Of a DNA stretch of 64,000 nt, positions 1 to 64,000 are shown one piece after another. The notes below the pieces were generated by a model that made no database searches, was not told the origin of the DNA, and saw only the letters and a program-made list of their open reading frames with translations. The translations under genes and the position numbers were made by a program. Source of the stretch: Modestobacter roseus (lineage in GTDB: Bacteria; Actinomycetota; Actinomycetes; Mycobacteriales; Geodermatophilaceae); contig NZ_VLKF01000001.1 of the NCBI RefSeq assembly GCF_007994135.1, positions 2,604,001-2,668,000 of the forward strand, read 5' to 3'. Positions within the stretch are counted from its first letter, which is position 1. Each line of letters begins with the position of its first letter.

Positions 1-998
1 CGCAGCACCTGACGGGTCAGCCGGGTGGCGTCGGCGGCCCAGAGCAGCGTGCGGGCCAGGGTGGCGGCCAGCAGAACCCCGGTCGCCACCGCCTCCAGCA
101 CGCTGATCGGCCGCCCGCCGGCCCACCCGGCCAGCAGCAGGAGGACGACCCCGAACGCCAGGCAGTAGCTGACCAGCACCCCCGCCAGCGGGGTGACCAC
201 CGGGTCGGCGTCCTCGTCGGTGCCCGGGCCCGGGTCCGCGTCGAGCGCCAGCGTCGTGGCCGCCAGGCCAGCCACGTAGGCCACGGCGGTCAGTGCGTCC
301 CACCCCGCGGCAGGCTCCGCGGCCGCGATCGACCCGCTGGTCAACGTCACCGCCAACGCACCGAGCGCGAGCAGCAGCCAGCCGGCGGCCCGGCGGCGTG
401 CCGGACCCACCGAGGCCAGCGTGACCAGCCCGACCGCGACGAGCACCGCGCTGGCCGCCGGGTACCCGGAGGTAAGCAGCCGATCGGCACCGGCCGCCCG
501 CGGGGCGACCGCGGGGAGCACCACCTCGACCAGGACACCGAGGGCGATCAGCGCGACGGCGCCGTCGAGGGCCACCTGCAGGCTCGCCCGCCCGCCCGCG
601 GCACGCGCGAGCAGGTACCACAGCACCAGGGCGAGCGGTGCAGTGGCGGCCAGCGCCACGTCGGCCGGCCCTCCGGTCTGCGGGTTGACCCCGGCGCCGG
701 TCACGCCGCGGATCAGCTGTCCGGCCCCGACCAGGGCGGTGATGACCGCGAAGGTTCGCCACACGCCCGGGGACACGGCGCCGGGACGGCGGCTGTGCCG
801 GTGCACCAGCACGCCCACGATCAGGGTGGTCGCCCCCGCCAGCAGCGGGCCGGCGTGGCGGGACAGGCCGGCGGGCGCCAGGACGGGGAGCGCGGCCAGC
901 CCCGCGGCGACGGCGGCCAGCGCGACCAGCACCGTGGTGCGCGGCCACGTGCCGGTCGCCGGCGGCGCCACACCCGGGCACCCCCGCGGAGCGTTCAC
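1..998 (-). CDS. Polytopic membrane protein, probable N-terminal sensor half of a signalling protein (partial)
   Basis: An open minus-strand frame begins with GTG at 998-996 and runs off the left edge without a stop (about 332 codons visible). The start overlaps the stop of the upstream PAS-GGDEF-EAL gene as GTGA, which decides the start and implies coupled translation. The visible protein is almost entirely hydrophobic, with roughly eight to ten membrane segments separated by short Arg/Asp-rich loops, and ends in a cytoplasmic stretch (ATRLTRQVLR). In actinobacterial GGDEF/EAL proteins a multi-spanning sensor like this normally precedes PAS and GGDEF domains, so the missing C-terminus may be a second cyclic-di-GMP module; this is inference. 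No enzymatic motif is visible in the part present. Confidence 0.75.
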   Translation of the reverse strand, partial: MNAPRGCPGVAPPATGTWPRTTVLVALAAVAAGLAALPVLAPAGLSRHAGPLLAGATTLIVGVLVHRHSRRPGAVSPGVWRTFAVITALVGAGQLIRGVTGAGVNPQTGGPADVALAATAPLALVLWYLLARAAGGRASLQVALDGAVALIALGVLVEVVLPAVAPRAAGADRLLTSGYPAASAVLVAVGLVTLASVGPARRRAAGWLLLALGALAVTLTSGSIAAAEPAAGWDALTAVAYVAGLAATTLALDADPGPGTDEDADPVVTPLAGVLVSYCLAFGVVLLLLAGWAGGRPISVLEAVATGVLLAATLARTLLWAADATRLTRQVL

Positions 999-2950
999 AC
1001 CGCCCGCCCGACGAGCCCGGGCCACAGCCGCCCCGCGCCAGCGTCCAGCAGCTCGGTGAGCGCACCGAGCGGGACGGGCCGGGAGAGCAGGAAGCCCTGC
1101 GCGAAGCCGCAGCCGACGCCCTCCAGCACGGCGAGCTGGCTGGTGGTCTCCACGCCCTCGGCGACCACGTCGATGCCCAGCGATGCGCCCAGGCCGACGA
1201 CGGACTCGCACACCACCCGGGTGTAGGCGTCCCGGTCGACGGCGGCCAGCAGCGCCCGGTCGAGCTTGATCACGTCGACCGGGAGCCGACCCAGCCGCGG
1301 CAGGGCGGACCGGCCGCTGCCGAAGTCGTCGAGGGCCAGGTGCACCCCCATCAGCCGCAGCGCGGTCACGTCGTCGATCACGTGCGGGCCGTCCAGGGCC
1401 GCCTCGGGCACCTCCACCACGAGCCGCTCGGGCGACAGCCCGCTGGCTGCCAGCGCGGTCGTGACGTCGGCGACCAGCGTGCCGGCGGCCAGGTGGGCGG
1501 CGGAGACGTTGACCCCGAGCCGGAGCGGCGCCGGGCCGTGCTGCGGCAGCTGCTGCACCCCGGCGGTGGCCTCGGCCAGCAGCCAGCGCTGCAGCTCGAC
1601 CACCAGACCGGCGCGCTCGGCGACCGGCAGGAACTCCTCCGGCTGCACCTCGCCGTGCACCGGGTGCCGCCAGCGCAGCAGCGCCTCCACCCCGGCGACC
1701 TGGTGGTCGGTCAGGGACACGATGGGCTGCCAGACGAGCGTGAGCTCACCCCGTTCGCGGGCGCCGACCAGGTCGCGGCGCAGCTGGTCCCGGCGGTCCC
1801 GGGCGGCGGTCAGCTCCGGGCGGTAACGGCGCACCGAGCCCGGCCCCGCCGCGCGGGCGTCGAGCACGGCCAGGTCGGCCCGGTCACTGGCCTGGCGGCC
1901 GGTGAGGCCGGGCGGCAGCGCCACGACGCCGACGACGGCGGTGAGGTCGACCAGGCCGGCATCGGTGCCGATCGGCGCCTCGATGACGGCCAGGCAGCGT
2001 GCGGCGAGGCGGTCCGGCTCGTCGCCGGTGCCGTGGGCGAGCACGCCGAACGCCTCGGCGGAGAGCCGGGCGACCTGGTCCTCGGTGCGCACGGTGGCGC
2101 GCAGCCGGCGGGCGACCTCGGCGACGGCGACGTCCACGACGTCCCGGCCGGCCTGCTCGCCGGCCTCGCGCAACCCCAGCACCTCGATGACCAGCAGCGC
2201 CACCTCACCGGAGGGGTCCGCACCGGCCGGCCGGTCGAGGAGCTGCGCCAGCGAGCGCTGCTGGGCCGCCCGGTTGGGCAGCCCGGTCAGGGGGTCGGTG
2301 AAGGCCAGGGAGCTCAGCTCGCGCTCCCGGTCCAGGCGCGCGCCCACGTCCCGGCAGTGCAGCACCAGTGCCCGCACCTCCGCGTCGGCGCGCAGGTCGG
2401 TGGCCGCCGCCTCCAGCACCCGCCAGCCCACGCCGGGCACGGGCAGCCGGAAGGTGTGCACCCCGGTGGGGCCGGGGACGTCCGACGGGCCGGTCAGCCA
2501 CGCCAGCACCCCGGCCGCGTCGTCCGGGTGCACCACGTCGGCCAGCCGGGAGCCGGTCAGCGGGACGTCGACCGGCGTGGCCGCCGACAGCCCGGGGGCG
2601 GCCCAGGAGATCCGCAGGGTGCCGTCGAGCACGAGCGCCGCGTCGCTCCCGGCCTGCGCCAGCGACCGGGCGAACGACGGCGACTGCAGCAGCCGGGCGA
2701 ACCCGCGGGCCCGGTCCCGGTCACCGCGCTGCCGGCGCCAGAGCCCGAGGGCCAGGCAGCCGAGCAGCACGCCGCCGGCCGGCCGGGGCGGCACCAGGTC
2801 GGTGAGGAGTGCGAGGGCGACCGCGACCACGGCGGCGCCGAACAGCACCCCGGTGGCCTGGCGGGCCAGCACCGGGGCAGCGCTCAACCACCAGCCGGGT
2901 GCGCGCCGGCGCCTGGACTCCACACGGTGAACTGTCGGCGCCGGACCCAC
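995..2950 (-). CDS. Membrane-anchored PAS-GGDEF(degenerate)-EAL protein, likely cyclic-di-GMP phosphodiesterase
   Basis: 651 residues. Two hydrophobic segments lie at about residues 25-70, a PAS-like domain at 95-220, a GGDEF-family domain from 'FTDPLTGLPNR' (about 215-375) and an EAL domain to the C-terminus. In the GGDEF domain the signature is replaced by SAEAF, so cyclase activity is unlikely. The EAL domain keeps its metal-binding and catalytic set: EAL in 'GVEALLRW', Asn in 'GVNVSA', Glu in 'LVVEVPE', 'LDDFGSG', Lys in 'VIKLDR', Glu in 'VAEGVE' and Gln in 'AQGFLL'. The predicted job is hydrolysis of cyclic di-GMP at the membrane, with the GGDEF part sensing GTP or only structural. The stop overlaps the next gene by GTGA. 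The GTG at 2950 lies inside a hairpin that probably terminates ilvD; a GTG at 2923 is an alternative start. Confidence 0.9.
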   Translation of the reverse strand: MGPAPTVHRVESRRRRAPGWWLSAAPVLARQATGVLFGAAVVAVALALLTDLVPPRPAGGVLLGCLALGLWRRQRGDRDRARGFARLLQSPSFARSLAQAGSDAALVLDGTLRISWAAPGLSAATPVDVPLTGSRLADVVHPDDAAGVLAWLTGPSDVPGPTGVHTFRLPVPGVGWRVLEAAATDLRADAEVRALVLHCRDVGARLDRERELSSLAFTDPLTGLPNRAAQQRSLAQLLDRPAGADPSGEVALLVIEVLGLREAGEQAGRDVVDVAVAEVARRLRATVRTEDQVARLSAEAFGVLAHGTGDEPDRLAARCLAVIEAPIGTDAGLVDLTAVVGVVALPPGLTGRQASDRADLAVLDARAAGPGSVRRYRPELTAARDRRDQLRRDLVGARERGELTLVWQPIVSLTDHQVAGVEALLRWRHPVHGEVQPEEFLPVAERAGLVVELQRWLLAEATAGVQQLPQHGPAPLRLGVNVSAAHLAAGTLVADVTTALAASGLSPERLVVEVPEAALDGPHVIDDVTALRLMGVHLALDDFGSGRSALPRLGRLPVDVIKLDRALLAAVDRDAYTRVVCESVVGLGASLGIDVVAEGVETTSQLAVLEGVGCGFAQGFLLSRPVPLGALTELLDAGAGRLWPGLVGRAV

Positions 2951-2977
2951 CCGGCCGAACGGTGCGCCGGGTGGGTC
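2944..2977 (-). terminator. Hairpin behind ilvD overlapping the next gene's start
   Basis: Perfect 11-bp stem (2944-2954 with 2967-2977) and 12-nt loop, 24 bases after the ilvD stop. No T tract. The annotated GTG start of the following gene (2948-2950) lies within the stem. Confidence 0.55.
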
Positions 2978-3000
2978 TCACCCCATGGGGGCGGCGGCGG

Positions 3001-4725
3001 TCAGCCGCAGACGGCGCCCTGCGCGGCCGAACCGACCAGCTTGGCGTACTTGCCGAGCACGCCGGTCGTGTAGCGGGGCGCGGGCGGCGCCCACCCCGTG
3101 CGGCGGCGGGCCAGCTCGTCGTCGTCGACCAGCAGCTCCAGGGTGCGGTTGGCCAGGTCCAGGCGGATCGGGTCGCCGTCCTGCACGAAGGCGATCGGGC
3201 CGCCGTCGGTGGCCTCGGGCGCGATGTGCCCGACGCAGAGGCCGGTGGTGCCCCCGGAGAACCGGCCGTCGGTGAGCAGCAGGACGTCCTTGCCCAGCCC
3301 GGCGCCCTTGATCGCGCCGGTCACCGCGAGCATCTCCCGCATCCCCGGGCCGCCCTTGGGGCCCTCGTAGCGGATGACCACCACGTCCCCGGCCTGCAGC
3401 GTGCCCTCGGTGACGGCGTCCATCGCGCCCTGCTCACCGTCGAAGACCCGGGCGGTGCCCTCGAACACGTCGGTGTCGAAGCCGGCGGACTTGACCACCG
3501 CGCCGTCGGGGGCCAGCGACCCGCGCAGGATCGTCAGGCCGCCGGTGCGGTGGATCGGCTCGTTCATCGCGTGGATGATCGCGCCGTCGGGGTCCGGCGG
3601 GGACAGCTCGGCGAGGTTCTCCGCCATGGTCTTCCCGGTGACGGTGAGGGTGTCGCCGTGCAGCAGGCCTGCGTCCAGCAGCGCCCGCAGCACGACGGGG
3701 ACGCCGCCGACCCGGTCGACGTCGGTCATCACGAACCGGCCGAAGGGCTTCACGTCGGCCAGGTGCGGGGTGCGGTCGCCGATCCGGTTGAAGTCCTCCA
3801 GCGTCAGCTCGACCTGCGCCTCGTGCGCGATCGCCATCAGGTGCAGGACGGCGTTGGTGGAGCCGCCCAGCGCCATGACCACGGTGATCGCGTTCTCGAA
3901 CGCCTCGCGGGTCATGATCTGCCGCGCGGTGATGCCCGTGCGGAGCAGCTCGACCACGGCCTCGCCGGACTTGACCGCGTAGTCGTCGCGGCGGCGGTCC
4001 GGGGCCGGCGGGGCGGCGCTGCCGGGCAGGCTCATGCCCAGCGCCTCGGCGACGCTGGCCATCGTGTTGGCGGTGTACATGCCACCGCAGGAGCCCTGGC
4101 CGGGGCAGGCGGCCTTCTCGATCGCGGTGAGCTCCTCGCGGGTGATCAGCCCGCGCGCGCACGCACCGACGCCTTCGAAGACGTCGATGATCGTGAGGTC
4201 CTTGTCGCCCAGCTTCCCCGGCAGGGTGGACCCGGAGTAGAGGAAGACGCTGGCCAGGTCCAGCCGCGCGGCGGCCATCAGCATGCCGGGCAGGGACTTG
4301 TCGCAGCCGGCCAGCAGCACCGAGCCGTCCAGCCGCTCGGCGAACATGACCGTCTCCACCGAGTCGGCGATCACCTCGCGGGACACCAGCGAGGCGCGCA
4401 TGCCCTCGTGCCCCATGGAGATGCCGTCGGAGACCGAGATGGTGCCGAACTCCAGCGGGAACCCGCCGGCGGCGTGCACCCCCTCCTTGGCGCTCTTGGC
4501 CAGCCGGTCCAGGGAGAGGTTGCAGGGGGTGATCTCGTTCCAGGACGAGGCGACGCCGATCTGCGGCTTGGCGAAGTCGTCGTCGCCCATGCCCACCGCG
4601 CGCAGCATCGCCCGGGCCGGGGCCTTGGCGTCCCCGTCGGTCACCGCCCGGCTGCGCGGCTTGATGTCGATGCCGGGTGCACCCGGGGTGGTCTGCTCGG
4701 CACGGTCGTCCACGGTGCTGGTCAC
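3001..4725 (-). CDS. ilvD: Dihydroxy-acid dehydratase
   Basis: 574 residues, normal for the family. It dehydrates 2,3-dihydroxy-isovalerate and its methylvalerate homologue to the 2-oxo acids in valine, isoleucine and leucine synthesis. The IlvD/Edd signatures are clear: '[12 protein letters not shown]' and '[16 protein letters not shown]' supply Fe-S cluster cysteines, and 'TDGRFSGG' near the C-terminus is the second signature. The frame is open further upstream to 4812, but that would run into the divergent regulator; the GTG at 4725 is chosen because a TAGCAT box sits exactly 7 bases before it, the spacing of a leaderless promoter. No other branched-chain synthesis gene is adjacent. Confidence 0.95.
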
Positions 4726-4732
4726 GACGGCG

Positions 4733-4738
4733 ATGCTA
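4733..4738 (-). promoter_or_regulatory. Leaderless-type -10 box of ilvD
   Basis: TAGCAT followed by 7 bases and the GTG start of ilvD; transcription would begin at or next to the start codon. Confidence 0.55.
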
Positions 4739-4772
4739 GGCGGGTCCGGCCGCCTCCCCCAGATGCGGTCCA

Positions 4773-4786
4773 TGCTGGTACCAGCA
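4773..4786. promoter_or_regulatory. Perfect 14-bp palindrome in the ilvD/regulator divergent region
   Basis: TGCTGGTACCAGCA, a perfect dyad between ilvD and the divergent MmyB-type regulator gene, 29 bases before the regulator's GTG. Its position and symmetry suit an operator for that regulator; binding has not been shown. Confidence 0.5.
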
Positions 4787-4814
4787 CCACCACCCAGTCC
4801 CGAGGAGGACACCC

Positions 4815-5639
4815 GTGCCCGGCACCCCGCGCGAGGAGCTCGCCGCCTTCCTGCGGTCCCGCCGCCGGCAGGTCGACCCGGCCGCCGTCGGCCTGCCCGG
4901 GGCCGGCGCCCGGCGCACCCCGGGGCTGCGCCGGGAGGAGGTCGCGCTGCTCGCCGGGGTCAGCCACACCTGGTACACGTGGCTGGAGCAGGGGCGGGAC
5001 ATCCGGCCCTCCCGGCAGGTGGTCGACGCGGTGGCCGGCACGCTGCAGATGTCGGCCGCCGAGCACGAGTACGTGCTGCGGCTGGCCGGGCACCCCGCCG
5101 CGACCCCGTCCGGCACCGCCGGCGGCCTGCCGCCGCACCTGCAGCGGCTGCTGGACGCGCTGGGCCCCTCCCCCGCCTACGCGATCACCCCCGACTGGTC
5201 GATCGTCGGCTGGAACGACGCCTACGCGCGCTTCTACCCGGGCGCCGCCGACGCCGCCGAGGGCGACCGGAACCTGCTGTGGCTGGTCTTCACCGATCCC
5301 CGGGTGCGCGGGCTGCTCGCCGACTGGACCACCGACAGCCGACGCTTCCTCACCCAGTTCCGGGCCGAGGTCGGTGGCCGGCTGCACGACCCGGCCGTGG
5401 TGCGCCTGGTGGCCCGCCTGGAGGCGGCCAGCGAGCACTTCCGGGCCGGCTGGGCCAGCCACGACGTCGACCGGTTCACCTCCGGCGAGCGCCGCTTCGC
5501 CCATCCCGAGGTCGGTGAGCTCGTGCTGGAGCACCACCAGCTCACCCCCGCCGACGCGCCCGGGGTGCACCTGGTGGTCTACACCGCCGCGCCGGGCACC
5601 GACGCCGCCGACCGGCTCGCCCGGCTCGCCGCGGGGTGA
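4815..5639 (+). CDS. XRE-family transcriptional regulator with MmyB-like ligand domain
   Basis: 274 residues. Residues about 1-90 form a helix-turn-helix of the type found in MmyB-like proteins, including '[27 protein letters not shown]'. Residues about 105-270 match the MmyB/MLTR ligand-binding fold, a PAS-like pocket that in MLTR-type regulators binds small or fatty-acid-like ligands ('[22 protein letters not shown]', '[19 protein letters not shown]'). GAGGAGG lies 6-12 bases before the GTG. Family members usually control a divergently transcribed neighbour; here that is ilvD, and a perfect palindrome sits between them, though an ilvD link is only inferred. Its TGA touches the earliest possible start of the next gene (GTGA). 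Confidence 0.9.
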
Positions 5640-5671
5640 GCCGGGTCTGGGAGCCGAGTGGTTCTGGGACC

Positions 5672-6043
5672 ATGGCGGACGTGAGGACGGCGCGGATGCG
5701 GATGAGCCGGACGGCGCTGCTGCCGGTGGGCCTGCTGGCCATCGGGGTGCTGCCGCTGGCGACCGCCACGGCCTGGCTGCTGCTCCTGCTGGTGGTGCCG
5801 CTGGTGCTCGGCCTGTGGGTGCTCCGGGTCGGCGTCGACGTCGGCCCCGACGGGATGACCGCCCGCTCCCTGGCCGGCCGGCGGCTGGTGCCCTGGGCCG
5901 AGCTGGCCGGCGTGCGGGTGGCCGAGGACCGCGCACTGTGGCTGGTCACGACCGGCGGCAGCGAGGTGCGCCTGCCGGTGCTGCGGGCCCGCGACCTGCC
6001 CCGGCTGGCCGCGCTGACCGGCGGGCGCATCCCCGCCCCCTGA
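5672..6043 (+). CDS. PH-domain membrane protein
   Basis: About 123 residues from ATG 5672. Two adjacent hydrophobic helices (about residues 12-50) are followed by a small beta-rich domain ('VGVDVGPDGMTARSLAGRRLVPWAELAGVRV') like the bacterial PH domain found beside membrane helices in many actinobacterial proteins. The function of this family is not established. A GTG at 5636 overlapping the upstream stop would add 12 residues and couple it to the regulator; the ATG is preferred because the extra residues look like spacer. It converges on the next gene. Confidence 0.75.
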   Translation: MADVRTARMRMSRTALLPVGLLAIGVLPLATATAWLLLLLVVPLVLGLWVLRVGVDVGPDGMTARSLAGRRLVPWAELAGVRVAEDRALWLVTTGGSEVRLPVLRARDLPRLAALTGGRIPAP

Positions 6044-6050
6044 GCAACGA

Positions 6051-6099
6051 CCCCGTCCCCCGGACTCCTCGCAGGCTCGGGGCGAGCCTCTGGACGGGG
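6051..6099. terminator. Nested convergent hairpin
   Basis: An outer 8-bp stem (6051-6058 with 6092-6099) encloses a 7-bp stem (6073-6079 with 6083-6089, 3-nt loop) between two converging genes; it could terminate both. Confidence 0.5.
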
Positions 6100-6102
6100 C
6101 CG

Positions 6103-7059
6103 TCAGTAGTCGCGGACGACGTTCTCCAGCGGGCGGCCGGCCAGCACCCGTGCCAGCTGCTCGGTCACGGCCGCGGTCGCCCGTGCCTCGGTGCCGGGCA
6201 CGTCGCCGGCCACGTGCGGGGTGAGCAGCAGCCCCGGGGCGGCGAACAGCGGGTGCCCGTCGGGCAGCGGCTCGGGGTCGGTGACGTCCAGCGCCGCGCG
6301 CAGCCGGCCGCGGTGCAGCTCGGCCAGCAGGGCGTCGGTGTCCACGACCACGCCGCGGGCGGCGTTGACCAGCAGGGCGCCGTCCTTCATCGCGGCCAGG
6401 AAGCCGGCGTCGACCATGCCGGTCGTCTGCGGGGTGACCGGGACGATGAGCACCACGACGTCGGCGTGCGGCAGCAGGCCGGGCAGCTCGTCCATCGCGT
6501 GCACGCCGTCGCGGGCGGTGCGCGCGACCCAGGTCAGCTCGACGTCGAAGCCGGCGAGCATCCGGCCGATGGCCCGGCCGATGTCGCCCGCGCCGACGAC
6601 GAGCACCCGGGCGCCGACCAGCGAGTGGTGCGTGGCGGGCGCCCAGCGACCGGCGTCCTGCGCCCGGGTGAAGGAGGGGAGGCCCCGCTGGGCGGCGAGC
6701 GTCGCGGCGACCGCCCATTCGGCGGTCGCGGGGGTGTGCGCACCCCGGGCGTTGCAGAGCACCACCCGGTCGGGCAGCCGGCCGGCGAACTTCTCCGCGC
6801 CCGCGCTGAGCAGCTGCACCAGGCGCAGGTCCGGCAGCGCGTCCAGCAGCTCCTGGGTGGGCGCCGCGCCGCCCCGCGGCACGAGCACCTGGGCGCGGGT
6901 GGCCTCCCCGGTGGGCAGGCCGTCGGCCGGGTCGAAGCGGTGGGCGGTCACCCGCGGTGACAGCGCCTCGACCGCTCCGGCCATCGCGCGCGAGGGCACG
7001 AGCACGTGCAGCGTCTCGTCGGGGCCGAGCTCCAGCAGGGGCGGGGACGTGTCCGGCAC
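6103..7059 (-). CDS. D-isomer-specific 2-hydroxyacid dehydrogenase
   Basis: 318 residues of the NAD-dependent formate/glycerate dehydrogenase family. The nucleotide site is 'VLVVGAGDIGRAIG' (about 155-168). The catalytic Arg is in 'LLVNAARGVVVDTDAL', the Glu in 'DVTDPEPLP' and the His in 'LLTPHVAGD', so it should be active in reducing a 2-oxo acid or oxidising a 2-hydroxy acid. The substrate cannot be read from sequence. The GTG start is preceded by a TAGGGT box 8 bases upstream. Confidence 0.88.
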   Translation of the reverse strand: MPDTSPPLLELGPDETLHVLVPSRAMAGAVEALSPRVTAHRFDPADGLPTGEATRAQVLVPRGGAAPTQELLDALPDLRLVQLLSAGAEKFAGRLPDRVVLCNARGAHTPATAEWAVAATLAAQRGLPSFTRAQDAGRWAPATHHSLVGARVLVVGAGDIGRAIGRMLAGFDVELTWVARTARDGVHAMDELPGLLPHADVVVLIVPVTPQTTGMVDAGFLAAMKDGALLVNAARGVVVDTDALLAELHRGRLRAALDVTDPEPLPDGHPLFAAPGLLLTPHVAGDVPGTEARATAAVTEQLARVLAGRPLENVVRDY

Positions 7060-7067
7060 GGCTCCCG

Positions 7068-7073
7068 ACCCTA
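7068..7073 (-). promoter_or_regulatory. Leaderless-type -10 box of the hydroxyacid dehydrogenase
   Basis: TAGGGT, 8 bases before the GTG start at 7059. Confidence 0.45.
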
Positions 7074-7129
7074 GGGTGCGGCGGTCCCGGCGGCCCGTCC
7101 GGGCGACCGCGGCGGTGGCGGGCGGGCCG

Positions 7130-7135
7130 TACTGT
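7130..7135 (+). promoter_or_regulatory. Leaderless-type -10 box of the sugar dehydrogenase lipoprotein gene
   Basis: TACTGT followed by 7 bases and the GTG at 7143; it supports this start against the open frame extending back to 6957. Confidence 0.5.
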
Positions 7136-7142
7136 GGCAGGC

Positions 7143-8306
7143 GTGGGCGGGTCGACGGCGGGAGCGCGCACCCGGCTGGCCGGCGCCCTGCTCGCCGGCA
7201 CCCTGCTCGGCGGTGCCGCCCTGACCGGCTGCGGCGGCGGCTACACCCCGTCCGGTCCGTTCCGGGAGATCCCGCAGGGGCAGCCGCCGCAGGTGGGCCC
7301 GCCGCCGGGGAGCGCCCCCGCCCCCGTCCCGGGGCAGCCCTCCACGCCCGGCACCCAGCAGGAGCAGGCCGCCGGCGACCCGAACGTCGTCGCCACCGAC
7401 CTCGACGTCCCCACCGGGCTCGTGGTGCTGCCCGACGGCACCGCCGTCGTCGGGGAGCGGGACACCGGCCGGCTGCTGCAGGTCTTCCCCGACCGCTCGC
7501 CGGCCCGCGAGCTGATGGTGCTGCCGGTCGACACCACCGGCGAGGGCGGGCTGCTCGGGCTGGCGCTCTCCCCCACCTTCGCCGAGGACGGGCTGCTCTA
7601 CGCCTACGTGTCCACCGCCACCGACAACCGGGTGGTCCGCTTCCCGATCGGCGGCGCGCCCAACCCGGTGCTCACCGGCATCCCGCGCGGTGCGGTGGCC
7701 AACGGCGGCGGGCTGGCCTTCGGGCCGGACGGCACCCTTTACGTGGGGACCGGCAACACCGGCGACCCGGCGCTCGCCGCCGACCCCGCGTCGCTGGCCG
7801 GCAAGGTGCTGGCCGTCGACGTGTTCGGCCAGCCGGTCGGCGCCGGCCCGGTCACCTCACGCGGCCACCGGGACGTCACCGCGCTCTGCGCGGGCCTCGA
7901 CGACCGGGTGTACGCCACCGATGAGGCGGCCACCGGCCCCGACGCGCTGGACGCGGTACGACCCGACGGCGACGTCGGGCCGGCCGGTGCGCGCCCGGTG
8001 CTGGAGGTGCCCGCCGAGGAGGGCGGGCTGGGCGGTTGCGCGGTCAGCGGTGCCTACGTGTTCCTCGGCGCCCTCGACGGCGAGCGGGTGACGATCGTGC
8101 AGCTGGACGAGACCGGCCGGCCGGTCGAGGAGCCGGAGTCCTTCCTGGACGGCCGCTACGGGCGGCTGCGCAGCGTCGCCGTCGACCCGGCGGGCGCCCT
8201 GTGGGTCACCACCTCGAACCGCGACGGCGCCGGCGAGCCGGCCGAGGACGACGACAAGGTGCTCCGGGTGACCCCGCCGTCGTCGGGGGCCACCTCCCCG
8301 GTCTGA
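7143..8306 (+). CDS. PQQ-dependent sugar dehydrogenase-like (GSDH/sorbosone dehydrogenase) lipoprotein
   Basis: 387 residues. An N-terminal signal peptide ends in a lipobox (LTGC at about residues 27-30), so the protein should be anchored to the outer face of the membrane. A Pro/Gln-rich linker leads to a beta-propeller resembling soluble glucose/sorbosone dehydrogenases: 'LDVPTGLVVLPDGTAVVGERDTGRLL', 'GEGGLLGLALSPTF', 'NGGGLAFGPDGTLYVGTGNTG'. Members oxidise aldose sugars with PQQ or act as extracytoplasmic propellers with unknown substrates; no PQQ synthesis gene is nearby, so activity is uncertain. It converges on gatB across a strong hairpin. Confidence 0.85.
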   Translation: MGGSTAGARTRLAGALLAGTLLGGAALTGCGGGYTPSGPFREIPQGQPPQVGPPPGSAPAPVPGQPSTPGTQQEQAAGDPNVVATDLDVPTGLVVLPDGTAVVGERDTGRLLQVFPDRSPARELMVLPVDTTGEGGLLGLALSPTFAEDGLLYAYVSTATDNRVVRFPIGGAPNPVLTGIPRGAVANGGGLAFGPDGTLYVGTGNTGDPALAADPASLAGKVLAVDVFGQPVGAGPVTSRGHRDVTALCAGLDDRVYATDEAATGPDALDAVRPDGDVGPAGARPVLEVPAEEGGLGGCAVSGAYVFLGALDGERVTIVQLDETGRPVEEPESFLDGRYGRLRSVAVDPAGALWVTTSNRDGAGEPAEDDDKVLRVTPPSSGATSPV

Positions 8307-8320
8307 CCGGCCGGCAGCAG

Positions 8321-8350
8321 CGGCACGGGCCCCCGGCGGGGCCCGTGCCG
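8321..8350. terminator. Bidirectional terminator between the lipoprotein gene and gatB
   Basis: Perfect 13-bp stem (8321-8333 with 8338-8350) and 4-nt loop, 14 bases after one stop and 7 after the other. No T tract on either side. Confidence 0.75.
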
Positions 8351-8357
8351 CGGACGC

Positions 8358-9869
8358 TCAGCCCTGCAGCACGCGCTCCTCGAGCATGCGCTTGACCGTG
8401 GGCGCGTCGGCCTTGCCGCGGGTGGCCTTCATGACCTGCCCGACGAGCGCGCCCAGCGCCTGCACCTTGCCGGCGCGGACCTTCTCGACCACGTCGGGGG
8501 CTCCGGCGATGGCGGCGTCGACGGCGGCGACCAGCTCGTCGGACTCCCCCATCACCGCCAGCCCCTGCGCCTCGACGACCTGCGCCGGGCCGCCCTGGCC
8601 GCCGAGCACGCCGTCGAGCACCTGCCGGGCGAGCTTGTCGTTGATCGTGCCGGCGGTGATCAGCCCGGTGAGCTCGGCGACCTGCGCCGGGGTGATGGCC
8701 AGCTCGGCCAGCTCCACGCCGCCGTCGTTGGCCCGCCGGGCCAGGTCGCCCAGCCACCACTTGCGGGCGTCGCCCGGGGCGGCGCCGGCGGCGACGGTCT
8801 GCTCGACCAGGCCCAGCGCACCGGCGTTGGCCAGCCAGGTCATCTCGGTGCCGGAGATGCCCCACTCCTGCTGCAGCCGGACGCGGCGGGCGGCGGGCAG
8901 CTCGGGCAGCGCGGCGCGCAGCGACTCGACCCAGTCGGCGTCCGGCGCGAGCGGCACCAGGTCGGGCTCGGGGAAGTACCGGTAGTCGGTGGCCTCCTCC
9001 TTGCTGCGCCCGGGCGAGGTGGAGCCGGTGTCCTCGTGGAAGTGCCGGGTCTCCTGCCGGATCGTCCCGCCGTCGTCGAGCAGGGCGGCCTGGCGGCGCA
9101 TCTCGTACCGGACCGCCCGCTCGACCGACCGCAACGAGTTGACGTTCTTGGTCTCGGTGCGGGTGCCCCACTCGAGGCTGCCGACCGGGGCGAGGGAGGT
9201 GTTCACGTCGCAGCGCAGGTTGCCCTGCTCCATGCGCACCTCGGAGACCCCGAGGGTCAGCAGGATCTCGCGCAGCTCGGTGACGTAGGCGCGGGCCACC
9301 TCCGGCGCCTTGGCGCCGGTGCCCGGCACCGGCCGGGTGACGATCTCGACCAGCGGGATTCCGGCGCGGTTGAAGTCGACCAGCGAGTGGTCGGCGCCCT
9401 GGATGCGGCCGGTGGCGCCACCGACGTGCAGGTTCTTGCCGGTGTCCTCCTCCAGGTGCACCCGCTCGATCTCCACCCGGTAGGTCTCCCCGTCGACCTC
9501 GACGTCGAGGTGTCCGGCGGTGCACAGCGGCTCGTCGTACTGGCTGGTCTGGAAGCCCTTGGGGATGTCCGGGTAGAAGTAGTTCTTCCGGGCGAACCGC
9601 GACCAGTTGGCGATCCGGCAGCCCAGCGCCAGGCCGATCCGGATCGTCGCCTCGATCGCCGCGGCGTTGGCCACCGGCAGCGAGCCGGGCAGCGCCAGGC
9701 AGACCGGGCAGGTCTGGGTGTTCGGCTCGGCGCCGAAGGTGGTCGAGCAGCCGCAGAACATCTTCGACGCGGTGCCCAGCTCGACGTGCGTCTCCAGGCC
9801 GATCACCGGCTCGTAGCGGGCGACGGCATCGTCGAACTCGACCAACCGGTCCGTCATGGTGGCGGTCAC
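8358..9869 (-). CDS. gatB: Asp-tRNA(Asn)/Glu-tRNA(Gln) amidotransferase subunit B
   Basis: 503 residues. GatB is the kinase/amidating subunit of GatCAB, which converts misacylated Glu-tRNA(Gln) and Asp-tRNA(Asn) to Gln- and Asn-tRNA. The cradle domain starts with '[25 protein letters not shown]' and contains the zinc-site pairs CGC and CPVC; the C-terminal YqeY-like tail ('[28 protein letters not shown]') contacts tRNA. The GTG start overlaps the stop of the upstream small gene as GTGA; an ATG four codons on is the alternative. It is the last gene of gatC-gatA-small gene-gatB. Confidence 0.97.
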
Positions 9870-10081
9870 TCCTTCTCCTCCGGGTAGCTGAGCTCGCCCG
9901 TCGCCCGGGTCTGCTTCCCTGTGGGTGCGGTGCGCCCGGTGAACCAGGCGCCGACCGCGGTGAGCAGGCCCAGCACGATGAAGACGGCGAAGATCGCGCG
10001 GCCGGTGACGGCCCAGAGCACGATGCCGGCGACGATCACGAAGGCGGTCAGCCCCCAGGCGGCCTTGAGCGGGCCGGTCAC
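9866..10081 (-). CDS. Small two-helix membrane protein inside the gat operon
   Basis: 71 residues, unrecognised. Two hydrophobic helices (about residues 9-27 and 29-48: '[20 protein letters not shown]', '[17 protein letters not shown]') are followed by a charged tail ending ELSYPEEKE. Both ends overlap their neighbours by GTGA, so it is translated in step with gatA and gatB. The longer open frame upstream (to 10288) lies entirely inside gatA and is not used. Its position suggests only co-expression; no role in tRNA amidation is implied. Confidence 0.75.
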
Positions 10082-11601
10082 GCCGCGCTCCCGGCGGCCG
10101 GCAGCTCGTCGAGCAGGCGGTGGCCGCGGGCGGCGTCCTGGGCGGCCTCGAGCGCGGCGGCGACCCGGTAGCAGCGGTCGTCGGCCAGCGCGGGCGCCAT
10201 CACCTGCAGGCCGACGGGCAGCCCCTCGGACAGCCCGCTGGGCACCGAGATCGCCGGCAGCCCGGCCAGGCTGGCCGGGAGCGTGCACAGGTCGGCGGCG
10301 TACATCGAGATCGGGTCCTCCACCCGCGCGCCCAGCGGCCAGGCGACGGTCGGGCTGGTCGGGCTGACCAGCACGTCGACCCCGGCGAAGGCGGCGGCGA
10401 ACTCGCCGGCGATGAGCGAGCGGACCTTCTGCGCCTGGCCGTAGTAGGCCTCGTAGTAGCCGCTGGACAGCGCGTAGGTGCCCAGGATGATCCGGCGCTT
10501 GACCTCCGGGCCGAAGCCCTGCTCCCGGGTCAGCGCCATGACGTCGTCCAGGTCCCGGCTGCCGTCGTCACCGGCGCGCAGCCCGAAGCGGACGCCCTCG
10601 TAGCGGGCCAGGTTGCTCGACGCCTCGCTCGGGGCGATCAGGTAGTAGGCGGCCAGGGCCAGGTCGAAGGAGGGGCAGGAGACCTCGGTGACCTCGGCGC
10701 CGAGGCTCGCCAGCAGCTCGACCGCCTCCCGGGTCCGGGCCAGCACGCCGGGGTCGTACCCGTCGGTGTGCCCGTCGCCGCCGAGCTCGCGGACGACGCC
10801 CACCCGCACGCCGCTCAGGTCGCCGGCGGCGCCGGCCCGGGCCGCGTCGGCGAGCCCGAACAGCGGCGAGTCGATGCTGGTGGAGTCCCGCGGGTCGTGG
10901 CCGCCGATGACCTCGTGCATCAGGGCGGCGTCGAGCACCGTGCGGGCCATCGGACCGGCCTGGTCGAGGCTGGAGGAGAACGCGATCAGGCCGTACCGGG
11001 AGACCGAGCCGTAGGTGGGCTTGTGCCCGACCAGGCCGGTGACCGCGGCGGGCTGGCGGATCGAGCCGCCGGTGTCGGTGCCGATCGCCCAGGGCGCCAG
11101 GTGCCCGGCGACGGCGGAGCTGGACCCACCGGAGGAGCCGCCGGGGATCCGGTCGTGGTCCCAGGGGTTGCGGCTCACGCCGTAGGCGGAGTTCTCGGTG
11201 GAGGAGCCCATCGCGAACTCGTCCATGTTCGTCTTGCCGAGCAGCACGGTGCCGGCCTCGGCGAGCCGGGTGGCGATCGTCGCGCTGTACGGCGGCCGCC
11301 AGCCCTCGAGGATCTTCGAGCCGCTGGTGGTGGGCACCCCCTCGGTGACGACGAGGTCCTTGAGCGCCACCGGGACACCGGCCAGCGGGCCGAGCTCGGC
11401 GCCCGCGGCGCGCGACTCGTCGACGGCGGTCGCGGCGGCGAGCGCCGCGTCGGCGTCGACGTGCAGGTAGGCGCCGAGGGCGCCGTCCTCGGCGGCGATC
11501 CGGTCCAGGTGGGCGCGGGTCACCTCGGCGGCGCTCACCTCACCGGCGGTCAGCCGGCGGGACATCTCGGCGACGTCGAGGGTGGTCAGGTCGGTGCTCA
11601 C
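10078..11601 (-). CDS. gatA: Asp-tRNA(Asn)/Glu-tRNA(Gln) amidotransferase subunit A
   Basis: 507 residues, standard length. GatA is the glutaminase that releases ammonia for GatB. The amidase-signature triad is visible: Lys in '[11 protein letters not shown]', and the two serines in '[15 protein letters not shown]' and '[13 protein letters not shown]'. The GTG at 11601 gives the usual '[16 protein letters not shown]' N-terminus; the frame stays open another 53 codons into an oddly composed 79-base spacer after gatC. The stop overlaps the small membrane gene by GTGA. Confidence 0.97.
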
Positions 11602-11680
11602 TGCTCGACTCCGTACTCGTTCCGCTCCTCGGTGGCTGGCGCGCCCTGCGATGCTCGCTCGCACGTCGTCATCGCCGCGC
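11602..11680 (-). repeat. Possible dispersed repeat between gatC and gatA
   Basis: A 79-base spacer rich in GAGCGAGCATCGCAGG- and GAGCGGAACGAG-like strings, unlike its surroundings. Similar strings recur between genes in other high-GC actinobacteria as far as I recall; that cannot be checked here. Confidence 0.35.
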
Positions 11681-11980
11681 TCACTCGGCCTCCCCCAGGA
11701 TGCGCGGCACGCGGAAACGGCCGTCCTCGGCGGCGGGGGCCGCGGCCAGCACCGCCTCACGGGGCAGGCTCGGGGTGACCACGTCGGCGCGCAGCACGTT
11801 CGTCAGCGGCACGGCGTGGGTCATCGGCGGGACGTCCCCGGCGGCGGCCTCACCGACGCGGGCGACCGCTGCGAGCACCTGGTCGAGCTGGCCGGCGAAC
11901 CGGTCGAGCTCCTCGTCGGTCACCGCCAGCCGGGCCAGGCGCGCCAGGTGCGCGACGTCGTCCCGGGAGATGCTGCTCAT
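11681..11980 (-). CDS. gatC: Asp-tRNA(Asn)/Glu-tRNA(Gln) amidotransferase subunit C
   Basis: 99 residues, normal for GatC, the small belt subunit that holds GatA and GatB together. '[22 protein letters not shown]' is the typical N-terminal helix and '[20 protein letters not shown]' the typical extended linker. ATG 11980 fits this; the frame stays open far upstream without coding character. First gene of the gat operon. A TACAGT box at 12047-12052 is a possible -10. Confidence 0.95.
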
Positions 11981-12190
11981 GCTCTGTTGCGACCCCACTC
12001 CGTCTGCCGGCCGGGCCCGGTGGAGGCCCACGTCCACGACCCCGCCACTGTACGTGGGGGCCGGACGGCGGTCGGCGGTGCACAGGAGGCCGTGCGAGCC
12101 GGGCTTGGTGCGCGGGCCGGCATGCGGGAGGCTGCACCTGCCCGCGATCGACGGAGATCGGCCTGCACCGGACGACACCGGAGGATCGAC

Positions 12191-12850
12191 GTGTCCTACC
12201 TCTTGCGGCTGGTCGTGCCCGACCGGCCCGGCATCCTCGGCGCGGTCGCCACCGCGCTGGGCGAGGCCGGCATCGACATCGTCTCCGTCGACGTCCTGGA
12301 GCGCGGCAACGGCGTGGCCGTGGACGACATCGTGGTCGAGCTGCCGCCCGAGCGGGTGGCCGACAGCCTGATCACCGCGGCGACCGCGGTGGAGGGCGTC
12401 CAGGTGGAGTCGCTGCGCCCGTTCGCCGGGCCGCTGGACACGCACCGGGAGCTGGACCTGCTCGAGGCGCTCGCGCCGGCCGGCGAGGGCACGGTGAAGA
12501 TGCTGGCCGCGGAGCTGCCACGGGTCTTCCGCAGCGGCTGGGCGGTGGTGCTCACCGGCTCGGGCGACGACGTCCAGCTGCTCGCCGCCTCGGACGCCGC
12601 GCCCTCCCTGGACGGGGTGGCCATGCCGTGGCTGCCGCTGACCGGGCCGCTGCTGCTGCCCAGCGAGGCGGACTGGGTGCCGGCCCGCTGGCAGGAGCTC
12701 GCGGTGGAGATGATGGCGGCACCGCTCGACGGCGCTGCGGCGGTGCTCCTCGGCCGCTCCGGCGGACCGGCGTTCCGGCGCTCGGAGCTGCTGCGGCTGA
12801 CGCACCTCACCGGCCTCGCCGCGACCGTCGCCCGGATGCCCCCCGTCTGA
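12191..12850 (+). CDS. ACT-domain protein
   Basis: 219 residues. An N-terminal ACT domain (about 1-75: '[36 protein letters not shown]') usually binds amino acids or similar ligands and regulates enzymes. The C-terminal part (about 85-215) looks GAF-like ('[37 protein letters not shown]', ending in a helix of '[10 protein letters not shown]' type), but no ligand residues can be assigned. GGAGGA lies 6-11 bases before the GTG, which decides the start. Divergent from gatC across 210 bases. Confidence 0.85.
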
Positions 12851-12875
12851 GGGCGGCCCCTCTCCCTGCGCCGAG

Positions 12876-15089
<2,214 letters not shown>

Positions 15090-17282
15090 TCACCCGCCCG
15101 GGGAACCGGGTGCGGGCCGGCGAGGCGGGCGTACCTCGACGGCCGAGCAGACCGCGAGCAGCCCCACGACGACGGCGACGACGACCGACCAGCCGCCCAG
15201 CCCGTCCCAGGCGGTCAGCGCGCGCACGGCCACCACGCCGAGGGCGACCGCCGCGAGCGCGTTGAGCAGGCGGTACCACCAGGGCCGGGCGCGGCCCAGG
15301 GCGGCGTAGCGGTCGGTCCAGGTGCCGCTGCCCGGTGGTGGGGCGAAGTCACCGCGCACGGCGGCCCGCATGCCGCCGACCACTCCTCTGCCGGCCACCC
15401 GGCGGGGCTCCTGGACGGCTTCCCCGCGGAGCAGCCGGACGGCGTCCTCGGGGAGGTCCAGCACCGTCGCGAGGTGGTCCACCACCTCGTCCGGCCCACC
15501 GGACCGGAAGAGCGCGCCGGCGACCGCTGCCGGGTCGGCCCCGGTGAGCCGGGCCAGCCGGCCCGCGTCCCCGTGCACGGTGCCCCAGCGGTGCCGGTCG
15601 ACCTCCACCCCGCGCTCGTACAGCACGTAGTCGGCGTCCACCCGGCCCTGCCGGACGGCGAGTGCGACCGTCCGCTGCCCCGAGACACCAGCCAGCCGCT
15701 GCGCCCACTCCCAGGAGGGGTGCGCCTCGTCGGGCACCAGGGCGGTCCAGCGCTCGTCCCCCACCAGCGTGGCCTCCCAGCGGGTCACGCCGATGGCCTC
15801 CTCGACCCGGTGCACGGGCGCCTTGACCAGGAGCACCGCACCGTCGCGCGCGTCGTCGGCGAGGACGTGCAGCTCCGCGGGGACCGCGGCGCGGACGAGC
15901 GCCTCGGCCTCGGCGCCGTCCCGCCAGTCCGAGGCCACCACCGGCAGGGCGAAGCCGTCCCGACCGTGGACCCGGCTCGTGTCCGGGTCCACCCGGACCA
16001 GGCCCACGACGTCCGCCCACCGCACGGTGACCCGCTCCGCGGAGTCGAGGAACAGACTCACCCCCTCCTCGCCGACGACCAGCCGGGCGGCGGGCGGCGC
16101 GCCGGAGCGCCGGGTGGGCCGGAACTCCCGACCGAGGACCACCTCCTGCGACCACTCCGGCCAGCGGGGCAACCCGGCCGGGCCGGCCGCCAGCGGTTCG
16201 GGCAGTGCGAGCAGGGCGGCGTCCCGCAGCGCGGCCGCCACGACCCGCACGGCCTCCGGGGTGAGGGCGGTCGCCCGGGCGCGCAGCTCGGACCGGGTCA
16301 CCGGGGTGGTGCCGGTGACCCGGTCGCGCGCGTGGCTGCGCGCCTCCTCGACCGCGGACCGCGGGTCGTCGAGCACCGCCTCGAGCACGGCCCGCTCGTG
16401 GTCCAACTCCTCGGGCCGCGGACCGTGCAGGGCGAGCGCGACCAGCTGTTCCCACAGCACGTGGGCGGCGACCGCCTCGTGCCCCGGTCGTACGTCGGTG
16501 GAGAGCACCACCACGTCCTCGTCCGGGCCCACGGGGACCTGCTCGGTCTGCACCGCGTAGCTGACCCCGCGCCGGTGGCGCAGCTCGTCCTCGACCCGGC
16601 TGCGGAGCACCGCCAGGCAGGCCCCCACCCCTGACCGCACGCCCGTGCGAGCCGCCAGGGTCACTCGCTCGGGGAAGGGCGATCCGGTCCAAGCCGGCGT
16701 GTCCAGCGCGCGAGGTACGGCTGCAGGGCGCGGCGGGACCTCTCCTCCCGGCAACGGGAGGGACGCATCAGCGGGGACCGGCCCGGACCACCAGACGGCG
16801 GCGTTCCGGCGGTGGAACCAGCGCGCCGACCACGTCCGCACGTCGGACACGGTCAACGCCAGCAGCGCCGGCTCGGGGACGGCTGCCAGCCCGGGGCCGT
16901 CCGCTCCGTAGAGCTCACCGAGCAGGTGCGCGACGGGGGGCGAGGCGACCGTGCCGCCCTCGGCGCGCAAGACGTCGGCCTCGACCTGGAGCCGGTCGAC
17001 CGGCGGGTCGGCCAACTGGGTGCACACGTCCCGCAGGAAGGCGGCCACCTGATCCGCCGGACCGGTGCACGTGAACTCGGTCGTCGTGAGGTCGACGGAG
17101 GCGTTCACCTCGATCGCCCGCCTGCCCACCCCGCCCATCACCAGGTGCTCGACGAGGTGGGTGATGCCGCTGCGGACGAACGTCTCGTCCTGCCGGCCGA
17201 CCCCGAACACGAGCCCGGCGGCGACCGGCGCCGGCCCGTCGGCCACGAAGGCCGGGACCCCGTCGATGCTGGTGGTGTGCAC
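15090..17282 (-). CDS. M16-like metallopeptidase with PH-like middle and C-terminal membrane anchor
   Basis: 730 residues. The N-terminal ~200 residues resemble an M16 (insulinase/pitrilysin) domain: 'FGVGRQDETFVRSGITHLVEHLVMGG' carries the inverted zinc motif HLVEH at 42-46, and 'VEADVLRAEGG' near 100-110 supplies the likely third ligand Glu. A second M16-like half follows ('LRSRVEDELRHRRGVSYAVQTEQ'). Around residues 385-450 a PH-like segment is seen ('LVVGEEGVSLFLDSAERVTVRWADVVGLV'). Two membrane helices at about 670-715 place the C-terminus in the membrane. M16 proteases are not normally arranged this way, so the substrate and even activity are open. The GTG start has a TAGCCT box 6 bases upstream. 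Confidence 0.75.
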   Translation of the reverse strand: MHTTSIDGVPAFVADGPAPVAAGLVFGVGRQDETFVRSGITHLVEHLVMGGVGRRAIEVNASVDLTTTEFTCTGPADQVAAFLRDVCTQLADPPVDRLQVEADVLRAEGGTVASPPVAHLLGELYGADGPGLAAVPEPALLALTVSDVRTWSARWFHRRNAAVWWSGPVPADASLPLPGGEVPPRPAAVPRALDTPAWTGSPFPERVTLAARTGVRSGVGACLAVLRSRVEDELRHRRGVSYAVQTEQVPVGPDEDVVVLSTDVRPGHEAVAAHVLWEQLVALALHGPRPEELDHERAVLEAVLDDPRSAVEEARSHARDRVTGTTPVTRSELRARATALTPEAVRVVAAALRDAALLALPEPLAAGPAGLPRWPEWSQEVVLGREFRPTRRSGAPPAARLVVGEEGVSLFLDSAERVTVRWADVVGLVRVDPDTSRVHGRDGFALPVVASDWRDGAEAEALVRAAVPAELHVLADDARDGAVLLVKAPVHRVEEAIGVTRWEATLVGDERWTALVPDEAHPSWEWAQRLAGVSGQRTVALAVRQGRVDADYVLYERGVEVDRHRWGTVHGDAGRLARLTGADPAAVAGALFRSGGPDEVVDHLATVLDLPEDAVRLLRGEAVQEPRRVAGRGVVGGMRAAVRGDFAPPPGSGTWTDRYAALGRARPWWYRLLNALAAVALGVVAVRALTAWDGLGGWSVVVAVVVGLLAVCSAVEVRPPRRPAPGSPGG

Positions 17283-17288
17283 GCCGGC

Positions 17289-17294
17289 AGGCTA
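17289..17294 (-). promoter_or_regulatory. Leaderless-type -10 box of the M16-like gene
   Basis: TAGCCT, 6 bases before the GTG at 17282. Confidence 0.5.
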
Positions 17295-17355
17295 GGGCTG
17301 CCGGACGCCGATCAGCGGGGAGCCGCGCGGACAGCCACCCGACCGGGTCGGGCGG

Positions 17356-18414
17356 TCAGTCGGGCAGCAGGAACCTCGCCGCCTCGCGCACGTGCTGCAT
17401 CGCCGTCCGGGCGTAGGCCGGGCTGGCGCCGGCCAGGCCGCAGGCCGGCGTCAGGGTGACCGCCTCGTGCAGCTGCTCCACCGGGAAGCCGAGCTCCCGC
17501 CACCACGACTGCACCCGACTGGCGGTCACCTTCGGGGCGCCCAGGGTGGCGTCGGTCCCCGGCACCACCCCGACCAGCAGCTGGGTGCCGGCCTCGACCG
17601 CGGTGCCGATGTCGTCGAGGTCCTGCACCATGCCGAGGTCGAAGGAGACGCCGGCGGCCCCGGCGGCGCGGAACAGCTCCAGCGGCGCCCGGTTGGCGCA
17701 GCAGTGCACGACCACGGGCGCCGCGATCCGGCCCACGACGTCGGCGAGCAGCTCCTCGACCACCTGCGCCTCGACCGCGGCCAGCTTGCCGAAGCCGCTC
17801 GCCGTGGGCAGCCCGCCCTGCAGCACCGCGGGCACCGAGGGCTCGTCGAGCTGCACGACGACCCGGGCGCCGGGCACCCGCCCGGTCACCGCGGCGACGT
17901 GCGCGGCGACGCCCTCGGCCAGCGACTGGGCGAGGTCGCGCCGCGCGCCGGCGTCGACGACGGCCCGGTCACCGCGGGTGCGCTCCAGTCCGGCGGCCAG
18001 CGTCCAGGGGCCGGTGACCTGCACCTTGAACGGGCCCGTGTGGCCCTCGGCCACCTCGTGGAGGGCGTCGAGGTCACGGGCCAGGAGCTCCTGCGCGCGG
18101 CGCTGGTCGGTGCCCGGGCGGGCGACCAGCCGCCAGCCGGCCGGCACCAGGTCGACGGCGACGTCGACCAGCAGCGCCGCCGAGCGGCCGATCATGTCCG
18201 ACCCGGCACCCCGGCCGGGCAGCTCGGGCAGGTGCGGGAAGTCCGGCAGCTCGCCGAGCACCACCCGCATCGCCTCGAGCGGGTCGGTGCCGGGCAGCGA
18301 CCCGACACCGGAGGCGGGTCCCCAGAGTGCGGGCTGCGGCGACTCGTCCGCGTTCCCGCCGCCGTCCGGCGACCCGGGTGCGTCGAGGGGTCCTTCGTCT
18401 GTCGGCGGGGCCAC
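17356..18414 (-). CDS. Cobalamin-independent methionine synthase (MetE) C-terminal-domain family protein
   Basis: 352 residues, about half a full MetE. It matches the zinc-bearing catalytic barrel only: 'VVVHCCANRAPLELF' gives His and Cys ligands and 'TLTPACGLAGASPAYA' gives the C-terminal Cys, with 'LWGPASGVGSLPGTDPLEAM' and 'QLDEPSVPAVL' as other landmarks. Stand-alone barrels of this type transfer methyl groups in some archaea and in uptake of alternative methyl donors, but the actinobacterial members are uncharacterised. The GTG at 18414 is 7 bases after TACGGT. It lies downstream of mnmA in the same direction. Confidence 0.82.
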   Translation of the reverse strand: MAPPTDEGPLDAPGSPDGGGNADESPQPALWGPASGVGSLPGTDPLEAMRVVLGELPDFPHLPELPGRGAGSDMIGRSAALLVDVAVDLVPAGWRLVARPGTDQRRAQELLARDLDALHEVAEGHTGPFKVQVTGPWTLAAGLERTRGDRAVVDAGARRDLAQSLAEGVAAHVAAVTGRVPGARVVVQLDEPSVPAVLQGGLPTASGFGKLAAVEAQVVEELLADVVGRIAAPVVVHCCANRAPLELFRAAGAAGVSFDLGMVQDLDDIGTAVEAGTQLLVGVVPGTDATLGAPKVTASRVQSWWRELGFPVEQLHEAVTLTPACGLAGASPAYARTAMQHVREAARFLLPD

Positions 18415-18421
18415 GCCGCCG

Positions 18422-18427
18422 ACCGTA
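18422..18427 (-). promoter_or_regulatory. Leaderless-type -10 box of the MetE-like gene
   Basis: TACGGT, 7 bases before the GTG at 18414. Confidence 0.5.
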
Positions 18428-18467
18428 GCCCGCGCCGTCCCGGCGCCGTCCGCCGGATCCGGGTCGC

Positions 18468-19541
18468 TCAGGCCGCGAGGTCCACGGCGGCCTGGCCGAG
18501 CACCCGGTCCCCGCGCACCGGGTCCGGCGCGTAGAGCACCGCCGACTGCCCCGGGGCCACGCCGCGCTGCGGGCTCCCCAGCTCGATCCGCAGCCCGCCG
18601 TCCCCGGCCGCGGAGACGGTGCACGGCACCGCCGCACCGTGGGCGCGCAGCTGCACCTCGGCGGTGAACGGCAGCTCGGGCGCGGGCCCGGCCCAGGTGG
18701 GCAGCGCGGTGCGCACCTCGCCGACCTCGGCCTGCTCCGCGGTGCCCACGGTGACCGTGCGGCTCACCGGCTCGATGCCCAGCACGTACCGGGGCCGCTG
18801 GTCGCCGGTGGTGATGCCCAGCCCGCGCCGCTGCCCGACGGTGAACCCGTACGCGCCGCCGTGCGTGCCGACCGTCTCCCCGGTCAGCGCGTCGACCACC
18901 GGGCCGGGCTGCTCGCCCAGGCGGCGGGCCAGGAAGCCGCGGGTGTCCCCGTCGGGGATGAAGCAGATGTCGTGCGAGTCGGGCTTGGCGGCCACCGCGT
19001 AGCCCCGCTCGGCGGCCAGCTCGCGCACGCGCTCCTTGGTCATCTCCCCCAGCGGGAAGGCAGCACCGGCCAGCTGCTCGGGGGTGAGCACGCCCAGCAC
19101 GTAGGACTGGTCCTTCGCCGCGTCCACCGAGCGGCGGAGCTCGCCCCCGGCCAGCCGGGCGTGGTGGCCGGTGACGACGGCGTCGAACCCGAGCGCCTGC
19201 GCGCGGTCCAGCACCGCGGAGAACTTGATCTTCTCGTTGCAGCGCAGGCAGGGGTTGGGCGTGCGGCCGGCGGCGTACTCGGCGACGAAGTCCTCGACGA
19301 CGTCCTCCCGGAACCGCTCGGCCAGGTCCCAGACGTAGAACGGGATGCCCAGGGCGTCGGCGACCCGCCGGGCGTCGTGCGCGTCCTCGACGCTGCAGCA
19401 GCCCCGCGACCCGCTGCGCAGCTGCTGGCGGTCCGGGGAGAGCGCCAGGTGCACACCGGTGACGTCGTGGCCGGCCTCGACCGCCAGTGCGGCGGCGACC
19501 GCGGAGTCCACTCCCCCGCTCATCGCGGCGATGACCCGCAC
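18468..19541 (-). CDS. mnmA: tRNA-specific 2-thiouridylase
   Basis: 357 residues. MnmA adenylates and thiolates uridine 34 of Lys, Glu and Gln tRNAs. The PP-loop is '[16 protein letters not shown]' at the N-terminus. The nucleophile cysteine is in '[14 protein letters not shown]' and the second catalytic Cys in '[12 protein letters not shown]'. GTG 19541 gives the right N-terminus and lies 2 bases after the desulfurase stop, so sulfur donor and acceptor are co-transcribed. The much longer open frame upstream has no coding character. Confidence 0.96.
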
Positions 19542-19543
19542 GG

Positions 19544-20734
19544 TCAGGACCGCCCGGTGCCGGCCCGGCGGGCCCGCTCGACGACCGGCGCGATCACCTC
19601 GAGCACGGCGTCGACGTCGCCGTCGGTGGAGGTGTGGCCGAGGCTGAAGCGCAGCGAGCTGCGCGCCCGGGCGGCGTCGGCCCCGGTGGCCAGCAGCACG
19701 TGGCTGGGGCGGGCGACGCCGGCGCTGCACGCCGACCCGGTCGAGCACTCGATGCCGCGCGCGTCGAGCAGCATCAGCAGCGCGTCGCCCTCCGCGCCCG
19801 GGAAGGACAGGTGCGCGTTGCCGGGCAGCCGCCCCGGCCCGCCGGCCACGACGTCGTCCAGCGGTGGCCCGTTGAGCTGCGCGTCGGGCACCTGGGCGAC
19901 CACGCCGGCCACCAGGCGGTCGCGCAGCGCGGCGACCCGGGCGACCCGCTCGACCCGGTCGACGACGGCCAGCCGGGTGGCGGTGGCGAGCCCGACGATC
20001 GCGGCGACGTCGAGGGTGCCCGACCGCACGTCGCGCTCCTGGCCACCGCCGTGCAGCAGCGGGGTGCACTCGGCGTCCCGGCGCAGCAGCAGCGCACCGG
20101 CGCCCATCGGCCCACCCAGCTTGTGCCCGGTCATGGTCAGCGCGTCGACGCCGCTGGCGGTGAAGTCGACGGCCAGCTGCCCGACGGCCTGCACGGCGTC
20201 GGTGTGCAGCGGGACGCCGACGGCGTGCGCGACCTCGGCCAGGGCGGCCACGTCGCTGACCGCACCGATCTCGTTGTTCGCCCACATGACGCTGACCAGG
20301 GCGACGTCGGTGCCCTCACCGAGCGCGTCGGCCAGCGCCTCGGGGGTGATCCGGCCGCTGGGCTCGACCCGCAGCCAGGTGACCTCGGCACCGTCGTGCT
20401 TCTCCAGCCACTCCACGCTGTCCAGGACGGCGTGGTGCTCCGCCGGGCTGGCCACGATCCGGCGCCGCCGGTCGTCGACGCCGCGGCGGGCCCAGTAGAG
20501 GCCCTTGACGGCGAGGTTGTCGCCCTCGGTGCCGCCGGCGGTGAACAGCACCTCCGAGGGGCGGGCGCCCAGGGCCGCGGCGAGCTGCTCGCGCGACTGC
20601 TCGGCCACCCGCCGGGCCTCCCGCCCGCTGGCGTGCAGCGAGGAGGCGTTGCCGACCCGGCCCAGCTGCGCGGCCATCGCCTCGACGGCGGCCGGCACCA
20701 TCGGGGTGGTGGCCGCGTGGTCCAGGTAGGTCAT
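19544..20734 (-). CDS. Cysteine desulfurase (IscS/NifS family)
   Basis: 396 residues, fold-type I PLP enzyme that takes sulfur from cysteine as an enzyme-bound persulfide. PLP Lys is in '[14 protein letters not shown]', the aspartate region in '[12 protein letters not shown]', and the persulfide Cys in '[13 protein letters not shown]'. It directly precedes mnmA, so its main client is probably tRNA thiolation. Its start region is unusual: two 20-base imperfect copies of the first codons lie upstream and form short reading frames that end on the ATG itself (see the regulatory entry). No clear Shine-Dalgarno sequence precedes the ATG. Confidence 0.95.
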
Positions 20735-20774
20735 GGCAGGTCCACGGGGGTCATGGCAGGTCCTGGTGCGTCAT
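20731..20774 (-). promoter_or_regulatory. Two tandem 7-residue upstream ORFs chained by ATGA overlaps
   Basis: Reading the minus strand, ATG at 20774 opens MTHQDLP-stop, whose TGA overlaps the ATG at 20754; that opens MTPVDLP-stop, whose TGA overlaps the desulfurase ATG at 20734. The units are 20-base imperfect repeats of the real start region (ATGACnnnCnnGGACC). A TACGCT box lies about 10 bases before the first ATG. Confidence 0.65.
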
Positions 20775-20855
20775 GGCACCGGCAAGCGTAGGCGCCGCAG
20801 GACGGGCCCGGTCGCCGGGCGCCCGGCTGGTGGAAGTGGACGGCCCCGCACGCGC

Positions 20856-20889
20856 GTCGGGCGCCGGCCCCGGAGGACCGACGCCCGAC
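20856..20889 (-). terminator. Hairpin after etfA
   Basis: Perfect 8-bp stem (20856-20863 with 20882-20889), 18-nt loop, 24 bases after the etfA stop. Confidence 0.45.
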
Positions 20890-20912
20890 ACGTGACGTAC
20901 TGGGCCCGTCGA

Positions 20913-21872
20913 CTACTTGCGGGCGGCGATCTGCTCGGTCGCGGCGGGGACGACGGCGTTCAGGTCGCCGACCACGCCGAAGTCGGCCAGCTCGAAGATC
21001 GGCGCCTCGGGGTCCTTGTTGACCGCGACGATCGTCTTCGAGGTCTGCATCCCCGCGCGGTGCTGGATCGCCCCGGAGATGCCCACGGCGATGTACAGCT
21101 GCGGGGAGACGGTCTTGCCGGTCTGCCCGACCTGGAAGGTGTGCGGGTAGAAGCCGGAGTCGACCGCGGCGCGCGAGGCGCCGACGGCGCCGCCGAGGGC
21201 GTCGGCGAGCCCCTCGATGACGGCGAAGTTCTCCGCACTGGCCACCCCGCGGCCGCCGGAGACGACGATCGACGCCTCGGTGAGCTCGGGCCGGCTGCTC
21301 TTCTGCTCCACCACGCGGTCGACCACCCGGGTCTGCCGGGCCTGGTCGGAGACCGACACGGCCACGGGCTGTTCGGTGCCGGCCGCCGGGGCGGGCTCCG
21401 CGGTGACCGAGTTGCCGCGCAGGGTGTAGATCGGCGTGCCCACCGTCACCTTCGAGTGCACGATCGTCGCCCCGGCGAAGGCCACCTGGGTGGCGGTGCC
21501 GTCGGGGGCGATCTCGGTGACGTCGGTGAGGAAGCCGCTGCCGGTCTTGATCGCGAGCCGACCGGCGATCTCCTTGCCCTCCGACGAGGACGGGATGACG
21601 ACCGCGACCGGCTGCTTCTCCGCGACCAGCTGGGCCAGCACCTCGGCCTTGGGGGCCACCAGGTAGGCGTCGACGTCGTCGGACTCGGCCACGTAGACGG
21701 TGGCCGCGCCGTACTCGGCCAGCTGCTCGCGGACCGACGCGGCGGTGCCGGGGGCGCCGAGCACCACCGCCGAGGGCTCACCCAGGGCGCGGGCCGCGGT
21801 CAGCGCCTCCAGCGTCGTCTTGCGTGCCCGGCCGGACGGGTCGAGCTCGGCCAGGACCAGTACCTCTGCCAT
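20913..21872 (-). CDS. etfA: Electron transfer flavoprotein subunit alpha
   Basis: 319 residues. EtfA binds FAD and with EtfB takes electrons from acyl-CoA dehydrogenases to the quinone pool. The C-terminal FAD signature is plain: '[24 protein letters not shown]' followed by '[23 protein letters not shown]'. It follows etfB by 31 bases with a purine-rich ribosome site (GAGGAAGAGGAG) in the gap. Confidence 0.97.
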
Positions 21873-21903
21873 GTTCCGCTGCTCCTCTTCCTCGAGGTCC
21901 GGC

Positions 21904-22683
21904 TCAGACGATCTTCTGCTCGGCGAGGAAGCCGACCAGCTTGCCGGCGCCGTCGCCGTCGTCGGCGACCTTCACGCCCTCGCCCTTGGGCGGGCGGCCG
22001 GCGAAGTCGACGACGGCGCTGGTGGCGGTGGCCAGGCCGACCGTCGCCGGGTCGATGCCCAGGTCGGCGAGGGTGAGGGTCTCCACCGGCTTCTTCTTGG
22101 CCGCCATGATCCCCTTGAACGACGGGTACCGGGGCTCGTTGATGGTGTCCCAGGTGGAGACGATCGCCGGCAGCTCCGCCTCCAGCGCCCAGTAGCCGCC
22201 GTCGGTCTGCCGCTCGACCTTGGCCGTGGTGCCCTCGACCGTGAGCTTGCGGGCACCGGACAGCTGCGGGATGCCCAGCCGCTCGGACAGCAGCGCGGGC
22301 ATGACCGAGACCTGGCCGTCGGTCGACTCGGCGCCGCAGAGCACCAGGTCGTACGGCAGCCGGGACAGCGCCGCGGCGAGCACGGCGCTGGTCTGCGGGG
22401 CGCAGGAGCCGTGCATCGCCGGGTCGCTGACGTGCACCGCCTTGTCCGCGCCCATCGACAGCGCCTTGCGGATCGCGTCGGTGGCGGTGTCCGGGCCGAC
22501 GGTCAGCACGGTCACCTCGCCGCCGTGCGCCTCCTTGAGGGTCAGCGCCTCCTCGATGGCGTACTCGTCCATCTCGTTGATGACGTTGTCGGCGGTGGCC
22601 CGGGCGACGGTGTTGTCCGCCGGGTCCAGCTTCCGCTCGCTGCCGGAGTCGGGGACCTGCTTGACCAGAACGACGATGTCCAT
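21904..22683 (-). CDS. etfB: Electron transfer flavoprotein subunit beta
   Basis: 259 residues, partner of EtfA. The AMP-binding beta-subunit features are present: N-terminal 'MDIVVLVKQVPDS', 'NEMDEYAIEEALTLKEAHGGEVTVLTVGP' and 'RLPYDLVLCGAESTDGQVSVMPALLSE'. GGAGG lies about 9 bases before the ATG. First gene of etfBA; fits the many acyl-CoA genes in the window (enoyl-CoA hydratase, thiolase, mutase). Confidence 0.97.
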   Translation of the reverse strand: MDIVVLVKQVPDSGSERKLDPADNTVARATADNVINEMDEYAIEEALTLKEAHGGEVTVLTVGPDTATDAIRKALSMGADKAVHVSDPAMHGSCAPQTSAVLAAALSRLPYDLVLCGAESTDGQVSVMPALLSERLGIPQLSGARKLTVEGTTAKVERQTDGGYWALEAELPAIVSTWDTINEPRYPSFKGIMAAKKKPVETLTLADLGIDPATVGLATATSAVVDFAGRPPKGEGVKVADDGDGAGKLVGFLAEQKIV

Positions 22684-22751
22684 CGTCAGACGACCTCCGC
22701 GGTGCTCAGTCGGGGCGCGGGCGGGGGCCCGCCTCGCTGCCGATCATCGAG

Positions 22752-22767
22752 GCTACCCACCGGTAAC
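22752..22767 (-). promoter_or_regulatory. Near-palindrome upstream of etfBA
   Basis: GTTACCGGTGGGTAGC, two 6-base half sites with one mismatch around GGTG, 69 bases before etfB. Possible TetR-type operator for acyl-CoA metabolism; it also contains a possible -10. Confidence 0.3.
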
Positions 22768-22790
22768 GACGCCGGTGAGGGTGGGCCCCG

Positions 22791-23900
22791 TCACGTCGGA
22801 GGGTGCCACTCCCCGGTCGCGGCGAAGTGCTCGAGGGTCCGCGTGCACGGGCCCAGGTCCATGCCCCGCGCCGCCAGCCACGCGTCGGAGTGGTACGTGT
22901 CGGCGTACCGCTCACCGCCGTCGCAGAGCAGGGTCACCACGCTGCCGGTGCGGCCGGCGGCGAGCATCTCCGCCACCAGCCCGAACGCGCCCCACAGGTT
23001 CGTGCCGGTCGACCCGCCGGCCCGCCGGCCGGTGACCCGCTGCAGGTGCCGCATCGCGGCGAGCGACCCCTCGTCGGGCACGCGCACCATCCGGTCGACG
23101 ATGGTCGGCACGAACGACGGCTCCACCCGGGGCCGGCCGATCCCCTCGATCCGCGACCCGCGCGCGGTCGCCGCCGGGTCGCCGTCCCGCCAGCCGGCGA
23201 AGAACGCCGACCCCTCGGGGTCGACGACGGCCAGCCGGGTGGGCAGCCGGCGGTAGCGCAGGTACCGGCCGATCGTGGCGCTGGTGCCGCCGGTCCCCGC
23301 CCCGACGACGACCCACTCCGGCACCGGGTGCCGCTCCCGGGCGAGCTGGTCGAACACCGACTCGGCGATGTTGTTGTTGCCGCGCCAGTCGGTGGCGCGC
23401 TCGGCGTTGGTGAACTGGTCCAGGTAGTGACCGTCGCACTCCGCGGCGATCCGGCGCGCCTCGTCGTAGACGCTGCCGGCGTCGGCGACCAGGTGGCACC
23501 GGCCGCCGTGGAACTCGATGAGCGCGATCTTCTCCGGGCTGGTGGCCGCGGGCATCACCGCGACGAAGGGCAGCCCCAGCATCCGCGCGAAGTAGGCCTC
23601 GCTGACCGCGGTCGAGCCGCTGGAGGCCTCCACCACGGTGCTGCCCTCGTGCAGCTGCCCGGAGCACAGCGCGTAGAGGAACAGCGACCGCGCCAGCCGG
23701 TGCTTGAGGCTGCCGGTGGGGTGGGTGGACTCGTCCTTGAGGTAGAGGTCGATGCCCCACTCCGGGGGCAGGGGGTAGACCAGCAGGTGGGTGTCGGCCG
23801 ACCGGTGCGCGTCGGCCTCCACCAGCGACACCGCCCACTCGACCCAGGCGCGGGCGGCGCGGTCGGAGCGGTCGACGTCGGCGGGTCGCGGGGCGGTCAC
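22791..23900 (-). CDS. PLP-dependent cysteine synthase-family protein, Cds1-like cysteine desulfhydrase
   Basis: 369 residues, fold-type II PLP enzyme. The PLP Lys is in '[11 protein letters not shown]', the phosphate loop in '[15 protein letters not shown]', and '[21 protein letters not shown]' is the substrate loop. Overall it resembles M. tuberculosis Rv3684 (Cds1), which breaks cysteine to H2S, ammonia and pyruvate; that match is from memory. It is longer than O-acetylserine sulfhydrylases (about 310 residues). GTG start at 23900. Upstream lies a 58-base perfect palindrome. Confidence 0.82.
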
Positions 23901-23953
23901 CCCGGCATGATGCCCGGTCGGCTCCCGAGCAGCTCAGCTGCGGCGGGCGGTGC

Positions 23954-24011
23954 GGCACTGTGCGGCAGGTGCCCACTCCGGCGCCGGAGTGGGCACCTGC
24001 CGCACAGTGCC
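23954..24011. repeat. 58-bp perfect palindrome
   Basis: Two 29-base arms (23954-23982 and 23983-24011) are exact reverse complements with no spacer, centred on GGCGCC. It lies between the stop of the enoyl-CoA hydratase gene and the start of the Cds1-like gene. As RNA it would form a very stable hairpin and could terminate the hydratase transcript; as DNA it could extrude a cruciform. Confidence 0.9.
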
Positions 24012-24028
24012 CGGGCTGCCCGGGGCGC

Positions 24029-24814
24029 TCACCGGCCGGTGAAGGTGGCCTTGCCCGGCCCCTGCTCCAGGAACGAGCGCATCCCGGTGGCCTGGTCCTC
24101 GGTGTCGAACAGCTCGGCGAACAGCCGGCTCTCCAGCTGCAGGCCGGCCGCGAGGGACCCGTCCAGCCCCTCGTCGATCGCCCGCTTGGCAGCGGCCAGC
24201 GCCAGCGGCGGGCCGGCGGCGAACTTGCGGGCCATCGCGAGGGCGGTCGGGTAGACGTCGTCGTCGGGGACGACGGCGTCGGCCAGCCCCATCTCCAGCG
24301 CCTCCTCCGCGGACACGTGCCGGCCGGTGAAGACCAGGTCCTTGGCCTTGGCCGGGCCGACCAGCCGGGCCAGGCGCTGGGTGCCGCCGGCGCCCGGGAT
24401 CACCCCGAGCTGGATCTCCGGCTGCCCGATCTTCGCGCCGTGCCCCATCACCCGGAAGTCCGCGCACAGCGCCAGCTCGTACCCGCCGCCCAGGGCGTAG
24501 CCGGTGATCGCGGCGATGACCGGCTTCGGCACCCGGGCCACCTCGGTGAAGGACGCGGTGAGCTCGCGGCCCCAGGCGACCATGCTCGCGCCGGTCAGCT
24601 GGGACATCGCCTTGATGTCGGCGCCGGCGGCGAACACCCGCTCACCGCCGTAGAGGACGACGGCGCGCACGTCGTCCCGCGACCCGGCCTCCAGCGCCGC
24701 GGCGCGCACCTCGCGGTGCAGCTGCTCGTCGATCGCGTTCATCTTCGGCCGGTCCAGCCGGATCGTGCCGACGCCGTCCTCGACCTGCAGGGTGACGAAC
24801 TCGGGCGATGTCAT
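24029..24814 (-). CDS. Enoyl-CoA hydratase/isomerase
   Basis: 261 residues, crotonase family. It hydrates trans-2-enoyl-CoA to 3-hydroxyacyl-CoA. The oxyanion-hole loop is '[10 protein letters not shown]' and '[17 protein letters not shown]'; the catalytic glutamates are in 'GGGYELAL' and '[20 protein letters not shown]'. Both are present, favouring true hydratase activity. GGAGG precedes the ATG. The similarity to mycobacterial EchA8-type short-chain hydratases fits a role on crotonyl-CoA alongside Ccr and the hydroxyacyl-CoA dehydrogenase in this window, an inference. Confidence 0.95.
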
Positions 24815-24862
24815 GCCGGGCCTCCGTGGAGTCGGTGGGACGTCGGTGTCCGGTTGCTGACC

Positions 24863-25663
24863 TTAGGCGGCGCGGCGGGCGGCGAACCGGCCGCGCTCCA
24901 GCTGGACGTCGAGCCCGACGCCGAAGGCCTCCGAGAGCAGCGGCGCGGTGAGCACCTCGGCCATCGGGCCGGCGGCGACCACCTCGCCTTCGCGCAGCAG
25001 CAGCGCGTGGGTGTACCCCGGGGGGATCTCCTCGACGTGGTGGGTGACCAGCACCTGGGCGGGGGCGTAGTGGTCGCGGGCCAGGCCGGTGAGCCGGGTG
25101 ACCAGGTCCTCCCGGCCGCCGAGGTCCAGCCCCGCGCCGGGCTCGTCCAGCAGCAGCAGCTCGGGGTCGGTCATCAGCGCGCGGGCGATCTGGGTGCGCT
25201 TGCGCTCACCCTCGCTGAGGGTGCCGAAGGGCCGGTGCGCGAAGGGCGAGACACCCCACTGCTGCATCAGCATCGCCGCGCGGGTCAGGTCGTGGACGTC
25301 GTAGCGCTCGCGCCACCGGCCCATCACCGCGTAGCCGGCGCTGACCACCACGTCGCCCACCCGCTCGCTCGGGGAGATCCGCTGGGCGAGCGCCGCGCTG
25401 GTCAGCCCGATCCGCGGGCGCAGCTCGAAGACGTCGACGGCGCCGAGGGTCTCCCCCAGCACCCGCACCTCGCCGCGGGTCGGGTGCAGCTGCGCGCCCG
25501 CCAGCTGCAGCAGCGTGGTCTTGCCCGCCCCGTTGGGCCCCAGCAGCACCCAGCGCTCGTCGGCCCGGACGGTCCAGTCGACCCCGCGCAACAGGTGCGC
25601 CTGGCCCCGGACGACGTCCACACCCCGGATCTCGACGACGGGCTCGTGTTCCACGCAGGCCAT
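24863..25663 (-). CDS. ABC-type ATP-binding protein
   Basis: 266 residues. Walker A 'GPNGAGKTTLL', signature 'LSEGERKRTQIARAL', Walker B 'LLLLDEPGAGLD' and H-loop 'VLVTHHVEEI' are complete. No permease gene is adjacent, as is usual for this actinobacterial ATPase of ModF/iron-type architecture; it may work with a distant transporter or as a soluble ATPase. ATG 25663 is preceded by three TTGG tetrads and no Shine-Dalgarno sequence. It uses TAA, rare in this window. Divergent from glgX. Confidence 0.9.
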   Translation of the reverse strand: MACVEHEPVVEIRGVDVVRGQAHLLRGVDWTVRADERWVLLGPNGAGKTTLLQLAGAQLHPTRGEVRVLGETLGAVDVFELRPRIGLTSAALAQRISPSERVGDVVVSAGYAVMGRWRERYDVHDLTRAAMLMQQWGVSPFAHRPFGTLSEGERKRTQIARALMTDPELLLLDEPGAGLDLGGREDLVTRLTGLARDHYAPAQVLVTHHVEEIPPGYTHALLLREGEVVAAGPMAEVLTAPLLSEAFGVGLDVQLERGRFAARRAA

Positions 25664-25704
25664 CCAACCAACCAACCGGGCGTCGCGACGACCGGGCCGG
25701 GGCC

Positions 25705-27909
<2,205 letters not shown>

Positions 27910-27912
27910 CCC

Positions 27913-28734
27913 TCAGCCCACCACCGCCGACGGCCGGCCGGCCGCCACCGCGACGGCGAGCGCGTCCAGCGGCCGGCGCGGCAGCAGCCGGGGCAGGTCG
28001 GTGACCGTGCCGGCCAGGAACCCGCCGGCCACCGCGCTGAAGAGGGACAGCAGCATCGGCGGCTGGAACGGGAGCAGCCCCGCGCCGGCCAACGCCGCCC
28101 GGTGGTCCTGCAACGAGACCGGGCGGCGCGCCACCCCCCACGCCCGGGCGAGGTCCGCCGCAGTGAAGGCGGCGGTCCCGGCCAGCTCGTAGGTCTGCCC
28201 GTGGTGCGCTGCGGCGTCGGCCGCCACGACGGCGGTGACCTCGGCCAGGTCCTCCCGGGCGACGGCCGCGAGTGCACCGTCCCCGAACGGCGCCGTCACC
28301 GCACCGTCCAGCGGGCTGGCGAGCCGACCGAACAGCTCGGCGTACAGCCCGTTGCGCAGCACGGTCCAGCCCAGCCGGCCCGCCCGGAGACGCCGCTCGG
28401 TCCACCGGTGCGCCAGCGCGAAGCCCAGGTGGTCGCCGGCCGCGGTCAGGCTGGTGTAGACGACGTGCCGGACACCCTGGTCCTCGGCCGCGGTGATCAC
28501 CCGGTCGTGCCGGGCGATGACGACGTCGTCCTCGGCGTAGCCCGCGGAGACGAGCACGAGGGTCTGCACCCCCGAGAGGTCGAGCGTCGCCGGGTCGTCG
28601 AAGTCCAGCGCGCGCGCGCCGGCACCGAGCCGCCGGGGATCGCGGGACCCGGCGAGGGCCGGGACGCCGGCGGCCAGCAGCCGGGCGTGGACGCGGGAAC
28701 CGAGCTGACCGGACGCGCCGGTGACGAGCAGCAT
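27913..28734 (-). CDS. NmrA-like NAD(P)H-binding protein (atypical SDR)
   Basis: 273 residues. The dinucleotide motif 'LLVTGASGQLGSRVHARLL' opens the protein, and 'HVVYTSLTAAGDHLGFALAHRWTERRLR' and 'WTVLRNGLYAELF' match the QorB/NmrA family, which reduces quinones or senses NADP(H). It diverges from an HxlR-type regulator gene 83 bases away, a frequent pairing in which the regulator controls the reductase. Confidence 0.88.
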   Translation of the reverse strand: MLLVTGASGQLGSRVHARLLAAGVPALAGSRDPRRLGAGARALDFDDPATLDLSGVQTLVLVSAGYAEDDVVIARHDRVITAAEDQGVRHVVYTSLTAAGDHLGFALAHRWTERRLRAGRLGWTVLRNGLYAELFGRLASPLDGAVTAPFGDGALAAVAREDLAEVTAVVAADAAAHHGQTYELAGTAAFTAADLARAWGVARRPVSLQDHRAALAGAGLLPFQPPMLLSLFSAVAGGFLAGTVTDLPRLLPRRPLDALAVAVAAGRPSAVVG

Positions 28735-28817
28735 GAGGGGTCTTCCTCCGGAGGGTGGACGATGTCCGACGGCGTGATCGTCAGCGGCCCGCGCGGCCGG
28801 GACAAGGAGGCACTTCC

Positions 28818-29231
28818 ATGTCAGCAGGGCACACCGGGGGAACCGACCTGCTCGAGCCGTGCGGCCGGGCCGATCACCCGGACTGCGGCATCCGCGACGT
28901 GCTCGACCGGGTGGGCGACACCTGGTCGGTGCTGGTGCTCTCCGAGCTGTCCGCCGGCACCCGTCGCTTCGGCGAGCTGCAGCGAGCGGTCGCCGGGGTG
29001 TCCCAGCGGATGCTCACCCTCACGGTGCGCCGGCTGGAGCGCGACGGGCTCGTGACGCGGACGGTGTACCCCACCGTGCCGGCCACGGTCACCTACGCGC
29101 TGACCGACCGCGGCCGTGAGCTCAGCGCCCTGGTGCGGGGGTTGGCGGAGTGGTCACTCGCCAACCGCGCCGCGATCGCCGGGTCACGGGAGAGCTGGGA
29201 CGCGGCCCACCCGGGCTCCACCGTCCGCTGA
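28818..29231 (+). CDS. HxlR-family transcriptional regulator
   Basis: 137 residues. The winged helix is recognisable from 'CGIRDVLDRVGDTWSVLVLSEL' through 'FGELQRAVAGVSQRMLTLTVRRLERDGLVTR' to 'YALTDRGREL'. The Cys in 'HPDCGIRDVL' is the conserved residue that in several relatives senses electrophiles or oxidants. AAGGAGG lies 8-14 bases before ATG 28818, which rejects the longer frame. Likely regulator of the divergent NmrA-like gene. Confidence 0.92.
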   Translation: MSAGHTGGTDLLEPCGRADHPDCGIRDVLDRVGDTWSVLVLSELSAGTRRFGELQRAVAGVSQRMLTLTVRRLERDGLVTRTVYPTVPATVTYALTDRGRELSALVRGLAEWSLANRAAIAGSRESWDAAHPGSTVR

Positions 29232-29240
29232 CCCTGCCGG

Positions 29241-29338
29241 GCCGCACCTGCTGTTGATCATGGGCACGTCGCCCGTAGACCCGCGGCCGGCGGAGTGTCG
29301 ACGGGCAGGACCACCATGATCAACGGCGGACCTGCGGC
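29241..29338. repeat. Imperfect inverted repeat with GTTGATCATGG cores
   Basis: Left arm 29241-29280 and right arm 29299-29338 are imperfect reverse complements, both containing GTTGATCATGG and a GCC(C/G)GT(A/C)GAC-like end. It lies just after the HxlR gene. I recall similar intergenic elements in related genomes; unverified. Confidence 0.55.
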
Positions 29339-29349
29339 TCTGGAGACGC

Positions 29350-29386
29350 AGACGGCCCCGTTCCCGGATCGGGAACGGGGCCGTCT
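29350..29386 (-). terminator. Strong terminator of the FHA gene
   Basis: Perfect 16-bp stem (29350-29365 with 29371-29386) and 5-nt loop, 18 bases after the FHA-protein stop. Confidence 0.8.
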
Positions 29387-29403
29387 CGGCGTGTGGGGCT
29401 CGG

Positions 29404-30369
29404 TTACTCGGCGGCCTGTTCGAAGGTGATGACGGTCCAGCCCAGCAGCAGGCGGTCGCCGTCGGCCAGCACGTGCGGCACGCCCGGCTCGAGCTGGGTC
29501 CACTCGGTGGCCTCGGGGCCGGCGACGTGCGTGCCGTTGAGCGACCCCAGGTCGATCAGCGACACCTCCCGACCGGACCGCTGGATGGCGGCGTGCGCGG
29601 AGGACAGCACGTTCTGCGTGTCGGCGATCGGCACGGGCCGCGCCGAGCCGCTGGTGACCAGGTCGTGGCCGTCGGGACGGCGACCGAGGACCAGGTCCTC
29701 GTCGACGGTGACGACCAGGCCGTCGTCGAAGCGGAGCACCGGCGCCGCCGGCGGCTCCGGCCGCCAGAACGCGGTCTGCTCACCCGACGGTGCAGCCGCC
29801 GCGGCGGCGCGCCCGCCACCGCTGAAGCCGCCGTCGGTGCTGGCGGTGAAGGGCGACTCGCTGGGCAGACCGGTCGACCTCGGCACGGCGACCGAGGGCG
29901 GCACGGCGGCGGCCAGCTGCAGCAGCGCGCCGGAGCCGGGCACGGTGCCCTCGACGAGGTCCAGGGCGACCCCCGGCGGCATCGCGGCGGCCGGCTGCCC
30001 GGGCCCCACGTACAGCGTCTGCCCCAGGGCGAAGCCCGCGGCCAGGGTGCAGCCGTCGGCGGCCGACCCAGAGACGGGCACGCCGTCGACGGCGGGCTGA
30101 CCCTTGCCCGACCACAGCGCGACGCCGGAGCCGGCGCCGTCGGTGGTGTCGGCGAGGACCAGGGCGAAGGAGACGGGGCCGTCGGAGAGCCGGCTCACCT
30201 GCCCGGCGACGGCGGCGAGCACGCGGTCGGCGCCCGGGCCGCTGACGCCGAGACAGGCGTGCAGCGCGGCGACGAGCGCCGGTGAACCGGGGGCGTCGAC
30301 CCACAGCAGGCCACCGCCGCGGCGGGCGACGACAGAGTCTCCGGGGAGCACCTCACAGCGGTCGGGCAT
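29404..30369 (-). CDS. FHA-domain protein
   Basis: 321 residues. A C-terminal FHA domain (about 235-321) is clear: 'DLVLGRRPDGHDLV', 'SSAHAAIQRSGREVSLIDLGSLNGTHVAGP' and 'LADGDRLLLG', with Arg, Ser-His and Asn-Gly phosphothreonine contacts. The N-terminal ~150 residues ('VVARRGGGLLWVDAPGSPALVAALHACLG') form an unidentified domain, and a low-complexity Gly/Ala linker joins them. FHA proteins dock onto Ser/Thr-kinase targets; no kinase is nearby. Start ATG 30369, 7 bases after a TAGGCT box. Confidence 0.85.
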   Translation of the reverse strand: MPDRCEVLPGDSVVARRGGGLLWVDAPGSPALVAALHACLGVSGPGADRVLAAVAGQVSRLSDGPVSFALVLADTTDGAGSGVALWSGKGQPAVDGVPVSGSAADGCTLAAGFALGQTLYVGPGQPAAAMPPGVALDLVEGTVPGSGALLQLAAAVPPSVAVPRSTGLPSESPFTASTDGGFSGGGRAAAAAAPSGEQTAFWRPEPPAAPVLRFDDGLVVTVDEDLVLGRRPDGHDLVTSGSARPVPIADTQNVLSSAHAAIQRSGREVSLIDLGSLNGTHVAGPEATEWTQLEPGVPHVLADGDRLLLGWTVITFEQAAE

Positions 30370-30376
30370 GGAGGCC

Positions 30377-30382
30377 AGCCTA
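30377..30382 (-). promoter_or_regulatory. Leaderless-type -10 box of the FHA gene
   Basis: TAGGCT, 7 bases before the ATG at 30369. The rest of the 177-base gap to glgP shows nothing recognisable. Confidence 0.5.
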
Positions 30383-30546
30383 ACGACGCGCGCGCACATC
30401 CGAGCGCCCGCCACCGCACGCCGCGCCGTGATCTCGGCCCGTTCTGCACGGCACGTACCAGCGGTCACACCTTCACCACCGAGACTGCGACGTTCCGCTG
30501 TCGAGCGCGCACCCAGCGTGAGCGATCGACCGGCGACCGCACGCCC

Positions 30547-33096
30547 TCAGGCGTTGACCACGACCCCGAGCTCGGCGGGCGTGGCCAGCAGCTCGGAGTG
30601 CGGCAGCACCCGGACCGTGTAACCGAAGGCGCCGGTACGCTCGAGTGGCACGGTGCCGGTGAACCAGTGCCGCGAACCCTCCGCGCCGTCGTGCCGCAGC
30701 CGGAGCGTGGTGACCTCGTGCAGCCCGTCCGCGTCGTCGACCCGGCCGTAGGCCGCCTCGACCAGGACGTCGGACGGCGCGAGGCCGGGCAGCTCCACCT
30801 CGGCCCGCAGCCCGATGCCCCCGCCGATCTCCGGGGTCTCCCCCACGCCGGTCGCCTCCACGTGGGCCACCCGCACCCCCGGCCACTGCTCCAGCAGCTG
30901 CGCGCGCCAGGCCGCCTCCGCGCGAGCCGGCTCGTAGCCGCCGGCGGCCATCGCCCGGGCGGCCCCGGCCGCCGGGACGTAGAGCCGCTGCACGTAGTCG
31001 CGCACCATCCGGGTCGCGAGCACCTTCGGCCCGGTCTCGCGCAGGGTGTCGCGGACCATCTCCACCCAGCGGGTCGGGATGCCGTCGGCGTCGACCTCGT
31101 AGAAGCGCGGGATGACCTGGCGGCCGAGGAGGTCGTAGATGGCCTGCGCCTCCACGTCGTCCCGCCGCTCCGGGTCCGCGACGCCGTCGGCGGTCGGGAT
31201 CGCCCAGCCGTTCTGGCCGTCGAACCACTCGTCCCACCACCCGTCGCGGATCGAGAGGTTCAGCCCGCCGTTCAGCGCCGACTTCATGCCCGAGGTGCCG
31301 CAGGCCTCCAGCGGCCGCAGCGGGTTGTTCAGCCAGACGTCGCAGCCCCAGTACAGGTAGCGGGCCATGCCGATGTCGTAGTTGGGCAGGAAGGCGATCC
31401 GGTGCCGGATCTCCGGGTCGTCGGCGAACTTCACCATCTGCTGGATCAGCTGCTTGCCGCCGTCGTCGGCCGGGTGGCTCTTGCCGGCGATGACCAGCTG
31501 GACCGGCCGCTCGTCGTCCAGCAGCAGGGCCTTGAGGCGTGCGGGGTCGCGCAGCATGAGCGTGAGCCGCTTGTAGGAGGGCACCCGGCGGGCGAAGCCG
31601 ATGGTCAGCACGTCCGGGTCGAACGCGGTCTCGGTCCAGTCCAGCTCGGCCTCGGCCGCACCGCGGGACAGCGCGGTGGCCCGCACCCGGCGGCGCACCT
31701 CGTCGACCAGCCGGCCGCGCAGCAGCCGGCGGGTGCTCCAGAGCTCGCCGGCGGGGATGCGGTCGACCCCGTCGAAGTGCACGTCGTCGTCGACCTCGAG
31801 CGGGTCGCCCTGGCTGGTGGTCTGCGTGCCCAGCTCCAGCAGCTCGCGCGCGGTCCAGGTCGGGGCGTGCACCCCGTTGGTGATCGAGCCGATCGGCACG
31901 TCGTCGGGGTCGAAGCCCGGCCACAGGGGCCCGAACATGTCCCGGCTGACGTGGCCGTGCAGCTGGCTCACCCCGTTGGCCCGCTGGCCCAGCCGCAGCC
32001 CCATGTGCGCCATGTTGAACTTGCTCGGGTCCTCCTCGGCGCCCAGCGGCAGCAGCTGGTCGACCGGGACGCCGAAGCCGGCGAAGTACCGCTCGATGAG
32101 CGCCTTGGGGAACCGGTCGATCCCCGCCGGCACCGGGGTGTGGGTGGTGAAGACCGTGCCGCCGCGCACCGCCTGGAGCGCCTCGGCGAAGGACAGCCCG
32201 TGCGACTCGGTGAGCTCGCGGATCCGCTCGACGCCCTGGAACCCGGCGTGGCCCTCGTTGGCGTGGAACACCTCCGGCTGCGGGGTGCCGGTCAGCGCGC
32301 AGAAGGCCCGCAGGGCCCGCACCCCGCCGATGCCCAGCAGCATCTCCTGGCGCAGCCGGTGGTCCTCGCCGCCGCCGTAGAGCCGGTCGGTGACCCCGCG
32401 CTCGGCCGGGGCGTTCTCCTCGATGTCGCTGTCGAGCAGCAGCAGCGACACCCGGCCCACCTGGGCCCGGTAGACGTGGGCGTAGAGGGTGCGCCCCTCG
32501 GGCAGCGGCACCGCGACGACGACGGCGTTGCGGTCGCCGTCGCGCAGCAGCTTCAGCGGCAGGCCGTGCGGGTCCAGCGCCGGGTAGTGCTCCAGCTGCC
32601 AGCCGTCGGCGGACAGCCCCTGGGAGAAGTAGCCGGACCGGTAGAGCAGCCCCACCCCGATCAGCGGGACGCCCAGGTCCGAGGCGGCCTTGAGGTGGTC
32701 GCCGGCCAGGATCCCCAGGCCCCCGGAGTACTGCGGCAGCACCTCGGTGATGCCGAACTCGGCGGAGAAGTAGGCGATCGTCGCCGGTGCGTCCGCGCCC
32801 AGTGACTGGTACCAGTGCGGGGCGTCGAGGTACTCCCGGAGGTCGTCGGCGACCGACTGCAGCCGCTGCAGGAAGGCCGGGTCACCGGCCAGCGTGGCCA
32901 GGCGTTCGGCCGACACCTCACCCAGGACCTTCACCGGGTCGCCCCCGCAGCTGTCCCACAGCTCGGGGTCCAGCGCCTCGAACAGGTCGCGGGTCTCCGG
33001 GTGCCAGGACCAGCGCAGGTTCGTGACCAGCTGGGAGAGCGGACGGAGCGCCTCGGGCAGCGAGGCTCGGACGGTGAGTCGACGCAGGGCTCGCAC
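30547..33096 (-). CDS. glgP: Alpha-glucan (glycogen) phosphorylase
   Basis: 849 residues, the length of mycobacterial/Streptomyces GlgP. It releases glucose 1-phosphate from glucan ends using PLP. The PLP Lys lies in 'EACGTSGMKSALNGGLNLSIRDGWWDEW'; 'GLGILAGDHLKAASDLGVPLIGVGLLYRSGYF' and 'VFHANEGHAGF' are family landmarks. The GTG at 33096 is 7 bases after TAGGGT, rejecting the longer frame to 33213. Divergent from glgE, the same arrangement as in Streptomyces and M. tuberculosis, placing glucan breakdown and synthesis on a shared control region. Confidence 0.96.
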   Translation of the reverse strand: MRALRRLTVRASLPEALRPLSQLVTNLRWSWHPETRDLFEALDPELWDSCGGDPVKVLGEVSAERLATLAGDPAFLQRLQSVADDLREYLDAPHWYQSLGADAPATIAYFSAEFGITEVLPQYSGGLGILAGDHLKAASDLGVPLIGVGLLYRSGYFSQGLSADGWQLEHYPALDPHGLPLKLLRDGDRNAVVVAVPLPEGRTLYAHVYRAQVGRVSLLLLDSDIEENAPAERGVTDRLYGGGEDHRLRQEMLLGIGGVRALRAFCALTGTPQPEVFHANEGHAGFQGVERIRELTESHGLSFAEALQAVRGGTVFTTHTPVPAGIDRFPKALIERYFAGFGVPVDQLLPLGAEEDPSKFNMAHMGLRLGQRANGVSQLHGHVSRDMFGPLWPGFDPDDVPIGSITNGVHAPTWTARELLELGTQTTSQGDPLEVDDDVHFDGVDRIPAGELWSTRRLLRGRLVDEVRRRVRATALSRGAAEAELDWTETAFDPDVLTIGFARRVPSYKRLTLMLRDPARLKALLLDDERPVQLVIAGKSHPADDGGKQLIQQMVKFADDPEIRHRIAFLPNYDIGMARYLYWGCDVWLNNPLRPLEACGTSGMKSALNGGLNLSIRDGWWDEWFDGQNGWAIPTADGVADPERRDDVEAQAIYDLLGRQVIPRFYEVDADGIPTRWVEMVRDTLRETGPKVLATRMVRDYVQRLYVPAAGAARAMAAGGYEPARAEAAWRAQLLEQWPGVRVAHVEATGVGETPEIGGGIGLRAEVELPGLAPSDVLVEAAYGRVDDADGLHEVTTLRLRHDGAEGSRHWFTGTVPLERTGAFGYTVRVLPHSELLATPAELGVVVNA

Positions 33097-33103
33097 GGAC
33101 CCG

Positions 33104-33109
33104 ACCCTA
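33104..33109 (-). promoter_or_regulatory. Leaderless-type -10 box of glgP
   Basis: TAGGGT, 7 bases before the glgP GTG. Confidence 0.55.
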
Positions 33110-33265
33110 GCCGCGGACCCCGGTCCGCACCGGGTCGAACGACCTCCGCCGTCCACCCACCGGACACGACCTCCCGGGCCGACCGGGCCGGTCCGGGCGG
33201 CCCGACGGCTCACCCGCCTGGCGGAGGGGAGATCACTTCGACGTGCCCACCTGTGCGGATGTGGA

Positions 33266-33271
33266 TAGCGT
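33266..33271 (+). promoter_or_regulatory. Leaderless-type -10 box of glgE
   Basis: TAGCGT, 7 bases before ATG 33279. It lies downstream of the alternative GTG at 33243, so that longer start would not be transcribed from this promoter. Confidence 0.6.
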
Positions 33272-33278
33272 GGCCGCG

Positions 33279-35285
<2,007 letters not shown>

Positions 35286-35317
35286 CCGGCCGACCGGCCT
35301 CCTGACCGTCCTCACCC

Positions 35318-35354
35318 GCGACGGCGCCGGACCTGCCGCGGCCGGCGCCGTCGC
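35318..35354 (+). terminator. Hairpin between glgE and treS
   Basis: Perfect 13-bp stem (35318-35330 with 35342-35354) and 11-nt loop, 33 bases after the glgE stop and 41 before treS. It may terminate glgE or attenuate read-through; a treS promoter was not recognised after it. Confidence 0.6.
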
Positions 35355-35395
35355 ACCGCCCCGCACCTCCGAGAACGAACGAGGACCCCAGTTCC

Positions 35396-37254
<1,859 letters not shown>

Positions 37255-37255
<1 letters not shown>

Positions 37256-38625
37256 TGACTGCGGTGACCGACCTGCTGGCCGGCTGGATGCCGGGACAGC
37301 GCTGGTTCGGGGGCAAGGGCCGCGACTGGGCCGAGGTCAGCGACGAGGGGTTCTTCCTCGACCAGTCCGACCCGGTGCTCTCCGTCCACCGCGTCCAGAT
37401 CACCTACACCGACGGGGCGACCGAGACCTACCTCGTGCCCCTCTCCTGGCGCGAGTCGCCGGCCGAGGAGCTGGCCGGTGCCTTCATCGGCGCGGTGACC
37501 GGTTCCAACGGCACGGAGAACTACGCCTACGACGCGATGCGCGACCGCGAGGCCACCGTCCCGTGGCTGACCCACCTGGTGGCCGCCTCCACCGTGGGCC
37601 CGATGCGCTTCCACCCGGCCGGGGTCGCGCACATCCCCGAGGGGCTGCCCGGCGACATCATCTCCACCGAGCAGAGCAACACCTCGCTGGTCTACGGCGA
37701 GTCGGCGATCCTCAAGCTGTTCCGCCGGCTCGAGCCCGGGCTCAACCCGGACGTCGAGATCCACGACGCGCTGCGCCGCGCGGAGAACCCGCACATCGCC
37801 GGGCTGCTCGGGCACATCGAGATCGACGGCGCCCCCGGCGAGGAGCCGGCCACCGTCGCGATGCTGCAGACCTTCGTGCCCAACGCCAGCGACGGCTGGC
37901 GACTGGCCACCTCCAGCGTGCGCGACCTGTACGCCGAGGCCGACCTGCACGCCGACGAGGTGGGCGGTGACTTCGCCGGGGAGAGCGAGCGGCTCGGTGA
38001 GGCGACCGCCTCGGTGCACGCCGACCTCGCCCGGGTGCTGCCGACCGAACCCGCCGACCGGGACTGGTACCGCACGCTGGCGGAGCAGATGACCCAGCGG
38101 CTGGACGCGGCGCTCGCCGTCGTCCCGGACCTGGCCGAGCACGCCGATGCGCTGCGGACGCTCTACACCGCGGTGGCCGGCACCGAGGAGCCGGTCACCC
38201 GCCAGCGGGTGCACGGCGACCTGCACCTGGGCCAGGTGCTGCGCACCACCAGCGGCTGGATCGTGCTGGACTTCGAGGGCGAGCCGGCCCGACCGCTGGC
38301 CGCCCGGCGCGAGCTGGACACCCCGCTGCGCGACGTGGCGGGGATGCTGCGCAGCTTCGACTACGCCGCGCGGCACATGCTCGTCGAGCAGCCCGACGAC
38401 CCGCAGCGCGCCTACCGCGCCCAGGAGTGGGCCGAGCGGAACCGGGCCGCCTTCTGCGCGGGCTACTCGGCCGCGGGCGGGGTGCCGCTGGCGGCCGACT
38501 CGGCCCTGCTGCGGGCGTTCGAGGCGGACAAGGCGGTCTACGAATGCGTCTACGAGGCGCGCAACCGGCCGCACTGGTTGATGATCCCGCTCAGCTCGTT
38601 GTCCCGGCTGACCTCCGGCGACTGA
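37255..38625 (+). CDS. mak: Maltokinase
   Basis: 456 residues (Pep2/Mak). It phosphorylates maltose to maltose 1-phosphate with ATP, supplying GlgE. N-terminal cap '[19 protein letters not shown]', catalytic loop '[13 protein letters not shown]' with the base Asp, and metal site '[29 protein letters not shown]' are all intact, as is '[23 protein letters not shown]'. The ATG overlaps the treS stop as TGATG, so translation is coupled; this rejects the longer open frame that starts within treS. Confidence 0.96.
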
Positions 38626-38681
38626 TCCGCCGACGCGGCCGGCGACGACCACAGACCACCGAGAAGCACCTGGAGACACCG

Positions 38682-41600
38682 ATGAGCACCGAGGACACGC
38701 AGGGGAACCCCCCCGACGCGGAGCCGGCCGGCAAGGACGAGCTGATGCGCCGGGTCGAGGAGAAGACGGCCGCCGTCCAGGAGGCCGCCACGACCGACGA
38801 GAACGCCACCGAGGCGGCGCCGCCGGCGAAGAAGGCCACCCGCAAGGCCGCCGCCACGAAGGCCCCGGCGAAGAAGGCCCCGGCCAAGAAGTCCCCGGCC
38901 AAGAAGGCGGCCGCCGCGACCGCTGACGCCGGTGCGCAGAGCGAGCTGCCCACCGAGGCGGCGCCGGCCACGAAGGCCACCAAGCGGACGACGAAGAAGG
39001 CAGCTGCGGCCGCCGCTGACGGCGACGCCGCCCCGGCCAAGCGCACGCGGAAGGCCGCCGCCAAGAAGGTGACCGCCGCGCCCGTCGTCGCCCCGGCGCC
39101 GATCGCCGAGCCCGGCGACCCGACCGCGCCGTCGGCCCCGCAGCCGGAGCCGCCGAGCCCCGACCCGGCCGAGCCGAGCACCCCGCAGGCGCCGGAGGAC
39201 GGCGAGCACGCCGGTACCGGGGGCAGCTCCCCGGCCGAGACCGCCTCCGAGCCGGGCGCGGAGAGCGCGCCCGACACGGTCGGCGCGCCGGACAGCCAGG
39301 CGTCGGCCCCCGAGCCGACGACGGCGGAGACCGCCACCGCCGACCTGGTCGTCGGCGAGGTCACCGACCTGCCCCCCGCTCCCGGTGAGGCCCCAGAGCC
39401 TGCCGCCACCGAGCTGGTCGCGGCGCTGCCGGAGGGCGAGACCCCGGTGAGCACCTCGGTGCCCGCCGACGCCACCCCGGCCGGTCGCGAGGTGTCCGGC
39501 GAGGAGCTGCGCGCCGTCGTCGAGGGCTGGTCCTACGACCCGCACGGGGTGCTCGGTGCCCACCGACTGCCCGAGGGCTGGGCGGTCCGCACCCTGCGGC
39601 CGGACGCCGTGGCCGTGGTGGTCGTCGACCAGGACGGCACCCGGTACGAGGCCCACCAGCTGCACGGTGGCGGCGTCTACGAGGCGCGACTGCCCCAGCA
39701 GCCCGGTGACTACCGGATCGAGGTCGTCTACCCCAACGGGGACGGCGGCACCGACACCTACACCGTCGACGACCCCTACCGCTGGCTGCCCACGCTGGGC
39801 GAGGTCGACCAGCACCTGATCCGCGAGGGCCGGCACGAGAAGCTGTGGACCGTCCTCGGTGCGCACGTGCGCCACTACGACACCCCCGGCGGCCCCGTCG
39901 ACGGGGTGTCCTTCGCCGTCTGGGCGCCCAACGCCCGCGGCGTGAAGGTCACCGGCGACTTCGACTACTGGGAGGCGCGCGCCTACCCGATGCGGTCGCT
40001 GGGCTCCTCCGGCGTCTGGGAGGTCTTCGTCCCCGGCGTGCAGGTGGGCACCCGCTACCGGTACCACGTGCTGGGCGCCGACGGTCAGTGGCGGGTGAAG
40101 AGCGACCCGATGGCGTTCGCCACCGAGGTGCCGCCGGCCAACGCCTCCGTCGTCACCGAGTCCACGCACGAGTGGCACGACGACGCGTGGCTCGCCTCCC
40201 GCGCCGAGAGCCGCTGGCACGAGCGGCCGATGAGCGTCTACGAGGTGCACGCCGGCTCGTGGCGGCAGGGCCTGTCCTACCGGGAGATGGCCGACGAGCT
40301 CGTCGCCTACGTCAAGGACGCCGGGTTCACCCACCTGGAGTTCATGCCGCTGGCCGAGCACCCCTTCGGCGGCTCGTGGGGCTACCAGGTCACCTCCTAC
40401 TACGCCCCCACCTCGCGCTTCGGCAGCCCCGACGACCTGCGCTACCTGATCGACGCCGCCCACCAGGCCGGCATCGGCGTCATCGTCGACTGGGTGCCGG
40501 CACACTTCCCGAAGGACGACTGGGCGCTGGCCCGGTTCGACGGCACCCCGCTGTACGAGCACGCCGACCCGCGCCGCGGCGAGCAGCCGGACTGGGGAAC
40601 CTACGTCTTCGACTTCGGCCGGAACGAGGTGCGCAACTTCCTGGTCGCCAACGCGCTGTTCTGGGCCAAGGAGTTCCACATCGACGGCATCCGGGTCGAC
40701 GCCGTCGCCTCGATGCTCTACCTGGACTACTCGCGCAACGACGGTGAGTGGACGCCGAACGAGTACGGCGGCCGGGAGAACCTGGACGCGGTCTCCTTCC
40801 TGCAGGAGATGAACGCGACCGTGTACCGCGAGGTGCCCGGCGTCGTGACCATCGCCGAGGAGTCGACCGCCTGGCCGGGCGTCACCCGGCCCACCTACCT
40901 CGGCGGCCTGGGCTTCGGCTTCAAGTGGAACATGGGCTGGATGCACGACTCGTTGGGCTACATGGCCAACGCGCCGATCTACCGCAGCTACCACCACGGC
41001 CAGCTGACCTTCTCCCTGGTCTACGCGTTCTCGGAGAACTACGTCCTGCCGATCAGCCACGACGAGGTCGTGTACGGCAAGGGCTCGCTGCTGCGGAAGA
41101 TGCCCGGTGACCGGTGGCAGCAGCTGGCCAACCTGCGCGCCTACCTGGGCTACATGTGGGCCCACCCGGGCAAGCAGCTGCTGTTCATGGGCTCGGAGTT
41201 CGGGCAGCTGTCGGAGTGGGCGGAGAGCCGCTCGCTGGACTGGTGGCACCTCGACGACCCGGCGCACCGCGGCGTGCTCGACCTGGTCCGCGACCTCAAC
41301 ACGGTCTACAAGGAGACCGAGGCGCTGTACTCCCAGGACGTCGATCCGGCGGGCTTCCAGTGGATCGACGCCAACGACGCCGGCGGCAACACGCTGACCT
41401 TCCTCCGGTACGGCAAGGACGGCCAGGTGCTGGCCTGCATCGTCAACCTCTCCGGCAACCCGCACCACGACTACCGGGTGGGCCTGCCGCGGGGTGGCCG
41501 CTGGCGCGAGCTGATCAACACCGACTCGGAGGGCTACGGCGGGTCCGGCGTGGGCAACTTCGGCGGGGTCGACGCCGTCGCCGAGGCGTGGCACGGGCAG

Positions 41601-41789
41601 CCGTGGTCGGCGACGCTCACCGCGCCGCCGCTGGCCACCGTGTGGCTGGTGCACGAGGGCCCCGAGCCCGAGCTGCCCGACTCCGGCGTGCCGGCGGACC
41701 AGGCTCAGATCGCCGCCGCCGAGGCCTCCGGTGCCGCCGAGGGCCCGGGCACCGGTCTGGAGCCAGCACAGCCCGACTCCCAGGAGTGA
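38682..41789 (+). CDS. glgB: 1,4-alpha-glucan branching enzyme with a 270-residue histone-tail-like extension
   Basis: 1035 residues against about 730 for typical GlgB. Residues 1-49 are acidic. Residues 50-76 and 97-130 are Lys/Ala-rich ([47 protein letters not shown]), like histone H1 or the tail of actinobacterial HU. Residues 131-270 are an acidic Pro/Glu/Ala linker. From about 271 ('[26 protein letters not shown]') a normal GH13_9 enzyme follows: CBM48, '[22 protein letters not shown]', nucleophile Asp in '[17 protein letters not shown]', Glu in '[12 protein letters not shown]' and '[15 protein letters not shown]'. The frame is unbroken; ATG 38682 has GGAG about 8 bases ahead. A GTG at 39492 could start a normal-length form. 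Last gene before a strong terminator. Confidence 0.95.
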
Positions 41790-41793
41790 CCCT

Positions 41794-41829
41794 GAGGTGG
41801 TGGCGGTCCCGTCGGGCCGCCACCACCTC
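41794..41829 (+). terminator. Strong terminator of the glgB transcript
   Basis: Perfect 13-bp stem (41794-41806 with 41817-41829), 10-nt loop, starting 5 bases after the glgB stop. Confidence 0.8.
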
Positions 41830-41885
41830 CGCGTCCTCCAGGGGTGGACCGCCACCGACCCGGTGGCCTGGACGACAGGGAGCCG

Positions 41886-43319
41886 ATGTCCACCTCCTCG
41901 CGTCGGCTCGCCGGCGTGGTGCTGGCCGCAGGGCTCGGGACGGCGACGCTGACCGGGTGCGCGGTCACCTTCGTCGAGGGCACGGCGACGCCGCTGTCCG
42001 GTCTGCGCGGTCCGGACGAGCCGGCGGAGTTCCCGGTCGTCGGCGCCGTCGACTCGGACGTCGACCAGATCGCCCGCAACGCGCTGGCCGACCTGAACCT
42101 GTACTGGGGTGAACAGTTCGGCCCGGTGTACCAGCAGGAGTTCCCGCCGCTGACCGGTGGCTACTACTCCGTCGACCCCGACGACATCGACCCCGTCGCC
42201 TACCCCGGCGGGGAGATCGGCTGCGGGGAGCCGCCCGAGGCGGTGACGGACAACGCCTTCTACTGCGGGCCCAGCCAGGAGTACCCGAACGGGGACGCCA
42301 TCCAGTACGACCGGGCCTTCCTCGACGAGCTGGCCTTCGGCACCGGTGGGTCGGAGGGCTACGGGCGCTTCATCCCGGCGCTGGTGATGGCCCACGAGTT
42401 CGGCCACGCCGTGCAGGGCCGGGTCGGCTACCCGTTCCAGGCCTCCATCGCGATCGAGACCCAGGCGGACTGCTTCGCCGGCGCCTGGACCCGGTGGGTC
42501 GCCGACGGAGAGGCGCCGCACAACTCGATCCGGCCGGCCGAGCTGGACGACGTGCTGCGCGGCTACCTGCTGCTGCGCGACCCGGTGGGCACCGGCCTGA
42601 ACGCCGGGGAGGCGCACGGCTCGTACTTCGACCGGGTCTCGGCCTTCCAGCAGGGCTTCGACGACGGCCCGACGGCCTGCCGGGACGACTTCGGCGGTGA
42701 CCGCCCGTACACCCAGGGCGCGTTCCGGGACGACGACGACGCGCTGACCGGTGGCAACGCCCCCTACGCGCTGACCGTGGACCAGTTCCTCCCCGAGGGG
42801 CTGGGCGAGTTCTGGCAGCAGGTGCTCGCCGACCGCGGCCGGACGTTCCGCCCGCCACGACTGGAGCCGTTCGACGGCCGGGCACCGGACTGCGCCGACG
42901 AGGGGGCCGACGTCGACCTGGTCTACTGCGCCGGCGAGGACACGGTCGCCTTCGACGAGGCCGACCTCACCGAGCCGCTCTACCAGGCCGAACGGGGCGG
43001 TGACTACGCCGTCCTCACCGCCGTGGCGATCCCCTACGGCCTGGCCGGCCGGGCGCAGCTCGGGCTGTCCACCGACGGCCAGGAGGCCTTGCGCTCAGCG
43101 GTCTGCCTGTCCGGGGCGTTCACCGCCTCGGTGCTCAACGGCGAGAGCACGGTGCTCAGCATCTCCCCCGGCGACGTCGACGAGAGCGTCTCGTTCCTGC
43201 TCGAGTACGCCACCGACCCCGACGTGCTCCCCGACGCCGAGCTGACCGGGTTCCAGCTCGTCGACGTCTTCCGCACCGGCGTCTTCGACGGCCCCGCCGC
43301 CTGCGACCTCGACAGCTGA
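41886..43319 (+). CDS. Neutral zinc metallopeptidase lipoprotein (YpfJ-like)
   Basis: 477 residues. Signal peptide with lipobox LTGC (about residues 22-25) puts it on the cell surface. The zincin motif is 'LVMAHEFGHAVQGRVG' (HEFGH), with a downstream Glu in 'AIETQADCFAGAW' as the probable third ligand, as in the putative neutral zinc metallopeptidase family. The C-terminal ~180 residues ('PDCADEGADVDLVYCAGEDTV') contain paired cysteines likely to form disulfides outside the cell. Substrate unknown. ATG 41886 is preceded by AGGGAG. Confidence 0.88.
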   Translation: MSTSSRRLAGVVLAAGLGTATLTGCAVTFVEGTATPLSGLRGPDEPAEFPVVGAVDSDVDQIARNALADLNLYWGEQFGPVYQQEFPPLTGGYYSVDPDDIDPVAYPGGEIGCGEPPEAVTDNAFYCGPSQEYPNGDAIQYDRAFLDELAFGTGGSEGYGRFIPALVMAHEFGHAVQGRVGYPFQASIAIETQADCFAGAWTRWVADGEAPHNSIRPAELDDVLRGYLLLRDPVGTGLNAGEAHGSYFDRVSAFQQGFDDGPTACRDDFGGDRPYTQGAFRDDDDALTGGNAPYALTVDQFLPEGLGEFWQQVLADRGRTFRPPRLEPFDGRAPDCADEGADVDLVYCAGEDTVAFDEADLTEPLYQAERGGDYAVLTAVAIPYGLAGRAQLGLSTDGQEALRSAVCLSGAFTASVLNGESTVLSISPGDVDESVSFLLEYATDPDVLPDAELTGFQLVDVFRTGVFDGPAACDLDS

Positions 43320-43322
43320 GCC

Positions 43323-43338
43323 CGGCCCCCTCGGGCCG
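43323..43338. terminator. Short convergent hairpin
   Basis: 6-bp GC stem (43323-43328 with 43333-43338), 4-nt loop, in the 29-base gap between two converging stops. Weak. Confidence 0.35.
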
Positions 43339-43348
43339 TGCGGCCGCG

Positions 43349-44320
43349 TCAGTACAGGGCGAGGGTGAGCGCGCGGCGGGCGGCGCCGACCCGGGGGTCC
43401 TCGTCGCCGACGACGCCGAACAGCTCGACCAGGTGCTTGCGGGCCAGGTCGCGGTCCTCACCGGCGGTGCGGCGGATGACGTCCAGCAGCCGGTCGAAGG
43501 CCGCGTCCACGTTGCCGGTGCCCAGCAGCAGGTCGGCGGCGCGGGTCTGCGCGGCGACGTCGTCGGGCGAGGCGTCGGCGACGTTCAGCGCGTCGGGCCC
43601 GGCCTCCTCGGCCCGGCGGAACAGCTGCACCTGCCGCAGCGCGAGGCCGGCGACCGGGTGGTCGGGCTCGGCGTCGAGGATCGCCTGGTAGGCGGCCTCG
43701 GCGGCGGTCAGGTCACCGCGGTCCAGCGCGGCCTCGGCCTCGTCCAGCCGGGGGTCCTCCTGCTCGGCCGGCTCGGCCTCGGCGCCGCCGGGGACCGCTC
43801 CCCCGCTGGTGGCGGCGACCAGCTCGGTGACGAACTGGCGGGCCTGCTCCTCCGGGATGGCCCCGGTGAACTCGGCGACCAGCTGGCCCTGCCAGACCGC
43901 CTTGACCGCCGGGATGCCCTGCACCCGCAGGCCCTGGGCCAGCGCCGGGTTGGCGTCGACGTCGACCTTGGCCAGCACCCAGGAGCCGGCGCCCTCGGTG
44001 GCCAGCTTCTCCAGCACCGGAGAGAGCTGCTTGCAGGGCCCGCACCACTCGGCCCACAGGTCCAGCACGACCGGCACCTGGAAGGAGCGGTCGAGGACCT
44101 CGGACTGGAAGGTGTCCTCGGTGACGTCGACGACGGCGCTGCCCGGGGCGCCGGCCGGCGTGCTCGCCGACGGCGGCGGCGCGGCCTGGGCCCGGGCTGC
44201 GGCCTCGCTGCGCGCCTTGACCGCGGCGAGGTCGACGGCGCCGGCCAGTGAGGCGGCCATCTGCGCCTGCTGGGCGGCGGCGCGGGGGTCACGCGGAGCG
44301 GCGGGGCGGTTCGGCTGCAT
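43349..44320 (-). CDS. CnoX-like thioredoxin-TPR protein
   Basis: 323 residues. A thioredoxin fold at about 60-175 has the active site 'LWAEWCGPCKQLSPVLEKLA' (WCGPCK) and cis-Pro region 'GLRVQGIPAVKAVW'. The C-terminal ~110 residues carry TPR-like helices ('AEAALDRGDLTAAEAAYQAILDAEPDHPVAGLAL', 'GTGNVDAAFDRLLDVI'), the layout of CnoX/YbbN chaperedoxins. Those with CPC-type sites may keep redox activity. The M. tuberculosis counterpart by context is Rv1324, next to glgB. ATG 44320 chosen; an ATG four codons upstream is possible. Confidence 0.9.
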   Translation of the reverse strand: MQPNRPAAPRDPRAAAQQAQMAASLAGAVDLAAVKARSEAAARAQAAPPPSASTPAGAPGSAVVDVTEDTFQSEVLDRSFQVPVVLDLWAEWCGPCKQLSPVLEKLATEGAGSWVLAKVDVDANPALAQGLRVQGIPAVKAVWQGQLVAEFTGAIPEEQARQFVTELVAATSGGAVPGGAEAEPAEQEDPRLDEAEAALDRGDLTAAEAAYQAILDAEPDHPVAGLALRQVQLFRRAEEAGPDALNVADASPDDVAAQTRAADLLLGTGNVDAAFDRLLDVIRRTAGEDRDLARKHLVELFGVVGDEDPRVGAARRALTLALY

Positions 44321-44337
44321 GGCCACGATCATCCCAC

Positions 44338-44370
44338 CGGACGACCGGGCGCGTGGCGGCCGGTCGTCCG
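44338..44370 (-). terminator. Terminator of icmA
   Basis: Perfect 11-bp stem (44338-44348 with 44360-44370), 11-nt loop, 4 bases after the icmA stop and upstream of the thioredoxin-like gene. Confidence 0.65.
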
Positions 44371-44373
44371 ACC

Positions 44374-46065
44374 TCAGAACCGGGCCGGTTCGGTGTAGGT
44401 GCCCCACTCCGCGCGGAGGGCGTCGCAGATCTCGCCGAGCGTCGCCTCGGCGCGGGCGGCGGCGAGCATCGCCGGCACCATGTTCTGGTCCGTGCGGGCC
44501 ACCTCGACCATCCGGGCCACCGCCGCGCGGGCCGCCTCGTCGTCCCGGTCCTGCCGCCGGGTGGCGAGCTCGGCCCGCTGGTCGAGCTCGACCTGGTGGC
44601 TGATCCGGAGGATCTCCAGCTGGTCCCCGTCGGTCACCGAGTCGGTGAGGGTGTTGACCCCGACCACCTTCTTCTCGCCCTTCTCCAGCGCCCGCTGGTA
44701 GGTGAACGCGGCCTCGGCGATCTCCCCGGTGAACCAGCCGTCCTCGATGCCCCGCAGGATCCCGCTGGTCATCGAGCCGTCGGAGCCCATCTCGCGGATC
44801 CGGGCGAAGACCTCCTCGGCCTGGGCCTCGAGGGAGTCGGTGAGCGCCTCGACGTACCAGGAGCCGCCCAGCGGGTCGGCCACGTTCGCCACCCCGGTCT
44901 CCTCGGCGAGCACCTGCTGGGTGCGCAGCGCGATCTGCGCGGCCTTGGCGCTGGGCAGGGCGAGCACCTCGTCGAGGGCGTTGGTGTGCAGCGAGTTGGT
45001 GCCGCCGAGCACCGCCGCGAGCGCCTCGACCGCCGTCCGCACGATGTTGTTCTCCGGCTGCTGCGCGGTGAGCGAGACCCCGGCGGTCTGGGTGTGGAAG
45101 CGCAGCTGCTGCGCCTTCGCCGTCCGCGCGCCGTAGACGTCGCGCAGCCAGCGGGCCCAGATCCGCCGGGCGGCCCGGAACTTGGCGATCTCCTCGAAGA
45201 AGTCGATGTGCGCGTCGAAGAAGAAGCTCAGCCCGGGGGCGAACACGTCGACGTCCAGCCCGCGGGAGAGGCCCAGCTCCACGTAGCCGAAGCCGTCGGC
45301 CAGCGTGTAGGCCAGCTCCTGCGCGGCGGTCGAGCCGGCCTCCCGGATGTGGTAGCCGGACACCGAGACCGGCTTGTAGGCCGGGATCGCGTGCGCGCAG
45401 TACTCCATCAGGTCACCGATGAGCCGCAGGTGCGGCTCGGGGGCGAACAGCCACTCCTTCTGCGCCGTGTACTCCTTGAAGATGTCGGTCTGCAGCGTGC
45501 CGTCCAGCTTCGCGAGGTCCGCTCCCTGACGTTCGGCGGCGACCAGGTACATGCAGAACACCGGGACGGCGGGGCCGCTGATCGTCATCGACGTGGTGGT
45601 GTCCTGCAGCGGGATGCCGGCGAAGAGCACGTCCAGGTCGGCGGCGGAGTCGACGGCGACGCCGCAGTGCCCGACCTCGCCGAGCGCGCGGGGGTCGTCG
45701 GAGTCCCGGCCCATCAGGGTGGGCATGTCGAAGGCGACCGACAGCCCGCCCCCGCCGGCGGCCAGCAGCGACCGGAACCGCTCGTTGGTCTGCCGGGCGT
45801 TGCCGAACCCGGCGAACTGCCGGATGGTCCACAGCCGGCCGCGGTAGCCGGTGGGGTGCAGCCCGCGGGTGAACGGGAACTCCCCCGGCCAGCCGATCCG
45901 CGCGAAGTCCGGGACGGCGCGTTCGTCGGCGGGCCCGTAGGCGGGCTCCACGGGCACGCCGGACAGGGTGGTGAAGTCCGCCTCCCGCACCCGCCCGGCG
46001 GCCTGCGCCGACTCGTACCGCTGCTGCCAGCGCTGGCGGGCCTCGCTGCCCGCGGGCTCGGTCAT
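44374..46065 (-). CDS. icmA: Isobutyryl-CoA mutase large subunit (methylmalonyl-CoA mutase family)
   Basis: 563 residues: the substrate-binding barrel only, without the fused B12 domain of classic MutB (about 730). The sequence reads 'WTIRQFAGFGNARQTNERF' and 'LQTDIFKEYTAQKEWLF'. At the two specificity positions, Phe84 replaces the Tyr89 of methylmalonyl-CoA mutase and Gln202 replaces Arg207; Phe/Gln with the same 118-residue spacing is the isobutyryl-CoA mutase signature (IcmA Phe80/Gln198). It should interconvert isobutyryl- and n-butyryl-CoA. The small B12-binding partner IcmB is not in the window. MeaB, thiolase and Ccr lie nearby. Its -10 box lies inside a 24-base palindrome. Confidence 0.9.
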   Translation of the reverse strand: MTEPAGSEARQRWQQRYESAQAAGRVREADFTTLSGVPVEPAYGPADERAVPDFARIGWPGEFPFTRGLHPTGYRGRLWTIRQFAGFGNARQTNERFRSLLAAGGGGLSVAFDMPTLMGRDSDDPRALGEVGHCGVAVDSAADLDVLFAGIPLQDTTTSMTISGPAVPVFCMYLVAAERQGADLAKLDGTLQTDIFKEYTAQKEWLFAPEPHLRLIGDLMEYCAHAIPAYKPVSVSGYHIREAGSTAAQELAYTLADGFGYVELGLSRGLDVDVFAPGLSFFFDAHIDFFEEIAKFRAARRIWARWLRDVYGARTAKAQQLRFHTQTAGVSLTAQQPENNIVRTAVEALAAVLGGTNSLHTNALDEVLALPSAKAAQIALRTQQVLAEETGVANVADPLGGSWYVEALTDSLEAQAEEVFARIREMGSDGSMTSGILRGIEDGWFTGEIAEAAFTYQRALEKGEKKVVGVNTLTDSVTDGDQLEILRISHQVELDQRAELATRRQDRDDEAARAAVARMVEVARTDQNMVPAMLAAARAEATLGEICDALRAEWGTYTEPARF

Positions 46066-46069
46066 GGAC

Positions 46070-46093
46070 AGATGCTAGGACGTCCTAGCATCT
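46070..46093. promoter_or_regulatory. 24-bp perfect palindrome overlapping the icmA -10 box
   Basis: Arms 46070-46081 and 46082-46093 (AGATGCTAGGAC and its exact complement) meet with no spacer. On the minus strand TAGCAT at 46072-46077 is followed by 6 bases and the icmA ATG, so a protein bound here would cover the leaderless promoter. The MarR-type gene immediately upstream is the obvious candidate ligand. Confidence 0.75.
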
Positions 46094-46114
46094 ACGGCCA
46101 GCGGCCGACCTCGA

Positions 46115-46624
46115 TCAGTCCGGGACGACGTCCCCCGCGCCGAGCCGGACCTTGCGGAGGATGTCGAACAGCGCGTCCAGCTCGGCCTCGGGCACGTCGG
46201 CCAGCCCGAAGTCCTGGCCGGTGAGCGCCTCGGTGGCCAGCGGGACGACGTCCCGGCCGGCGTCGGTGATCGCCGCCAGCACGCCCCGGCCGTCGGTCGG
46301 GTTGGGGCGCCGCTCGACGTAGCCGGCCGCGACCAGGCGCTCGATCGCGTTGGTGACGCTGGTCGGGTGCACCATCAGCCGGCTGCCGATGACCTTCAGC
46401 GGCAGCTGCCCGGTGCGGGAGAAGGTGAGCAGCACCAGCACCTCGTACCGGGCGAAGGTCAGCCCGTGCGGCTTGAGCGCCTCGTCGAAGCGGGCCAGCA
46501 GGATCTGCTGCACCCGGAACACGCTGGTCGCCGCCCGCATCGACGCCGCCGGGCCGAAGCGCTCAGCCCAAGTCTGCGCCGCGCGCTCGATCGGGTCGAA
46601 GGGCAGGCCCAGCGGTCGCACCAT
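46115..46624 (-). CDS. MarR-family transcriptional regulator
   Basis: 169 residues. Winged helix from 'LTFARYEVLVLLTFSRTGQLPLKVIGSRLMVHPTSVTNAIERL' to 'YVERRPNPTDGRGVLAAITDAG'. It precedes icmA in the same direction, with a perfect palindrome between them. By position and style it recalls the MarR gene near icmA in Streptomyces coelicolor (SCO5405/absC region), a memory-based comparison. ATG 46624 is 8 bases after TACGCT, rejecting the longer frame to 46846. Confidence 0.92.
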   Translation of the reverse strand: MVRPLGLPFDPIERAAQTWAERFGPAASMRAATSVFRVQQILLARFDEALKPHGLTFARYEVLVLLTFSRTGQLPLKVIGSRLMVHPTSVTNAIERLVAAGYVERRPNPTDGRGVLAAITDAGRDVVPLATEALTGQDFGLADVPEAELDALFDILRKVRLGAGDVVPD

Positions 46625-46632
46625 GGCCGCAG

Positions 46633-46638
46633 AGCGTA
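46633..46638 (-). promoter_or_regulatory. Leaderless-type -10 box of the MarR gene
   Basis: TACGCT, 8 bases before the ATG at 46624. Confidence 0.45.
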
Positions 46639-46690
46639 GTTGCGGGCTGCGACCGCCCGGCCGCGGCCGCCGCCCGCCGACCGCGGCCAT

Positions 46691-46748
46691 CGAGTGCCGA
46701 CCTGTCGACGCCGGTCGCTGCGCCGACATGTCGATGAGTCGACACTCG
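46691..46748. repeat. 58-bp imperfect palindrome, left flank of the AbiEi/DUF559-type gene
   Basis: Starts CGAGTGCCGACCTGTCGACG and ends GTCGATGAGTCGACACTCG. Its reverse complement aligns over its length with the element at 47690-47746: 24 of the first 26 bases and about 16 of the last 20 agree, around a divergent 11-base centre. Confidence 0.7.
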
Positions 46749-46815
46749 CCGATACCCGCACCAGGGCTGTGGACAGCGCGGCCGGTCCCCGCGCCCGATC
46801 GGCCAGGCTCCCCCG

Positions 46816-47691
46816 GTGGTCGCCCCCGCACACCGCCCGCCGGCACTCCGCGGACGGGTCTTCCGCGGCACCACCGCCGTCCGGGCCGGGCTGGTCACCC
46901 GGCGACAGCTGGACAGCAGCCCCTGGCACCGGCTCTTCCGCGACGTCTACGCCTGCGCCGACCTGGCCGTCACCCATGAGCTGCGCGCTGTCGCCGCCGC
47001 GTCCGTGCTGCTGCCGGGTGCGGTCGTCACCGGAGCCAGCGCCGCCGTCCTGTGGCGGCTGGACGCGGCCGGCCCGGACGACGACGTGGAGCTGACCGTG
47101 CCGCCGGGCACGCCTGCCCGCGCGGTCAGCGGGCTGCGGGTCCGCCGGGCGCGGATCCGCCCCGAGGACCTCACCCGCCGGCGCGGCGTCCCGGTCACCA
47201 CCCCTGAGCGGACGGCGGTGTCACTGGGTGCCGAGCGTCCGCTCGACGAGGCGGTCGTGCTCATCGACCAGTTCGCCGCCGCCGGCCTGGTCGACCTCGG
47301 CGACGTCCGGGCGATGGCCGCAGCGACCACCGGCCGGGGATGCCGGAGGGCCCGGGACGCCGCCGCGCTCGCCGACGGTCTGGCCGGCTCACCCCAGGAG
47401 ACCCGGCTCAGGCTGCTGGTGCACCGCAGCGGGCTGCCACTCCCGGTAGCCCAGCACCCCGTGCACGACGGGCGGGTGTTCGTCGCGCGCGTGGACTTCG
47501 CCTGGCCTGCGCAGCGCCTGGCACTGGAGTACGACGGGCTCTGGCACGCCGAACCCGGTCAGTTCGCCGCTGACCGCCGCCGCCTCAACCGCCTGCTCGC
47601 CGCGGGATGGCGGGTCCTGTTCGTCACCGCGGCCGACCTGCACCGGCCCGATCGGCTGATCGCCCGGATCGCCGCTGAGCTCGCTCGCTGA
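46816..47691 (+). CDS. AbiEi-antitoxin-like protein with DUF559/Vsr-like nuclease domain
   Basis: 291 residues. The N-terminal ~75 residues ('FRGTTAVRAGLVTRRQLDSSPWHRLFRDVYACAD') resemble the AbiEi-type antitoxin/winged-helix lead found in many actinobacterial solo genes; 'RRRGVPVTTPERTAVSLG' is the usual linker. The C-terminal ~90 residues look like a PD-(D/E)XK fold: Glu in 'SPQETRLRLLVH', Asp in 'ARVDFAWPAQRLALEYDGLWH' and 'DRRRLNRLLAAGWRVLFVT'. Biochemical function of this combination is unknown. No toxin partner is adjacent. It is bracketed by two related palindromic repeats; the right one overlaps its stop codon. Start GTG 46816 lacks a clear ribosome site. Confidence 0.8.
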   Translation: MVAPAHRPPALRGRVFRGTTAVRAGLVTRRQLDSSPWHRLFRDVYACADLAVTHELRAVAAASVLLPGAVVTGASAAVLWRLDAAGPDDDVELTVPPGTPARAVSGLRVRRARIRPEDLTRRRGVPVTTPERTAVSLGAERPLDEAVVLIDQFAAAGLVDLGDVRAMAAATTGRGCRRARDAAALADGLAGSPQETRLRLLVHRSGLPLPVAQHPVHDGRVFVARVDFAWPAQRLALEYDGLWHAEPGQFAADRRRLNRLLAAGWRVLFVTAADLHRPDRLIARIAAELAR

Positions 47692-47746
47692 GTGTCGACT
47701 CGTCGACGTGTCGGCCTGGCCAGAGGGGTCGGCATGTCGACACTCG
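47690..47746. repeat. 57-bp imperfect palindrome, right flank of the AbiEi/DUF559-type gene
   Basis: Begins GAGTGTCGACTCGTCGACG on the gene's stop codon and ends GGCATGTCGACACTCG. Homologous, in inverted orientation, to 46691-46748. The outer GAGTGTCGAC/GTCGACACTC arms are exact complements. Confidence 0.7.
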
Positions 47747-47770
47747 ACGCGCGATCGGCGAGGGGGCGGA

Positions 47771-49243
47771 TCAGGCGGGCGGGGCGGGGCGCAGCGCCGG
47801 CGCGTGCCGGATGCCGAAGACGTCGCGCAGCGCCACCCGGGCGGCGTTGTCGCCGCAGTGGCCGTGCACCGCCGGCCCGGGCGGGGTCGCCGCACCGGCC
47901 AGGTAGACCCCGGTCATCGGCGTCTTGTAGGTGTTCCAGCGGGGCACCGGGCGGAAGAGCATCTGCCGCAGCGACGCCTCGCCGTTGGAGATGTCCCCGC
48001 CGACGTCGTTGGGGTTCCACTGCTCCATCTCCCCGGCGTGCATGGTGTGCCGGGCCAGGATGGTGTCGCGGAAGCCGGGCGCGAACCGCTCGATCTGGTC
48101 CTCGATGGCCTCGGTCATGTCGACCGTCGAGCCGTGCGGCACGTGCACGTAGGCCCAGAACACGTGGCCGCCCGCCGGTGCCCGCGAGGGGTCCACGACG
48201 GTCGGCTGCACGGCGAGCACGTAGGGCTTCTCGGCGACCCGCCCGTGCGCCGGCGCGGCCTCCCCGGCGATCGTCTCCTCCATGGTGCCGGCGACGTGCA
48301 CCGTCCCGGCCCGGCGGACGTCGGGGTTGGTCCACGGCACCGGCTCCGACAGCGCCCAGTCGATCTTGAACACGCCGGGGCCGTGGGTGTAGCGGCGGAC
48401 CCAGCGCCGGTAGCCCTCGGGCAGCGCGTTGCCCGCCATCGCGACGAACGCCCCGGGGGTGGTGTCCAGCAGCACGGCGGGCACCCCGGCGAACTCGCGC
48501 AGGTCGGTGACCTCGTGCCCGGTGACGACCTCGCCGCCCTGCTGCTCCAGCGCGGTGACCATGGCGTCGGCGAGCACCTGGGACCCGCCCTCGACCACCG
48601 GCCAGCCGCGGTGGTGCGCGAGCATCGCCAGGATCATGCCGAGCCCGGCGGTCAGCGGGCGGGAGAGCTCGAGCATCCCGTGGGCCGCGGCGCCGGCGAT
48701 CAGCGCGCGGGCCTCCTCACCCTCGAACCGGCGGCGCGCCAGCTGCCCGACGCTGGGCAGCGCCTGCAGCCCGAAGCGGGTGATCCCGGTGATCCCGCGG
48801 GTGGGCAGCCGGCGGAACGCGGAGGTCAGGAAGAAGTCGACGATCTCGGGGGCCTGCCGCAGCAGCGGGCCGAACAGCTGCTGCCAGGCCGCGTCGTCGA
48901 CACCGAGCCCGGCCGCGGTCTGCTCCAGCGACCCGACCGACACCGCGGCCCGGCCGCCGTCCAGCGGGTGGGCGAAGGCGACCTCGGGCTGCAGCAGCCG
49001 CACGCCCCGGCTGTCCAGGTCGAACTCCTCGAAGAACGGCGCCGCGGCCGCCATCGGGTGCACCGTGGAGCAGATGTCGTGCCGGTAGCCCGGCAGCGTC
49101 ACCTCCTCGGTGCGCAGCCCGCCCCCGGCCTGCTCACCGCGCTCGACGACCTGGACCCTCAGGCCGGCCGCGGCCAGGCGCAGGGCAGCGGCCAGACCGT
49201 TCGGGCCGGCTCCGACGACGACGGCATCCGGGGTCCCGTTCAC
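47771..49243 (-). CDS. FAD-dependent oxidoreductase, phytoene desaturase-like
   Basis: 490 residues. The FAD motif 'AVVVGAGPNGLAAALRLAAAGLRVQVVE' opens the protein, with 'GGGLRTEEVTLPGYRHDICSTVHPM' matching the CrtI/retinol-saturase-like group, and the C-terminal 'GVYLAGAATPPGPAVHGHCGDNAARVAL' closing the FAD site. Substrate unknown; no carotenoid genes are adjacent. It is 23 bases downstream of meaB and may be co-transcribed. GTG 49243 puts the dinucleotide motif at the N-terminus. Confidence 0.88.
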   Translation of the reverse strand: MNGTPDAVVVGAGPNGLAAALRLAAAGLRVQVVERGEQAGGGLRTEEVTLPGYRHDICSTVHPMAAAAPFFEEFDLDSRGVRLLQPEVAFAHPLDGGRAAVSVGSLEQTAAGLGVDDAAWQQLFGPLLRQAPEIVDFFLTSAFRRLPTRGITGITRFGLQALPSVGQLARRRFEGEEARALIAGAAAHGMLELSRPLTAGLGMILAMLAHHRGWPVVEGGSQVLADAMVTALEQQGGEVVTGHEVTDLREFAGVPAVLLDTTPGAFVAMAGNALPEGYRRWVRRYTHGPGVFKIDWALSEPVPWTNPDVRRAGTVHVAGTMEETIAGEAAPAHGRVAEKPYVLAVQPTVVDPSRAPAGGHVFWAYVHVPHGSTVDMTEAIEDQIERFAPGFRDTILARHTMHAGEMEQWNPNDVGGDISNGEASLRQMLFRPVPRWNTYKTPMTGVYLAGAATPPGPAVHGHCGDNAARVALRDVFGIRHAPALRPAPPA

Positions 49244-49266
49244 GCCGCCATCCTGCCCGCCGGGCC

Positions 49267-50265
49267 CTAGAGCTGCGCGACCAAGTGGTCGGCGGCCCGG
49301 TACGGGTCGGTCTCCCCCGCGACCACCCGCTCCGCCAGCGCCGGCAGCGCGGCCGAGCCGCCGACGTCGCCCATCCGCTCCCGCACCCCGGCGACGGCGA
49401 TCGCCTCGATCTCGCGGGCGGCCCGGGCGACCCGGCGCCGGTGGCCCTCCCCCGAGGAGTCCAGCCATGCGGCGTGCTCCCCGATCCGGGCCACGACCTC
49501 CTCGATCCCGGCGTCGGCGTCCCGGTACGCGACGGTCTTCACGATCGGCGGTCGCCACGCCCCCGCGTCGGTGTGCCGGCCACCGAGGGAGAGCATCCCG
49601 CGCAGGTCGCGCACCGTCTGGTCCGCGCCGTCCCGGTCGGCCTTGTTCACCACGAAGACGTCGGCGACCTCGAGGATCCCGGCCTTGGCGGCCTGGATGC
49701 CGTCGCCCATGCCCGGGGCGAGCAGCACCAGCGTGGTGTCGGCGAGCGAGGCGACCTCCAGCTCGGACTGCCCGACCCCGACGGTCTCGACCAGCACGAC
49801 GTCGCAGCCGGCCGCGTCGAGCACCCGCAGCGCCTGGGGCGTGGCCCAGGCCAGCCCGCCCAGGTGTCCCCGGGAGGCCATCGACCGGATGAACACGCCG
49901 GCGTCACCGGCGTGGTCCTGCATCCGCACCCGGTCACCGAGCAGAGCGCCCCCGGAGAACGGCGAGGAGGGGTCGACGGCGAGCACCCCGACCCGCTGCC
50001 CGGCGGCCCGGAAGGCGCGCACCAGCGCCGTCGTCGTCGTCGACTTGCCGACCCCGGGCGGCCCGGTCAGCCCCAGCACCCGGGCCCGGCCGGTGTGCGG
50101 AGCCAGCGCCGCCGCGACCTCGCGCAGCAGCGGGCTGGCGTCCTCCACCAGCGAGATCAGCCGGGCCACCGACCGGGCGTCGCCCTCCCGGGCCCCGGCG
50201 ACCAGCGCCGGCACGTCGGCCGTCCGCCGGCCGCGCCGGCCACCGGCTCGAGCGGGGGCGTTCAC
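49267..50265 (-). CDS. meaB: MeaB-type G-protein chaperone of B12-dependent acyl-CoA mutase
   Basis: 332 residues. It guards cobalamin loading and repair of methylmalonyl- or isobutyryl-CoA mutases by GTP hydrolysis. P-loop '[18 protein letters not shown]', '[21 protein letters not shown]', switch '[14 protein letters not shown]' and base-specificity motif 'VVNKAD' are intact. The GTG overlaps the thiolase stop by GTGA. The likely client here is IcmA, whose gene is about 3.2 kb away. Confidence 0.95.
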
Positions 50266-51467
50266 GCCGCGGCGGGGACCCTGAGGATCAGCGCGTCGCC
50301 CTGACCGCCGCCGCCGCAGAGCGCGGCCGCTCCGACCCCGCCGCCGCGGCGGCGCAGCTCCAGCACCAGGTGCAGCACGATCCGGGCACCGCTCATCCCG
50401 ACCGGGTGCCCCAGCGCGATCGCCCCGCCGTTGGGGTTGACCCGCTCCGGGTCGATGCCCAGCTCGCGGGTGGAGACGATGCCGACGGCGGCGAAGGCCT
50501 CGTTGAGCTCGACCAGGTCCAGGCCGGCGGGGTCGATCCCCTCCCGGGCGCACGCCTTGGCGATCGCCCGCGAGGGCTGGGTCTGCAGCGTGGCGTCCGG
50601 CCCGGCGACGACGCCGTGCGCGCCGATCTCGGCCAGCACGGTGCAACCGAGCTCCGCCGCCTTGGCCGCGGACATCACCACGACCGCGCAGGCGCCGTCG
50701 GAGATCTGCGACGCCGACGCCGCGGTGATCGTGCCGTCGGCCGCGAAGGCGGGCTTGAGCCGGGCCAGGCTCTCCGCGGTGGTGTCCGGGCGGATGCCCT
50801 CGTCCTCGCGGAACTCGATCGGGTCGCCCTTGCGCTGCGGGATGAGGACCGGGGTGATCTCGTCGTCGAACAGGCCGTTCTTCTGCGCGGCGGCGGCCTT
50901 CTGGTGGCTGGCGGCGGCGAAGGCGTCCTGCTCCTCGCGGGTCAGCCCGTAGCGGCTGTTGGCCTGCTCGGTCAGCGCGCCCATCGCGACCTGGTCGAAG
51001 GTGTCGGTGAGGCCGTCGTGCGCCATGGCGTCGACGAGAGTGGCGTCGCCGTACTTGGTGCCGGTGCGCGAGCTGGGCAGCAGGTGCGGCGCCCGGGTCA
51101 TCGACTCCATGCCGCCGGCCACCACGACGTCGAACTCCCCGGCCCGGATGAGCTGGTCGGCCAGGGCGATCGCGTCGATGCCCGAGAGACACACCTTGTT
51201 CAGCGTGAACGAGGGCACCGACATCGGGATGCCGCCGGCGACCGCGGCCGGGCGGGCGGGGTTCTGCCCGGCGCCGGCCTGGATGACCTGGCCCATGATC
51301 ACGTAGTCGACCTGGTCACCGGTGATCCCGGCGCGCTCGAGGGCAGCCTTGATGGCCACGCCGCCGAGGTCGGCGGCGCTGAAGTCCTTGAGGGAGCCCA
51401 GCAGCCGGCCCATCGGCGTGCGGGCCCCGCCGACGATGACGGAGCGGGTGGGTGCGGGCTGGCTCAT
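50262..51467 (-). CDS. Acetyl-CoA C-acetyltransferase (thiolase, FadA4-like)
   Basis: 401 residues. It condenses two acetyl-CoA to acetoacetyl-CoA or cleaves it. The nucleophile Cys is in '[13 protein letters not shown]', the His in '[16 protein letters not shown]' and the second Cys in '[14 protein letters not shown]'. GGAGG lies 7-11 bases before ATG 51467; a TATCCT box at 51555-51560 may be its -10. It is divergent from the epimerase gene and couples to meaB, the order also seen near M. tuberculosis fadA4 (Rv1323). Acetoacetyl-CoA would feed the hydroxyacyl-CoA dehydrogenase and Ccr. Confidence 0.95.
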
Positions 51468-51659
51468 CGGGGCCTCCAGTGGCTCCGGCCGCCGCCGTTG
51501 GCGGCCTGCTCCGGGGTCGCGGCGCAGTGCTCCGCGCCGCTGCGGGACCCGTCGAGGATAGGGCCCGGAGAGCGACCGACGGCCCGGGGTGAGCCACGTC
51601 ACGTACCGGGCGGTGCGGGTGGGTCCCCAGCGGGCGGGTGCGGCGGCAGGATGCGACGC

Positions 51660-52112
51660 ATGCCCGACGACGCGCTGACCGGCCTCCCCGCCGGCCTGTT
51701 CACCACCATCGACCACGTCGGCATCGCGGTGCCCGACCTCGACGAGGCGATCGCCTTCTACGCCGGCACGTTCGGCGTGCACTCGGTCCACGAGGAGACG
51801 AACGAGGAGCAGGGCGTCCGGGAGGCGATGCTCGCCGTCGGTGACGGCACCACGCGCATCCAGCTGCTGGCACCGCTCACACCCGAGTCGACGATCGCGA
51901 GGTTCATCGGCCGCTCCGGCCCGGGGCTGCAGCAGCTGGCCTTCCGGGTGACCGACGTCGAGGCGGCGGCGCAGACGCTGCGCGACCGCGGCCTGCGGCT
52001 GCTCTACGACGAACCGCGCCGCGGCACCGCCGGCAGCCGGGTGAACTTCGTGCACCCCAAGGACGCCGGCGGCGTGCTGGTCGAGCTCGTGGAGCCCGCC
52101 GCCGCGCACTGA
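51660..52112 (+). CDS. mce: Methylmalonyl-CoA epimerase
   Basis: 150 residues, vicinal-oxygen-chelate fold. Metal ligands appear in '[15 protein letters not shown]' (His), 'RIQLLAP' region (Gln/Glu), 'GLQQLAFRV' and 'VLVELVEP' (Glu). It epimerises (2R)/(2S)-methylmalonyl-CoA and often ethylmalonyl-CoA, so it could serve both mutase and Ccr products. ATG 51660 has AGG 9 bases ahead; an ATG three codons upstream (51651) is possible. Confidence 0.94.
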
Positions 52113-52154
52113 CCCGTTGCACCGCCGCACAACTGCACACAGCGCCACCACCGC

Positions 52155-52202
52155 ACCTGCACCGACCGAGACCTGCACCGACCGAGACCTGCACCTACCG
52201 AG
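52155..52202 (+). repeat. Three tandem 16-bp repeats ahead of ccr
   Basis: Unit ACCTGCACCGACCGAG at 52155-52170 and 52171-52186, and ACCTGCACCTACCGAG at 52187-52202, ending 25 bases before the ccr start. Further TGCAC words occur just upstream. Possible protein-binding array or 5' UTR element. Confidence 0.85.
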
Positions 52203-52227
52203 CCAACGACGACTCGGGAGAGCACGC

Positions 52228-53559
52228 ATGGACGAGATCAGGGACGCCGTCCTCGGCGACCACCTCGACGCGATCGGAGGGCTCCCCGTGCCGGGGTCCT
52301 ACCGCGCCGTCGTGGTGCGCGAGGACGAGCAGGGGATGTTCGAGGGACTGCCCACCCGGGACAAGGACCCCCGGAAGTCGCTGCACGTGCAGGAGGTGCC
52401 CACCCCCGAGCTCGGCCCGGGCGAGGCGCTGGTGGCGGTGATGGCCTCGGCGGTCAACTACAACACCGTCTGGACGTCGATCTTCGAGCCCGTCTCGACC
52501 TTCGGCTTCCTGCGGCGCTACGGCCGGGTCTCCGACCTCACCAAACGGCACGACCTGCCCTACCACGTGGTCGGGTCCGACCTGGCCGGCGTCGTGGTCC
52601 GGGTGGGGCCGGGCGTCAACCGCTGGAAGCCCGGCGACGAGGTCGTCGCGCACTGCCTGTCGGTGGAGCTGGAGGACCCGGCCGGGCACGACGACACGAT
52701 GCTCGACCCGCAGCAGCGGATCTGGGGGTTCGAGACGAACTTCGGCGGCCTGGCCGAGCTGTCGCTGGTCAAGAGCAACCAGCTCATGCCCAAGCCCGCC
52801 CACCTGACCTGGGAGGAGGCGGCCAGCCCGGGGCTGGTCAACTCGACCGCCTACCGGCAGCTGGTCAGCCGCAACGGTGCGGACGTGAAGCAGGGCGACG
52901 TCGTGCTCATCTGGGGCGCCTCCGGCGGGCTCGGCTCGTACGCCACCCAGCTGGCGCTCAACGGCGGCGCCATCCCCGTCTGCGTGGTGGGCAGCCCGGA
53001 GAAGGCCGAGATCGTCCGCTCGATGGGCGCCGAGCTGGTCATCGACCGCTCGGTCGAGCAGTACGCGTTCTGGAAGGACGAGGAGACGCAGGACCCGGAC
53101 GAGTGGAAGCGGCTCGGCGCCCGGATCCGGGAGCTGACCGGGGGCGACGACCCGGACATCGTCTTCGAGCACCCCGGGCGGGAGACCTTCGGCGCCAGCG
53201 TCTACGTCGCCCGCAAGGGCGGCACGGTCGTCACCTGTGCCTCCACGACCGGGTTCCTGCACTCCTACGACAACCGGTACCTCTGGATGAACCTCAAGCG
53301 GATCGTCGGCTCGCACTTCGCCAACTACCGCGAGGCCTGGGAGGCCAACCGGCTGGTCCAGCGGGGCCTGGTCCACCCGACCCTGTCGCGGACCTACGCC
53401 ATGGACGATGTCGGCCAGGCCGCGTACGACGTCCACCGCAACGCCCACCAGGGCAAGGTGGGGGTGCTGGTCCTCGCCCCGGAGGAGGGGCTCGGGGTCC
53501 GGGACACCGCGCTGCGGGCGCGCCACCAGACGGCGATCGACCGGTTCCGCGACCGCTGA
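52228..53559 (+). CDS. ccr: Crotonyl-CoA carboxylase/reductase
   Basis: 443 residues, zinc-less medium-chain dehydrogenase. It reduces crotonyl-CoA with NADPH, and with CO2 forms ethylmalonyl-CoA. Landmarks: '[25 protein letters not shown]', the NADP site '[19 protein letters not shown]', and '[25 protein letters not shown]'. The Asn/Phe/Glu/His CO2-binding residues described for Ccr enzymes appear to be conserved in style but were not aligned. GGGAG lies 8 bases before ATG 52228, after three tandem repeats. Supplies C4/C5 extender or ethylmalonyl-CoA pathway units. Confidence 0.95.
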
Positions 53560-53605
53560 CCAGGGCTCCGGGACCCGGCCGCCGGCCGGGCCCCGGGCTC
53601 CCTGG
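53560..53605 (+). terminator. Terminator of ccr
   Basis: Stem-loop starting at the base after the stop: outer CCAGGG/CCCTGG (53560-53565, 53600-53605) and inner 7-bp stem (53574-53580 with 53584-53590, 3-nt loop). Confidence 0.6.
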
Positions 53606-53670
53606 CAGTTGCCTGCGGAGCGGTCGGGGACACGCTGACCCGGCGCCGGTTCTCTGCGAGGATGACGCCC

Positions 53671-55157
53671 ATGAGCGACCCTCGTGACGACCTCTTCCGC
53701 GACGGCGGCCCCGGCTTCGACGTGGTACGCAAGGGTTACGACCGGGAACAGGTGCACGAGACCCTCTCCGGGATGGACGCCGACCTGCGGGTCGCCATCG
53801 CCGACCGGGACGCCGCCGTCGCGCGCTCCTCGGACCTGGCCCGCCAGCTGCAGGCGCTGCACGGCGAGGTCGAGTCGCTGCGCCGCCGCGCCGCGAGCGC
53901 CAGTGCACCCACGTTCGAGAACATGGGCGAGCGCATCTCGAACATGCTGCGGCTGGCCGAGGAGGAGGCCGCGGAGATCCGCCGGGCCGCCCAGGAGGAG
54001 GCCGCGCAGCTGCAGTCCGCGGTCGCCGCCGAGGTCGAGGCGGTGCGCGAGCGGATCACCGGTGAGGAGCGGTCGCTCGGCGAGCGGGCGGCCGCCAGCC
54101 GGGCCGAGGCCGAGCGCCTCGTGGCGGAGGCCCGGGCGCACGCCGAGCAGGTCGCGGTGAAGGCCCAGGCCCGCGCCGACGAGCTGGTCACCAAGGCCCA
54201 GGAGCGGGTGGCCCGGCTCGACGCCGACTCGCAGACCCGCCGCACCAAGGCGGAGGAGGACTTCGAGATCGCGATGCGCATCCGGCGCACCGAGGCCGCC
54301 CGGCTGGAGGACGAGCGCGAGCGCGCCTCCGTCGCCGCCGCCCAGCAGCGGGTCACCACCGCCGACGAGCGGGCGCGCCGGACGGTCACCGAGGCGGAGG
54401 CCTCCGCAGCCGCCGTCCGCGCCGTCCGGGACGAGCTGGCCCAGCGGCTGGCCGAGGTCCGCACGCTCCTCACGCAGCTGCCCGACCTGGGCGACCGCCC
54501 CGCACCGGCCGCCCGACCTGCCGGGCAGCAGTCCACCCCGCCGCAGGGCACTCCCCCGCGGGCGGCCGGCCAGCCAGGCCCGGCCTCCGACGCCCCGGCG
54601 CCGTCGCAGCCCGCCCCGTCCCCGCCGAGCCGCCGGCCGCGCGCACCCAGTCGCTGCGGGTGCCGCCGCGCACGGAGGAGCCGGCCGCGAAGCCCGCCCC
54701 CGAGTCTCCGACGGACGGGGCGGCGCAGGACGAGGCACCGGAGACCGAGGCGACCAAGACCGAGGCGCCGAAGACCGAGGCGCCGAAGACCGAGGCGTCG
54801 ACCGACCAGGCGCCCACGCCGGCGGCCGCGCAGCCGGAGTCCGGGGCACCGGCACGACCGCAGCAGGCCCCGGCTCAGCAGGCCCCGGCTCAGCAGGCGC
54901 CGCCGGTCCAGCCGGCTGCCGGACCGCGCACCGCGCCGGCCAGCCCGGCCCAGGAGCAGGCCCCCGCGCCGGCCACCACCGCGGAGCGGCCCGCCGCCGA
55001 GCGGGAGCCCGGGCGCCCGGTGGCCGCGCCCCGCCACACCCCGCCGGTGCCGCCGCGGAGCACCCCGCCCCGCGGCCAGCAGCCGCCCACCACCCCGGTG
55101 CCCGCCGGCACCGGCAGCGCCCCGACCAACGGGTCGACCGAGTCCGGCCACAGCTGA
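53671..55157 (+). CDS. DivIVA-like coiled-coil protein with an apparent frameshift
   Basis: The N-terminus 'FDVVRKGYDREQVHETLSGMDADLRVAIADRD' is the DivIVA/Wag31-type membrane-curvature motif, followed by about 230 residues of Ala/Glu/Arg coiled coil and a Pro/Ala-rich tail. Coding frame switches near 54606-54630: upstream the frame is that of 53671, downstream the plausible frame is the one ending at TGA 55157 (Glu/Pro/Thr-rich, with repeats 'TEAPKTEAPKTEA'). A single missing base in the run CCCCGTCCCC would explain it. Left unshifted, the first frame continues as Arg/Pro-rich junk to 55311. Start ATG 53671 has GAGG at proper distance. Role inferred: polar scaffold or cell-envelope growth. 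Confidence 0.75.
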
Positions 55158-55195
55158 CCCGGTCCGGCGCTGCCCCCGCGCGCCGGCTGCCCTGA

Positions 55196-55232
55196 CGAGG
55201 ACCCGCCCCGGCCCGGCCGCGGCGGGTCCTCG
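55196..55232 (+). terminator. Terminator of the DivIVA-like gene
   Basis: Perfect 12-bp stem (55196-55207 with 55221-55232), 13-nt loop, 38 bases after the stop at 55157, supporting that stop as the true gene end. Confidence 0.7.
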
Positions 55233-55383
55233 CGCGTCCGGAGCCACCCGCTCGCGCCGTCCGCCCCGGTGGCCCGCCCCCCGTCCCCGTGTCAGGGTCG
55301 ACCCCGGCTGAGTACCGGGGCGACCACAGCGGGTGGCGAACCGGGCGCTGCCCGCACCACGAGACGCCGGGAGGACCGCCACC

Positions 55384-57261
55384 GTGCCGGACCCGACGCC
55401 GCCGGTCGGCCGTCGTCGCCCGGGCGCCCGGCGGGCCCGGCACGCAGCGACGGCCCCGGGTCACCGGCGCACCGGCGTCCTCTGGCCGCTGACGGCGCTG
55501 GCGGTGCTGGCCGCCGTCGCCGCCCGGCGCCTGTCCGGACCGCGACTGCCGGGCGACGACACGCTCGCGGCACCGGCGGCCGTCCTGCTCCGCGGCGACG
55601 GCGACCTGGCGCTGCTCTCCCCGGAGGGACTGGGGGCGCTGCACACCGCGGTCTACGCCACCGTCACCCGTGCCTTCGCCCGGCACGACACCCTCGTGGG
55701 TGCGGAGCGGGAGCTGCTCGCCGTGGCCCTGCTCGGCACGGGCGTGCTGCTGTGGCGGACCGGCCGACGGCTGGGCCTGGGCGACGCCGGGTGCGCGCTG
55801 GCCGTGCTCGCGCTCGCGGCGGTGCCGGCGCTGGCCCCGCTCTCGGCCGCCGCGTCGCCGTCCTGGCTGGCCCTGCCGTGGCTGCTGCTCGCGGCCTGGC
55901 TGCTGCTGTCCGGTCGCCCCTCCCGCGCCAGCGCGGTCACGGCCGCGGTGGCCACCTCGCTCGGGGTCCTGCTCGCCCCGGACGCGCTGGTGCTCCTGGT
56001 CCCCGGCGTCGCCGCGGGAGTGGCGGCGCGTGCAGCGTGGCGCAGGCCGGCGCGCATGCCCCCGGGGGTGACCCGGGCGCTCACCGTCGCCGGGATCGCG
56101 GTGGGCGCCGGCGTCACCCGGCTGCTGGTCGGCGCCTGGTACCCGCAGCCGGGCGACCCGACCAGGTGGGGGGCGGGCACCGCGGAGCTCGTGCTGGTCG
56201 GCAGCGGGCTGCTCGTCGTCGGGGTGCTGGCGGTGGTCTGGCTGCCGCGCCTGCGCGGGCCGGGCGCGGCACTGCTGGCCGGGACGCTGCTCGGCGTCGT
56301 CCCGCCCGGGGACAGGCTGCCGACCCTGCTGGTCTGCCTGCCGCTGGCCGCTCTGCTCGCCGCGGTGCTGGCCGATGCGCTGGTCGACCGGGTCGCCGCC
56401 GCCCGGCCGGCGTTCGGCCGGGTCGCCCGGCCGGCCGCCGCCGGGGCCCTGGTGCTGGTGCTCGCCGCCGCACTCGCCGGAGTCGTCACCGGACCCCGGG
56501 GCGACCTCGGGGCCGAGGCGTACGGCCAGCTCGTGGCGTGGTCCGACCAGCAGCTGCCCGACGACGCGGTGCTCGCCGCGGACCCCCGGCCGGCCGCCGA
56601 ACTGGTGCACGCCGGCCTGGACCTCGACCGGCTGGTCACCGCCCGCGGCCCGGTCACCGCCGCGACCGGGGAGCTCCCGCTGCAGCTGCAGGTCAGCGCC
56701 GACGGCGACCCGGCGGCCGACGCCCGCCCCGTGGCCCGCTTCCCGGCCGGCTCACCCACGGACGGCGGGGCACCGGACGACGGGGCACCGGACGACAGGG
56801 CACCGGACGGCGTCACGCTGACCGTGGCCGACCCCGATCCCGCCGAGCCGACCAGCGAGCAGCTGGCGGCCCGGCGCGAGCTCGGCGAGGCGCTGCTGGC
56901 CAACCCGGCGACCACCGCGCCCCCGGCCGCCGCCGAGCTGCTGCGCGCCGGCTCGGTCGACCCCCGCCTGCTCACCACGCTCGCCGGCCTCGCCGCCCGG
57001 TTCGGCGTCTCGCTGGCCGACCTGCCCGCGGTGCCCGGCGAGCTGCCCGGTGTCCCGGTCCGCCAGGCCGTGCTCGGCTCGGTCGCCGGTGTGCCGTTGC
57101 CCGGGGACTCCCCGGCGGCCGACCGGCTGCGGAACTGGCTGGAGGCCCAGCGGTCCCCCTACCGGCCGGCCCGGGTGACCAGCGTCGAGGACGGGCTGCT
57201 GCTGACCTGGCCGCTGGCCCCGGACCCCGACGCGCAGGTGACCCCCGGCGGAGGAGGATGA
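55384..57261 (+). CDS. Polytopic membrane protein, possibly a GT-C-like glycosyltransferase
   Basis: 625 residues, not recognised with confidence. About nine or ten hydrophobic segments fill residues 30-390, with an acidic 'LPGDD' in the first outer loop, as in GT-C mannosyltransferases. A soluble C-terminal region of about 230 residues follows ('YGQLVAWSDQQLPDDAVLAADPRPAAELVHAGL'), containing a small tandem repeat (GAPDDGAPDDRAPDG). GGGAGGA lies 10-15 bases before GTG 55384, which decides the start. It is followed by a DUF4397 protein and a class F sortase, so a cell-envelope role is likely but unproven. Confidence 0.7.
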   Translation: MPDPTPPVGRRRPGARRARHAATAPGHRRTGVLWPLTALAVLAAVAARRLSGPRLPGDDTLAAPAAVLLRGDGDLALLSPEGLGALHTAVYATVTRAFARHDTLVGAERELLAVALLGTGVLLWRTGRRLGLGDAGCALAVLALAAVPALAPLSAAASPSWLALPWLLLAAWLLLSGRPSRASAVTAAVATSLGVLLAPDALVLLVPGVAAGVAARAAWRRPARMPPGVTRALTVAGIAVGAGVTRLLVGAWYPQPGDPTRWGAGTAELVLVGSGLLVVGVLAVVWLPRLRGPGAALLAGTLLGVVPPGDRLPTLLVCLPLAALLAAVLADALVDRVAAARPAFGRVARPAAAGALVLVLAAALAGVVTGPRGDLGAEAYGQLVAWSDQQLPDDAVLAADPRPAAELVHAGLDLDRLVTARGPVTAATGELPLQLQVSADGDPAADARPVARFPAGSPTDGGAPDDGAPDDRAPDGVTLTVADPDPAEPTSEQLAARRELGEALLANPATTAPPAAAELLRAGSVDPRLLTTLAGLAARFGVSLADLPAVPGELPGVPVRQAVLGSVAGVPLPGDSPAADRLRNWLEAQRSPYRPARVTSVEDGLLLTWPLAPDPDAQVTPGGGG

Positions 57262-57352
57262 CGCACCGCGGTCTTCCGCGAACCCGGCGTGCATGTGCCG
57301 TGCAGCGTGGGTAGGGGTGGCCGAGCACTGCCCAATCGACTGGAGGACGCCG

Positions 57353-58225
57353 ATGTCCCGGCTCAACCGAGGCCCGTTGCTGCTCCTGCTGGGGGCGGGC
57401 CTCTGCGCCCTGGGGCTCGTCGCCCCCGCTGCCGCGGCCGCCGCGCCGAGCGGTGAGACGGCGCTGGTGCGGATGATGCACCTGTCCCCGGACACCCCGT
57501 CGGTCGACGCGTACATCGACTCGGTGTCCGCCCCGGGCACCGGGGTGGTGCTCCCGGCGGTGACCTACGGCGACGTCTCGGCCTACCAGGCGGTGCCGCC
57601 GGGCACGTACACCGTCAGCGCCCGTGCCGCCGGGGCCAACCCAGCGAGCCCGCCGGTGCTGGCCACCACGGTCACCGTGGCCCCGGGCAGCGCGACCACG
57701 ATCGCCGGGGTCGGCTACTTCGCCGACCTGGGCTTCGCCGTCCTGCCCGACGACCTCTCCCTCCCGCCGGCCGGCCAGGCCCGCGTCCGCGTGGTCAACG
57801 CGGCGGCCGGGGTCTCCCCCGTCGACCTGGCCCTGGCCGACGGCCCGCAGCTGGCCGCGGACCTGGCCTTCCCCAGCAACACCGAGTACCAGGACGTGCC
57901 CGGCGGCCCGGCCACGCTGACCGTGACGCCGGCGTCCGGCGAGCCCACGGAGCTGCCGCTCGACCTGGCCGCGGGCTCGGTGCAGACCGTGCTGCTGCTG
58001 GACCGCGGCGAGGGCGGGGTCACCGTGACCACCGCGCTGGACGCCGCCAGCCCCGGCGTCGTCCCGGTCGGCGGGGTGGAGGCCGGCGCGGGCGGGACCG
58101 CCACCGGCGGCGGTGCGCCGGTCGGTCGCGTGGCGCTGGCGGTGCTCGCGGTGTCCGCCCTGCTGGTCGCCGTCCGTGGCCGGGTCGGCCCCCGTGGCCG
58201 GGTGGCCCGGCACACGGCGTCCTGA
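57353..58225 (+). CDS. Secreted DUF4397-domain protein with C-terminal membrane helix
   Basis: 290 residues. Signal peptide (about 1-32, ending APAAAAAA), then a DUF4397 beta-sandwich ('ALVRMMHLSPDTPSVDAYIDSV', 'YQAVPPGTYTVSARAAG', 'ARVRVVNAAAGVSPVDLALADG') and a Gly-rich stretch leading to one membrane helix and an Arg-rich tail (about 255-290). That tail has the layout of a sortase-sorted protein, but no LPXTG-like pentapeptide is visible. TGGAGGA precedes ATG 57353. The class F sortase gene follows after 11 bases. Confidence 0.85.
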   Translation: MSRLNRGPLLLLLGAGLCALGLVAPAAAAAAPSGETALVRMMHLSPDTPSVDAYIDSVSAPGTGVVLPAVTYGDVSAYQAVPPGTYTVSARAAGANPASPPVLATTVTVAPGSATTIAGVGYFADLGFAVLPDDLSLPPAGQARVRVVNAAAGVSPVDLALADGPQLAADLAFPSNTEYQDVPGGPATLTVTPASGEPTELPLDLAAGSVQTVLLLDRGEGGVTVTTALDAASPGVVPVGGVEAGAGGTATGGGAPVGRVALAVLAVSALLVAVRGRVGPRGRVARHTAS

Positions 58226-58236
58226 CCGGCGACGCG

Positions 58237-58860
58237 ATGACCGGAGGCCGGCACCGGCGCCCGCCGTCCCGGATGCCGGCGCGGGCGCGGCTGGCGCTGG
58301 CCGCCGTGGGTGTCACCGCGGGGGCCGTCGCCCTGCTCTCCCCCACCCCGGCGACGCCGGCCCGGGCCGCGGCGCCACCGGCGCCGGTGGTGGTCGCCGA
58401 CACCGCCACGGCGACCGCCCCGGCGCCCGTGCGGGTCCGGGTGCCCGCCATCGGCGTGGACAGCCCGGTGCCGGCCATCGGGGTCGACGGCGACGGCGCG
58501 CTCGTGCCGCCCGCCGACTTCACCCGGGCGGGCTGGTTCGCCGCGGGGCCCGCCCCCGGCGAGACCGGCCCCGCGGTGCTGGCCGGCCACGTCGACGACC
58601 GCAGCGGGCCGGCGGTCTTCTTCCGGTTGGAGGAGCTCAGCGCCGGCGACGAGGTCGTCGTCGACCGCGCCGACGGCAGCCAGGTCACGTTCACCGTCAC
58701 CCGGGTGGCCGCCTACCCGAAGACCGACTTCGCCACCGCGGAGGTGTACGGCCCGACGGCCGACGCGCAGCTGCGGCTGATCACCTGCGGCGGCGAGTTC
58801 GACCGCGACCGCCGCAGCTACACCGACAACGTGGTGGTCTACGCCCGCCTGTCGAGCTGA
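58237..58860 (+). CDS. Class F sortase
   Basis: 207 residues. N-terminal membrane/signal helix (about 15-45), Ala/Pro linker, then the sortase barrel. Catalytic His in 'AVLAGHVDDRSG', Cys in 'LRLITCGGEFD' and Arg in 'DRDRRSYTDNVVVYA'. Class F sortases in actinobacteria often sit beside DUF4397 proteins, and it is 11 bases downstream of one here. Acts outside the membrane as a transpeptidase; substrate unknown. Confidence 0.93.
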   Translation: MTGGRHRRPPSRMPARARLALAAVGVTAGAVALLSPTPATPARAAAPPAPVVVADTATATAPAPVRVRVPAIGVDSPVPAIGVDGDGALVPPADFTRAGWFAAGPAPGETGPAVLAGHVDDRSGPAVFFRLEELSAGDEVVVDRADGSQVTFTVTRVAAYPKTDFATAEVYGPTADAQLRLITCGGEFDRDRRSYTDNVVVYARLSS

Positions 58861-58869
58861 TCCTGCGGC

Positions 58870-59208
58870 TCAGCGGCGGCGGAGGCGGCTGTCCCAGCAG
58901 ATCCGGTGCCAGTGCCGGCGCAGGTCGGCGGCGGACTCGGTGTCCCACGGGTCCAGATCGGAGTCGCGCGCGTAGGCGGGCCAGGTGACCACGTGCGGTG
59001 TCCCCGGGCGGATCTCCTGGTCGCAGCCCGGGCAGCGGTAGCTCTTGTCCCCCGCCGCGCCGGTGAGCGGGCGCACCGCCCAGTCACCGTCCGGGGCCTC
59101 CTCCACCGGGGTCGACCGCGGGACGGGCCGCCGCGCGGACGGCCGGGCACCGCGACCGGCCGGGGACGACCCGGCCCGATCGCGGCGAGAGCCACCGCGG
59201 CGGGGCAC
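58870..59208 (-). CDS. Small conserved actinobacterial protein with a CxxC zinc-ribbon-like core
   Basis: 112 residues. Basic, Arg/Pro-rich N-terminus, then 'YRCPGCDQEIRPGTPHVVTWP' with CPGC, and 'DLRRHWHRICWDSRLRRR' supplying further His and Cys that could complete a metal site. Small proteins of this type are common in actinobacteria, often annotated as ATP/GTP-binding without evidence. It begins 4 bases after the stop of the 3-hydroxyacyl-CoA dehydrogenase gene and is likely co-transcribed. Confidence 0.78.
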   Translation of the reverse strand: MPRRGGSRRDRAGSSPAGRGARPSARRPVPRSTPVEEAPDGDWAVRPLTGAAGDKSYRCPGCDQEIRPGTPHVVTWPAYARDSDLDPWDTESAADLRRHWHRICWDSRLRRR

Positions 59209-59212
59209 GTCC

Positions 59213-60994
59213 CTACCGCGCCGCGTGGTCGCGGAAGCCGCGACCGGTCTTGCGGCCGAGGTAGCCGGCAGTCACCAGGTGCTCCAGCAGCGGGGCCGGC
59301 GCGAACCCCGGCTCGCGGAACTCGGTGTAGAGCTCCCGCTCGATCGCCAGCGAGACGTCCAGCCCGACGACGTCCAGCAGCTCGAACGGGCCCATCGGGT
59401 AGCCGCAGCCGACCTTCATCGCCGCGTCGATGTCGTCGGCGGTGGCGTAGTGCGCCTCGAGCATCTTGACCGCGTCGTTGAGGTAGGGGAACAGCAGCGC
59501 GTTGACGATGAACCCGGCGCGGTCGGTGCAGGAGACCGTCGTCCTGCCCAGTCGCTGGCCGAGCGCGTGTCCGGTGGCGGCGACGTCCGGCGCGGTCGCG
59601 ATGGTGGAGACCACCTCGACCAGCTTCATCACCGGCGCCGGGTTGAAGAAGTGCAGGCCGACGACGTCGGCCGGGCGACCACTGGCGCGGGCGCACTCGA
59701 TCACCGGCAGGCTGGAGGTGCTGGTGGCCAGCACGGCACCGGGCTTCGCGACCCGGCCCAGCTCGGCGAAGAGCTCGCGCTTCACCTGGAGGTCCTCGGC
59801 CACCGCCTCGACCACCAGGTCGGCGTCGGCCAGGTCGGCCAGCGAGGTGCTGGCGGTGACCCGCCCCAGGGCGGCGTCCCGGTCGGCGGCGTCCAGCCGG
59901 CCCCGGTCGACCTGCCGGTCCAGCGAGCGGGTCAGCGCGTCCCGCAGGGCCTGCACCTTCTCCCCGGTGCGGGCGACGACGGTGACGTCGCAGCCGCCCG
60001 TGGCGAGCACCTCGACGATGCCGGTGGCCATCGTCCCGGAGCCGACGACGCCCACGGCCTGCACCGGGCGGGCCCCCTGCGCCGCACCTCCGGCGACCGG
60101 GGTCTGCGCGTCCGGCACGACCTCGGCGGAGTCGCGACCGGCGTAGCTGTAGAAGCCGCGACCGGTCTTCCGGCCCAGCAGCCCGGCGGTCATCATCTGC
60201 TTGATCAGCGGGCTCGGCGCGTGCAGCCGGTTGCGCGACTGCTGGTACATCGTCACGAGGATCTCGTAGGCGGTGTCGATGCCGATGAGGTCCATCAGCG
60301 CCAGCGGCCCCATCGGCAGGCCGCAGCCCAGCCGCATGGCGGCGTCGAGGTCCTCGCGGCTGGCGTAGCGGTTCTCGAACATCGAGACGGCGTGGTTGAG
60401 GTAGCCGAACAGCAGCGCGTTGGCGATGAAGCCGGCCCGGTCGCCGATCGTGACGTCGGTCTTGCCCAGCCGCGCGCACAGCGCCTCGACGTCGGAGACC
60501 ACCGACGGCTCGGTGACCACCGTGCGGACCACCTCGACCAGCTTCATCACCGGCGCCGGGTTGAAGAAGTGCATCCCGATGACCTTGCCCGGGCGGCCGG
60601 TGGCCACCGCGAGCTCGGTGACCGACAGGCTGGAGGTGTTGGTGGCCAGGATCGTCTCCGGCGGGCAGACCCGGTCCAGCGTGGCCAGCACCTGGCCCTT
60701 CAGCTCCAGCCGCTCGGGGACCGCCTCCACCACGAGCTCGGCGACGGCGAGGCCGTCCATCGCGGTGGTGAAGCGGATCCGGGAGAGGACGGCGTCCCGG
60801 TCGGCGGGGTCGAGCTTGCCCCGGGCGACGGCCTTGTCGGTGGAGGTGACGACGTGCTCCCGGCCGCGCTGCACCGCCTCGTCGGTCACCTCGACCGCGG
60901 TCACCGACAGGCCCGCGCGGGCGAACACCTCGGCGATGCCGGCGCCCATCGTGCCCAGCCCCACCACGCCGACCTCGGTCAGTTCTCTGGCCAC
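59213..60994 (-). CDS. Tandem-duplicated 3-hydroxyacyl-CoA dehydrogenase
   Basis: 593 residues made of two complete dehydrogenase units. Unit 1 (about 1-290) has 'VGVVGLGTMGAGIAEVFARAG', 'TNTSSLSVTELA', 'GMHFFNPAPVMKLVEVV' and 'GCGLPMGPLALMDLIGID'. Unit 2 (about 305-593) repeats each: 'GVVGSGTMATGIVEVLATGG', 'TSTSSLPVIECA', 'GLHFFNPAPVMKLVEVV', 'GCGYPMGPFELLDVVGLD'. Both keep the catalytic His/Glu region. Likely oxidises 3-hydroxybutyryl-CoA or reduces acetoacetyl-CoA with NAD(P)(H). AGGAGG lies 8-13 bases before GTG 60994, rejecting the longer frame. Confidence 0.93.
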   Translation of the reverse strand: MARELTEVGVVGLGTMGAGIAEVFARAGLSVTAVEVTDEAVQRGREHVVTSTDKAVARGKLDPADRDAVLSRIRFTTAMDGLAVAELVVEAVPERLELKGQVLATLDRVCPPETILATNTSSLSVTELAVATGRPGKVIGMHFFNPAPVMKLVEVVRTVVTEPSVVSDVEALCARLGKTDVTIGDRAGFIANALLFGYLNHAVSMFENRYASREDLDAAMRLGCGLPMGPLALMDLIGIDTAYEILVTMYQQSRNRLHAPSPLIKQMMTAGLLGRKTGRGFYSYAGRDSAEVVPDAQTPVAGGAAQGARPVQAVGVVGSGTMATGIVEVLATGGCDVTVVARTGEKVQALRDALTRSLDRQVDRGRLDAADRDAALGRVTASTSLADLADADLVVEAVAEDLQVKRELFAELGRVAKPGAVLATSTSSLPVIECARASGRPADVVGLHFFNPAPVMKLVEVVSTIATAPDVAATGHALGQRLGRTTVSCTDRAGFIVNALLFPYLNDAVKMLEAHYATADDIDAAMKVGCGYPMGPFELLDVVGLDVSLAIERELYTEFREPGFAPAPLLEHLVTAGYLGRKTGRGFRDHAAR

Positions 60995-61110
60995 GCTGCC
61001 GTCCTCCTGTCGTCCGGTGATCGCCCTGCCGTCCCGTGACCGACGGAGTCTCCCAAACGGCGAGGCCGGGACCCCGCGCGGGCGCACCGGGCCGTGCCGC
61101 TCCCGGTGCG

Positions 61111-61146
61111 GGCCCGACGTCTCGTCTCGTCGCGGGACGTCGGGCC
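61111..61146 (-). terminator. Terminator of the sigma-factor gene
   Basis: Perfect 11-bp stem (61111-61121 with 61136-61146), 14-nt loop, 7 bases after the sigma-factor stop. Confidence 0.65.
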
Positions 61147-61152
61147 TCCGGG

Positions 61153-61716
61153 TCACCGGGCCGGGGCGGGGTCTGCGGCCGTACCCACGACGGTGTCGTG
61201 GACCGGGTCGCCGGCGTCGTCGTCGAGCAGCGCCCGCAGCGCCGGGTGGCGTCCGAGCCGCGCGCGGGCCCGGTGCAGCCGCACCCGCGCCGTGTTCGCG
61301 GTGATCCCGACGACCCGCGCCGCCTCGGCCGGGCTCAGCCGTTCCCAGGTGGTGAGGGTGATCAGTTCCCGGTCCACGTCGCTGAGCGAGTCCAGGGCGC
61401 GGCGTACGGCGTCCTCCCGTCGGCTGCCGGCGGTGTCCGGTCCCGGGGTCGTGACCCGCCCCGCCTCGTCCTCGACGTCCGAGCGCGTCCACGCCGCCCG
61501 GTGGTGCTCGGCGAGCAGCCGGCGGGCGACACCGAACAGCCACAGCCGCCGCTCGTCCCCCGCCGGCAGGTCCGCCCGCCGGCGCCAGGCGACCAGGTAG
61601 ACCTCGGCGAGCAGGTCCGGGGCGTCGTCGACCGGGGCCCGGCGGGACAGGTAGGCCAGCAGCGGGGCGCGGGTCTCCCGGAACAGGGTCTCGAATCCCG
61701 CCCGCTCGTCGCTCAC
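61153..61716 (-). CDS. ECF-type RNA polymerase sigma factor
   Basis: 187 residues. Region 2: 'FETLFRETRAPLLAYLSRRAPVDDAPDLLAEVYLVAWRR' and 'RRLWLFGVARRLLAEHHRA'. Region 4: 'ALDSLSDVDRELITLTTWERLSPAEAARVVGITANTARVRLHRARARL'. The GTG overlaps the stop of the upstream membrane-protein gene by GTGA. It directs RNA polymerase to an unknown regulon; the coupled upstream gene is the best candidate for its controller. Confidence 0.93.
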   Translation of the reverse strand: MSDERAGFETLFRETRAPLLAYLSRRAPVDDAPDLLAEVYLVAWRRRADLPAGDERRLWLFGVARRLLAEHHRAAWTRSDVEDEAGRVTTPGPDTAGSRREDAVRRALDSLSDVDRELITLTTWERLSPAEAARVVGITANTARVRLHRARARLGRHPALRALLDDDAGDPVHDTVVGTAADPAPAR

Positions 61717-62561
61717 CGGAGACCGTGCCACTCGTACGCCGGGTCGGCGTCGATGACCGGGAGGTACTCCCAGCCGCAGGTGGCGCTGTCGGCCACCGCG
61801 TCGAGGACCGCCTGCCGGTCGCCGGCCCGGGCCGCCTCGGCGAGCGGGCGCATCCACCAGCGGTAGGACCCCTCCCCGGTCGACTCCGCCGGGAGCGGCT
61901 CCTGGTGGTCGGTGGCGAAGGTGAGGAACGGCTCCCAGGACAGCGCGGCGCTGAGTGTCTCCGTCGCCGCGGCGCGCGCCGCGACGTCCCCGGTGGCGTC
62001 GGCGGCCACCCAGGCGTCGGCCCAGGTGCACACGGCGAGGCCGGCGACCCCGGACCGCAGGTGGCTCTCGGTGATGGCCGAGCCGAGGTCGTGCTGGCCG
62101 TACTGCGCCAGGGCCCGGTCGCGCTGAGCCGCGTAGCCCGGCGCGAAGACGATGTCGGCGGTGGCCTCCTCCACCACCTGGGCCAGGTCGGTGCCCTCCA
62201 GGTCGAGGACCTCCCCGGACCCGCCGGCGCCGACCTCCCAACCGGTCAGCTCCTCGCCGGTCCGGGTCGCGATGTAGGCCGCGGCCGCCGCCGTCCCGCT
62301 GCCGGCCACGACGACGGCGAGCGTCACCGTCGCCAGCCGGGCCGTGCGCCGCCGGCGCCGCGCGGCCACCTCGCGGTCCCCGATCAGGCCCAGCCGGCGC
62401 CGCTGCAGGTCGTCACCGCTGCCTGCGGGGTCGTCGTCCATGGCCGCCTGCACCCGTGACCACACGTCGGTGAAGACCTGCTCGTCCTCGGCCCGGGTCC
62501 GCTGGACCCTGCCTGCGTCGCGCAGCAGCGCGTCCAGCTCGTCGCCGTCCGGCTCTCTCAT
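61713..62561 (-). CDS. Single-pass membrane protein coupled to the sigma factor
   Basis: 282 residues, no recognised domain. A cytoplasmic N-terminal ~75 residues (acidic then Arg-rich 'REVAARRRRRTARL'), one membrane helix (about 75-98, 'TVTLAVVVAGSGTAAAAAYIA') and about 185 extracytoplasmic residues with Cys in 'VCTWADAWV' and 'SATCGWEYL'. This topology and the GTGA overlap suggest an anti-sigma or sensor role, but no HxxxCxxC zinc motif is present. GAAGGG precedes the ATG. A GTTACA/TGTAAC box at 62621-62626 could be an ECF -35. Confidence 0.75.
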   Translation of the reverse strand: MREPDGDELDALLRDAGRVQRTRAEDEQVFTDVWSRVQAAMDDDPAGSGDDLQRRRLGLIGDREVAARRRRRTARLATVTLAVVVAGSGTAAAAAYIATRTGEELTGWEVGAGGSGEVLDLEGTDLAQVVEEATADIVFAPGYAAQRDRALAQYGQHDLGSAITESHLRSGVAGLAVCTWADAWVAADATGDVAARAAATETLSAALSWEPFLTFATDHQEPLPAESTGEGSYRWWMRPLAEAARAGDRQAVLDAVADSATCGWEYLPVIDADPAYEWHGLR

Positions 62562-62669
62562 GGGGGTCGCCCTTCGCGGGGGGCCGCGGTCAGCGGCCCG
62601 TCACCTCCACATGCGGGAGCGTTACAGCAGCACGCCCAAGCGGTCACTCGGCTCTGCGAGACTCGCCTC

Positions 62670-63191
62670 ATGGCAGGCCGGATCTCCTCCCTGGGCACCG
62701 CGCCTGCCGTCGTCAGCACACCGGTGGCCGAGAAGGTCGGCAGGTTCCGCCGGAAGATGGTCCCCCGCGCGTTCACGTACCTGGAATGGACCATCGACGG
62801 GGTGCCACTCCGTGAGGTCGTGGCGTGGCCGGACGGTTCGGTGGCTCGTGAGGTGACCCCGGTGGGGAACGGCGCTGCCCTGCCCGAGTACGAAGTCGAC
62901 TACCTCCGAGCAGTCCTCGGGGAGCCGGTCAGCCGCGAGTGGGCGGTGATGCCGGACGGACGAGTGCCGCTGCTCGTCTGTGAGGTCGACTTCGACCTGG
63001 ACTGTCGTGCGCTCACGGCTGAGCTGGTCCGGAGTGACGACCGCGTCGAGTGGCGCGACATCGCATGGCAGGTCACCTACGAGCCGCTCGACCTGACCGA
63101 GCAGGAGCTGCCGGTCATGACCCTCGCATTCGACCGGCAGCAGTACGACGACGTCGTGCGGCCACTGCTCGCGGCGGCACCCGAGGGCTAG
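62670..63191 (+). CDS. Hypothetical protein
   Basis: 173 residues, not recognised. Mixed alpha/beta composition, no membrane helix or signal peptide ('[22 protein letters not shown]', '[27 protein letters not shown]'). The Trp/Asp-rich, evenly hydrophilic sequence looks like a cytosolic immunity- or effector-partner-type protein, which is only an impression. Base composition is visibly lower in GC than its neighbours. It converges on nucS and the two stop codons share CTAG. Confidence 0.7.
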
Positions 63192-63874
63192 AAGAGCCGG
63201 GCGGAGGGGTCGTCGGTGCCCTTGAGGACGGCGTAGTCGACGGTCACGCAGTCGATGCCCCGGTCAGCGGCGAGCACCCGGGCCTGCGGCTTGATCTCCT
63301 GGGCGGCGAAGACGCCCTTCACCGGGGCGAGCAGGGGGTCGCGGTTGAGCAGCTCCAGGTAGCGGGTGAGCTGCTCGACCCCGTCGATCTCGCCGCGCCG
63401 CTTGATCTCCACCGCCACCGTCATACCGTCGGCGTCCCGGCAGAGCAGGTCGACCGGGCCGATCGCGGTCGGGTACTCCCGGCGCACCAGCGACCAGCCC
63501 GCGCCGAAGGTCTCCACGTGCAACGCCAGCAGCCGCTGCAGGTCGGCCTCGACGCCGTCCTTCTGCAGCCCCGGGTCGACGCCGAGCTCGTGCCGGGAGT
63601 CGTGCTCGACCGACTCGATCGTGATGATCAGCTGCTCGCCGGCCTTGTTGGTGACCGTCCAGGTGCCCGCTCTGCCGCCCTCCGGGGTGTCGGTCAGCTC
63701 CTCCTTGAGCGAGCACGGCGGGCTCATCCAGTTCAGCGGCTTGTAGGCCCGGTCGTCGGCGTGGATGGACACCGACCCGTCGGCCTTCACCAGCAGCAGC
63801 CGCAGCGCGGGCGGCAGGTGGGCGGTGAGCCGCCCGATGTAGTCGACGGAGCAGCGGGCAATGACCAGACGCAC
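63188..63874 (-). CDS. nucS: Mismatch-specific endonuclease EndoMS/NucS
   Basis: 228 residues. NucS cuts both strands at mismatches and replaces MutSL repair in most actinobacteria. N-terminal DNA-binding domain '[49 protein letters not shown]'; nuclease core with Asp in '[13 protein letters not shown]', '[24 protein letters not shown]'. The C-terminus ends SARLF, like the short LF-type tail that binds the replication clamp. GTG 63874 lies 8 bases after TAGCGT; the longer frame to 63907 is rejected. Confidence 0.96.
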
Positions 63875-63882
63875 GGACGGCG

Positions 63883-63888
63883 ACGCTA
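63883..63888 (-). promoter_or_regulatory. Leaderless-type -10 box of nucS
   Basis: TAGCGT, 8 bases before the GTG at 63874. Confidence 0.5.
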
Positions 63889-63937
63889 CCGGGCCGTGGA
63901 ACCACACGCCCGCCCCCTTCGTCAGGACGGTGTGCGC

Positions 63938-64000
63938 ATGATCACCACGCTCCGCGCGTCCGCCGTCGTCGGCCTGCTGGCCGTGCTCGCCGCCTGCGCC
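63938..64000 (+). CDS. Lipoprotein signal peptide of a truncated gene
   Basis: ATG 63938 opens a frame that runs off the right edge after 21 codons: basic start, hydrophobic core and a lipobox (LAAC at residues 17-20). Only the export signal is visible; the mature protein lies outside the window. Confidence 0.55.

Follow-up and report, generated by a model that had tools for sequence, protein, structure and literature searches.

The glycogen branching enzyme (GlgB) of Modestobacter roseus carries a 270-residue N-terminal extension that is real, old, modular and under selection, and the most constrained part of this extension is a 42-residue proline-rich block. By analogy with the storage-granule proteins PhaM, PhaF and AlgP, we tentatively suggest that the extension may be a conserved low-complexity tethering arm on the enzyme.

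The branching enzyme and its extension

Within the window, the whole 64,000-nucleotide stretch of the M. roseus genome analysed here, glgB is the last gene of a GlgE-pathway cluster with the order glgX, an FHA-domain gene, glgP, glgE, treS, mak and glgB (Table 1), and the mak stop codon lies 56 nt before the glgB ATG. An earlier note on this DNA had described 270 extra residues in frame ahead of the enzyme, and this is confirmed by the ATG, the open frame and the start of the GlgB_N domain at aa 274. The Pfam matches, all above cut-offs, are GlgB_N (N1, aa 274-366) and CBM48 (aa 392-478), followed by the alpha-amylase (catalytic) and C-terminal domains, so that the N1, CBM48, GH13 alpha-amylase and C-terminal parts of a GlgB were all found. 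The NCBIfam models NF003811 and TIGR01515 were matched above cut-off, and the M. tuberculosis GlgB structure (PDB 3k1d) aligns to aa 275-990. The motifs RVDAVA, IAEES and SHDEVV, which we take to be the GH13 catalytic-residue motifs, are located at 671, 724 and 792, and their residues D673, E726 and D794 are invariant across 48 sequences. The enzyme part behind the extension is an otherwise ordinary branching enzyme.

Table 1 Features of glgB, its extension and the surrounding GlgE-pathway cluster (positions in the window).
Feature	Positions	Strand	Basis
glgX	25705-27909		named from domains
FHA-domain protein gene (PF00498)	29404-30468	-	Pfam
glgE	33243-35285	+	GlgE domains
probable treS	35396-37255	+	named from amylase domains and position
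mak/pep2 maltokinase, directly upstream of glgB	37255..38625	+	Pfam Mak_N_cap
Shine-Dalgarno-like GGAG, 6 nt ahead of the ATG	38672..38675	+	
glgB, glycogen branching enzyme with N-terminal extension, 1035 aa, uninterrupted frame	38682..41789	+	open frame, Pfam, NCBIfam, PDB 3k1d
short conserved N-terminal segment, aa 17-36, helix-like by eye	38730..38789	+	column conservation
Lys/Ala-rich H1-like block, aa 47-130	38820..39071	+	composition
conserved proline-rich block, aa 131-172 (42 residues)	39072..39197	+	conservation, dN/dS
acidic Pro/Ala/Glu linker, aa 173-270, variable	39198..39491	+	charge, dN/dS
GTG, proposed second start	39492..39494	+	not conserved
GlgB_N (N1) and CBM48 glucan-binding domains	39501..40115	+	Pfam

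The extension itself (aa 1-270) had no match in Pfam (E<=1), NCBIfam (E<=0.1) or the PDB sequences (E<=0.01). It is not a maltokinase fusion: mak is a separate gene, no Mak domain is among the Pfam matches of GlgB, and NF011293, a long GlgB model of 1224 positions that may describe a Mak-GlgB fusion, did not reach its cut-off (1111 bits against 2376, the match beginning only at model position 481), although it was the best-scoring NCBIfam model for this protein. The FHA-domain gene lies directly downstream of glgP within the glycogen cluster, which suggests phospho-threonine signalling close to glycogen metabolism; a conserved phospho-threonine read by this neighbouring FHA protein was considered, and no evidence for it was found.

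The earlier note had proposed an alignment of GlgB N-termini across the Geodermatophilaceae, and most of the relatives carry the extension. GlgB was detected in all 112 family genomes (M. roseus included), and the upstream DNA was read for 109 of them, with G070, G095 and G097 left out as partial matches. An N-terminal extension of 101-335 aa is present in 99 of the 109 (M. roseus included), where the start was taken as the first ATG with a Shine-Dalgarno-like sequence behind mak, where there was such an ATG; the Shine-Dalgarno signal across the 99 is therefore not independent evidence, being partly built in by this criterion. The median gap from mak to the ATG in these sequences is 53 nt. The ten others comprise G061, with 72 aa, G096, cut by a contig end (both outside the set of 99), and eight genomes of the genera g6, g7 and g8, whose fragmented assemblies are probably MAGs. 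Seven of these eight have no extension, with a longest candidate start of at most 9 aa (3 aa in G074, 3-9 aa in G075), and the eighth, G072, runs into the end of its contig.

All 56 extended family sequences that were sampled fall into one clade (SH-aLRT 100) of a maximum-likelihood tree, built quickly from 69 GlgB cores. The six sampled g6-g8 sequences fall outside it, and support for the separation from the seven outgroup rows is low (65). The simplest history read from these sequences would be a single gain at the base of the extended clade; a loss in the g6-g8 lineage is possible. An assembly error or a recent fusion is rejected, since 99 family sequences carry the extension and one origin fits the GlgB tree. 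Third-position GC within the extension is 0.96, the extension is in frame in 99 sequences and, in the pooled comparison, synonymous exceeds non-synonymous change in every segment, which together make it more than a chance open frame.

Long N-termini of actinobacterial GlgBs are already known. In Wang et al. 2019 (PMC6339891), branching enzymes with at least 100 residues ahead of N1 are classed as Type 3 GBEs (147 of 9006, mostly from Actinobacteria), with Frankia Q2J6Q9 and S. avermitilis Q82JF0 as examples, and a putative "N0" domain related to CBM48 is conjectured for them. The M. roseus enzyme, with about 273 residues before GlgB_N, falls under this definition. In contrast to the published description, its extension is of low complexity, with an H1-like block and a conserved proline-rich motif, and the sequence searches of Pfam, NCBIfam and the PDB found no CBM48-related N0 in aa 1-270, where a very remote fold is possible. 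In a word search of PMC6339891, the terms Geodermatophil-, Modestobacter, Blastococcus, lysine and low complexity were all absent, and "disorder" appeared solely in the sense of disease; the terms "N-terminal extension", "disordered" and "N0 domain" are likewise absent from the first 300,000 characters of a 2024 Chem Rev review of alpha-glucan enzymes (PMC11046441). Neither Lys-rich tails on GlgB nor a tethering of glycogen came up in the titles and abstract beginnings of the open-licence papers listed, and, within the portions of that literature covered, neither the Lys/Ala nature of the extension, nor its recurrence, nor the 42-residue block was found.

Composition and constraint of the modules

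Column conservation was taken from an alignment of the 99 extensions. When dN/dS was pooled within genera (902 non-independent pairs from six genera, with an uncertain alignment in the low-complexity stretches), it was 0.64 ahead of the short N-terminal segment, 0.38 in that segment, 0.52 in the Lys/Ala block, 0.26 in the proline-rich block and 0.71 in the acidic linker (1.02 in genus g4 alone), against 0.42 for the N1 domain of the enzyme. In each of the six genera the value for the proline-rich block is below that of N1, though by a narrow margin in Klenkia (0.20 vs 0.22), and 24 of the 42 columns of the block reach a conservation of at least 80%, with a maximum of 98%. In the short segment, L21 and V25 are kept at 97%. 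The Lys/Ala-rich blocks that the earlier note placed at aa 50-76 and 97-130 are present as described. Its 140-residue acidic Pro/Glu linker is acidic as claimed, but really consists of two parts, the conserved proline-rich block and the variable linker behind it, so that reading the whole as a uniform linker had missed the strongly conserved block.

Charge is segregated along the extension. The Lys/Ala block (18 K and 4 R) has a net charge of +17, and aa 131-270 one of -24, to which the proline-rich block contributes -6 and the linker -18. Acidic residues outnumber basic ones in the extension as a whole (net charge -15), and the median net charge of the entire extension is negative in six of the nine genera that have one.

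The two modules are separable, each being lost in some genomes, and both are missing together in none of the 99 extended GlgBs. The core of the proline-rich block was found in 94; the five others (G066, G107, G111, G053 and G062) retain the Lys/Ala block, and the first three of these are the sole genomes of their genera (g5, g10 and g12). A stricter motif for the block missed eight of the 99, including three variant or shortened forms (G028, G036 and G037). The Lys/Ala block is kept in 90 of the 99, with 10-21 Lys in the extension, and is lost in all nine Klenkia (g9) genomes, which have 1-2 Lys in the whole extension and retain the short segment and the proline-rich block. Since Klenkia lost this block and kept the rest, the Lys/Ala part is not the best conserved and can be dispensed with.

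Outside Klenkia, Lys retention exceeds neutral decay. The decay was simulated from the 18 Lys of the M. roseus GlgB, ignoring indels and codon bias, and at an equilibrium GC of 0.73 at least 10 Lys were left in 59% of the runs at 0.2 substitutions per site, in a fraction of 0.0105 at 0.5 and in 0 of 2000 at 1.0; at a GC of 0.60 the fractions were 0.033 at 0.5 and 0.0015 at 1.0. Between M. roseus and the five other genera compared, the difference at the fourfold sites of N1 is 0.36-0.43, which corresponds to about 0.6-0.9 substitutions per site by a hand estimate allowing for base bias. At least 10 Lys were observed in the region in 88 of the 90 non-Klenkia sequences, the lowest count being 9.

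The GTG at the junction with the enzyme had been proposed as a second start giving a form of normal length. The codon exists in M. roseus, but the corresponding position across the 99 sequences reads GTC in 56, GTG in 21, TTC in 12 and other codons in 10. It is thus rejected as a conserved feature, and a conserved short second form of GlgB appears unlikely from these codons; the start may still be used in M. roseus alone.

Distribution of the proline-rich block and of Lys-rich tails

No copy of the 42-residue block outside Geodermatophilaceae GlgB was found in the M. roseus genome, in 393 genomes of the class or in a pattern scan of contigs, and these searches lend no support to a widespread domain. 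In the M. roseus genome only GlgB matches the block well (next match, E 0.11), and the profile search of the class genomes gave two matches, the M. roseus GlgB and that of the family member G023. The pattern scan, which was based on a pair of short peptide patterns and therefore overlooks diverged copies, covered the contigs of 84,980 species and returned 67 loci. The block lies in a GlgB frame in 64 of them and a variant of it in a GlgB frame in two more; the last is a stretch without GlgB that ends with its contig. By name, the records of all but one of the 67 loci belong to genera of the Geodermatophilaceae or to the family itself; the exception, "UNVERIFIED_ORG: Bacillus sp. AZ43", has a contig of the same length as one of the family member G030.

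The Lys-rich tail has a wider distribution. The exact DNA pattern for KKAxAKK, a strict one that misses milder tails, occurs at 11 places in the M. roseus genome (reversed control, 0), in six genes encoding Ku, a sigma-70 factor, L4, an SNF2/ResIII-like helicase, TopA and GlgB. The five bearers other than GlgB are nucleic-acid or ribosome proteins, and look-alike tails on proteins acting on DNA or the ribosome fit a polyanion tether. In eight relatives, 13 loci were read of 36 places, many of which overlap within one gene, leaving out four further stretches with places in G077, G083 and G084; the loci comprise TopA (3), Ku (3), trigger factor (3), sigma factor (1), L4 (1), GlgB (1) and a CheA-like kinase (1), identified by likeness and, for the trigger factor of L330 and the kinase, by Pfam. 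In Klenkia, the genomes read still have tails of this type on trigger factor (G077, G083, G084), Ku (G079, G083) and TopA (G084), and the loss on GlgB is therefore specific. The Klenkia trigger factors (L330, L332, L333) end in repeated KKAxAKK stretches, with Pfam Trigger_N/C in L330. In the CheA-like kinase (L357, from the Modestobacter genome G106), a KKAAAKK linker lies between the Hpt and kinase parts; with the same type of tail on such a protein, its presence does not prove that DNA is bound.

PAKK/KAAK tails have been described on mycobacterial HupB, and likewise for Ku and topoisomerase I (PMC5676037). The GlgB repeats are of the same type, and the Ku and TopA of M. roseus carry such tails; HupB, Ku and TopA are DNA proteins, whereas GlgB is a metabolic enzyme. 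The likeness to actinobacterial HU tails drawn in the earlier note fails locally, and we reject this analogy: the sole HU found in the M. roseus genome (L266, PF00216) has 95 aa and lacks the Lys-rich tail described for HupB.

Outside the family, 246 genomes of the class were searched and GlgB was found in 221 (M. roseus included). Of the 49 loci read in 24 other families, 29 were taken as the best-scoring and 20 were chosen by hand; 39 of the 49 have at most 100 aa ahead of the enzyme, and Lys-rich extensions occur in three (G164, G191, with an ambiguous start, and G232). Five loci (L152, L153, L154, L164 and L172, from families f35, f29 and f6) encode Mak and GlgB in one uninterrupted frame, a Rosetta-stone hint from sequence that the N-terminus of GlgB can sit near Mak. 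The genus of G232, which is probably Streptomyces (genomes of 5.5-11.3 Mb), has at least two GlgBs in 15 of 61 genomes at the cut-off used. At least 10 Lys, and up to 49, were present in 9 of the 30 loci read from it, all nine downstream of mak (G232 belongs to this set as well as to the outside-family one). In six of these Streptomyces-like loci (L278, L282, L283, L288, L289 and L294), likewise behind mak, the N-terminal AKKA-type repeats contain 34-49 Lys. Given this variation, the Lys-rich tail is recurrent and labile on mak-linked GlgBs, and the 42-residue block was detected in this family alone.

Possible functions of the extension

In a tethering arm, the extension would be without structure, and its Lys/Ala block would bind polyanions regardless of sequence, with chromosomal DNA as the most likely target. 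The docking peptide for a protein partner would be the proline-rich block, perhaps together with the short N-terminal segment; candidates for the partner are neighbours in the GlgE pathway such as maltokinase. Since the CBM48 and the active site would hold GlgB on the growing glycogen, the arm would place glycogen synthesis, and hence the glycogen particles, on the nucleoid; the CBM48 and the GlgB core were found by Pfam, and glucan binding is expected from the family.

This explanation is favoured because GlgB joins a glucan-binding enzyme to a tail, as PhaM, PhaF and AlgP join a granule-associated part to a DNA-binding H1-like tail, with disturbed granules when they are absent (PMC13052382, PMC9239181). 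PHB granules are reported to be attached to the nucleoid via PhaM (PMC3556143), whose PAKKA motif has been named (PMC11352279). GlgB resembles these PHB (PhaM, PhaF) and polyphosphate (AlgP) proteins in its Lys/Ala/Pro H1-like tail, carried by a protein that would be associated with a storage granule. It differs from them in that their DNA-binding ends are C-terminal and DNA binding has been reported, whereas the GlgB tail is N-terminal, on a catalytic enzyme, and known from sequence alone, and in having a conserved motif beyond their plan. The presence of the extension in 99 of 109 genomes, the pooled dN/dS below 1 in every segment (lowest in the proline-rich block), the Lys retention above simulated decay, the lack of any extended GlgB without both modules, the Mak-GlgB frames of three other families and the functions of the other five KKAxAKK bearers in M. 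roseus also speak for the tethering arm.

The earlier note had proposed that the tail could tether glycogen granules to the nucleoid, among other sites. What stands of this idea is a genuine tail, marked as coding by every comparative sign, with an H1-like composition and look-alikes on DNA and ribosome proteins, but the nine Klenkia genomes without the Lys/Ala block are the strongest fact contrary to it. The absence of the block core in 5 of the 99 and the labile Lys tail in the Streptomyces-like genus also count against it, as may the net charge of -15, in that the acidic residues may neutralise the Lys/Ala block.

The segregated charge and the negative medians in most genera would also suit a polyampholyte, in which the basic block and the acidic linker condense GlgB with itself or with pathway partners into a glycogen-making assembly, and DNA is not involved. 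We consider this unlikely, as the basic half is absent from Klenkia and the extension of G107 contains just four acidic residues, whereas other lineages keep both, and as charge pairing alone leaves the strictly conserved proline-rich block unexplained. That block might instead act in cis, folding onto N1/CBM48 or the catalytic domain and tuning chain transfer, with the Lys/Ala block as a dispensable spacer. N-terminal regions of branching enzymes are reported to affect glycogen chain length (PMC6339891), and Klenkia keeps the block where the Lys/Ala part is lost; with the enzyme retained in the five genomes that lost the block core, we would not expect this reading to hold either.

Binding of the Lys/Ala block to RNA, ribosomes or polyphosphate in place of DNA is quite unlikely: the look-alike tails on L4 (M. 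roseus and G107) and Klenkia trigger factor, and the association of the H1-like AlgP with polyphosphate granules, agree with it, but four of the five other tail bearers in M. roseus are DNA or transcription proteins. A low-complexity stretch without function, produced by slippage of repeats in the high-GC DNA, is an improbable account of the extension. Its repetitive Lys/Ala/Pro codons, its large length changes (101-335 aa) and the Lys/Ala tails that come and go in the Streptomyces-like genus would fit such growth, but not the low dN/dS of the block, the Lys content well above simulated neutral decay or the presence of the extension throughout the extended clade. The cell-wall or HBHA-like adhesin role raised in the earlier note, with binding to sulfated glycans or the cell wall, is very improbable, since, beyond the resemblance in composition to HBHA tails, no signal or anchor sequence was noticed by eye and the gene lies within the GlgE-pathway cluster. 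The seven Pfam matches of GlgB include no HBHA family.

Returning to the tethering arm, bacteria are known to space their PHB and polyphosphate granules by means of H1-like tails, and a word search of a granule-positioning review gave 0 occurrences of "glycogen". The Geodermatophilaceae are desiccation-prone bacteria of soil and stone. It is possible, though doubtful, that glycogen is positioned on the nucleoid in the manner of PHB and polyphosphate, by a tether built into the GlgB of this family that would combine an H1-like DNA arm with a new 42-residue docking motif. The tailed branching enzyme kept across the family makes glycogen positioning directly testable with one truncation, and Klenkia, without the Lys/Ala block, and the five genomes without the block core are natural controls. 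The 42-residue motif offers a concrete handle on a partner of the GlgE pathway.

What the first reader, a model, noticed from the sequence alone, without database searches (positions are those of the whole stretch)
38682..39491. Glycogen branching enzyme fused to a histone-H1/HU-tail-like domain
GlgB has 270 extra N-terminal residues in an unbroken frame: two Lys/Ala-rich blocks (50-76, 97-130; [21 protein letters not shown]) and a 140-residue acidic Pro/Glu linker. Such tails occur on actinobacterial HU and the mycobacterial adhesin HBHA, where they bind DNA or sulfated glycans. Attached to a glucan-branching enzyme they could tether glycogen granules to the nucleoid, polyphosphate or cell wall. 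A GTG at 39492 may give a second, normal-length form.
Basis: partly seen in the sequence, partly recalled or inferred. Interest (0 to 1): 0.75.

Follow-up and report, generated by a model that had tools for sequence, protein, structure and literature searches.

The report
Disordered lysine-rich arm on GlgB
In one family of actinobacteria the enzyme that branches glycogen carries a long floppy arm with histone-like lysine repeats and a conserved proline-rich motif; it may tether the enzyme to something negatively charged and to a partner protein, but this is untested.

Summary
glgB (38682-41789) encodes 1035 residues; 1-270 precede the first GlgB domain. The arm is real protein: 100 of 100 readable glgB genes of nine genera of the family (taken as Geodermatophilaceae) have one, all with ATG; dN/dS is 0.19-0.51 in 16 Modestobacter pairs. 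Nine rows of three deep-branching genera lack it. It is a disordered arm, not a domain (AlphaFold2: core mostly above 80, arm mostly 28-41): short helix (18-38), two AKKA-type lysine blocks, acidic spacer, and a proline box, [15 protein letters not shown], its best-conserved stretch. One genus lost the lysines in 9 of 9 rows but kept the box; the gene tree makes this a loss. The other five carriers of AKKxxAKK in this genome are Ku, TopA, a helicase-like protein, a sigma-70 factor and ribosomal L4. A second start at GTG 39492 is not supported. Long 'Type 3' extensions are in print, genuineness left open (PMC6339891); my searches found no mention of lysine tails on GlgB. Best reading: polyanion tether plus docking motif, untested.

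The parts
38682..41789 (+). glgB, 1035 codons plus stop: arm (1-270), GlgB_N, CBM48, GH13 catalytic part, alpha-amylase C domain
38672..38675 (+). Shine-Dalgarno-like GGAG, 6 nt before ATG 38682
   Evidence: read; SD-like stretch at -4 to -15 of the ATG in 87 of 100 rows, of the junction codon in 18 of 100
38733..38795 (+). predicted helix, residues 18-38 ([12 protein letters not shown]...)
   Evidence: blocks of pLDDT 60-76; residues 17-34 mean column frequency 0.66
38823..38909 (+). lysine block 1, residues 48-76, net +11
38970..39071 (+). lysine/arginine block 2, residues 97-130, net +9
39072..39197 (+). proline box, residues 131-172 ([16 protein letters not shown]...[12 protein letters not shown]), best-conserved part of the arm
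   Evidence: mean column frequency 0.75; pN/pS 0.21-0.50 in four genera
39198..39491 (+). acidic Pro/Ala/Thr spacer, residues 173-270, poorly conserved
39492..39494 (+). GTG proposed as second start; read here as a valine codon
39501..41654 (+). GlgB_N to Alpha-amylase_C, ordinary GlgB core
37252..38625 (+). mak (maltokinase), directly upstream, other frame, 56 nt before glgB
35396..37255 (+). treS with a conserved acidic C-terminal tail
33243..35285 (+). glgE (start not refined)

Best explanation
Residues 1-270 are a translated, disordered arm on an otherwise ordinary GlgB encoded beside the GlgE-pathway genes glgE, treS and mak. Shown by sequence: it is coding, kept across nine genera, built of helix, polycation, proline box and acidic spacer, and the lysines can be lost while the box stays. 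Inferred: the lysine blocks bind polyanions without sequence preference (DNA, RNA or ribosomes, polyphosphate), as like repeats do in TopA, HupB and HBHA, and so hold the branching enzyme and the glucan it works on at a site in the cell; helix and box are docking motifs for a partner protein, not yet known. The acidic spacer may screen the lysines or act as a flexible hinge.
For: 100 of 100 readable rows in nine genera carry an arm of 72-335 residues with ATG start; dN/dS 0.19-0.51 in 16 Modestobacter pairs. Lys count 10-21 per arm in the 91 rows outside genus g9, with AKKA or AAKK in 91 of 91, although GC of this arm is 79% and 1414 of 1420 Lys codons over the 100 arms are AAG. Other genes with AKKxxAKK in this genome: Ku, TopA, a ResIII-domain helicase-like protein, sigma-70, L4; the reversed pattern gives 0. 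The AKKA-bearing C-terminal domain of HBHA is needed for its DNA binding (PMC10665949, passages); TopA without lysine repeats leaves DNA more readily (PMC7398561, passages). Box and helix are on the whole the slowest parts. AlphaFold2: core well folded, arm not, helix 18-38.
Against: No binding test exists. Genus g9 does without the lysines (9 of 9 rows). The arm as a whole is net negative (-15). The motif also stands in trigger factor and in a CoxG-domain protein of family members, so it is no sure sign of nucleic-acid binding; and one of four non-g9 genomes searched (G088, Modestobacter) has no AKKxxAKK in GlgB, its lysines being spaced otherwise. Ribosomal RplV, with AKKA repeats, did not bind DNA in PMC10665949. 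GlgB is not named in the main text of a Streptomyces coelicolor nucleoid proteome (PMC3784963, term search; supplements not seen). 14 of 100 rows miss my strict box pattern (7 in g4, 3 in g3, 1 each in g2, g5, g10, g12), some by one residue, at least six truly. Block 2 and the spacer evolve fast.
Confidence: 0.4

Rival explanations
1. Pathway scaffold: helix and box dock GlgB onto an enzyme of the GlgE pathway (TreS, Mak or GlgE), and the lysines only strengthen this by meeting acidic tails such as that of TreS.
For: glgE, treS, mak and glgB lie together. TreS has an acidic C-tail with an SVAxSLLxAGVV-like motif in 20 of 20 loci that I chose (net -7 to -13). The box is kept where the lysines are lost.
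Against: No co-loss: 7 of 7 g9 loci examined keep the acidic TreS tail though their GlgB has no lysine blocks. No complex was predicted or tested.
Confidence: 0.25
2. Self-regulation: the arm folds back, lysines against acidic spacer or acidic core, and tunes chain transfer or solubility of GlgB without an outside partner.
For: Opposite charges in one chain (+9 before, -24 from the box on; core net -36). GlgB N-terminal domains are linked to chain-length choice (PMC6339891, Results and Discussion read).
Against: AlphaFold2 gives no confident place for the arm on the core. Does not explain a conserved box.
Confidence: 0.2
3. Low-complexity drift: GC-rich repeats that grew in a tolerant N-terminus, without function.
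For: Length varies from 72 to 335; spacer and block 2 have pN/pS up to 0.99 and 0.83.
Against: Box pN/pS 0.21-0.50, helix 0.35-0.53; Lys codons run against the GC bias; an arm in 100 of 100 rows.
Confidence: 0.1
4. Two forms of GlgB by a second start at GTG 39492.
For: A GTG is in frame at the domain border.
Against: The codon is GTG in 22, GTC in 56 and another in 22 of 100 rows; SD-like stretch in 18 of 100 against 87 of 100 for the ATG, and none in this window.
Confidence: 0.03

Closest known systems
'Type 3' glycogen branching enzymes with an N0 region (PMC6339891)
   Same: more than 100 residues before the N1 (GlgB_N) domain; mostly in Actinobacteria
   Different: That paper took N0 for a possible further CBM48-like domain, could not model it and left its genuineness open; the word lysine does not occur in its main text. 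Here the extra part has no Pfam match, is predicted disordered, lysine-rich and under selection.
Lysine repeats of actinobacterial TopA (PMC7398561)
   Same: lysine repeats near acidic residues; TopA of this very genome has them
   Different: C-terminal, on a DNA enzyme, where they hold TopA on DNA
HupB and HBHA lysine tails of mycobacteria (PMC10665949)
   Same: AKKA/PAKKA repeats
   Different: C-terminal, on small DNA-binding proteins; the HU found in this genome has no such tail
Streptomyces GlgB with a lysine-rich N-terminus (L111, L121; P0074)
   Same: KKAxAKK tail before the same enzyme
   Different: the box is not seen in the stretches printed for L111 and L121; only 2 of 12 Streptomyces loci in the capped list have the tail
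GlgB of PDB 3k1d (Mycobacterium tuberculosis, organism recalled)
   Same: matches residues 275-990 of this protein from its residue 9 on
   Different: no arm in the solved chain

Membership tests
GlgB, GH13 branching enzyme with N1 and CBM48 | GlgB_N, CBM48, catalytic and C domains over curated cut-offs | tested here: met
Type 3 branching enzyme (PMC6339891) | 100 or more residues ahead of N1 and CBM48 | tested here: met
   270 residues
Type 3 branching enzyme (PMC6339891) | N0 as a further CBM48-like domain (the authors' suggestion, not their definition) | tested here: not met
   no Pfam match for residues 1-270 at E up to 1; no PDB sequence match at E up to 0.01; arm pLDDT mostly 28-41
Histone H1/HupB/HBHA-type lysine tails | repeated AKKA/AAKK/PAKK motifs | tested here: met
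   3 AKKA, 1 AAKK, 4 PAKK in residues 1-145
Histone H1/HupB/HBHA-type lysine tails | DNA binding by the tail | not testable with these tools
   needs a gel shift or similar
Nucleoid-associated protein | found on the nucleoid | not testable with these tools
   no localisation data here; GlgB not named in the main text of PMC3784963

The most novel reading that the evidence does not exclude
GlgB of this family is tethered by a histone-like arm to nucleic acid or polyphosphate, and by its proline box to a dedicated partner, so that carbon storage is laid down at a chosen place in the cell; one genus has lost the polycation, and basic GlgB tails arose more than once in actinobacteria.
Probability: 0.2. 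Interest if true: 0.75.

Novelty: new variant of a known kind. Interest (0 to 1): 0.5.

Why it matters
Long GlgB N-termini have been listed but doubted; this family shows one that is real, selected and modular. A genus that lost only the lysines is a ready natural control. If the arm tethers GlgB, it would give a handle on how bacteria decide where glycogen is made.

Tried and rejected
Mak-GlgB fusion remnant: mak ends in another frame 56 nt upstream. Second start at GTG 39492: see rivals. The box elsewhere in this genome: next match after GlgB at E 0.175. HU tail: the one HU found has none (two earlier scripts, printed nothing for it). Lysine-acid co-loss between GlgB and TreS: not seen. The first AlphaFold2 run had too shallow an alignment (mean pLDDT 51.7) and was not used; the second (74.9) was. 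A search for a name of genus g9 gave none. The gene tree used 57 rows that I chose: 45 of the family (37 with arms plus g6-g8, g10, g12) and 12 outgroup rows. Alignment A2 for AlphaFold2 has 60 rows, 23 of them full-length with the arm; of 41 outside rows first chosen, four with a stop near the end were left out.

Literature: searches gave no paper; the listings showed none on lysine tails of GlgB (titles and abstract starts only). The library holds only open-licence PubMed Central papers. Seen: PMC6339891 abstract, passages, Results and Discussion; PMC10665949, PMC7398561, PMC9638933 and PMC3784963 passages by term; PMC11046441 term counts only (first 300,000 characters); all others search listing only.

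Full report
Observation. The genome (4.5 Mb, 2 contigs) gave one full-length GlgB match; three further matches are partial, at 25-32% identity. The frame is open from ATG 38682 to the stop ending at 41789. Pfam places GlgB_N at 274-366, CBM48 at 392-478 and the C domain at 894-991; nothing matches residues 1-270. NCBIfam gives for 1-270 only two matches far below cut-off, to sigma-factor models (E 0.15 and 0.32). The lysine density is not chance: no other stop-free stretch of 100 or more codons in the 64 kb reaches 8 Lys in 29 residues; glgB reaches 10, and 1000 codon shuffles of it reached 7 at most.

Is it translated? 112 of 112 genomes of the family have a GlgB match. The family is taken as Geodermatophilaceae from the names of matches. 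I read the upstream part in 110 rows, 109 genomes (G070, G095 and G097 had only partial genes and were not fetched). 100 rows have an arm of at least 60 residues, 100 of 100 starting with ATG; they span nine genera. The ten others are nine rows of genera g6-g8, two of them (L201, L203) flagged as cut by contig ends, and L023, cut by its contig. An SD-like stretch stands at -4 to -15 of the ATG in 87 of 100 and of the junction codon in 18 of 100. The junction codon is GTG in 22, GTC in 56, another in 22. dN/dS of the arm in 16 pairs that I chose within g1 is 0.19-0.51, against 0.08-0.37 for the first 180 codons of the core. Genus g1 is taken as Modestobacter because L056 (Modestobacter sp. VKM Ac-2986) and a contig of the g1 genome G099 share the length 498516, and the nearest named protein hits bear that name. 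A database search with the arm gave 72 proteins, 72 of 72 with GlgB domains (only the 7995 candidates sharing most words were scored, and candidate length was limited).

Anatomy. Over 100 aligned arms, the mean frequency of the commonest residue is 0.66 for residues 17-34, 0.75 for 131-172, 0.57 and 0.35 for the lysine blocks and 0.21 for 201-270. pN/pS of the box is 0.21, 0.35, 0.50 and 0.39 in g1-g4, of the spacer 0.57, 0.73, 0.92 and 0.99; the alignment of fast parts is uncertain, which raises pN. Synonymous change in the box (pS 0.36-0.48) is like that of the other parts (0.28-0.55), so the protein rather than the DNA is kept. The strict box pattern is found in 86 of 100 rows (20/20 g1, 22/23 g2, 13/16 g3, 19/26 g4, 3/3 g11, 9/9 g9; 0 of 1 each in g5, g10, g12); several misses differ by one residue, others (L164, L165, L169, L150, L170, L024) truly lack it; L164 and L170 lack the helix too. 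AlphaFold2 with 60 rows folds the core well (blocks mostly above 80) and leaves the arm at 28-41 apart from the helix at 18-38 (60-76) and the last block (59). Low confidence is consistent with disorder; it does not prove it.

Loss of the lysines. 9 of 9 g9 rows have 1-2 Lys in the arm and no AKKA/AAKK, yet match the box; the six printed also keep the helix sequence. In a 57-row gene tree g9 lies inside the arm-bearing clade, with g1 and g5 (98/90), so this is a loss, if the gene tree is right. g9 has not lost such repeats in general: 7 of 7 g9 genomes searched (of 9) have 4-9 AKKxxAKK matches elsewhere and none in glgB. Of the 67 matches in 11 genomes, 30 came with loci that I read; in g9 they lie in Ku-, TopA- and trigger-factor-like genes (one Ku and one trigger factor checked by Pfam, the rest named by likeness).

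Company. In this genome AKKxxAKK gives 11 matches in six genes, the reversed pattern none: GlgB, Ku, TopA, a ResIII-domain helicase-like protein, a sigma-70 factor, ribosomal L4. Against this, a CoxG-domain protein carries it in a g4 genome (L290), and the GlgB of one g1 genome (G088) does not match this pattern. The one HU found has no lysine tail.

Outside the family. Of 40 order-level loci that I picked, 8 have other basic GlgB tails (RASRARKP, RAPRKP, RKRAPRK or KKAAKKAA type): 4 of 7 in f4 and 4 of 4 in f10. Of the 80 named loci (a capped list), 4 are Geodermatophilaceae with the arm; 2 of the other 76, both Streptomyces, have a strongly lysine-rich stretch before GlgB, and two more (L087, L104) a weak one (read back to the in-frame stop, so an upper bound).

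Meaning. In print, long GlgB N-termini form a 'Type 3' group, 147 of 9006 sequences, mostly actinobacterial, whose genuineness the authors left open; 'lysine' does not occur in the main text (PMC6339891). My searches found no paper on lysine tails of GlgB. So this is a new variant of a known kind. The tether reading rests on analogy with TopA (PMC7398561), HBHA and HupB (PMC10665949) and on the company above; it is the likeliest single reading, at 0.4, and the conserved helix and box point to a protein partner that is unknown.

Noticed in passing
window 37091-37252: TreS has an acidic C-terminal tail of about 50 residues with a conserved SVAxSLLxAGVV-like motif, seen in 20 of 20 family loci that I chose.
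   Followed up: partly
window 41652-41786: GlgB also ends in an acidic tail of 45 residues, net -10, low in AlphaFold2 confidence.
   Followed up: no
L292, L293, L296, L297 (g9 genomes): Trigger factor with a lysine/alanine-rich C-terminal tail (family checked for L292, the others named by likeness).
   Followed up: no
L290:718-1974 (g4 genome G047): CoxG-domain protein carrying AKKxxAKK.
   Followed up: no
L243, L245, L246, L256 (f4); L221, L227, L229, L232 (f10): GlgB of two other families of the order has basic N-terminal tails with different repeats.
   Followed up: partly
G000:C1:3596898 (L207): Helicase-like protein (ResIII match) with a run of [20 protein letters not shown] ahead of the domain.
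   Followed up: no
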